DNA of 32,408 bases from Bacteroidetes bacterium RIFCSPLOWO2_12_FULL_35_15 (GTDB lineage Bacteria > Bacteroidota > Bacteroidia > 2-12-FULL-35-15): NCBI GenBank assembly GCA_001769385.1, contig MEPB01000032.1, forward strand, positions 1 through 32,408, read 5' to 3'. The position numbers were made by a program, and so were the translations under genes. Shown piece by piece: positions 1-32,408 of the stretch (position 1 is its first letter; each line of letters starts with the position of its first letter). The notes under the pieces were generated by a model. The model was not told where the DNA came from. It ran no database searches and saw only the letters and a program-made list of their open reading frames with translations.

Positions 1-54
1 CGTGATACAACGCTTTTGTGTATTCAGTTTTTTTGTAATTTCTATTAGTTCCAT
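1..54 (-). CDS. IS1595-like transposase, N-terminal fragment (cut by window edge)
   Basis: Read leftward from an ATG at 54, the frame stays open to the window edge and gives 18 residues, MELIEITKKLNTQKRCIT. This resembles the start of IS1595-superfamily transposases, which open with a 'I-E-I-T-K-K-(F/L)-N-T-(Q/E)-x-x-C-I' segment just before a zinc ribbon and an ISXO2-like DDE domain. The ATG lies one base beyond the stop of the broken acetyltransferase read in the same direction, so the transposase would sit inside that gene. Only the N-terminus is visible. The family call rests on recalled resemblance over a short stretch, and the catalytic domain lies outside the window. Confidence 0.5.
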   Translation of the reverse strand, partial: MELIEITKKLNTQKRCIT

Positions 55-102
55 TTTACAAATATAATAATTCTACCTTATCATATGACATTGCCCTTAT
101 CA
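1..102 (-). mobile_element. Probable end of an IS1595-like insertion sequence
   Basis: The acetyltransferase reading frame loses its expected sequence after the codon for the Pro of its 'LLAVDP' segment, near 103-106. From there to the transposase ATG at 54 the DNA does not encode the conserved acetyl-CoA loop. This stretch holds two direct copies of TGATAAGG (minus strand; 102-95 and 83-76) around GGGCAATGTCATA. I infer that the element's terminus lies between about 95 and 106. The other end is outside the window, so the terminal inverted repeat and target duplication cannot be confirmed. Confidence 0.4.
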
Positions 103-418
103 AAGGATCTACTGCTAACAGTCTAAACCCGGAAGCATTTTGTTCCAGGGTAGCTATTCCTCCGGAGCCGTAATATTTCATGTCGCTAAAATAAACAACT
201 CCTCCTGCTATTTTTCCATCATCAGAAACAGCGACTAACAACTCTGTTTCGGGTTTAGTTGTTAACTCGCCAATATTAGCAAGCATTTTATAGTAATTGG
301 GTTGTTCAGATTCTTTTGGAAACCCTTCCAGTTGCGAATAAACCCGGACCATTAATTTTCCAATTTCCTCAAATTCGCCAGGTTTGGCATTTCTTACTTT
401 ATACTCTTGTTTACTCAT
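56..418 (-). pseudogene. GNAT-family N-acetyltransferase, 3'-truncated by insertion
   Basis: The 120-codon frame begins MSKQEYKVRNAKPGEFEEIG, a normal GNAT N-terminus, and continues through the central strands (about residues 58-80, 'ELLVAVSDDGKIAGGVVYF') to 'GFRLLAVDP' near residue 105. A complete GNAT would follow this with the R/Q-x-x-G-x-G/A loop that binds acetyl-CoA pyrophosphate, then a further 50-60 residues. Here the frame instead reads LIRAMSYDKVELLYL and stops. The cofactor site is missing, so the product should be inactive. The break coincides with the start of an IS1595-like transposase, so insertion explains the loss better than a frameshift. The substrate cannot be guessed. Confidence 0.7.
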
Positions 419-488
419 ATTTTTAGATCTTGTTTAGAATACTATATAAAAAACCATTGATTGTCCGACTAATCACAAAAATATTTTT

Positions 489-1448
489 TTATTTCGAATT
501 AACAATCGCATAAAAAACACCTTTTATCACTTCTGCCATTTTATCAATATCTAAAGTTTCCAAGGTGTCCGTTTTTTCGTGATAATTTGCATTGCGGTAA
601 AATGAAGTATCTGTGATCATTACAGCTGTATAGCCGTATTTCCAATAATTCAAGTGGTCTGAAAAATCGATGCCCGGAATAAATGCGGGTGCGTTTATAG
701 AACAAACTTTTATCGAAGAATTTTTTTTCATTTCTTTTTTTGTGTTACGTACTGTTTTGCCTTGTCCTGTTTTTCCAACTACTGAAATATAATTTCCTTT
801 GGCAGGATAGAACAGTTTCATTAATCCGATCGGATATTCCTGTGATTTAGGCTTTTCAGAAAAATACCCGATCATTTCCAGGCAGATCATCTTTTTAACT
901 TTTACTTTATTATCATGTAACATTTTAGCATGAACAGCACTTCCCATATTTTCTGTTCTGAAATTTGGTGGCTCTTCCAGTGAATACGCAACCAGGTCAA
1001 TTCTGTATTTTAAAATTCCGCCTTGAGATTTTAAGAGTCGTGCTATTTCTAATAACCCTGCAACGCCACTTGCATTGTCATCTGCACCGGGTTGGTTATC
1101 ACATACATCATAGTGGGCACCAACAATTATTCGCTCCGCATCACGCGGCCCGAAAGAACAAATAATGTTTTTATATTCTAGTGTTCCTACTAAATAACTT
1201 TGTTCTTCTACCTGATCAGTTTGTTTTTTAAATTCTTCAAAAATATAGTTGGCACATTGGTTCAGTCTTTCCACATTCGCATCGTTTCTGGCAACAGGTG
1301 ATTTTATAAGAAATTTCAGGTCTGCTAACAAATTGGACTTATCCACAATGATGTTGATTGTGGAGGTGTCCTTAAAAATAAAATCAGTACTTGCAATCAG
1401 ATCAAATGCAGCGATTAAAATAAAAAATATCAATAAATTTTTTTTCAT
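489..1448 (-). CDS. M28-family zinc aminopeptidase, secreted
   Basis: This is a 319-residue protein when started at the ATG at 1448, which gives a signal peptide (MKKNLLIFFILIAAFDLIAS). A longer frame to 1529 would put a non-signal extension in front of it and would run through the promoter, so I prefer 1448. M28 metal-site motifs are in order: 'VGAHYDVCDNQPGADDNASG' (first His/Asp zinc ligands and the bridging Asp), 'SLEEPPNF' (catalytic Glu-Glu), 'CLEMIGYF' (Glu/Asp ligand position), and 'IPGIDFSDHLNYW' towards the end (final His). It should remove N-terminal residues from peptides in the periplasm or outside the cell. It is divergent from the DUF4175 gene; no downstream partner is visible. 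Confidence 0.88.
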   Translation of the reverse strand: MKKNLLIFFILIAAFDLIASTDFIFKDTSTINIIVDKSNLLADLKFLIKSPVARNDANVERLNQCANYIFEEFKKQTDQVEEQSYLVGTLEYKNIICSFGPRDAERIIVGAHYDVCDNQPGADDNASGVAGLLEIARLLKSQGGILKYRIDLVAYSLEEPPNFRTENMGSAVHAKMLHDNKVKVKKMICLEMIGYFSEKPKSQEYPIGLMKLFYPAKGNYISVVGKTGQGKTVRNTKKEMKKNSSIKVCSINAPAFIPGIDFSDHLNYWKYGYTAVMITDTSFYRNANYHEKTDTLETLDIDKMAEVIKGVFYAIVNSK

Positions 1449-1453
1449 TCTTA

Positions 1454-1461
1454 CAAACGTA
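1454..1461 (-). promoter_or_regulatory. -7 box for the M28 peptidase gene
   Basis: The minus strand reads TACGTTTG, a match to the Bacteroidota TAnnTTTG -7 element. It ends only five bases before the ATG at 1448, so the transcript would be leaderless or nearly so. I found no good -33 TTG at the usual distance, so the element is supported by the -7 match only. Confidence 0.45.
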
Positions 1462-1477
1462 GTACATTTTTTGTGTA

Positions 1478-1508
1478 TTGAAAAACAGAGCAAAATTTCG
1501 TATCTTTG
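1478..1508 (+). promoter_or_regulatory. Promoter of the DUF4175/HATPase unit
   Basis: TTG at 1478-1480 and TATCTTTG at 1501-1508 are separated by 20 bp, matching the Bacteroidota primary-sigma pattern TTG-N(17-23)-TAnnTTTG. The ATG of the DUF4175 gene follows at 1554, giving a leader of about 40 nt. This promoter lies back to back with the minus-strand -7 box at 1454-1461. Confidence 0.65.
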
Positions 1509-1553
1509 AAAGAATGTAACAAGGCGCATGAAATAGCGTTATAGAATAAAAAA

Positions 1554-4500
1554 ATGTCAGAATATAAGTATCAGAGTTTAATTGAGAAACTGGATGAATT
1601 CATCCGAAAATACTATAAGAACCAGCTCTTAAGAGGTTTCATTTATAGTATAGGTTTGGTTTTGCTGTTTTTTGTTGCTGTAACCGCCCTTGAATATTTC
1701 GCCCATTTTAATACGGCAGTTCGTACTGTTTTATTTTATTCATTTATCATTACCAGCCTTTTTGTCATTATAAATTTTATTGCCATCCCGCTTTCTAAGC
1801 TATACAAATTCGGTAAAATTATTTCTTACGAAGAAGCGTCAGCTATTATTGGGAAACACTTTTCAAATGTGCAGGATAAATTATTAAATGTATTACAACT
1901 CCAACAACAATCTCAATACTCAAATCCCAATGCTCAATACTCCCTTCTTGAAGCAAGCATCAATCAAAAAACAAAAGAGTTAAAACCTATTCCTTTTACT
2001 TCGGCAATTGACTTTTCTGAAAATAAAAAATATCTGAAGTATGCTTTGATCCCGGTTATGCTGATCGCAATAATTTTATTTGCAGCACCAAGTATTATTA
2101 CGGATGGAACAAAACGCTTAGTAAAACATAGCGACTACTTTGAAAAAGAAGCGCCCTTCCAGTTTGTGATTACCAATAGCGACCTTAAAACTGTTGCTCA
2201 GGAAGATTATCAACTAAAAGTACAGCTTACAGGCAATGAAGTACCCGATAACGTGTATGTAGAAATTGATGGAAATGAATTTAAGTTGGACAAAGAAAAT
2301 ATCGTCAACTTTAATTATACATTTAAAAATGTACAAAAAAACATCAATTTTCAATTGTCTGCCGATGGTTTTAAATCGAAGGAATATGAGTTAGTTGCCT
2401 TACCAAATCCGATTTTATTAAATTTTGATATTGCACTTAATTATCCAAAATATTTGAATAAAAAAGACGAAGTGGTTAAAAATACAGGCGACCTTGTTGT
2501 TCCGGCAGGAACGAAAGTGAGCTGGAATTTCAACACTCAAAATACCAAACAGTTGAGATTAAATTTTAATGATACCTCTTTTTCTGTTTCTCCAACAGCG
2601 GAAAACGCCTTTAATTATTCTGCACGATTGTTTCGTGATAAAACTTATTCGGTAACAACTTCCAATCAGTTTTTGAAAAGCAAAGATTCTGTAACATATA
2701 CCATTAATGTAATTCCGGATGCATATCCACAAATTTCGGTGGACGAAAAAAAGGACTCAACAACCACCAAACGTATTTCTTTTCGGGGAGAAGTAAAAGA
2801 CGATTACGGTTTTAATAAACTAACATTCAATTATCGTTTCATTGTAAATAATGATTCTTCGGCAACCGATAATTATAAAAAAATCACAACTAACGCAAGT
2901 GCTGTTGCAATCAACAAATCTGCTACCCAAGATCAGTTTTTTCATTATTGGGATATGAATGAACTTGGCGTAAACCCGGGCGATCAGATCGAATATTATT
3001 TTGAAGTATGGGATAACGATGGTGTTACCGGAAGCAAATCAACACGTTCACAAAAAATGATCTTTAAAGCACCGACATTAAAAGAGCTTTCTGAAAGTAC
3101 CGACAAGAACAACAATAAAATAAAAGACGACTTGGAAGAAAGTATTCGTCAGGCAAAAGAGGTGCAAAAAGAATTAGCCGATCTGCAACGTAAAGTAGCG
3201 GAGAAAAAAAATCTAAGTTGGGAAGAAAAAAAGAAGCTGCAAGAATTGCTTGACAAACAAAAAGAATTGCAAAATAAAGTAGAGAAAATAAAAAACGAAA
3301 ATCAGCAAAACAACCAACAACAAAACGAGTACAAGCAGCCGGACGAAAAAATAATGGAGAAACAACGACAATTGGAAGAATTGTTTGATAAAGTAATGAC
3401 TCCTGAACTCAAAGAAAAATACAATGAGCTGCAAAAGTTATTGGAGAAGTTGGACAAAGATAAAGTTCAGGAAGCATTGGAAAAAATGAAGCTCGATAAT
3501 AAAGATCTGATGAAAGAGCTGGATCGTAATTTAGAAATTTTCAAACAACTGGAATTTGAACAAAAACTTCAGCAAAGTATTGATAAACTGGATGATCTTG
3601 CTAAGAAACAAGATGATCTGGCAAAAAAAACGGAAGAAAAAAAATCGGATGCAAATGAGCAAAAAGCAAAGCAGGATGATTTAAATAAACAGTTTGAAGA
3701 TGTTAAAAAAGATCTGAAGGATCTTGAAAAAAAGAATAGCGAATTAGAGGAGCCCAAGCCCATGGAGAATACAGAGCAGAAGCAGGAAGACATTAAAAAA
3801 GATATGGAAAACAGTAGTGAGGAGCTCAGTAAAAATCAAAAGAAAAACGCATCCAAATCACAAAAAAGCGCAGCACAAAAAATGGAGAAAATGAGCCAGG
3901 AGTTGTCAAAAATGCAACAATCGATGGAGCAGGAACAACAAACAGAAGATATTAATAAGCTCCGTGATATTTTAGAGAACCTTATTCAACTTTCATTCGG
4001 ACAGGAAACATTGATGGGCCAATTATCAAAAGCAAATACAAATGATCCTCAGTTTTTTAAACTCAATCAGAAACAAAAAAAATTACAAGATGATTCTAAA
4101 ATGATTGAAGATAGCTTATTGGCCCTGAGCAAACGGGTTCCACAAATTCAGGCAACCGTTAATCGTGAAATTAGCGCGATCAATATGAATATGGGAAAGG
4201 CAAGTAATGAGATAAAAGAAGCTCAAACCGCTTCATTTGATGGGAAAAATCACAAACAGGAAGGGGTAAGTCGTCAGCAATTTGCAATGACCTCCATAAA
4301 TAATTTAGCGTTGATGCTTAACGAAGCGTTGAGTCAAATGCAGGCAGAGGCAAAGAAGAAGGATGGTCCTCCGGGTAGTGGCAGCTGTAAAAAGCCGGGA
4401 GGAAACGGTAAAAAACCATCAATGGCAAGTCTTCGTCAAATGCAGGAGCAGCTGAACAAACAAATTCAAAAATTAAAAGAAGGCTTAGAAAAAAACGGAA

Positions 4501-4958
4501 ATAAACCGGGTAACAAACCCGGCATGAATGGTTCGGGAATGAGCCAGGAACTTGCAAAGCTTGCTGCTCAGCAAGAAGCAATCCGCCAGCAATTACAACA
4601 AATGGCCGATCAATTGAACAAAGATGGAAAAGGCGGAGGTAATGTTGGAAAGCTTGCCGAAAAAATGGAAGAAACAGAAACAGATCTGGTAAATAAACTA
4701 TTAAGTAATGAAACTTTAAAGCGCCAACAAGAAATTTTAACACGTTTGTTGGAGTCTGAAAAGGCCGAAAAAGAAAGGGAAATGGACGAAAAGAGACAAT
4801 CCAACGAAGCTAAAAATGAAAATTTTAGTAACCCTAATGAATTTTTTGAGTATAACAGACAAAAACAAAAAGAAACGGAGTTATTAAAAACGGTCCCGGC
4901 CTCATTAAATCCTTTCTTTAAGTTAAAAGTCAATCAATACTTTAACAAATTCGAATAA
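1554..4958 (+). CDS. DUF4175-family membrane-anchored coiled-coil protein
   Basis: This is a 1134-residue protein. It has three N-terminal hydrophobic segments (about residues 29-50, 58-80 and 162-182), then a beta-rich region to about residue 500 that may be extracytoplasmic, then a very long charged coiled coil (about 515-890) dominated by Lys, Glu, Gln and Asp. A Gly/Pro/Lys-rich linker lies near 935-965, with a second Gly/Asn/Pro-rich stretch near 990-1005. The architecture matches the large DUF4175 proteins common in Bacteroidota, whose function is not established. The stop is 3 bp before the start of the RsbW-like ATPase, so the two are almost certainly co-transcribed. Its size and coiled coil suggest a structural or envelope-spanning role, but that is inference. 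Confidence 0.75.
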   Translation: MSEYKYQSLIEKLDEFIRKYYKNQLLRGFIYSIGLVLLFFVAVTALEYFAHFNTAVRTVLFYSFIITSLFVIINFIAIPLSKLYKFGKIISYEEASAIIGKHFSNVQDKLLNVLQLQQQSQYSNPNAQYSLLEASINQKTKELKPIPFTSAIDFSENKKYLKYALIPVMLIAIILFAAPSIITDGTKRLVKHSDYFEKEAPFQFVITNSDLKTVAQEDYQLKVQLTGNEVPDNVYVEIDGNEFKLDKENIVNFNYTFKNVQKNINFQLSADGFKSKEYELVALPNPILLNFDIALNYPKYLNKKDEVVKNTGDLVVPAGTKVSWNFNTQNTKQLRLNFNDTSFSVSPTAENAFNYSARLFRDKTYSVTTSNQFLKSKDSVTYTINVIPDAYPQISVDEKKDSTTTKRISFRGEVKDDYGFNKLTFNYRFIVNNDSSATDNYKKITTNASAVAINKSATQDQFFHYWDMNELGVNPGDQIEYYFEVWDNDGVTGSKSTRSQKMIFKAPTLKELSESTDKNNNKIKDDLEESIRQAKEVQKELADLQRKVAEKKNLSWEEKKKLQELLDKQKELQNKVEKIKNENQQNNQQQNEYKQPDEKIMEKQRQLEELFDKVMTPELKEKYNELQKLLEKLDKDKVQEALEKMKLDNKDLMKELDRNLEIFKQLEFEQKLQQSIDKLDDLAKKQDDLAKKTEEKKSDANEQKAKQDDLNKQFEDVKKDLKDLEKKNSELEEPKPMENTEQKQEDIKKDMENSSEELSKNQKKNASKSQKSAAQKMEKMSQELSKMQQSMEQEQQTEDINKLRDILENLIQLSFGQETLMGQLSKANTNDPQFFKLNQKQKKLQDDSKMIEDSLLALSKRVPQIQATVNREISAINMNMGKASNEIKEAQTASFDGKNHKQEGVSRQQFAMTSINNLALMLNEALSQMQAEAKKKDGPPGSGSCKKPGGNGKKPSMASLRQMQEQLNKQIQKLKEGLEKNGNKPGNKPGMNGSGMSQELAKLAAQQEAIRQQLQQMADQLNKDGKGGGNVGKLAEKMEETETDLVNKLLSNETLKRQQEILTRLLESEKAEKEREMDEKRQSNEAKNENFSNPNEFFEYNRQKQKETELLKTVPASLNPFFKLKVNQYFNKFE

Positions 4959-4961
4959 TAA

Positions 4962-5378
4962 ATGGTACTTGCAGAAAATCAAAAAATAAGGATTTCTTCC
5001 AAATCAGAGAACATAATCCTTGTTGAACGCATGATAGAAGATGTTTGTGATCTTTTCAATATTAGTGAAGATTATTATGGAAACATTTTGGTAGCGTTGA
5101 CAGAAGCTGTAAATAATGCGATCTATCATGGAAACGCTGCAAACCCTAAAAAGAATATCGATATTTATTTTAAATCATTTCCCGGTCATGTTTCTTTTAT
5201 TGTTAAAGACGAAGGGGATGGTTTTAATTATACCAACTTGCCAGACCCTACTGATCCTGAAAACATTGAAAAACCAAATGGACGAGGCGTATTTTTAATG
5301 CGAAACCTTGCTGATAAAGTTTCATTTGAAGACAATGGAAGTAAAGTGGTTTTAGACTTTAAGGTTTCTGCCAACTAA
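4962..5378 (+). CDS. RsbW/SpoIIAB-like ATP-binding regulatory protein (HATPase_c_2)
   Basis: This is a 138-residue single-domain GHKL ATPase. The N-box is visible at 'LTEAVNNAIYHGN' (Glu48, Asn51/52), the G1 box at 'VKDEGDGF' (about 82-88) and the G2 box at 'NGRGVFLMRNLAD' (about 106-118). The length equals that of anti-sigma serine kinases of the RsbW type, and there is no sensor, dimerisation or receiver domain. In that family the protein phosphorylates an anti-anti-sigma partner or sequesters a sigma factor. No STAS-domain or sigma gene is nearby, so the partner is unknown. It follows the DUF4175 gene by 3 bp and ends just before a strong terminator, so the pair forms a self-contained unit. 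Confidence 0.85.
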   Translation: MVLAENQKIRISSKSENIILVERMIEDVCDLFNISEDYYGNILVALTEAVNNAIYHGNAANPKKNIDIYFKSFPGHVSFIVKDEGDGFNYTNLPDPTDPENIEKPNGRGVFLMRNLADKVSFEDNGSKVVLDFKVSAN

Positions 5379-5427
5379 TATAAACGTTATATAACATTAC
5401 ACAACCCGTGCTACTCCAAACGCACAA

Positions 5428-5471
5428 ATAGGCAACTCGTTAATTAAATTTAACGGTTGCCTATATTTTTT
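5428..5471 (+). terminator. Rho-independent terminator after the HATPase gene
   Basis: ATAGGCAAC (5428-5436) pairs with GTTGCCTAT (5456-5464), and CGTTAA (5438-5443) pairs with TTAACG (5450-5455). One bulged T lies between the two stems and the loop is six bases. An A and a run of T follow directly. It closes the DUF4175/HATPase unit. Confidence 0.85.
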
Positions 5472-5518
5472 ACCGATAACTCCTTTTTTCATTTAATCAG
5501 CGCTCCTTTGTAAATACG

Positions 5519-5526
5519 TATCTTTG
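5519..5526 (+). promoter_or_regulatory. -7 box next to a start codon
   Basis: TATCTTTG matches TAnnTTTG and is followed after only four bases (TTCC) by the ATG at 5531. A leaderless transcript is the simple reading. No TTG is seen 17-23 bp upstream. Confidence 0.5.
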
Positions 5527-5530
5527 TTCC

Positions 5531-5875
5531 ATGGATATTGATTTAGAGAAAAATTTTCAAATAGCATTAAAAAAATTAGCGCCCCAGTTTGGAGAAGGAT
5601 TGGATATACAAGCCGTTTTGTTCTTAATAGGTGTACAAGAATTAGGAAAAGGATTTATAAAACTTACGAAAGAAGAAAAGGTAGATGTATTGCATGTTGC
5701 AATATGTACATTGCTTGCACCGTATGGATTTTATGAATATGAAGGCTTAGATAAAGACGGCTGGCCACATTGGAAAGCAAATGAAAAATTACCTCCTTTA
5801 AAGTCAGATCAACAGCAACAGTTAATGAAACAGGCCATTATAGACTATTTTTTTAATAAAGAAATGATTAATTGA
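5531..5875 (+). CDS. Conserved hypothetical protein, 114 aa
   Basis: This is a small soluble protein with no signal peptide or membrane segment. It opens MDIDLEKNFQIALKKLAPQF and contains 'AVLFLIGVQELGKGF', 'DVLHVAICTLLAPYGFYEYEGLD' and 'DGWPHWKANEKLPPL'. I recognise this pattern as a widespread Bacteroidota protein of unknown function, and the Trp-Pro-His-Trp cluster looks conserved. It stands alone after a terminator, has its own -7 box, and converges with the lipoprotein gene at 5886. No function can be proposed. Confidence 0.75.
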   Translation: MDIDLEKNFQIALKKLAPQFGEGLDIQAVLFLIGVQELGKGFIKLTKEEKVDVLHVAICTLLAPYGFYEYEGLDKDGWPHWKANEKLPPLKSDQQQQLMKQAIIDYFFNKEMIN

Positions 5876-5885
5876 TCCCGGATTA

Positions 5886-6248
5886 TTACTTTATGGTTAC
5901 GGTAGTTTCAGTCTTTTTCCCCGGCTCATCTAATCGAAGGACGCCAACACCTGTCATTCCCGGATAATTAGCCGCTTGTGTAGCAAACACATCAAATATG
6001 GCAGGAAGTTTTACTTCAAATGATACAACCCCGGAACCATCGGTTGTTCCAACATATTCTACCTGCCCATTAACCGAAGGGGCAGCCAGTTTTACAGTTG
6101 CAACCGCAACAGGTATTCCTGCCGTATCAACAACCATTACTTTACCATAACATGTTTTATCTTTTTTGCATGAGGTGGTTGAAATTGCTGTGAAAAGCAA
6201 TAAAAAAACAATAGCAATTGAAGAAAATCTTAGAACAAACGTTTTCAT
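5886..6248 (-). CDS. Small lipoprotein with a carboxypeptidase-regulatory-like fold
   Basis: This is a 120-residue protein with a hydrophobic N-terminus and a lipobox ending TTSC at Cys27, followed by Lys-Lys-Asp. It should therefore be lipidated and exported. The mature part (about residues 33-118) reads 'CYGKVMVVDTAGIPVAVATV ... GTTDGSGVVSFEVKLPAIFDV', the pattern of a CarboxypepD_reg/transthyretin-like beta sandwich in which a short beta hairpin follows 'DTAGxPV'. Such domains are usually structural or binding modules on the Bacteroidota surface. The gene is convergent with the 114-aa gene (10 bp apart) and divergent from the cyclophilin gene. Confidence 0.75.
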   Translation of the reverse strand: MKTFVLRFSSIAIVFLLLFTAISTTSCKKDKTCYGKVMVVDTAGIPVAVATVKLAAPSVNGQVEYVGTTDGSGVVSFEVKLPAIFDVFATQAANYPGMTGVGVLRLDEPGKKTETTVTIK

Positions 6249-6283
6249 GGTTGTTGGTTTTGCATTCGTAAAATACTAATTTT

Positions 6284-6316
6284 TTGTACTATTTATACAA
6301 CTCTTAATTATCTTTA
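6284..6316 (+). promoter_or_regulatory. Putative promoter of the cyclophilin gene
   Basis: TTG at 6284-6286 and TATCTTTA at 6309-6316 (one mismatch to TAnnTTTG) are separated by 22 bp. The ATG follows at 6343. Confidence 0.45.
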
Positions 6317-6342
6317 CAATCAACAAATCTAAAAAAATATTC

Positions 6343-7185
6343 ATGAATAACAAAAAACTCTTCATTGCTTTTTGCCTGATCACATTTTCTTTTTTGTTTT
6401 TCTCTTCTTTTAAAGATCTTAAAGATGGAGGTTCTGGTGAAATAAAGGTAGTGATTACAACTGATTATGGAGTAATAAAAATAAAACTTTATAACGAAAC
6501 TCCGCTTCATCGTGATAATTTTTTGAAACTTGTTAAAGAGCATTATTATGATAGTTTAATGTTTCATCGGGTAATTCGTAGTTTTATGGTTCAAGGGGGC
6601 GATCCCGATTCAAAAACAGCTGCACCACTGATGGAATTAGGAAATGGAGGCCCGGCTTATACAATTCCTGCAGAGTTCAATCAACAAATTTTTCATAAAA
6701 AAGGAGCCTTGGCAGCAGCTCGGGAAAGCGACCTGGAAAATCCATTGCAAGCATCGTCCGGTTCACAATTTTATATTGTTCAGGGGCGAATTTTTACCGA
6801 TTCACTACTGAAGATACAAGCTAAGCGTATTACGAAGATGAAATTATACAATGAAATAATTAATTCACCTGAAAATAAAAGTATTCACGAAAAATATAAA
6901 ACATTTGTAAAAGCGGAGTTACTTGATAGCATTAAATATATAAACGACTTTATCAATAAGCAGGTAGAACAAAAATTGCCGGCAGCAACTCCGTATAAAT
7001 TTTCGGAGGAACAAATAAAAGCGTACACAACAATTGGCGGAACACCACATTTAGATAACAGTTATACTGTTTTTGGCGAAGTGTATGAAGGCTTTGATGT
7101 GATTGACGAAATAGCCAAACAAGGAGTAGATAAGAACGCAAGACCACTTACGGATATCCGAATGAAAATATCATTAATTCCGTAA
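6343..7185 (+). CDS. Cyclophilin-type peptidyl-prolyl isomerase, exported
   Basis: This is a 280-residue protein with an N-terminal hydrophobic segment (residues 5-22) that looks like a signal peptide or anchor, so folding assistance in the periplasm is likely. The cyclophilin core is clear: 'ITTDYGVIKIKLYNETPLHRDNF' (39-60), then 'FHRVIRSFMVQGGDP' (74-88) with the catalytic-site Phe-His-Arg and Gln, then 'SGSQFYIVQGRIF', and 'YTVFGEVYEGFDVIDEIA' near the end. About 75 Lys/Glu-rich residues are inserted between the SGSQFYIVQG strand and the C-terminal strands, which makes it longer than the ~165-residue minimal domain. Large inserts at this place are common in Bacteroidota members. The stop codon overlaps a -7-like box for the next gene. 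Confidence 0.9.
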   Translation: MNNKKLFIAFCLITFSFLFFSSFKDLKDGGSGEIKVVITTDYGVIKIKLYNETPLHRDNFLKLVKEHYYDSLMFHRVIRSFMVQGGDPDSKTAAPLMELGNGGPAYTIPAEFNQQIFHKKGALAAARESDLENPLQASSGSQFYIVQGRIFTDSLLKIQAKRITKMKLYNEIINSPENKSIHEKYKTFVKAELLDSIKYINDFINKQVEQKLPAATPYKFSEEQIKAYTTIGGTPHLDNSYTVFGEVYEGFDVIDEIAKQGVDKNARPLTDIRMKISLIP

Positions 7186-7190
7186 CTTCG
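7183..7190 (+). promoter_or_regulatory. -7-like box overlapping the cyclophilin stop codon
   Basis: TAACTTCG matches TAnnTTTG with one mismatch and is followed by CGCC, a context often seen in this phylum. It begins exactly on the TAA stop of the cyclophilin gene. It would start transcription about 110 nt upstream of pheS, so that the mRNA includes the 30-codon ORF at 7218. Confidence 0.45.
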
Positions 7191-7217
7191 CGCCATTAAT
7201 TTATAGAGAATTAAAAG

Positions 7218-7310
7218 ATGAAATTTCATGCACAAAAAAAGTGCAGAAGCGTAAATGAAGATAGCATGGCGTGTTCCATGTGGCAATTAAAAACAATTAT
7301 CTACTCATGA
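7218..7310 (+). CDS. Possible 30-aa leader peptide overlapping the pheS start
   Basis: An ATG at 7218 opens 30 codons, MKFHAQKKCRSVNEDSMACS followed by ten more residues, and ends on TGA at 7308-7310. That stop overlaps the pheS ATG (7307-7309) in the arrangement ATGA, the classic layout for translational coupling. Two small hairpins lie within it (TGCAC/GTGCA around A7 at 7229-7245, and CATGG/CCATG at 7265-7280). There is only one Phe codon, so a simple pheL-type attenuator is not indicated. It could equally be a chance ORF in the leader. Confidence 0.3.
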   Translation: MKFHAQKKCRSVNEDSMACSMWQLKTIIYS

Positions 7311-8329
7311 AAGATAGAATAGAAGAATTATTAAAAGAGGTTGAATCATTCACCGCAAGCAGCAAAGAGCATGTGGAAGAATTCCGAATAAAAATTTTAA
7401 GCAAAAAAGGAAAAGTTACTGAGCTGTTCGATGATTTTAAAACGGTTGCTCCGGAGCTTCGAAAAGAGGTTGGACAAAAATTAAATGAACTGAAAAACAA
7501 GGCACAGGAAAAAATAAATCACCTGAAAGAAAAATTTGAAAGTTCAAACGATAAAACAAATCAAAATAATGATCTGACATTACCTGCTGAAACTATTGCT
7601 GTTGGCTCACGTCACCCGCTGTCCCTGGTACGCAATCAAATAGTAGAAATATTTTCCCGTATAGGTTTTACTGTTTCTGAAGGTCCGGAAATCGAAGATG
7701 ACTGGCATAATTTTACTGCATTAAATACACCGGCTGATCATCCTGCGCGAGATATGCAGGATACTTTTTACATCAGTGAAAATCCCGATATCGTTTTACG
7801 CACACAAACATCATCTGTACAAGTACATGTGATGGAAGGCTCACAGCCACCTATTCGTACAATATCTCCGGGTCGGGTATATCGTAACGAAGCGATATCG
7901 GCTCGTGCCCATTGTCAATTTCATCAGGTAGAAGGTTTATACATTGATAAAAATGTTTCGTTTGTTGATCTGAAACAAACGCTCTTATATTTTTCAAAAG
8001 AAATGTTTGGAGAGGAAACTCAAATACGTTTGCGCCCTTCTTTTTTTCCATTTACAGAAATTAGTGCGGAGATGGATATCTCCTGTCCGTTCTGCAAAGG
8101 CGATGGTTGTAATATATGCAAAGGAGCAGGTTGGGTAGAAATTTTAGGTTGTGGAATGGTTGATCCGGCCGTACTGGATAATTGTAAGATCGATAGTAAA
8201 CAATACAGTGGTTTTGCTTTTGGAATGGGTATTGAACGAATTGCGATGCTTAAATATCAGGTAAAAGATCTTCGATTGTTCTTTGAAAATGATCTGCGTT
8301 TTCTGAAACAATTTAAGTCAGTACTATAA
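7307..8329 (+). CDS. pheS: Phenylalanyl-tRNA synthetase alpha subunit
   Basis: This is a 340-residue protein from the ATG at 7307. A GTG at 7271 would add 12 residues that do not fit the family's usual start. It has an N-terminal coiled coil (about 1-85), then the class II catalytic core: 'GSRHPLSLVRNQIVEIFSRI', 'VSEGPEIEDDWHNFTALNTP', motif 2 around 'ISPGRVYRNEAISARAHCQF', and motif 3 'FGMGIERIAML' near the C-terminus. A Cys-rich turn (CPFCKGDGCNICKGAGW) precedes 'ILGCGMVDPAVLDN', as in many bacterial PheS. It charges tRNA-Phe with the beta subunit, whose gene (pheT) is not in the window. Confidence 0.97.
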   Translation: MKDRIEELLKEVESFTASSKEHVEEFRIKILSKKGKVTELFDDFKTVAPELRKEVGQKLNELKNKAQEKINHLKEKFESSNDKTNQNNDLTLPAETIAVGSRHPLSLVRNQIVEIFSRIGFTVSEGPEIEDDWHNFTALNTPADHPARDMQDTFYISENPDIVLRTQTSSVQVHVMEGSQPPIRTISPGRVYRNEAISARAHCQFHQVEGLYIDKNVSFVDLKQTLLYFSKEMFGEETQIRLRPSFFPFTEISAEMDISCPFCKGDGCNICKGAGWVEILGCGMVDPAVLDNCKIDSKQYSGFAFGMGIERIAMLKYQVKDLRLFFENDLRFLKQFKSVL

Positions 8330-8335
8330 TATTTT

Positions 8336-8419
8336 AACCACATAGATGCATAGTTTGTTTTATTTAAAGTTTGTACAATAGAAGCGTAGCTCCAAACATA
8401 GGACTAATGTGTAAAAAAT
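8336..8419. repeat. Imperfect inverted repeat downstream of pheS
   Basis: AACCACATAGATGCATAG (8336-8353) resembles the AACCACATAGAnnCATAG intergenic sequence seen in many Bacteroidota genomes. A weaker inverted counterpart (CAAACATAGGACTAATGTG) lies near 8393-8411. It separates pheS from the TPR gene and may act as a transcript end. Repetitive status is recalled, not tested. Confidence 0.35.
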
Positions 8420-8473
8420 TATTCTTCTTTGTTTTGTCTTTTTTCTATGCCACCATTTGGTTTAATTTTTAAC

Positions 8474-8794
8474 ATGAACATGCAACGACTCCAACAAATT
8501 CAGGAAATGCTGAAAAGTGAACCGAACGATTCCTTCCTGAATTATGCATTGGCATTAGAGTTTGCTAAATCAAATGAAATTAATAAATCCATTGATCTGA
8601 TCAATGCTTTACTGGAACGTGAACCAACATATCTTGGAGCATACTATCAATTGGGCCAATATTATGAACAAACTAATGATACGAAAATGGCTATGGATAC
8701 CTATTCCAAAGGAATAGTCCTTGCGAAACAACAAAACAACAGAAAGGCAGAAAGCGAATTAAAGGAAGCTCTTTTTATTTTGCAGGATGGATAA
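8474..8794 (+). CDS. Small tetratricopeptide-repeat protein
   Basis: Starting at ATG 8474 (or 8480), this gives about 106 residues, MNMQRLQQIQEMLKSEPNDS onward. A TTG at 8429 would extend the frame but adds unrelated residues. Two TPR-like helix pairs are visible: 'NDSFLNYALALEFAKSNEINKSIDLINALLEREP' and 'YLGAYYQLGQYYEQTNDTKMAMDTYSKGIVLAKQQNNRKA'. There is no signal peptide. Stand-alone TPR proteins of about 100 residues with this N-terminus are widespread in Bacteroidota. They should act as protein-protein adaptors, but no partner is known. It lies between pheS and a large palindrome that probably ends its transcript. Confidence 0.8.
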   Translation: MNMQRLQQIQEMLKSEPNDSFLNYALALEFAKSNEINKSIDLINALLEREPTYLGAYYQLGQYYEQTNDTKMAMDTYSKGIVLAKQQNNRKAESELKEALFILQDG

Positions 8795-8815
8795 AAAGCT
8801 AATTATCATCCCACG

Positions 8816-8876
8816 CACTTTCTCGACAAGCTCGAAATGACTGCGCGCTAGTCATTTCGAGCTTGTCGAGAAAGTG
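8816..8876. repeat. Large perfect palindrome (27-bp arms, 7-nt loop)
   Basis: The left arm (8816-8842) and right arm (8850-8876) are exact reverse complements around the loop GCGCGCT. The arm includes CATTTCGAGCTTGTCGAGAA, a sequence I recall as a dispersed intergenic repeat in Bacteroidota. It lies between the TPR gene and the dipeptidase gene, both on the plus strand. It can form a very stable RNA hairpin and could terminate or protect the upstream mRNA. There is no T-tract after it. Confidence 0.85.
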
Positions 8877-8937
8877 GGGAGCATAAAAAGGAAACATAAC
8901 ACTTTTCCAAAGTAACTAATTTTTAAATTTAAAACAG

Positions 8938-10401
8938 ATGAACACAACAGTAAAAAATTTACAACCAACCGAATTGTGGAATCATTTCGATGACCTGAAT
9001 GCAGTTCCAAGAGGTTCAAAAAAAGAAGAAAAAGTAATTGAGTTCATCAAAAATTTTGGTGAAAAACTTGGGCTAAAAACTATACAAGATGAAGTTGGGA
9101 ATGTGATAATCTATAAGCCAGCTTCGGCCGGCATGGAAAAATTGACAACAATTGTTTTGCAAAGTCACCTGGACATGGTGCATCAAAAAAATGCAACCAC
9201 CAATTTTAATTTCGATACACAGGGAATTGAAATGATCGTTGATGGTGATTGGGTAAAGGCGGATGGCACAACGCTTGGCGCAGATAATGGTATTGGTGTT
9301 GCGTCCATCATGACGATACTTGCATCGAAAACAATTCCTCATCCTGCTATTGAAGCCTTGTTTACCATTGATGAAGAAACAGGAATGACCGGAGCTTTAA
9401 ATTTAAAAGGCGGATTGTTGGATGCAAAAATATTATTGAATTTAGATACCGAAGATGACGATGAGTTAACTATCGGATGTGCCGGAGGAGTTGATGTTAC
9501 AGCCACATTAAGTTATGAGCAGGAAAATGCAGGTGCAAATTCAAAAGCATTTCGTATCACATTAAATGGTTTAACAGGCGGACATTCAGGAATGGATATT
9601 CATCGCGGAAGAGGCAATGCAAACAAGTTGATGAACCGGATTTTATCACAAGCAACAGAACAATTTGGGTTACGAATCAGCATCATTGATGGAGGAAGTT
9701 TGCGCAATGCCATTCCTCGCGAATCATTTGCTGAAGTGGTGGTTGAAGAAAAGAATGTTGCAGCATTCACAGCATTTGTTTCTGCACAGGAACAGATTTT
9801 AAAAGCCGAACATAACACAACTGATCCTAATTTAAAATTAACTGTCGCAACAATTAGCACTCCTGTAAAAGTTCTCTCATTACCATTTCAAAAAAAATTG
9901 ATACGGGCCATTTATGCTTGTCCGAATGGTATTTACAGGATGAGTCCGGATATAGCAGGGCTTGTTCAAACATCAAACAATGTTGCTCGCATATTGGTAC
10001 AAGATGGAAATCTTTCTATTCAATGTTTAACACGCAGTGCCGTGGATAGCGAAAAAATGGATCTTGCAAATGCCATCAAATCGGCTTTTGAATTAGCAGA
10101 TGCTTCTGTGACTTTTGCAGGTTCTTATCCCGGCTGGGCACCAAAGCCGGATGCTGCTATTGTAAAATTGATGAGCGATTTATACTTCGAACGTTACAAA
10201 GAAAAAGCAAAAGTTAATGCATGCCATGCAGGATTAGAGTGTGGGATTTTAGGAACCAATTACCCCGATATGGAAATGGTTTCCTTTGGACCCAACATTC
10301 GTGGAGCACATTCACCGGATGAAAAAGTTCAGATCTCTTCCGTACAAAAGTATTGGGAGTTTTTATTGGAAACTTTGAAGCGGATACCGAGCAAGAATTA
10401 A
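8938..10401 (+). CDS. pepD: Aminoacyl-histidine dipeptidase (PepD-like, M20 family)
   Basis: This is a 487-residue cytosolic M20C metallopeptidase of normal family length. Zinc-site motifs run in order: 'LQSHLDMVH' (His77, Asp79), 'TLGADNGIG' (bridging Asp116), 'TIDEETGMTGA' (catalytic Glu146 and ligand Glu147), 'LNLDTEDDDE' (Asp170), and 'RGAHSPDEKV' (His458). The region between, about 200-380, is the lid/dimerisation domain ('GLTGGHSGMDIHRGRGNANK'). PepD enzymes hydrolyse dipeptides such as beta-alanyl-histidine and other Xaa-His or unspecific dipeptides. The gene appears monocistronic, with a palindrome before it and a hairpin directly after its stop. Confidence 0.95.
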   Translation: MNTTVKNLQPTELWNHFDDLNAVPRGSKKEEKVIEFIKNFGEKLGLKTIQDEVGNVIIYKPASAGMEKLTTIVLQSHLDMVHQKNATTNFNFDTQGIEMIVDGDWVKADGTTLGADNGIGVASIMTILASKTIPHPAIEALFTIDEETGMTGALNLKGGLLDAKILLNLDTEDDDELTIGCAGGVDVTATLSYEQENAGANSKAFRITLNGLTGGHSGMDIHRGRGNANKLMNRILSQATEQFGLRISIIDGGSLRNAIPRESFAEVVVEEKNVAAFTAFVSAQEQILKAEHNTTDPNLKLTVATISTPVKVLSLPFQKKLIRAIYACPNGIYRMSPDIAGLVQTSNNVARILVQDGNLSIQCLTRSAVDSEKMDLANAIKSAFELADASVTFAGSYPGWAPKPDAAIVKLMSDLYFERYKEKAKVNACHAGLECGILGTNYPDMEMVSFGPNIRGAHSPDEKVQISSVQKYWEFLLETLKRIPSKN

Positions 10402-10418
10402 TTGAAGATTTGACAATG

Positions 10419-10444
10419 CCCTGTTGGTGATAACACCAACAGGG
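10419..10444 (+). terminator. Hairpin after the dipeptidase gene
   Basis: CCCTGTTGGTG (10419-10429) and CACCAACAGGG (10434-10444) form a perfect 11-bp stem with the tetraloop ATAA, starting 18 bp after the stop codon. No T-run follows (GTAATAAAGG), so it may be a mRNA-end hairpin rather than a canonical intrinsic terminator. Confidence 0.6.
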
Positions 10445-10556
10445 GTAATAAAGGATACCAGTAAAGAATTAGTTGGAAGCCGCAAACGGATTTGGATTTG
10501 CAATCCCAACTACTAAGTTTCAGATTTTAAATCATCTGCTCCGTGTCCCCCTACTA

Positions 10557-10601
10557 GTCCTCGTTTGCAACGAGGACATACGAAACCAGCGTCTGTGACG
10601 C
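10557..10601. repeat. Twin small hairpins, REP-like
   Basis: GTCCTCGTT-TGC-AACGAGGAC (10557-10577) is a perfect 9-bp stem with a 3-nt loop. GCGTC-TGT-GACGC (10589-10601) is a 5-bp stem with a 3-nt loop. The GC-rich compact hairpins stand out in an AT-rich gap and resemble the units of repetitive extragenic palindromes. Copy number elsewhere is unknown. Confidence 0.5.
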
Positions 10602-10729
10602 AATCGCTACTGAAACAAAAAACCTACCACTGGATAAATAAGTTGACCACTTTTGAAAATACCTGACTCTTTTTTTTTGGAAGAGGAAAAAATTCTATTC
10701 CTTTACTTCAAAGACTAAATCCAAGCTTT

Positions 10730-11428
10730 ATGTCTCCATCTCAAATTTTTAAAATAAATAAACCGTTGATACTATGTTTTTTTATTATCCATTTCAGTAG
10801 TATCTCATTTGCGCAAGACAGTCTAAAATCAATAAAAGTTTCTTATAATTTTATTCAGGGACTTATCAATGAACATTCGGTATATATTGATATAAGTCCT
10901 TTTAAACATCATTCTTTTGGCTTTAGTATTGGAAAAATATATGACAATCCGCTTGTTGACGGACTTTGGTTATCCCCTACACAAAACTTGTATCCCGGGA
11001 CTGTATATCGTGGAAAAATATACAGGATCAAATACTCCTACGTTTTTATGAAAAGCCGATCCTTTGATTGTTATTTAGGGGCTCAATACGTAAACAAGAA
11101 TATGTATTATAACAATAAAGTGTTCAGAGATGGTGGTGATACACATGTTGAATATTGGAGAAATGAAAAGGCGACTGTATTTGGTTTTGATATTGTTTCG
11201 GGAATAAATTTGTATGCAAATTTGAATAAACATTTCTCATTATTATGTAATGTCTATTCTGGTATTGGATGGAGAGAACGACATCGGACAATTGAAACGT
11301 ATGATATAAAATGGTATGGTGGTTCTTATTATAATGTGAACCCACCTAGCTTAGGGAATGAAACAAAAATTCAACACTTTTGGCTTCCGGTGTTAGGAGT
11401 GAAATTTGGATTACAATTTCGTATTTGA
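10730..11428 (+). CDS. Predicted outer-membrane beta-barrel protein, unknown
   Basis: This is a 232-residue protein. The N-terminus (residues 1-29) is a signal peptide with a basic start, a hydrophobic core 'LILCFFIIHFSSISFAQ' and a cleavage site after AQ. The mature part is rich in alternating aromatic/polar strands ('HHSFGFSIGKIY', 'SRSFDCYLGAQYVNKNMYYN', 'FSLLCNVYSGIGW') and ends in a strand finishing F-R-I, as in outer-membrane barrels. I do not recognise a family. It sits alone between hairpin debris and an AT-rich gap, in the least conserved-looking part of the window, so it may be an accessory gene. Confidence 0.65.
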   Translation: MSPSQIFKINKPLILCFFIIHFSSISFAQDSLKSIKVSYNFIQGLINEHSVYIDISPFKHHSFGFSIGKIYDNPLVDGLWLSPTQNLYPGTVYRGKIYRIKYSYVFMKSRSFDCYLGAQYVNKNMYYNNKVFRDGGDTHVEYWRNEKATVFGFDIVSGINLYANLNKHFSLLCNVYSGIGWRERHRTIETYDIKWYGGSYYNVNPPSLGNETKIQHFWLPVLGVKFGLQFRI

Positions 11429-11487
11429 TTAGTGATTAAAAGTTCAGATTTGCTCTAGTAGTATCGTATAAAGTGAGTATTGCAGGA

Positions 11488-11549
11488 GTTATTTCACCTG
11501 AATTTTGCGGAAGAAAAAAATTAAGCAATAAGTTTATTTGTGAAATAAC
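11488..11549. repeat. Inverted repeat upstream of the GT-C-like gene
   Basis: GTTATTTCAC (11488-11497) and GTGAAATAAC (11540-11549) are exact 10-bp inverted copies separated by 42 bp, with inner TTGC/GCAA copies also able to pair. It lies 71 bp before the start at 11621 and could form an mRNA structure or a binding site. The function is not clear. Confidence 0.4.
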
Positions 11550-11620
11550 AAAGCAAAGATCAAACAGAATGGACCGAGAGACTTCGCTCCAACGGTAAAT
11601 AAGTTAATACTATTACTAAT

Positions 11621-13459
11621 ATGATGTTCAATCTTGCGCGCAGAAACAAGTACACGTATTACATTATATTGATAATTTTTTTAGCTTATTTTTTCAGACT
11701 TTTTTTCGGACTAAATTTTGAATTTTGGTTTGTAGATAATGTACAGATATATTTAATAGGATTAAAGTATTACACAACCGGATTGTGGCCTTATTGGGGG
11801 CCAGACGTTGTTCATACTCAGTCTTCAATTCCCGGGGCGCTTCAAGGTTTGTTAGTTGGATTACCTTTTTATATTGTTGCTATACCGGAGGCACCAACTA
11901 TTTTTCTTAACATAGTAACGCTTTTCTCCTTTTCCTTCTTTGGGTGGTATCTGTCAAGGAGAATTCCTTCAATACCATTACATATAATTCTAATTTGGTT
12001 GCTGACAATTCCTTCGGCAATGTATTATTCAACAACAGTTCAGAATCCTTCATATGTCATCATTGGTGCAGTATTTTTTTTTATTTCTGTTTTTGAAATA
12101 TTTCCTTTTTATCCACAAAAAATAATACCTCCTAAAACGCTCTTTTTCTTGCTGAGCTTTTCCTTACTTTGGATATACCAGCTTCATATGTCCTGGGTTC
12201 TGCTACTCCCTTACATTGTTTTATGCTTTTATTTTAAGTACAAAGAAAGTAAGCAAATAACTTTTTTAGCAATTCCCTTTTTGTATTTCATCATGGGGGC
12301 CACAATTTGTTTCAGCACATTACTTCCAACATTAATTCAATTTAACGAAGCATCTTCTCAAGCACTTAAAGAAAATATTTCTTTAAATTTTTCAAATATC
12401 ACCAAGGTTTTTGATATTATTTTCAAGTTTCTTTCTTTTTCCACATTTGACGTTGAATCATTTATTCCATATAAATCGATAAAAGATCCACGTGTTACAT
12501 GGTTTTTGTCAAACTATTTTTGGGTAATTCCATTGGCAGTATTTTTATTTATTACCAGAGTAGCTCAATTTATTTATCTGGTTTATTCATTCTTGAGCAA
12601 TAGAAAATATCCAAACTGGAATAAGGTTCAGGTATTTTTGATTTTCACTATTTGTTTGATATGGTTTAGTTTTTTATTTGCCGATCACTTACCAAATTCT
12701 TATAAATTTTATCTCGTTATGCCAATCTCAATATGGTATTCATTACAGGTATATCAATATTTTTATAATACTAAAAAAGGGAAAATATTTTCTCATGTCT
12801 TTTTACTATCAGGAATAATATTTTATTTTTTTGTGATCCTTCTGAACAATAAACTGGATATGTCACTGTATTCAAATAAAGCAATTATTGAAAAGGCAAT
12901 AATGGAAAAAGACTATACTTATGTTGGAATTAGAAGAATTTCTGCGGAGAGTATGCTGCAAAATAAAAAAATATGGAAGGAGTCGGTTTTAATAGATTCT
13001 TTAATTTATGAAACCAATTTGGAATATGATAATGAATACGATTTGCCTCAAAATATCAGTTCAAAATTGAGTTATTCGGGCAAGTACTCCTGTAAAATTG
13101 ATAGTATTCAACCTTTCAGCATTGCATTTGAAAAAATACTAAAACCAGATACCGTTTTCGAAAAAGTAAATATCTCTTTGTGGATGTATTCAAAATATGA
13201 AACAGATGCGCTTATTGTAATTTCTTTGGATGATAAGGACAAAAATATTTATTATAATTCGCTACCAATTACATATAATCCTTTAGAATTGCCTCAATGG
13301 CACCATATTTCGGGAAGCATAAATTTACCAACTAAAATTATTTCAACGTTGCAATCAAATTTAAAAATTTATGTTTGGTATCCTAAAAAAATAAATAAGG
13401 TGATTTATATCGACAATATAAAAATAGTATTTATAAAAAAGATCCTGCAAAAAGCTTAA
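11621..13459 (+). CDS. Polytopic membrane protein, GT-C glycosyltransferase-like, with C-terminal jelly-roll-like domain
   Basis: This is a 612-residue protein. The first ~420 residues hold about ten hydrophobic helices, starting 'YTYYIILIIFLAYFFRLFFG'. The first loop (FEFWFVDNVQIYLIGLKYYT) places an Asp just after helix 1, where GT-C polyprenol-sugar transferases carry their acidic catalytic motif. Residues ~460-612 are soluble and beta-rich ('SGKYSCKIDSIQPFSIAFEK', 'VNISLWMYSKYETDALIVIS', 'WHHISGSINLP', 'YIDNIKIVFI'), like carbohydrate-binding jelly-roll domains. I infer a role in transferring or modifying surface glycans. No substrate or homologue is recognised with confidence. Its stop codon lies inside a terminator palindrome. 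Confidence 0.6.
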   Translation: MMFNLARRNKYTYYIILIIFLAYFFRLFFGLNFEFWFVDNVQIYLIGLKYYTTGLWPYWGPDVVHTQSSIPGALQGLLVGLPFYIVAIPEAPTIFLNIVTLFSFSFFGWYLSRRIPSIPLHIILIWLLTIPSAMYYSTTVQNPSYVIIGAVFFFISVFEIFPFYPQKIIPPKTLFFLLSFSLLWIYQLHMSWVLLLPYIVLCFYFKYKESKQITFLAIPFLYFIMGATICFSTLLPTLIQFNEASSQALKENISLNFSNITKVFDIIFKFLSFSTFDVESFIPYKSIKDPRVTWFLSNYFWVIPLAVFLFITRVAQFIYLVYSFLSNRKYPNWNKVQVFLIFTICLIWFSFLFADHLPNSYKFYLVMPISIWYSLQVYQYFYNTKKGKIFSHVFLLSGIIFYFFVILLNNKLDMSLYSNKAIIEKAIMEKDYTYVGIRRISAESMLQNKKIWKESVLIDSLIYETNLEYDNEYDLPQNISSKLSYSGKYSCKIDSIQPFSIAFEKILKPDTVFEKVNISLWMYSKYETDALIVISLDDKDKNIYYNSLPITYNPLELPQWHHISGSINLPTKIISTLQSNLKIYVWYPKKINKVIYIDNIKIVFIKKILQKA

Positions 13460-13480
13460 GCTTTTTGCAGGATCTTTTTT
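13434..13480. terminator. Bidirectional terminator overlapping a stop codon
   Basis: GATCCTGCAAAAAGCTT (13441-13457) is followed without a loop by its exact reverse complement (13458-13474), then T6 (13475-13480). An A-rich run precedes it at 13434-13440, so it can work on both strands. The TAA stop of the membrane protein gene (13457-13459) lies at the centre. The minus-strand aldehyde dehydrogenase gene ends at 13494, so the element serves both convergent genes. Confidence 0.9.
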
Positions 13481-13493
13481 GTTTTATACACTC

Positions 13494-15050
13494 TTAAATA
13501 GTAAAATTAATTCCTTGCGCCAAAGGCAATGAAGTTCCGTAATTAATAGTATTTGTTTGTCTGCGCATGTATGCTTTCCAGGCATCAGAGCCTGACTCAC
13601 GCCCTCCACCGGTTTCTTTTTCTCCACCAAATGCACCACCAATTTCTGCTCCTGATGTTCCGATGTTTACGTTTGCAATGCCACAATCAGAACCTGCCTG
13701 TGATAAGAACAGTTCCATTTCACGGATGTTGCTTGTGAAGATGGCTGACGATAACCCTTGAGGAACGCCATTTTGCATCGCAATAGCTTCTTCAACTGTT
13801 TTGTATTTCATTACATAAAGTATCGGAGCAAATGTTTCTTCCTGAACAATATGATATTCGTTTTTTGCTTCAATGATGCAAGGTTTTACATAACATCCGC
13901 TTTCATAACCTTCTCCGGTTAATACGCCTCCTTCAACAAGTATTTTAGCGCCTTCGTTTTTTGCTTTTTCTATCGCATTTAAATAATCCTGTGTGGCATT
14001 TTTATCGATCAATGGACCAACATGATTGTTTGAATCCAATGGGTTTCCTATTTTCAACTGGCCGTATGCATTTTTTAAAACTGCAATTGTTTTATCGTAA
14101 ATGCTTTCATGAATAATTAATCTTCGTGTGGAGGTGCAACGCTGGCCGGCTGTTCCTACAGCACCAAACACAGCTCCTACACAAACCATGGATAGATCAG
14201 CATGTTCAGAAACAATGATGGCATTGTTACCGCCTAATTCCAAAATTGTATTTCCAAAACGTTCAGCAACAGTTTTTGATACATGTCTTCCAATACGAGT
14301 TGAGCCTGTGAAAGAAACCAGTGGAATACGTTTATCGTTATTTATTAGATCTCCTGATTCATTACCAATAACAAGACAACTAACACCTTCCGGTACATGA
14401 TTTTTCTTTAATACATCAGCAATAATATTCTGACAAGCAATTGCACACAATGGCGTTTTTGAACTTGGTTTCCATATACAAACATCTCCACAAACCCATG
14501 CTAAAGCAGCATTCCAGCTCCATACAGCAACCGGAAAATTAAACGCAGAAATAATCCCAACAACACCAAATGGGTGCCATTGCTCATACATGCGGTGCAT
14601 CGGGCGTTCGCTGTGCATTGTTAAACCGTATAGCTGACGGGATAAACCAACTGCGAAATCGCAAATGTCGATCATCTCTTGTACTTCACCATAACCTTCC
14701 TGAAGACTTTTTCCCATTTCATAAGAAACTAATTTCCCTAATGGCTCTTTGTATTTACGTAATTCATCACCGATCTGACGAACAATTTCTCCACGTTTCG
14801 GTGCTGGCATCAAGCGCCAGGTTTTAAATGCTTCTTCAGCAGTAGCCATCACATTTTTGTAATCTTCAGCAGTAGCTGCATTGATGCTACCTATCAATTG
14901 GCCATCGACAGGAGAATAGGAATCTATTTTTTTACCAGTTGTTGTTATGTGTTTTAATCCGGTAGAAGCACCGTAATTAGTTTCTTTGATTCCAAGTTGT
15001 TTTAATACTTCAGAAATTCCGAAAGCATTTGCAGTTAATGTTGTTGACAT
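13494..15050 (-). CDS. Aldehyde dehydrogenase, ALDH7 type (aminoadipate-semialdehyde/piperideine-6-carboxylate dehydrogenase-like)
   Basis: This is a 518-residue NAD(P)-dependent dehydrogenase. Catalytic residues are in place: Asn171 in 'ISAFNFPVAVWSWN', Glu271 in 'NTILELGGNNAIIV', and nucleophile Cys305 in 'GTAGQRCTSTRRL'. The nucleotide-binding turn 'VSFTGSTRIGRHV' is at 245-257. The 'LELGGNNAIIVSEHADL' and 'GAVGTAGQRCT' wording is typical of the ALDH7/AmaB subfamily, which oxidises the semialdehyde of 2-aminoadipate in lysine catabolism. The subfamily call is from recalled motif similarity. No lysine-degradation gene is adjacent. It has its own -7 box and shares a terminator with the convergent gene. 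Confidence 0.88.
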   Translation of the reverse strand: MSTTLTANAFGISEVLKQLGIKETNYGASTGLKHITTTGKKIDSYSPVDGQLIGSINAATAEDYKNVMATAEEAFKTWRLMPAPKRGEIVRQIGDELRKYKEPLGKLVSYEMGKSLQEGYGEVQEMIDICDFAVGLSRQLYGLTMHSERPMHRMYEQWHPFGVVGIISAFNFPVAVWSWNAALAWVCGDVCIWKPSSKTPLCAIACQNIIADVLKKNHVPEGVSCLVIGNESGDLINNDKRIPLVSFTGSTRIGRHVSKTVAERFGNTILELGGNNAIIVSEHADLSMVCVGAVFGAVGTAGQRCTSTRRLIIHESIYDKTIAVLKNAYGQLKIGNPLDSNNHVGPLIDKNATQDYLNAIEKAKNEGAKILVEGGVLTGEGYESGCYVKPCIIEAKNEYHIVQEETFAPILYVMKYKTVEEAIAMQNGVPQGLSSAIFTSNIREMELFLSQAGSDCGIANVNIGTSGAEIGGAFGGEKETGGGRESGSDAWKAYMRRQTNTINYGTSLPLAQGINFTI

Positions 15051-15079
15051 GAGATTTTGTTTTTTGATTAATGGGATAG

Positions 15080-15087
15080 CAAATTTA
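15080..15087 (-). promoter_or_regulatory. -7 box of the aldehyde dehydrogenase gene
   Basis: The minus strand reads TAAATTTG, matching TAnnTTTG, 29 bp before the ATG at 15050. No clear -33 TTG lies at the expected distance. Confidence 0.5.
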
Positions 15088-15218
15088 GTAAAAAACGATG
15101 GCCTTTAAATTCTTTTTAGACGAATTTTGAAATTGTGTTGCCAGGACTCATAAACAGCTTGTTATACTAATCCAACACGACTTAATGAATTTCACGACAC
15201 CGCCCAAAATAATTGATA

Positions 15219-15998
15219 TTATTTCTCTTTGGGAGGATTTATAATTACAGCAAGTTTTGATGCAATAGATGATGCAATAGGAGTAAACGTTGAGGAAACA
15301 ATTTTTTTCGGATTGTTTTCCTTTGAAGAGAAAGTAGAAGTGGCTAAACCTGCAGAAATTGTTTTTCCGGTTTTATCAAGGATGGAATAATGTACTGCTA
15401 CTTGTCGCTGATATGTGTCTGAAGAAATATCGTAGGAATTCATCATAGTAGTGATATCCAGCTCATTCACAAAAACAAAATACTCCACTTTATATTTATT
15501 ATTTAAATAATTCAATACTTCCAAATTGGGAAGTTTTGTATTCATAAATTTTTTATCATTATTTATTTCAACAGCAACTTGTCCGTTTTTTATTCCTTCT
15601 TGTTTTTTTGTTGGCGCTGTTGCTGAGCTTGGTTGTGTAACCGGATCGTATGATAAATTGCTTGAAAGGTAAGTATATTCAAGGTCTTTGGTCATTTTTG
15701 TTGAATCGGAATAAAAAGAAACAACCGGTGCAATGCTTTGTAACTTAAGTTTTAGTTGTGCATCTAATTGATGCCGGAAGTTTTCGCGGATCTGATTAAA
15801 GTTCCATTTGGTTTGCTGATTTACTTTTTGATCGATCTCGCTCATATAAAGTTTAGGCTCAAAGGGAACAAGCATTATTTTCCCTGTTTGAGTGGACCCA
15901 GAAGTGGTGGTAGTGCGTGTCCCTTCTTGAGCCTTTATCAAAAAAGGCAAAAGAAAAAACACAGAAAAAAAATGAATATACTTTTTAAAACGGATCAT
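15219..15998 (-). CDS. Secreted protein of unknown function
   Basis: This is a 259-residue protein with a signal peptide (MIRFKKYIHFFSVFFLLPFL, cleavage probably after KAQ at about 24), followed by a Thr/Ser-rich linker. The mature part starts 'KIMLVPFEPKLYMSEIDQKV', contains 'EVLNYLNNKYKVEYFVFVNELDI' and 'QVAVHYSILDKTGKTISAGL', and ends in Lys-Glu-Lys. The repeated pattern of a parameter-like beta strand ('KIMLVPF'), a long helix, then 'YFVFVNELDI' recalls periplasmic lipoproteins that report or build envelope structures, but I do not recognise a family. It starts 59 bp after the rseP stop on the same strand with no terminator between, so co-transcription with rseP is likely. Confidence 0.7.
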   Translation of the reverse strand: MIRFKKYIHFFSVFFLLPFLIKAQEGTRTTTTSGSTQTGKIMLVPFEPKLYMSEIDQKVNQQTKWNFNQIRENFRHQLDAQLKLKLQSIAPVVSFYSDSTKMTKDLEYTYLSSNLSYDPVTQPSSATAPTKKQEGIKNGQVAVEINNDKKFMNTKLPNLEVLNYLNNKYKVEYFVFVNELDITTMMNSYDISSDTYQRQVAVHYSILDKTGKTISAGLATSTFSSKENNPKKIVSSTFTPIASSIASKLAVIINPPKEK

Positions 15999-16057
15999 TT
16001 ATTGTTTTCAATAATTTTTCAATTCTTCTTTTTTTACCTCTACTTTATGTTGATCAT

Positions 16058-17383
16058 TTATTTGCTAAACAATCGGACAATATCGTTTCCATTGGCATAC
16101 AACAACAGTGCCAGCAACAAAAGCATTCCTGCATATTGTGCATACTCCATTATTTTTTCATTTGGTTTTCTGCCGGTGATCACTTCATAAAGTAAAAACA
16201 TAACATGACCACCATCTAATGCAGGTATTGGTAATACATTCATAATAGCCAATACGATACTTAAAAATGCAGTGAATCCCCAAAATCGCTCCCAATCCCA
16301 TGTGGTGCTGTATGCTTTACCAATGGTCATAAAGCCACCAATTTGTTTATGTGCACCCTTTACTGTAAAGATGACTTTCATTTGTTTCAGATAATCATCA
16401 AACGTATCATGCGCCTTATGAATACCTGCCGGGAAAGCTGCCAGAAATCCATATTGAATGGTGTCCATTTTAAAAAAAGAAGAAGGGTTTTTTGGTAAAA
16501 ATCCTATCATTCCATTGCCATTAACCGGAGTTCTGATCGTCATGGTATCGTTGTTTCTTACCAGAACAATGTTTGCAACGGTGTAAGGGTTTTGTCTTAG
16601 AACTCTTGTTACCTCATCATGAAAACGTGTTGGTTGATCATTGATCGAAATAATCTTATCTCCTTTTTTAATTCCAACCCTGGCTGCCGGTTCGGTTGGA
16701 AGAAGAGAGTCAACAATACAAGGGAAACGAGGAGCGATCAACATTGTTTTTCCTGCTCCTTCAATCATTTTAATGATGTTATCTTCTGTAACAGGAATAT
16801 CGAGTTTTTTCCCTTCCCGTTCAACTTGAATGCTGTGGGTTTCATCCAATAAGATCACTTTTTGAATTTTATTGAAATTCGGAACTTCAATATTGTTCAC
16901 CGAAAGGATCTTATCTCCGTTTTTTAATCCCATATCCATTCCCAAACTATCCACTGCAATTCCATAAGTAGCATTTTGAGTGGGCAAATATTCTTCGCCC
17001 CAGGCAAACAAAACCATGGCATAAATCAGGATCCCTAAAACTGCATTTACCGTAACACCGCCAAGCATAATTATCAAACGTTGCCAAGCTGGTTTTGAAC
17101 GAAACTCCCAGTCTTGCGGAGGCAATTTCATTTGCTCCTTATCCATGGATTCATCGATCATTCCGGAGATTTTTACATAACCTCCCAGTGGCAACCAGCC
17201 AATACCATATTCGGTTCCACCCTTTTTAAACTTGAATAACGAAAACCAGGGATCAAAGAATAAATAAAATTTTTCTACTCTGGTCTTAAATAATTTTGCC
17301 GGTACAAAATGTCCCATTTCGTGCAAAACAATAAGGATAGATAAGCTTAAAATAAATTGTGCTACTTGTGTTAATACTTCCAT
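16058..17383 (-). CDS. rseP: RseP-type site-2 intramembrane metalloprotease
   Basis: This is a 441-residue M50 protease of normal length. The zinc motif HEMGH is at residues 21-25 in the first helix, and the third zinc ligand is Asp390 in 'PIPALDGGHVMFLL' near the C-terminus. Two PDZ domains lie between (around 'LGMDMGLKNGDKILSVNNIEVPNF' and 'PAARVGIKKGDKIISINDQPT'). Membrane helices are at about 5-25, 108-130, 370-400 and 420-436. RseP cleaves anti-sigma factors or signal-peptide remnants within the membrane. It lies downstream of dxr and upstream of the secreted unknown, on the minus strand. Confidence 0.95.
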   Translation of the reverse strand: MEVLTQVAQFILSLSILIVLHEMGHFVPAKLFKTRVEKFYLFFDPWFSLFKFKKGGTEYGIGWLPLGGYVKISGMIDESMDKEQMKLPPQDWEFRSKPAWQRLIIMLGGVTVNAVLGILIYAMVLFAWGEEYLPTQNATYGIAVDSLGMDMGLKNGDKILSVNNIEVPNFNKIQKVILLDETHSIQVEREGKKLDIPVTEDNIIKMIEGAGKTMLIAPRFPCIVDSLLPTEPAARVGIKKGDKIISINDQPTRFHDEVTRVLRQNPYTVANIVLVRNNDTMTIRTPVNGNGMIGFLPKNPSSFFKMDTIQYGFLAAFPAGIHKAHDTFDDYLKQMKVIFTVKGAHKQIGGFMTIGKAYSTTWDWERFWGFTAFLSIVLAIMNVLPIPALDGGHVMFLLYEVITGRKPNEKIMEYAQYAGMLLLLALLLYANGNDIVRLFSK

Positions 17384-17533
17384 TTTTTTTATTTGTAGAA
17401 TTATTGAATTTTAGTTTGAAGATTTTTTTACTTCTGCTAAAAATCCAGTTGATTATTGATTATTAATTTCTTTTTTTATTGTTTCGTTCGTCAAAAACTA
17501 TGCACTTTCAGTTTCTATAATTTTTTTAACGTT

Positions 17534-17613
17534 TTTTTTGTCATTTTGAGAGCAGCGAAAAATCTTGCTTCCCGATTAGCAAGATGCTTCATTTTATTCA
17601 GCATGACAAAAAA
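17534..17613. repeat. Nested inverted-repeat element between dxr and rseP
   Basis: The outer arms TTTTTTGTCAT (17534-17544) and ATGACAAAAAA (17603-17613) are exact inverted copies. Inside, ATCTTGCT (17562-17569) and AGCAAGAT (17578-17585) form a second stem with an 8-nt loop. The outer segment includes TCATTTTGAGAGCAGCGAAA, which resembles the 'TCATTCTGAGCGnAGCGAAG' repeat found between genes in many Bacteroidota. The ~80-bp unit looks like a non-autonomous mobile or REP-type element. It could also fold in the dxr-rseP transcript. Confidence 0.6.
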
Positions 17614-17678
17614 TTTCATTCTTTGTTTAAACCTCCGTACTTTCAGGTGCAGAGCGGTTTAGTCTGAAATTCTAAAAA

Positions 17679-18839
17679 TCAAGAATTCAAAAATTGCAAT
17701 GCAAATCGTCTGGTTTCTTTATCTGTTTCAACATAATCCTCATAGCTTGGCTTTGCAATAAAATCAATAGTTTGCAAACACTTTTCAACCAGATCACTCA
17801 TTTGTAAAAATCCAATTTTGTCATTTAAAAATGCGCTAACGGCTATTTCGTTTGCTGCATTTAAAACACAGGGAGAGTTACCGCCTTTGTTCATCGCTTC
17901 AAAAGCGAGTGCAAGATTACGAAATGTTTTTGTATCGGCTTGCTCAAATGTGAGTTGCGGATTGTTAAAAAAACTAAAACGCGGGAAATCCGATCTCATC
18001 CGATTGGGGTAACCCAATGCATATTGAATCGGTAATTTCATATCAGGTAAACCCATTTGAGCCTTCATGCTTCCATCTGCAAATTGAACTAAAGAATGAA
18101 CAATGCTTTGAGGATGCACAATTACATCAATCTGTTCGGGCTTCAAGCCAAACAACCATTTTGCTTCTATCACTTCCAACCCTTTATTCATCAATGATGC
18201 AGAATCAATCGTGATTTTTGCGCCCATCTCCCAATTAGGATGTTTTAAGGCTTGCTCCTTTTTTACAGTAGCTAAAAAATTTTTATCTTTTCCTCTGAAT
18301 GGACCACCGGAAGCGGTTAAATAGATTTTTTCAATCGGATTATGAAACTCCCCGGCCAGGCATTGAAAAATGGCGGAGTGCTCTGAATCAACAGGGTAAA
18401 GATTTACGCCTTTTTCTTTTGCAAGTGTTGTAACAATATCGCCTGCCACAACCAATGTTTCTTTATTCGCTAAAGCTATTTGTTTACCTGCTTTAATTGC
18501 TGAAATGGTTGATTCTAATCCGGCATAGCCAACAATGGCGGCTAGCACCATGTTAATAGTGTCCATCTGAACAATTTCTGTAATTGCTTTATTTCCTGCA
18601 AAGACCTTTATATCATGCGGTTGAAGTGCTTCTTTCACATACGTGTATTTGCTTTCATCGGCAATCACAACAGCATTGGGATTAAATTCAACAGCTTGTT
18701 TAATAAGCAGATCAGCATTGCCATTACCGGTTAACACCTCCACAACAAACGAATCCGGATTGGCGCGAATAACATCCAATGCCTGAGTCCCAATAGAACC
18801 GGTGCTTCCAAGTATTGCTATGTGTTTTTTGTCTGACAT
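17679..18839 (-). CDS. dxr: 1-deoxy-D-xylulose 5-phosphate reductoisomerase
   Basis: This is a 386-residue enzyme of the MEP isoprenoid pathway, making MEP from DXP with NADPH. The NADPH loop GSTGSIG is at residues 11-17. Further signatures are 'ANKETLVVAGD', 'PVDSEHSAIFQCL' with the metal ligands Asp and Glu, 'ASGGPFR', 'DSASLMNKGLEVIEAKWLFG', 'VHPQSIVHSLVQF' and 'NAANEIAVSAFL'. All expected parts are present. It is upstream of rseP on the same strand, 295 bp away with a repeat element between them, so co-transcription is possible but not certain. Confidence 0.97.
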   Translation of the reverse strand: MSDKKHIAILGSTGSIGTQALDVIRANPDSFVVEVLTGNGNADLLIKQAVEFNPNAVVIADESKYTYVKEALQPHDIKVFAGNKAITEIVQMDTINMVLAAIVGYAGLESTISAIKAGKQIALANKETLVVAGDIVTTLAKEKGVNLYPVDSEHSAIFQCLAGEFHNPIEKIYLTASGGPFRGKDKNFLATVKKEQALKHPNWEMGAKITIDSASLMNKGLEVIEAKWLFGLKPEQIDVIVHPQSIVHSLVQFADGSMKAQMGLPDMKLPIQYALGYPNRMRSDFPRFSFFNNPQLTFEQADTKTFRNLALAFEAMNKGGNSPCVLNAANEIAVSAFLNDKIGFLQMSDLVEKCLQTIDFIAKPSYEDYVETDKETRRFALQFLNS

Positions 18840-19145
18840 ATTTTTGCCACAAAGGCGCTAAGGCGCAAAGTTTTTATTTTTTTATCTGTTTAATCCATTT
18901 CTGCCTGTGTTCCAACTTTTTGCAAACATAGATTCTTCCTTTTTTTACACTCCCCTAAACCATCTCAAGAGAGGAATAGAGCCATTTTAAATCATATAAT
19001 TGGCCACCAAAATTCATTTGACTTTTTCAAAATTTTTCAAAACAAGCAGTTTGAGAAAATCATTTTTCATCTTAAAAATCGTATAAAATCCGCGTACCAA
19101 TACCACACAGATTTGTACATTCGTACTAATTCGGTATTCGTAACC
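18840..19145. other. 306-bp gene-free stretch upstream of dxr
   Basis: No coding sequence is seen. It holds the GCCACAAAGGCGC repeat (18846-18870), an AT-rich middle, and, near 19097-19140, a run with repeated TTCGTA motifs (ACATTCGTACTAATTCGGTATTCGTAACC in outline) that resembles other low-complexity intergenic sequence of Bacteroidota. The dxr promoter should lie here, but no clean TAnnTTTG was found. The M23 peptidase gene ends directly at 19146. Confidence 0.5.
18846..18870. repeat. GCCACAAAGGCGC-type intergenic repeat
   Basis: The sequence GCCACAAAGGCGCTAAGGCG followed by CAAAG contains two direct copies of AAGGCGC (18852-18858 and 18860-18866). Its complement, CTTTGCGCCTTAGCGCCTTT, matches a sequence I recall as frequent upstream of genes in Bacteroidota genomes. 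It lies 7 bp before the dxr start codon. Confidence 0.5.
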
Positions 19146-20015
19146 TCAAAAGACCATATAATCCTGCGGATCAATAGCGCTTCCATTATACCACAACTCA
19201 AAATGTAAATGTGGTCCGGTGGTTTGTTCGCCCGAATTACCTATAATAGCAATCGGTTCACCCGCTTTTACATAATCCCCCACTTTTTTTAATAATACAG
19301 AGTTGTGTTTATATACTGAAATTAAGTTGTTGCTATGCTGAACAGTAATGGTATATCCTGTTTCCGAAGACCATGTTGCAAGAATCACGGTGCCATCCAG
19401 CGTTACTTTAATAGCTTCATTTTCAGGGCCCACCACATCAACTCCAAAATGCTGTTCGCTTGTTTTATAGGAGCTGGAAATAACACCTTTCAAGGGTGTA
19501 AAAAAGAAAAAGTTGCTGATACCACTTTTGTTTGTTTCTGTTCCATAAGCAAGACTATATTGGTCTTCGGACTCAATGTTTTTTTTGAGGGCATCTTCTT
19601 TGGCAGAAGCATTTACATTTAATTTATTGAAATTTTTGTTTTTGTCGGGACGGTTTTGAGTGCTGTCGGTCTTAAAATTTCCCTTTAAAACGTTTGTAAT
19701 ATTCACCATAAAAGCATTTCGTTCAATAAGCGCTTGTTCTAACGAATCACTTTTTAAAGTAAGGCGAATCAGGTCTCTCCTTACTCCAACATCTGCATAT
19801 CCGGGAATATACTCCCGCAATGGGGTAAAAGCAATAAGGGAGGTAACAAACATGATCATCAGGATAGTTAGTGATCCCACCAAAATCACCAATCCGAAAG
19901 GAGTAAGACGTAAAGAGATTTTTTCCTCAAACGTATCATCATTCATCACTACCAATCGATAGCGATGATGTAAACGTTGAAGAAATTTACTTTTATTGTC
20001 TTTTTGTTCGGCCAT
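19146..20015 (-). CDS. M23-family peptidoglycan endopeptidase, membrane-anchored
   Basis: This is a 289-residue protein. A cytoplasmic basic N-terminus is followed by one membrane helix (about 41-62), a helical linker (75-160) and a C-terminal peptidase_M23/LytM domain. The zinc and active-site residues are all present: His189 and Asp193 in 'QHFGVDVVG', His237 in 'YKHNSVLL', and His269-Leu-His271 in 'GPHLHFELW'. It is therefore probably an active D,D-endopeptidase acting on cell-wall cross-links rather than a degenerate regulator. It is divergent from porW across a 198-bp gap. A weak minus-strand -7-like GATATTTG lies at 20031-20024, nine bases before the start. Confidence 0.92.
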   Translation of the reverse strand: MAEQKDNKSKFLQRLHHRYRLVVMNDDTFEEKISLRLTPFGLVILVGSLTILMIMFVTSLIAFTPLREYIPGYADVGVRRDLIRLTLKSDSLEQALIERNAFMVNITNVLKGNFKTDSTQNRPDKNKNFNKLNVNASAKEDALKKNIESEDQYSLAYGTETNKSGISNFFFFTPLKGVISSSYKTSEQHFGVDVVGPENEAIKVTLDGTVILATWSSETGYTITVQHSNNLISVYKHNSVLLKKVGDYVKAGEPIAIIGNSGEQTTGPHLHFELWYNGSAIDPQDYMVF

Positions 20016-20213
20016 ATGACTTGCAAATATCGGTAAATTTTTTGGTAGGCTACTCCATAATTAAAATGACCGGGGAGCGAATAATTATTATTTATAAGGT
20101 TTTTTCCCAAAAAATAAAATATTTTTGTGTTTTCACAGTTATAAGGTGTTATTCTTTTAACAGAATTGAAGAATTTGTAATTGCGCGTTATAAGTGCAAA
20201 TAGAAAATAATGA

Positions 20214-22862
20214 ATGAAAAATAAAACATTTTTTTACACCCGATTAATTTTTTTATACTTCTTTTTGCTGGTCATTGGTGCATGTAAAACTACAAAAAAC
20301 ACCTTTATGCATCGCGGTTGGCACAATATGAATGCTCGCTATAATGGATACTATTACTCCAAAGAAAACATAAAGGAATCAGTTAAAAAAGTAGAAAAGG
20401 CCAGCAAGGACGATTTCACAAAAATAATCCCTCTTTTCATTATTACAACAAACGAAAATGCAAAAAGCTATTATAGCGACTTTGACAAAACCATTAAAAA
20501 ATCATCAACCGTAATTCAAAGACATGCCATAACAAATAAAAAAACGAAGGAAGAAATTCCAAATGCGTGTCGCTGGATTGATGAAAATTATATGCTTATT
20601 GGAAAGGCTCATTTTTATAAGCGCGATTTTTTTTCTGCATTAGAAGCGTTTGAATATGTTTCTAAAAAATATCCAAATCCGGAAGCTAAATATGGCGCAA
20701 TGCTATGGATGATCAGAACGAATAACGAAATTGGAAGTCTTTCGCAATCAGAGCCCATTGTTGATGAATTAAGAAATGCCAAAGATTTCCCTACAGATAG
20801 GGAATATCAACAACAGTTGGCTTCCTATTCTGCTGATTATTTTATTAAACGCCAGGATTATTCACCTGCAATTAAACAGTTGACCAAAGCTGTTGCATTT
20901 ACAAAAAACAAACCTACACGTGCTCGTTTTACTTATGTGTTAGCACAATTATATGAAAAGGAAGGGGATACAAAAAAGGCTTCCATGTATTATGGAATGG
21001 TTCCAAAGCTTCATCCTCCTTATGAAATGGTTTTTAATTCACAGATCAATCATGCCAAGTTATTTGACCCGGAATCAGGAGATACTAAAGGAATAAAAAG
21101 GCGATTGAATCGTATGCTGAAAGACGATAAGAATATTGAATACCGCGATCAGATCTATTATACATTAGCAGAAATTGCATACAAAGAAAAAGAAACACCT
21201 TTGGCACTTGATTATTTAAATAAATCAATTAGGGCAAGTGTTTCGAACCTTACTCAAAAATCATTATCGTATTTGAAACGTGCTGATATTTATTTTGAAA
21301 GACCTGATTACAAAGCGGCTCAAGCAAATTACGATAGCACAATGACATTTTTGCCAAAAGATTATCCAGACTATAGTTTGATCGAAGCAAAAAAGAAGAG
21401 CTTAACATCATTGGTTATAAACCTTAATACCATTGCTCTTGAAGATAGTTTGCAGGTATTGGCTAAACTGGATGAGAAAGGGAGAGATGCGGTTATCGAA
21501 AAAATGATCGCTAAAATTGAAGAAGAAGAAAAACAAAAAGAAGAAGAAAAACAAAATCAACTACTGCTGCAGCAACAAAATCAAACAGCGACTAATACTG
21601 CTATACAACCTTCAAGTTCCTGGTACTTTTATAACCCGACTACGGTAAATTTTGGAGTGGCAGAGTTTACAAAAAAATGGGGAAGCAGAAAGCCGGAAGA
21701 CAATTGGCGCAGAAGTGAAAAAGATCAGGTGATGGCTGGTAATGTTTTTGAGGAAAACGGAAACGAGGCCGATTCAACCGAAAATAATGCAAATGCAGCC
21801 AATGGAAAAGGGACATCAAAAAATAAAAAGGATAAAAATTATTATTTAAAAAACATTCCATTAACCCCGGATGCGATCGCAAAATCGAATCAAAAAATTG
21901 TAGAGGCCTATTATAATGTTGGATCTATTTATAAAGAGCAATTATTAAATAATGCCAAATCGGTTGAGGCGCTTGAAGAGTTGTTGAGACGTTTTCCTGA
22001 GAACAAATACAAATTAGCGTCTTATTACCAGTTGTATCGCACGTATCTGGCAATGAACAATAAAACAAAATCAGATTATTATAAAAACCTGATCCTGAAT
22101 AATTATCCCGATACAGAATATGCAAAAATTATTACTAATCCCGATTTTGCAAAAGATATTGTTGCTAATAAGAGCCAGGTAGAAAAATTCTATACCGAAA
22201 CCTATCAACTATATTCAGAAGCAAATTATTTACAGGCACTTGCCAATTGTAAAAAGGCGGATACATTGTATTCGAAAAATTACCTGATGCCACAATTTGC
22301 TTTTATCAAAGCATTGTGTATTGGAAGAACACAGGATATAAATGCATTTGAGGCAGCATTAACACAAGTGGTCATAAAATATCCTAAAGAGCCTGTAAAA
22401 GATAAAGCACAGGAAATGCTTGATCTGATCAAAAAACAGAAAACTCCTGTTGCTCCGGGCACAGAACCAACGGATACTGTTAAAAAGGAAAAAACGAATT
22501 TTATTTTTAAAGAAACCGGTGAATATTACTGGGTTGCCATCGTTGAAAACGGGAAAGGCGACATTAATAAATTCAAAATTAAACTTTCTGATGCCAACTC
22601 CGAATCCTTTAGTATGGAAGATCTAACTATTTCAAGCGTCTTTTTGGATATTAATCACCAGCTTATAAGTGTAAAAATGTTTGATGGCAAAGACAAAGCA
22701 ATGAACTATTACAATTTTTACAAGGAAAATAAAACGGTATTCTCTGACTTGGAGGCAGGGACCTATCAATCATTTATTATTTCTGCCGAAAATTATTCCA
22801 TTTTTTATAAGGATAAAAACATTGAAGAGTACCAGCAGTTTTTTACTCAAAATTTTAAATAA
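20214..22862 (+). CDS. porW: PorW/SprE-like type IX secretion lipoprotein with TPR repeats
   Basis: This is an 882-residue protein with a lipobox ending at Cys24 ('LLVIGAC'). It is followed by 'KTTKNTFMHRGWHNMNARYN' and 'DDFTKIIPLFI', a pattern I recognise from the N-terminus of SprE/PorW ('TKKNTF...YHNxxxxYN'). Tandem TPR-like helix pairs run from about residue 120 to 400, then a Gln/Glu-rich coiled stretch (425-450), and more repeats from about 570 to 740. PorW/SprE is needed for T9SS secretion and gliding in Bacteroidota. It is divergent from the M23 gene and 61 bp upstream of the bactofilin gene. The T9SS-tagged protein at the right edge is a plausible client of the same system. Confidence 0.85.
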   Translation: MKNKTFFYTRLIFLYFFLLVIGACKTTKNTFMHRGWHNMNARYNGYYYSKENIKESVKKVEKASKDDFTKIIPLFIITTNENAKSYYSDFDKTIKKSSTVIQRHAITNKKTKEEIPNACRWIDENYMLIGKAHFYKRDFFSALEAFEYVSKKYPNPEAKYGAMLWMIRTNNEIGSLSQSEPIVDELRNAKDFPTDREYQQQLASYSADYFIKRQDYSPAIKQLTKAVAFTKNKPTRARFTYVLAQLYEKEGDTKKASMYYGMVPKLHPPYEMVFNSQINHAKLFDPESGDTKGIKRRLNRMLKDDKNIEYRDQIYYTLAEIAYKEKETPLALDYLNKSIRASVSNLTQKSLSYLKRADIYFERPDYKAAQANYDSTMTFLPKDYPDYSLIEAKKKSLTSLVINLNTIALEDSLQVLAKLDEKGRDAVIEKMIAKIEEEEKQKEEEKQNQLLLQQQNQTATNTAIQPSSSWYFYNPTTVNFGVAEFTKKWGSRKPEDNWRRSEKDQVMAGNVFEENGNEADSTENNANAANGKGTSKNKKDKNYYLKNIPLTPDAIAKSNQKIVEAYYNVGSIYKEQLLNNAKSVEALEELLRRFPENKYKLASYYQLYRTYLAMNNKTKSDYYKNLILNNYPDTEYAKIITNPDFAKDIVANKSQVEKFYTETYQLYSEANYLQALANCKKADTLYSKNYLMPQFAFIKALCIGRTQDINAFEAALTQVVIKYPKEPVKDKAQEMLDLIKKQKTPVAPGTEPTDTVKKEKTNFIFKETGEYYWVAIVENGKGDINKFKIKLSDANSESFSMEDLTISSVFLDINHQLISVKMFDGKDKAMNYYNFYKENKTVFSDLEAGTYQSFIISAENYSIFYKDKNIEEYQQFFTQNFK

Positions 22863-22866
22863 ACGC

Positions 22867-22896
22867 TTGTTTTTTTAATTTTTTGGACTACTTTCG
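22867..22896 (+). promoter_or_regulatory. Promoter of the bactofilin gene
   Basis: TTG at 22867-22869 and TACTTTCG at 22889-22896 (one mismatch to TAnnTTTG) are 19 bp apart. The bactofilin ATG follows at 22924. This would be the first promoter of the run into the ATP synthase genes. Confidence 0.5.
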
Positions 22897-22923
22897 CTTA
22901 ATAATTCATCAAAAACCAACAAA

Positions 22924-23340
22924 ATGTTCCATAAAGCTATGTCGAAAAACAACTCTTTAGAAAACCCTTCTGTAAATCTTATTGGTGCAGGTACCATGAT
23001 TGAAGGTGATATTACAACCAATGGCGATATTCGTATTGATGGTGCTTTAACAGGGTCGATCAATGTAAAAGGAAAATTGGTTGTTGGTGTTTCAGGAACT
23101 GTGGAAGGTGAAATTATTTGTCAGAATGCAGATGTTTCAGGAACAATAAAAGGAAAAATTGGAGTAGCGGAGCTGTTATCATTAAAAGCATCATCAAAAC
23201 TAACAGGAGATATTATTACCAATAAAATTGCTGTTGAGCCGGGCGCTACATTCTCCGGTTCATGCAGTATGGGTGGAGTAATTAAAGATATTAAAGGTGA
23301 ACGAACAGAAAAAACCCAACTTGCCGAAAAAACAGCTTAA
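22924..23340 (+). CDS. Bactofilin (polymer-forming cytoskeletal protein)
   Basis: This is a 138-residue bactofilin. The core (about 22-112) shows the regular right-handed beta-helix pattern of hydrophobic/Gly turns: 'IEGDITTNGDIRIDGALTGS', 'GKLVVGVSGTVEGEIICQNA', 'VSGTIKGKIGVAELLSLKAS', 'LTGDIITNKIAVEPGATFSG'. The start at 22924 is used here; MSKNNSLEN at 22939 is an equally good start that fits homologues. Bactofilins polymerise into membrane-associated scaffolds for cell shape and envelope processes. The last 44 bp overlap the AtpZ-like gene in another frame, so it is probably co-translated with the ATP synthase front genes. Confidence 0.92.
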   Translation: MFHKAMSKNNSLENPSVNLIGAGTMIEGDITTNGDIRIDGALTGSINVKGKLVVGVSGTVEGEIICQNADVSGTIKGKIGVAELLSLKASSKLTGDIITNKIAVEPGATFSGSCSMGGVIKDIKGERTEKTQLAEKTA

Positions 23341-23527
23341 CAGTTATGCAAAATATTCTGTTATGGGTTTTCAAATGGCGGCTATTATTCTAATAGGTGT
23401 TTTTGGTGGTATAAAATTAGATGCCCTTTTAGGGTTAAAAAAGTTTCCTGTTTTTACCTTGTTGCTTTCCCTGTCTTCTGTATTTTTCGCAATGTATTAT
23501 TTCATCAAAGATTTCATCAAAAAATAA
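23297..23527 (+). CDS. AtpZ/AtpI-family F0 accessory protein
   Basis: This is a 76-residue protein starting at GTG 23297. It has a basic N-terminus (NEQKKPNLPKKQLNSYAKYS) and two membrane helices (about 24-42 and 50-68), the layout of AtpZ-type proteins that precede F0 genes and assist c-ring assembly or Mg/Ca handling. The start overlaps the bactofilin gene by 44 bp in a different frame, so translation is probably coupled. The next gene starts 1 bp after its stop. A later ATG is possible but would cut into the basic region. Confidence 0.78.
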   Translation: MNEQKKPNLPKKQLNSYAKYSVMGFQMAAIILIGVFGGIKLDALLGLKKFPVFTLLLSLSSVFFAMYYFIKDFIKK

Positions 23528-23528
23528 T

Positions 23529-23909
23529 ATGGGCGTTTCTTTAAGACCTTTTTTTATTTCCCTTTTTTTATTTTCGTTGGCTGTCCTGGGGATACTGCTG
23601 TTATGGCAACATTATGCCTCTGCGCGATTCCAAACTAATTATTTTTGGATCATTTGGGCTTTTTTCGTTGGATCAACAGGACTTATTCATTTCATTTTAA
23701 CAAAAGTTGCTGAACAAGACCCGAAAAAATTTGTGAATTATTTTATGGGAATAACTGCGTTAAAGCTTTTTGCATATTTAATAATTATTATGTTGTTTGG
23801 GCTATTAAACCGTGATCAGGCTGCTGGTTTTATTATTTGTTTTTTAATAAGCTATTTTTTATATACCATATTTGAGGTTGTTTCCTTGATGAAACACTTT
23901 AAAAAATAA
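23529..23909 (+). CDS. Small membrane protein, ATP synthase subunit I-like position
   Basis: This is a 126-residue protein with four predicted membrane helices (about 7-25, 36-56, 72-94 and 99-120) and short basic loops. It starts 1 bp after the AtpZ-like stop and precedes atpB. In other bacteria this place is taken by AtpI, which aids c-ring assembly, and the size and topology fit. The sequence shows no diagnostic AtpI motif to me, so the role is inferred from position. Confidence 0.65.
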   Translation: MGVSLRPFFISLFLFSLAVLGILLLWQHYASARFQTNYFWIIWAFFVGSTGLIHFILTKVAEQDPKKFVNYFMGITALKLFAYLIIIMLFGLLNRDQAAGFIICFLISYFLYTIFEVVSLMKHFKK

Positions 23910-24064
23910 ACTTATCTGCTGTTTTTACTGGTTCGACTTCCGAAAAAGTTCATTCGTTTTAATTTTTCTATCTCTAAGATTTTCATTAAAATGCAGCATG
24001 TTTTTATGCATATAATATCTTCAAAAAAACCTTCCATTTTTTTTAAAATGTTGGTTTAATTGCC

Positions 24065-24072
24065 TAAGTTTG
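24065..24072 (+). promoter_or_regulatory. -7 box upstream of atpB
   Basis: TAAGTTTG matches TAnnTTTG and lies 38 bp before the ATG at 24111. It shows that the TTG at 24060 cannot be the start from this promoter. No clear -33 TTG is found. This may be an internal promoter that separates the F0F1 structural genes from the bactofilin-AtpZ unit. Confidence 0.5.
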
Positions 24073-24110
24073 CACCCGAAATTGAAAAACCGGGTAACCT
24101 ATTTCGTGCA

Positions 24111-25259
24111 ATGACTAATAAAATCAATATATTCAAGCGAATTTCACTATTCCTGATCGTCCTTTTTACAACTTTTTCGGCTTTTGCATATGAGCCAATT
24201 GAAAAAGAGAAAAACAATGTTGTTGATCCTCCTGAAACAGGGAAGTCAACAGAGGAAAAATCTGAAAAATTTAATGCCGGTGAATTGATCATTGATCACA
24301 TCACCGATTCTCACGAATGGCATATTGCCGGACATTTAGCCTTGCCCCTCCCAATTATTCTTTATTCTTCCGAAAAAGGATTAAGTGTTTTTCTTTCAAA
24401 CAAATTTGAAGGTGGAGAAGAATATAATGGGTACAAGCTTCAAAAAAATGAAATAGTTGCTGTTGATGAAGATGGTGTAATAGATGAAAAGGCTACCGCA
24501 AAACTTTGGGATGTATCTATCACTAAAAATGTAGCATCCATGTTTGTTAGCATTGCATTAATGCTTTGGATGTTTATTTCAGTCGCAAATAAATACAAGA
24601 AAAATCCGGGAAAAGCGCCAAAAGGTATGCAATCGTTGTTAGAGCCATTGATCATTTTTGTAAGGGATGATATTGCAAAATCAGCAATAGGCGAAAAAAA
24701 ATATAAAAGATACCTTCCGTTTTTACTTACTGTTTTTTTCTTTATCTGGATAAATAATTTATTGGGTCTTATTCCGGTTTTGCCCGGTGGAGCAAATGTA
24801 ACAGGTAACATAGCTATCGGGATGACACTTGCTGTTATGGTTTTTGTAATAACATTACTAACCGCTAACTGGAACTACTGGAGACACATCATTGCAATGC
24901 CGGGTGTCCCTTTTGGAGTTTTGTTCATTCTTACTCCCATCGAAATATTTGGTATGTTCCTGAAACCAATGGTATTGATGATACGACTTTTTGCAAACAT
25001 GCTTGCCGGTCACATCATTGCTTTATCTTTCTTTTGTTTGATCTTTATTTTTGCTGAAATGAACCCGGCTGTAGGTTGGGGAGTTTCTATATTCTCCGTT
25101 GCATTTACCATTTTTATGGGAATGTTGGAGTTGTTAGTAGCATTTTTACAAGCATACGTTTTTACATTACTTTCTGCAATGTATTTTGGTTCAGCAATAG
25201 ATGAAGGTCACGATCCAAACAATCATGTGGATGATCATGCAACAGACAGAAATTTTTAA
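24111..25259 (+). CDS. atpB: ATP synthase F0 subunit a
   Basis: This is a 382-residue protein from ATG 24111, with a long N-terminal extension of about 100 residues that begins with a signal-like segment (MTNKINIFKRISLFLIVLFT, then FSAFAY). Such an extension is usual in Bacteroidota and absent from the ~271-residue E. coli protein. The C-terminal membrane half has the invariant Arg (about Arg292) in 'MVLMIRLFANMLAGHI', which faces the c-ring during proton transfer. The end is His/Asp-rich (DEGHDPNNHVDDHATDRNF). It is first of the structural genes; atpE follows 77 bp later. Confidence 0.96.
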   Translation: MTNKINIFKRISLFLIVLFTTFSAFAYEPIEKEKNNVVDPPETGKSTEEKSEKFNAGELIIDHITDSHEWHIAGHLALPLPIILYSSEKGLSVFLSNKFEGGEEYNGYKLQKNEIVAVDEDGVIDEKATAKLWDVSITKNVASMFVSIALMLWMFISVANKYKKNPGKAPKGMQSLLEPLIIFVRDDIAKSAIGEKKYKRYLPFLLTVFFFIWINNLLGLIPVLPGGANVTGNIAIGMTLAVMVFVITLLTANWNYWRHIIAMPGVPFGVLFILTPIEIFGMFLKPMVLMIRLFANMLAGHIIALSFFCLIFIFAEMNPAVGWGVSIFSVAFTIFMGMLELLVAFLQAYVFTLLSAMYFGSAIDEGHDPNNHVDDHATDRNF

Positions 25260-25336
25260 ATAAAAATATTTTCTGTTGAGTTCCTCTGGCAACAGTCAAC
25301 AAATAAAAATTCAGAGGAGAATAAAAACAAAATAAT

Positions 25337-25594
25337 ATGTTATCATCAATTTTATTAGAAGCAGTTCCAAACATCGGTATTGGATACGGAGTTGCTGCTC
25401 TTGGTGCAGGTTTAGCTGCAGTAGGTGCCGGACTTGGAATCGGCCGTATCGGTGGAAGTGCATTGGAGTCAATCGCACGTCAGCCGGAGGCTATCAACGA
25501 CATCCGTTCAAACATGATCTTGACGGCTGCTCTTGTTGAGGGTGCTGCGTTCTTCGCAATGGTAATCGGACTTCTTGTTATTTTCTTGAAGTAA
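25337..25594 (+). CDS. atpE: ATP synthase F0 subunit c
   Basis: This is an 85-residue hairpin protein. The Gly/Ala-rich first helix (AALGAGLAAVGAGLGIGRIG) is followed by the conserved Arg-Gln-Pro loop (48-50) and the second helix with the ion-binding Glu68 (AALVEGAAFFAMVIGLL). The Gln and Ser/Thr partners of sodium-binding c-subunits are not seen, so proton coupling is expected. A terminator-like hairpin begins 15 bp after the stop codon and could raise the share of atpE message over downstream genes. Confidence 0.97.
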   Translation: MLSSILLEAVPNIGIGYGVAALGAGLAAVGAGLGIGRIGGSALESIARQPEAINDIRSNMILTAALVEGAAFFAMVIGLLVIFLK

Positions 25595-25608
25595 TCCGGG
25601 AACAAATT

Positions 25609-25643
25609 ATCTGTAAGCAACGGTTGGTTGCTTACAGATTTTT
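25609..25643 (+). terminator. Terminator-like hairpin between atpE and atpF
   Basis: ATCTGTAAGCAAC (25609-25621) and GTTGCTTACAGAT (25627-25639) form a perfect 13-bp stem with loop GGTTG, followed by T5 (25639-25643). It lies inside the operon, 53 bp before atpF. It could act as a partial terminator or a 3' end that stabilises the short atpBE-type transcript. Confidence 0.8.
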
Positions 25644-25695
25644 AAAATGTAACAAACCTTGAAATTTTTGAACTTTAAACTTTAAACTCAATAAC

Positions 25696-26190
25696 ATGGA
25701 ATTAGTAAAACCCGCATTTGGTCTTATATTTTGGATGTGTGTGTCATTCGGTCTTATTTTATTCATCCTGAAAAAGTTTGCCTGGAAACCGGTCCTTAAC
25801 ATGTTAAGTGAACGTGAAGAATCCATACAAACAGCATTGGATGCTGCCGAAAAGGCTAAAACAGAAATGCGGTTAATGAAATCGGATAATGAGCGAATCT
25901 TAAATGAAGCAAGAGCTGAACGCGATGCTTTATTAAAAGATGCACGCGAGATCAGAGAAAAAATGATTTCAGAATCAAAAGGATTAGCAACAAAAGAGGG
26001 GGAGCGCATGCTAAAATCTGCTCGTGAAAATATCCAAAATGAAAAAATGGCTGCTATTTCTGAATTGAAAAATCAGGTTGCCGTACTTTCTATTGAAATT
26101 GCTGAAAAGATCTTGAAAGCTGAATTATCAAGTGATGAAAAGCAAAAAGCATTGGTAAAAAATTTATTACAGGACATTAATCTTAACTAG
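25696..26190 (+). CDS. atpF: ATP synthase F0 subunit b
   Basis: This is a 164-residue peripheral stalk subunit. One membrane helix lies near the N-terminus (about 8-27, 'FGLIFWMCVSFGLILFILKK'), followed by the invariant-like 'FAWKPVLNMLSEREESIQTA' and a long charged helix (40-150) for dimerisation and contact with delta. The upstream leader has a run of ACTTTAA repeats. Its TAG stop overlaps the start of the ATATGAGAT repeat region before atpH. Confidence 0.95.
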   Translation: MELVKPAFGLIFWMCVSFGLILFILKKFAWKPVLNMLSEREESIQTALDAAEKAKTEMRLMKSDNERILNEARAERDALLKDAREIREKMISESKGLATKEGERMLKSARENIQNEKMAAISELKNQVAVLSIEIAEKILKAELSSDEKQKALVKNLLQDINLN

Positions 26191-26236
26191 ATATGAGATT
26201 TTAGATATGAGATTTTAGAAACCACATCTCATATCT
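26189..26236. repeat. AGATATGAGAT repeats and inverted copy before atpH
   Basis: AGATATGAGAT occurs at 26189-26199 and again at 26203-26213 (a 14-bp period), with the exact inverse ATCTCATATCT at 26226-26236. The block starts at the atpF stop and ends 27 bp before the atpH ATG. The inverse copy can pair with either direct copy. A related motif precedes atpG. Confidence 0.75.
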
Positions 26237-26263
26237 CACATCTTCCGTCTCAATACTCAAACA

Positions 26264-26821
26264 ATGCAAGGAACAAGAGTAGCATCTCGGTACGCAAAAT
26301 CATTCATCGATCTTACCATGGAGCAAGGTGTGTTTGAAGAAGCTCATAAGGATATGCAATACGTTTCGGATGTGTGTGCATCAAATAGCGATTTCGTAAT
26401 ATTCTTAAAAAGTCCCATCATCAAAACAGATAAAAAACAAGCTGTTTTGAAAGAGTTGTTCAGTGGAAAATTGAATAAAGTTACAGATGCATATATTCAA
26501 TTGATCACCGCTAAAAAACGTGAAATTTATCTGGCAGAAATTGCTAATGAGTTTATTAATCAATACAAAGAGAAGAAAAAAATATTAACGGCTGTTGTTA
26601 CCACGGCAAATGGAATTGATGATGTGATTCGCAAAAAAGTGATGGAGATCGTTAAAGGAGTGAGCACAAGCGAAGTGGTATTGCAAGAGAAAATTGATGC
26701 AAGTATTATCGGTGGATTTATTATTCGTGTTGGCGATAAACAAGTAGATGCAAGTATTGCACGCAAAATAAACCGATTAAAACAAACATTTAAAGAAAAT
26801 CCGTATTTAAAAGAACTTTAG
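26264..26821 (+). CDS. atpH: ATP synthase F1 subunit delta
   Basis: This is a 185-residue OSCP/delta subunit linking F1 to the peripheral stalk. Typical segments are visible: 'VASRYAKSFIDLTMEQG' at the N-terminus, the helix bundle to about 105, and the C-terminal 'VLQEKIDASIIGGFIIRVGDKQVDASIARKINRLKQ' motif. Length is normal. The next gene starts 18 bp after its stop and is not an ATP synthase gene. Confidence 0.95.
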   Translation: MQGTRVASRYAKSFIDLTMEQGVFEEAHKDMQYVSDVCASNSDFVIFLKSPIIKTDKKQAVLKELFSGKLNKVTDAYIQLITAKKREIYLAEIANEFINQYKEKKKILTAVVTTANGIDDVIRKKVMEIVKGVSTSEVVLQEKIDASIIGGFIIRVGDKQVDASIARKINRLKQTFKENPYLKEL

Positions 26822-26839
26822 CAGATAATAGATACAAAT

Positions 26840-27487
26840 ATGACAAAAACAACATTTATTTCAATCATATTCATTTCAGCTGTTCTGAGTACGATGTCAT
26901 GTAAAAAGAAAGACGATCCGGCACCAGCCGCTTCAGGTCCAACAACACCTGCAACATTAACTATCAACTCCAGCTATCAGGCATCTTTTTCATTAGACGG
27001 CACCGCAATTTCGTATATTCAAAGTAATCCCGATTTTAGTCTTAGTTATGGTGCGGGCGGTTCTATTGGTTCAGGAGGTTCCCCAACTAACAGGGAGTTT
27101 AATGCGTCAGCAGGATTACAAAGTACGAATGCGGCTATTACAATAACAAAAGGAACATTAACGGTCGTAGCAGGTGGTTATCCAAGCAACTCCGAATTTT
27201 TAGCTTTTTTCCCTGCTGGAGCGGTAGGTTATGCCCCAGCTACAAGTGGTAGTCATAATGGCATCGTTGTTTCCTATTGGGATGGCACCACGAATTGGAC
27301 AAGTGATAATGGAACAGCAGATCAAACAGGGTCAGTGTTTAATTTTGTTGCCACTAAAAATGTTGCCAATCCTCAGGATTATGACGTAAAATTTTATGCA
27401 ACTTTTAATTGTAAGTTGTATGATGGAGCAGGCAATATGAAAACACTTACAAATGGAAATTTTATTGGAGATTTTGCAAATATTTAA
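26840..27487 (+). CDS. Lipoprotein of unknown function inside the ATP synthase operon
   Basis: This is a 215-residue protein. The lipobox ends at Cys21 ('VLSTMSC'), then Lys-Lys-Lys-Asp-Asp, a Pro/Ala linker (DPAPAASGPTTPATLTI), and a Gly/Ser/Thr-rich beta domain ('NSSYQASFSLDGTAISYI', 'SYWDGTTNWTSDNGTADQTG', 'DYDVKFYATFNCKLYDG'). It should be an envelope lipoprotein of the Bacteroidota SCKKK type. It lies between atpH and atpA on the same strand, 18 bp from the first and 23 bp from the second, with no terminator, so it is probably transcribed with them. No family is recognised. Its unrelated function makes the insertion notable. Confidence 0.82.
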   Translation: MTKTTFISIIFISAVLSTMSCKKKDDPAPAASGPTTPATLTINSSYQASFSLDGTAISYIQSNPDFSLSYGAGGSIGSGGSPTNREFNASAGLQSTNAAITITKGTLTVVAGGYPSNSEFLAFFPAGAVGYAPATSGSHNGIVVSYWDGTTNWTSDNGTADQTGSVFNFVATKNVANPQDYDVKFYATFNCKLYDGAGNMKTLTNGNFIGDFANI

Positions 27488-27510
27488 TAATTAATTTTAA
27501 TTAAAACAAA

Positions 27511-29091
27511 ATGGCAGAAGTAAAACCAGCAGAAGTATCTGCAATATTAAGACAACAATTATCAGGTTTTAAATCAGAACAGGAATTAGAAGAAGTGGGT
27601 ACCGTATTGCAAGTAGGTGATGGTATCGCTCGTATTTATGGTCTTTCAAAAGTTCAATCTGGTGAGTTGATTGAATTTACAAGCGGCTTAAAAGGTATCG
27701 TATTAAATCTTGAAGAAGATAACGTAGGTGCGGTGGTATTAGGTTCTTCCAATGAGATCAAAGAAGGGGATATTGTAAAACGTACCGGAAAAATTGCTTC
27801 CTTACAAGTAGGAGAAGGAATGTTGGGTCGCGTGGTTGATACAATGGGAAACCCGATAGATGGTAAAGGTCCGATCACCGGAACATTATATGAAATGCCA
27901 TTGGAGCGTAAAGCACCGGGTGTTATTTTCCGTCAACCGGTAAGTGAGCCATTACAAACAGGTTTGAAAGCTGTTGATGCGATGATTCCTATCGGTCGCG
28001 GACAACGTGAGTTGATCATTGGTGATCGTCAGACGGGAAAAACGGCTGTAGCAATTGATACCATCATTAATCAAAAAGAATTTTACGAAGCAGGAAAGCC
28101 TGTATATTGTATATATGTAGCTATCGGACAAAAAGGTTCAACAGTAGCAAACATTCAACGTGTATTGGAAGAAAATGGTGCAATGCCTTATTCGGTTATT
28201 GTTTCTGCAACAGCTTCTGATCCTGCTCCAATGCAATTTTACGCTCCTTTTGCAGGTGCAGCAATTGGTGAATTTTTCAGAGATTCCGGTCGTCCGGCAT
28301 TGATCGTTTATGATGATTTATCAAAACAAGCAGTTGCATACCGCGAGGTTTCCTTATTATTACGCAGACCTCCGGGACGTGAAGCATATCCGGGAGACGT
28401 ATTTTACTTACATAGTCGTTTATTAGAGCGTGCTGCCAAGATCAATGCGAATGATGACATTGCAAAAAACATGAACGACCTTCCTGAATCAATCAAAGGG
28501 ATTGTTAAAGGTGGCGGATCATTAACCGCTTTGCCAATCATTGAAACACAAGCAGGTGACGTTTCTGCATACATTCCAACAAATGTTATTTCGATCACTG
28601 ATGGTCAGATCTTCCTGGAGTTGAACTTGTTTAACGCAGGTGTTCGTCCGGCTATCAACGTAGGTATTTCTGTATCACGTGTGGGTGGAAATGCTCAGAT
28701 CAAATCAATGAAAAAAGTTGCCGGTACGTTAAAATTGGATCAGGCACAATACCGTGAATTAGAGGCATTCTCTAAATTTGGTTCTGACCTTGATGCAGCT
28801 ACAAAATCGGTACTTGACAAAGGTTCACGCAACGTGGAAATTTTGAAACAGGGACAGTTTTCTCCAATGCGAGTGGAGCAACAGGTTGCAATTATCTATT
28901 GTGGTACAAAAGGTTTATTACAAGGTGTTGCAGTAAACAGGGTAAGAGAGTTTGAAGTAGAATATTTATCATTCTTGGAAGCAAAACACAAAGATGTGTT
29001 GAACGATCTAAAAGCAGGAAAATTCACAGATGAAATTACTTCTGTTTTAGAAAAAGTTGCAAAAGAACTAGCACCAGGGTTTAAAAAGTAA
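27511..29091 (+). CDS. atpA: ATP synthase F1 subunit alpha
   Basis: This is a 526-residue non-catalytic nucleotide-binding subunit. The N-terminal helix and beta-barrel (1-95) are followed by the Walker A loop GDRQTGKT at 171-178, '[32 protein letters not shown]' around 268-300 (Walker B and the [12 protein letters not shown] signature) and the C-terminal helical domain. Length is normal and no key residue is missing. It is preceded by the lipoprotein gene and followed, 72 bp later, by atpG. Confidence 0.98.
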
Positions 29092-29105
29092 AATATAGAG
29101 ATATT

Positions 29106-29159
29106 AGATGTGAGCATTGAGATTTTCTCACATCTGGCATCTCATATCTCATATCTCAT
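29106..29159. repeat. Hairpin plus tandem ATCTCAT repeats before atpG
   Basis: AGATGTGAG (29106-29114) and CTCACATCT (29127-29135) form a 9-bp stem with a 12-nt loop. Three exact tandem copies of ATCTCAT follow at 29139-29159, ending 4 bp before the atpG ATG. The motif resembles the AGATATGAGAT/ATCTCATATCT block before atpH. Confidence 0.75.
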
Positions 29160-29163
29160 AAAA

Positions 29164-30042
29164 ATGGCAAATTTAAAAGAGGTTCGTAACCGCATAACAT
29201 CTGTAAGTTCTACACAGCAAATCACCAGCGCCATGAAAATGGTAAGTGCTGCGAAATTGCGCAGGGCGCAGGATGCCATTGTTCAAATGCGACCTTATGC
29301 AAGCAAATTAAAAGAAATTTTAGAAAATTTAAGCGCAAGCTTAGATAGCTCAGAAGGTGTTTACTCCAAACAACGGGAAGTAAAAAATGTTTTGATCATC
29401 GCTATAACATCTAACCGTGGATTGTGTGGTGGATTTAATGCAAATGTGATAAAAGCAGCCGGAAAACTGGCACGCGAAGATTACAAAGGAAGCAAAGTTA
29501 CGGTACTTGGAATAGGAAAAAAAGCACATGATTTTTTCAGAAAAACAGAATATGGTATCGTTGGTTCTGAATTACCGCATCGTTTACACGAATTGTTCGA
29601 CAATTTAACATTTGCTCAGGTAGCTCCCGTTGCCGAAAAGATCATGAAAGTATTTGCTGATGGTATGTTTGACCGAATAGATCTGGTATATAACCAGTTT
29701 AAAAATGCAGCGGTGCAAATTACAACTGTAGAACAATTTTTACCAGTACAGGTTCCTGTAAAAGAAAAAAACGCAAAATCATACGATTACTTTTTTGAGC
29801 CAAGCAAAGAATTTATTGTTGCCGACTTAATTCCCCGCTCCTTAAAAACACAATTGTTTAAAGCAATGTTAGATTCGCATGCGGCAGAACATGGTGCACG
29901 TATGACATCGATGCACAAAGCAACAGATAATGCAGGTTCATTAATAAAAGAATTGAAATTAATGTATAACAAAGCTCGCCAGGCAGCAATTACAAACGAA
30001 ATTTTGGAAATTGTTGGTGGTGCAGAAGCGTTGAACGGATAG
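29164..30042 (+). CDS. atpG: ATP synthase F1 subunit gamma
   Basis: This is a 292-residue rotor subunit. The start is ATG 29164 ('MANLKEVRNRITSVSSTQQI'); an upstream GTG at 29110 would read through the repeat block. The N-terminal coiled coil ('TSAMKMVSAAKLRRAQDAI') and C-terminal helix ('MTSMHKATDNAGSLIKELKL', 'YNKARQAAITNEILEIVGGA') are both intact. Strands and helices of the central Rossmann-like domain ('NVLIIAITSNRGLCGGFNAN') lie between. It is the last gene before a terminator; beta and epsilon genes do not follow. Confidence 0.97.
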   Translation: MANLKEVRNRITSVSSTQQITSAMKMVSAAKLRRAQDAIVQMRPYASKLKEILENLSASLDSSEGVYSKQREVKNVLIIAITSNRGLCGGFNANVIKAAGKLAREDYKGSKVTVLGIGKKAHDFFRKTEYGIVGSELPHRLHELFDNLTFAQVAPVAEKIMKVFADGMFDRIDLVYNQFKNAAVQITTVEQFLPVQVPVKEKNAKSYDYFFEPSKEFIVADLIPRSLKTQLFKAMLDSHAAEHGARMTSMHKATDNAGSLIKELKLMYNKARQAAITNEILEIVGGAEALNG

Positions 30043-30080
30043 AAGGCTACTCTTCTTGTTTTTCCTTTATGGGAGAAACA

Positions 30081-30115
30081 AAAAACTCTTTACTGAAAAG
30101 TAAGGAGTTTTTTTT
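30081..30115 (+). terminator. Rho-independent terminator after atpG
   Basis: AACTCTTTACT (30084-30094) pairs with AGTAAGGAGTT (30099-30109) around a GAAA tetraloop, with one T-G wobble, and a T-run continues to 30115. Three A at 30081-30083 extend the stem. It ends the ATP synthase run 38 bp after atpG. Confidence 0.9.
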
Positions 30116-30205
30116 GTTGGGACAATTGGTTGAAACCGAAAAAGGGTTCACATATTTTTTGTTACAAGCGCACAAAGATGGTGTTTGATTGTTTTTGTCA
30201 TATAT

Positions 30206-30227
30206 ATGTCAAAATATGACATGTCAT
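30206..30227. repeat. TGTCA/TGACA palindrome at the end of the esterase gene
   Basis: ATGTCA (30206-30211) and TGACAT (30217-30222) form a stem around AAATA, and TGACATGTCA (30217-30226) is itself a palindrome that overlaps the esterase TGA stop (30224-30226). A T-run follows on the plus strand, but on the minus strand only T-poor sequence follows, so its action as a terminator for the esterase gene is doubtful. Confidence 0.35.
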
Positions 30228-31591
30228 TTTTTTCTAAGATATTCGTAGTCGTACTTCAAATATTTTGGCGGTGAAATTTTGTTGATTAGCATTATTCCGT
30301 CATAAATTTTTCTAACGTTATTTTCTTCCCGAGTATTATCACCTTCCCATCCTGTCATTTTTGATTTTTCAAACATCCAAGAGTTCCCATCGCATTTTGT
30401 CTGAGAAGTCATATCAATAAAAGTATTTTCATGCTTGCTCCTGTGCATGATTGTCTCTATAGACAAGCTGTCCGTGGGCGTAATAAAATCGTAAACAACT
30501 CTTTCAGGTTTTGTGTTTTTAGATTCTTGGGTCATCACATAACAACCATTTCCAATATAACTTTGAAATGAAATAGTGTAAACTTCTTTAAAATATGAAC
30601 TATCTGAGGGCATCCGACATTCCTTTTTTGCAACATGTCCGTTTTCAGCCCAAACAATAATTTTTCTCCCTTGATAAAGCGTTGAATATAAAAATTTCAA
30701 ATGCTGAGTCATCATATAATCCCGGTATCGGTCCCATAATTCAGCCACGTTACTTATATGTTTGATACACGGTAATTTGTTTGCCATATATGTGCTATCC
30801 ATGTTTGACCAATGAATAAAGTCAATTCGTGATTGAAGGTAATATTTTGCTGCTACAATGTCTCGGCTTTTGGTTTGTGGAAACTTTTTTTCGTTTTCAC
30901 TCATAAAATTAATAAGATTTGAATAAAACTTTAGTTGTTGGTCTTTTTGACTGTAGTAAGCATTTTTTTCGTCTTTACTTAATACGCGGAATATAGTCCA
31001 CCCGCGAACCCCCGTACGCGTGAGCAGTGAATCGTTTTCCTTTACCTTTTCTGCAAAAGATGGATTTACCGGAGATATAAGCTCATATAAAAAACGGGAG
31101 AATGAAAAGCTTCCATTGCTAGCAATAAAATCTACGCCAGCAACATTCAAGGGGTTTTCATTAGCATGAGTATTTTTAATATAATTAAATAAAGGAACAA
31201 TTTCCTCTACATGCCAAAGTGAACTCAACGAATTGTAGATAGAAGTTTGAACATCCGAAGTTGGTATATTAATGTTTGCATTGTATGCATCACCAGCATT
31301 GCTTTCAAAAGCAAGAACATCAAATCCTAATGAGTCATGAAGGTACCTTACCATTCTCGATTTTAACAAAGTAAACTCCGCAACACCATGACTATTTTCT
31401 CCAAGAAAAATTATTTTTTTATTTTTTAAAATCTCTTTTAAAAATGAAAGATCATGAAGGTCGTTTGTGTCAGATATAGAAACACCAAATGAATTTGCTT
31501 GAATCCATTTCTCCCAGGAGGGGTTAACTTGTCCGAAGGAAGTTAATGTGCATAGAAAAAGAGATAGTCTGATTAGCTGAAATAGTTTCAT
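30224..31591 (-). CDS. Erythromycin-esterase-family protein, secreted
   Basis: This is a 455-residue protein with a signal peptide (MKLFQLIRLSLFLCTLTSFG, cleavage before QV). The esterase-family core is clear: 'IIFLGENSHGVAEFTLLKSR' (Glu65, His68), 'GFDVLAFESNAGDAYNANI' (Glu96), 'DFIASNGSFSF' and 'IIVWAENGHVAKK' with His319. In characterised EreA/EreC enzymes two His and a Glu at corresponding places form the active site. The spacing of the first pair (28 residues) agrees. The usual 'HNxH' is 'ENGH' here. Family membership does not prove macrolide hydrolysis; many Bacteroidota homologues are of unknown substrate. The gene is monocistronic and convergent with atpG. Confidence 0.85.
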   Translation of the reverse strand: MKLFQLIRLSLFLCTLTSFGQVNPSWEKWIQANSFGVSISDTNDLHDLSFLKEILKNKKIIFLGENSHGVAEFTLLKSRMVRYLHDSLGFDVLAFESNAGDAYNANINIPTSDVQTSIYNSLSSLWHVEEIVPLFNYIKNTHANENPLNVAGVDFIASNGSFSFSRFLYELISPVNPSFAEKVKENDSLLTRTGVRGWTIFRVLSKDEKNAYYSQKDQQLKFYSNLINFMSENEKKFPQTKSRDIVAAKYYLQSRIDFIHWSNMDSTYMANKLPCIKHISNVAELWDRYRDYMMTQHLKFLYSTLYQGRKIIVWAENGHVAKKECRMPSDSSYFKEVYTISFQSYIGNGCYVMTQESKNTKPERVVYDFITPTDSLSIETIMHRSKHENTFIDMTSQTKCDGNSWMFEKSKMTGWEGDNTREENNVRKIYDGIMLINKISPPKYLKYDYEYLRKK

Positions 31592-32020
31592 TTAAAAATG
31601 TTGTAGGTGTTCATTGTTAAATTACACGAATATCTTTAAGCATGGGTGACATAACGAACGAAGCTAAAAGATTGCGGATTTACTTGCACTTTGCTGTCCG
31701 CTCTTCAAATATAATTAAAAGAACAAGTGATTCTTGCAAATGTTTAGAAATAAATTTATACCGATGTGACAAATATTTGCAATTGCAGGAACTCCGCATT
31801 CATAGGAGGTGGTGTTAGCGGTAGTTTTTTTCATTTGCCAAGTCGTGAGTCATACAGCATTATTGCATTATTTTCTGTGACAAATATTTCTGTTATATTA
31901 TGGTTAATAAGTGTAGTAATTTTTTTCAAAACCTTATTGTGTCTTGCGTAAACACCCCCGCCATTGTTGTTTACTATCATCAACATATTGAATAGATCTG
32001 TGGTTTTTCATGGATATTTT
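31592..32020. other. 429-bp gene-free stretch with a direct repeat
   Basis: No convincing gene is seen. A 14-bp exact direct repeat TGTGACAAATATTT occurs at 31765-31778 and 31876-31889. A short hairpin GCGGA/TCCGC lies at 31674-31701. The segment between the repeats carries TGTTAGCGGTAG, a phrase I recall from intergenic repeats of Bacteroidota. The upstream part should hold the esterase promoter, but no good TAnnTTTG is found. Confidence 0.5.
31765..31889. repeat. 14-bp direct repeats flanking a 97-bp segment
   Basis: TGTGACAAATATTT is present at 31765-31778 and exactly again at 31876-31889. The 97 bp between them are neither coding nor obviously palindromic. Such a layout can result from insertion with target duplication, or from an excised element that left a remnant. 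It could also be chance in AT-rich DNA, though 14 exact bases make that less likely. Confidence 0.6.
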
Positions 32021-32408
32021 CTACTGTTTAATAAATTTTAATGGAGGCTGTTTATTGTTTTTTAGTCGAATAAAATATAGCCCATTTGGTAAATCTGCAA
32101 TACTAAGAGTCGTTGCTCCAGAAGCTTCCATTACTTTTGTTAAAAGTCCGATTGCGCTATAAATTTGAATCTGTTCTTTTATAATGTAGTTTGTAAATTT
32201 AATAGTAATGGTTTCTGATGCGGGGTTTGGAAATATGGTCCAAAATAATTCCTGATCTCTTTCCTCAATACCAACTATACCACAATCAAATTCAAGAAGG
32301 GAATAGGTAGTATCTAAAGGACAATTGGAGTTTGGGTTAATGACTTTACATTCGTATTTTCCTGATGCAGATATAAATAACGTGTCTTCATTGGTCATAA
32401 ATGGTAAA
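32021..32408 (-). CDS. T9SS cargo protein, C-terminal part (partial)
   Basis: The minus-strand frame is open to the window edge (Leu-Pro-Phe precede the Met at 32398), so this is the 3' end of a longer gene. The visible part ends an Ig-like domain ('ISASGKYECKVINPNSNCPL') and then shows a type A T9SS sorting domain of about 70 residues: 'IFPNPASETITIKF', 'IQIYSAIGLL', and 'LPNGLYFIRLKNNKQPPLKF' with the terminal Lys-Gln. The domain directs secretion through T9SS and cell-surface attachment. The enzymatic or adhesive part lies outside the window. Confidence 0.9.
   Translation of the reverse strand, partial: LPFMTNEDTLFISASGKYECKVINPNSNCPLDTTYSLLEFDCGIVGIEERDQELFWTIFPNPASETITIKFTNYIIKEQIQIYSAIGLLTKVMEASGATTLSIADLPNGLYFIRLKNNKQPPLKFIKQ

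Follow-up and report, generated by a model that had tools for sequence, protein, structure and literature searches.

In the window analysed here, a stretch of 32,408 nucleotides from Bacteroidetes bacterium RIFCSPLOWO2_12_FULL_35_15, a gene for a predicted lipoprotein stands between atpH and atpA. The place of this gene raises the question of whether its product belongs to the ATP synthase or whether it is an unrelated gene that came to lie within the atp operon.

The gene and its neighbours

The lipoprotein gene is an open reading frame on the + strand (26840–27487) that begins with ATG, encodes 215 residues and has the N-terminus MTKTTFISIIFISAVLSTMSCKKKDD. It is embedded between the fourth and fifth of a run of open frames in the order atpB, atpE, atpF, atpH, atpA and atpG. 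The stop codon of atpH at 26821 is followed by a gap of 18 bp, and a gap of 23 bp precedes the start of atpA at 27511. An earlier note on this DNA had described these gaps and the lack of a terminator, and the description is borne out, as no + strand terminator-like site is found nearby. The features are the following:

26264–26821, + strand: atpH (F1 delta subunit), 185 aa, upstream neighbour; open reading frame, 95% amino acid identity to the nearest relative, order kept in relatives
26822–26839, + strand: 18-bp spacer and leader of the lipoprotein gene; no Bacteroidota-type promoter motif in its sequence
26840–27487, + strand: inserted lipoprotein gene, 215 aa; open reading frame and family alignments
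Parts of the lipoprotein (limits by eye): signal-like stretch, residues ~1–20; Cys21; linker, ~24–40; conserved C-terminal part, ~115–213
27398–27469, + strand: block most conserved in the lipoprotein family, ATFNCKLYDGAGNMKTLTNGNFIG, residues 187–210; two family alignments
27488–27510, + strand: AT-rich 23-bp spacer before atpA, without a + strand terminator-like site
27511–29091, + strand: atpA (F1 alpha subunit), 526 aa, downstream neighbour; open reading frame, 99% amino acid identity to the nearest relative

Judged from its sequence, the frame is a real gene, with homologues in other genomes and with GC (0.395), GC3 (0.255) and codon fit (0.148) inside the range of the 19 other genes of the window. 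The host-like GC and codon usage also rule out a foreign composition. A search of its own genome returned a single strong match (E 1.7e-139), and the next one had an E value of 0.159.

Three further observations concern the window itself. The atpF–atpH spacer holds a short tandem repeat (26188–26243), TAGATATGAGATTT in 2.3 copies, followed by the near-complementary stretch CATCTCATATCTCACATC; simple repeats of other kinds occur in the atpH–atpA spacers of several congeners. Upstream of the atp genes lies an AtpI-like gene (23297–23527; Pfam ATPase_gene1, 45.9 bits, above the cut-off). A second small lipoprotein-like gene, of the SCKKD type, is found on the − strand (5886–6248), with weak macroglobulin/Ig-like matches below the cut-off.

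The lipoprotein family

The protein starts with a signal-like segment that ends in LSTMS and is followed by CKKKDD, and a signal-like stretch followed by Cys is present in all seven aligned family members (both by eye). The combination of this stretch with a conserved Cys suggests that the protein is probably a bacterial lipoprotein, with Cys21 as the predicted site of lipidation.

A profile search of the genus gave matches in 20 of 36 genomes at E values up to 0.01, of which only four were full-length (G000, G010, G018 and G027). The remaining matches were partial, many of them at the signal-peptide end; the best were C-terminal pieces within longer frames of G008 (E 2.7e-7) and G030 (E 6.1e-6), which may be distant relatives of the family. 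The nearest relative, G024, showed weak partial matches only (best E 1.1e-4). Counting the genome itself, the family is matched in 11 of 148 relatives (E up to 0.001) and in 4 of 395 genomes of the phylum (E up to 1e-5). Identity to the window's protein is 24–36% over homologues, 33–36% for the best of them, and 24–33% in the alignment. The best-conserved part is C-terminal and includes the motifs WxTDxGTxxQTGSxF and FNCKLYDxxGNxKTLTNGxFxG. This C-terminal block also closes a longer protein, of 311 residues with a signal-like start and Cys-Lys-Lys, that is encoded in a metagenome genome of Ferruginibacter. A Pfam search of the family members tested gave nothing above the cut-offs. By these searches, the protein belongs to a patchily distributed lipoprotein family without a Pfam name. 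Two members stand in tandem in one locus (L104, genome G094; 7101–7724 and 7840–8481).

A search of solved structures returned one match at chance level (E 0.35). Structure models by AlphaFold2 had mean pLDDT values of 34.7 from the single sequence and 39.2 from a four-row alignment, and the attempt to derive a function from structure was dropped on account of these values, which leave both a beta fold and ligand binding as guesses.

The atpH–atpA junction in the genus

The search for atpH covered 59 genomes, including 36 from the genus of the window, its own genome among them. A relative was scored when atpH and the start of atpA lay on one contig; 8 of the 35 congeners were unscorable, six because atpH gave no match at E 1e-10, two because a contig edge breaks the locus. 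The spacer is empty in all 27 scorable congeners, where it measures 19–188 bp and differs in sequence as well as length, and in G053, outside the genus, it measures 10 bp. The nearest relative has a spacer of 63 bp and is colinear with the window from atpB to atpG, minus the lipoprotein gene, with DNA identities of 89% for atpH and 91% for atpA. Across 119 distances between the ends of tblastn matches (atpB–atpE, atpE–atpF, atpF–atpH and atpH–atpA in 30 loci), only the atpH–atpA distance of the window exceeds 243 bp.

Because the junction is empty in 27/27 scorable congeners, the lipoprotein gene is a lineage-specific insertion within this sample. The earlier note had proposed a recent insertion and a comparison of spacing in related genomes as the check. 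The comparison finds the gene absent from the junction in every scorable congener, and the insertion stands; its age is bounded only by its absence in the nearest relative. The contrary case considered in the note was a gene present at the same position in many relatives; this protein's gene occupies it in 0/27.

Adjacency of atpH and atpA in class and phylum

A wider sample was drawn from the best matches among 296 genomes of the phylum. A script compared 69 genomes, comprising 67 members of the window's class plus one more genome from these best matches, together with G055 from the 59-genome search above. The two genes are in line on one contig in 66 of the 69, the exceptions being G400, G323 and G380. 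By contrast, in all 15 further genomes outside the class, among the matches listed, atpH and atpA lie on separate contigs or at a distance of more than 100 kb (read by eye). The earlier note's premise that the two genes are normally adjacent thus describes the rule in the class sample, and not in the whole phylum. Taken over both sets, 18 of the 84 genomes have the genes on separate contigs or distant from each other (families f66 and f77, and the three exceptions above).

The window aside, four of the 66 junctions exceed 156 bp, at 219, 297, 499 and 601 bp. No exported-protein frame was seen by eye in the two shorter ones; the 499- and 601-bp junctions each contain one, and both belong to one other Bacteroidia genus, g21.

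A second lineage with an exported protein at the junction

Both genes could be placed in 116 of 118 g21 genomes. Their junctions fall into three classes, with none in between: 88 of at most 30 bp, five of 62–75 bp and 23 of 452–601 bp. Each of the 23 long junctions holds an open reading frame of 137–180 residues with a signal-like start (by eye). The products, here the P0002 family, share 18–89% mutual identity (median 32%); they start alike (MKK, once MNK), their middle varies, and 18 of the 23 carry TVIIQDSRPRNGxNISxGR or a variant at the C-terminus (by eye). Two members tested had no Pfam match, and five tested had no NCBIfam match beyond chance. The loci are:

L106, 2271–2807, − strand: g21 junction-family locus; further loci of the family are L107, L115–L133 and L171–L182

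A tree of AtpH and AtpA was built from 45 rows, namely the 23 occupied genomes and a non-random choice of 22 of the 93 empty ones. On this tree, occupancy requires at least 8 gains or losses (7–9 over bootstraps), of which 4 are forced by well-supported branches. Since shuffled labels require 15.3, occupancy appears partly inherited, and a single gain followed by many losses is possible. Relatives of the family also occur elsewhere, with matches at E 1e-6 in 120 of 320 genomes of that bacterial family, many of them away from the junction.

The g21 proteins resemble the window's lipoprotein in their place at atpH–atpA, their strand and their signal-like N-terminus. Homology between the two is not supported: a profile comparison gave a probability of 2.2% over 16 signal-peptide columns. 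Among the 10 pairwise matches listed, one member (G531) gave an E value of 0.002 against the window's protein as a single sequence, over residues 1–60 including the signal peptide.

Explanations for the inserted gene

We consider it probable that the gene encodes an accessory outer-membrane lipoprotein of Bacteroidota, from a patchily distributed family, that rides on the atp transcript and is not a subunit of the ATP synthase.

A second reading, compatible with this one and not exclusive of it, is that Bacteroidia tolerate arrivals at the atpH–atpA junction, and that an exported accessory gene which lands there can persist provided that it does not harm the expression of atpA. It agrees with the spacers of the genus, which vary in length and sequence, and with the repeated gain or loss of the unrelated gene in g21. 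The atpB–atpE, atpE–atpF and atpF–atpH junctions of the same loci are, however, similar in length and none exceeds 243 bp, so tolerance alone fails to explain the choice of atpH–atpA; moreover, the sample is small, and the other junctions were compared in the 30 loci above. We regard this reading as a serious possibility that falls somewhat short of an even chance. The presence of exported proteins at atpH–atpA in two lineages may be a coincidence combined with such tolerance.

A stronger version of the idea, in which the junction is a preferred slot of Bacteroidia that repeatedly recruits unrelated genes for exported proteins and thereby matches the production of envelope proteins to that of the ATP synthase, and of which the window and g21 would be two independent cases, appears unlikely. 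If unrelated exported proteins do land there repeatedly, the composition of the envelope could be coupled to the expression of energy metabolism. Taken alone, the window is a small matter, one lineage-specific accessory lipoprotein; only the occupation of this junction by an unrelated exported gene in g21 makes the finding more than ordinary. A core operon that is usually regarded as closed takes in accessory genes at one specific junction. The titles and opening lines of abstracts of the best-matching papers name neither an added gene in an ATP-synthase operon nor an atp-linked lipoprotein.

The other proposal of the earlier note, that the product is an envelope protein linked to the ATP synthase, was examined in the surroundings of the homologues. 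Fourteen distinct homologue loci, with flanks of about 1.5 to 8 kb (shorter on one side of L012, at a contig edge), were searched by tblastn with the six atp proteins of the window at E 1e-3. No atp gene was detected in any of the 14; the control, the nearest relative, matched all six. The frames neighbouring the homologues vary from place to place, and the loci of G010 and G018 have flanking genes in common. The homologues in these loci are thus free-standing, which makes the place of the window's copy exceptional. The search for homologues that the note had suggested was successful, at 24–36% identity, yet none of those in the 14 loci is linked to atp genes; with this result and the weak partial matches in the nearest relative, the proposal is not supported. 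The conserved linkage to atp genes expected of an ATP-synthase subunit or assembly factor is seen in 0/14 loci and 0/27 congeners, and the lipoprotein was rejected as a partner of the enzyme because its homologues in these loci are unlinked to atp genes.

A narrower form of the proposal holds that the protein is a lineage-specific accessory factor of the ATP synthase, or of processes in the envelope that the proton gradient drives, kept in the operon by selection for co-expression. The tight spacing, the common strand and the unrelated exported protein that 23 of 116 g21 genomes carry at this junction speak for it. Set against these are the 14 unlinked loci, the absence of the gene at the junction in the nearest relative and in each of the 27 congeners scored, and the expectation that an outer-membrane lipoprotein would sit in another membrane than FoF1; we therefore judge it very improbable. 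An artefact of assembly or binning, with the contig wrongly joined at the atp junction, is the least credible of all. The genome is indeed a 110-contig draft, but the gene is flanked on either side by atp genes that stand in the order expected and are close in DNA to those of the nearest relative; its own search of the genome gave a single strong match, its codon usage is host-like, and an insert of 0.65 kb would require two wrong joins.

As to origin, cargo of a mobile element or phage was set aside after tblastn gave no plasmid or phage match at E values up to 0.01; PHROG matches were found in single family members only (best E 0.0067). An 11-bp direct repeat, ATTAAAACAAA, occurs at 26776–26786 and 27500–27510. 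It was not taken as a target-site duplication, as one copy belongs to the last part of atpH, where the sequence is nearly the one found in the nearest relative.

Transcription and proposed function

The sole terminator-like site in 26100–27700 is on the − strand, with 1.1 expected in shuffles. The promoter consensus of Bacteroidota is TTTG/TTG-N-TAnnTTTG; it was not found in 26700–27560, which contains one bare TAnnTTTG at 27340. A scan of 26100–27700 for sigma-70-type promoters gave 10 promoter-like sites versus 6.2 (sd 2.5) in shuffles, including + strand sites at 26681, within atpH, and 27363, within the lipoprotein gene. An internal promoter of the gene's own is thus possible. Spacing, strand and the lack of a terminator suggest that the lipoprotein gene is likely co-transcribed with the atp genes.

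For the preferred reading, in which an accessory lipoprotein gene shares the atp transcript, the following course is proposed. Read-through from the atp promoter would probably transcribe the gene, and its own leader would serve for translation. Sec would export the product, which would then be lipidated on Cys21 and held by this anchor in the outer membrane, perhaps on the outward side. The C-terminal part of the protein, perhaps beta-rich, may bind a ligand or a surface. The place in the atp operon would give the lipoprotein steady, growth-linked expression.

Comparison with known systems

The best library match of the window's protein is the Riean_0653 family (NCBIfam NF052634; E 0.0031), and six of seven members match this family at E up to 1, all below the threshold. 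The likeness is to a small protein of Bacteroidota, and the match of the G010 homologue spans profile positions 2–172 of 176. The scores of the window's protein (18.4 bits) and of the G010 (19.5) and G027 (15.5) homologues stay below the cut-off of 57 bits, and the match of the window's protein, limited to residues 8–108, misses the conserved C-terminal block. The Riemerella gene emerged from a transposon screen for haemolysis, and its recombinant protein proved non-haemolytic (PMC7881567). The function suggested by that screen is not transferable to the lipoprotein of the window.

Another comparison is with the surface lipoproteins of Capnocytophaga and Bacteroides that carry an export signal, with which the window's protein shares the signal-like stretch, the Cys and the subsequent Lys and Asp/Glu residues. 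In Capnocytophaga, the optimal signal is reported to be C-x-K-(D/E)2, with a critical position (PMC5080379). Relative to this signal, the CKKKDD of the window has K-D-D shifted by one position; in three of the seven aligned family members the residues after the Cys fit it exactly. Exposure of the window's lipoprotein at the cell surface is possible.
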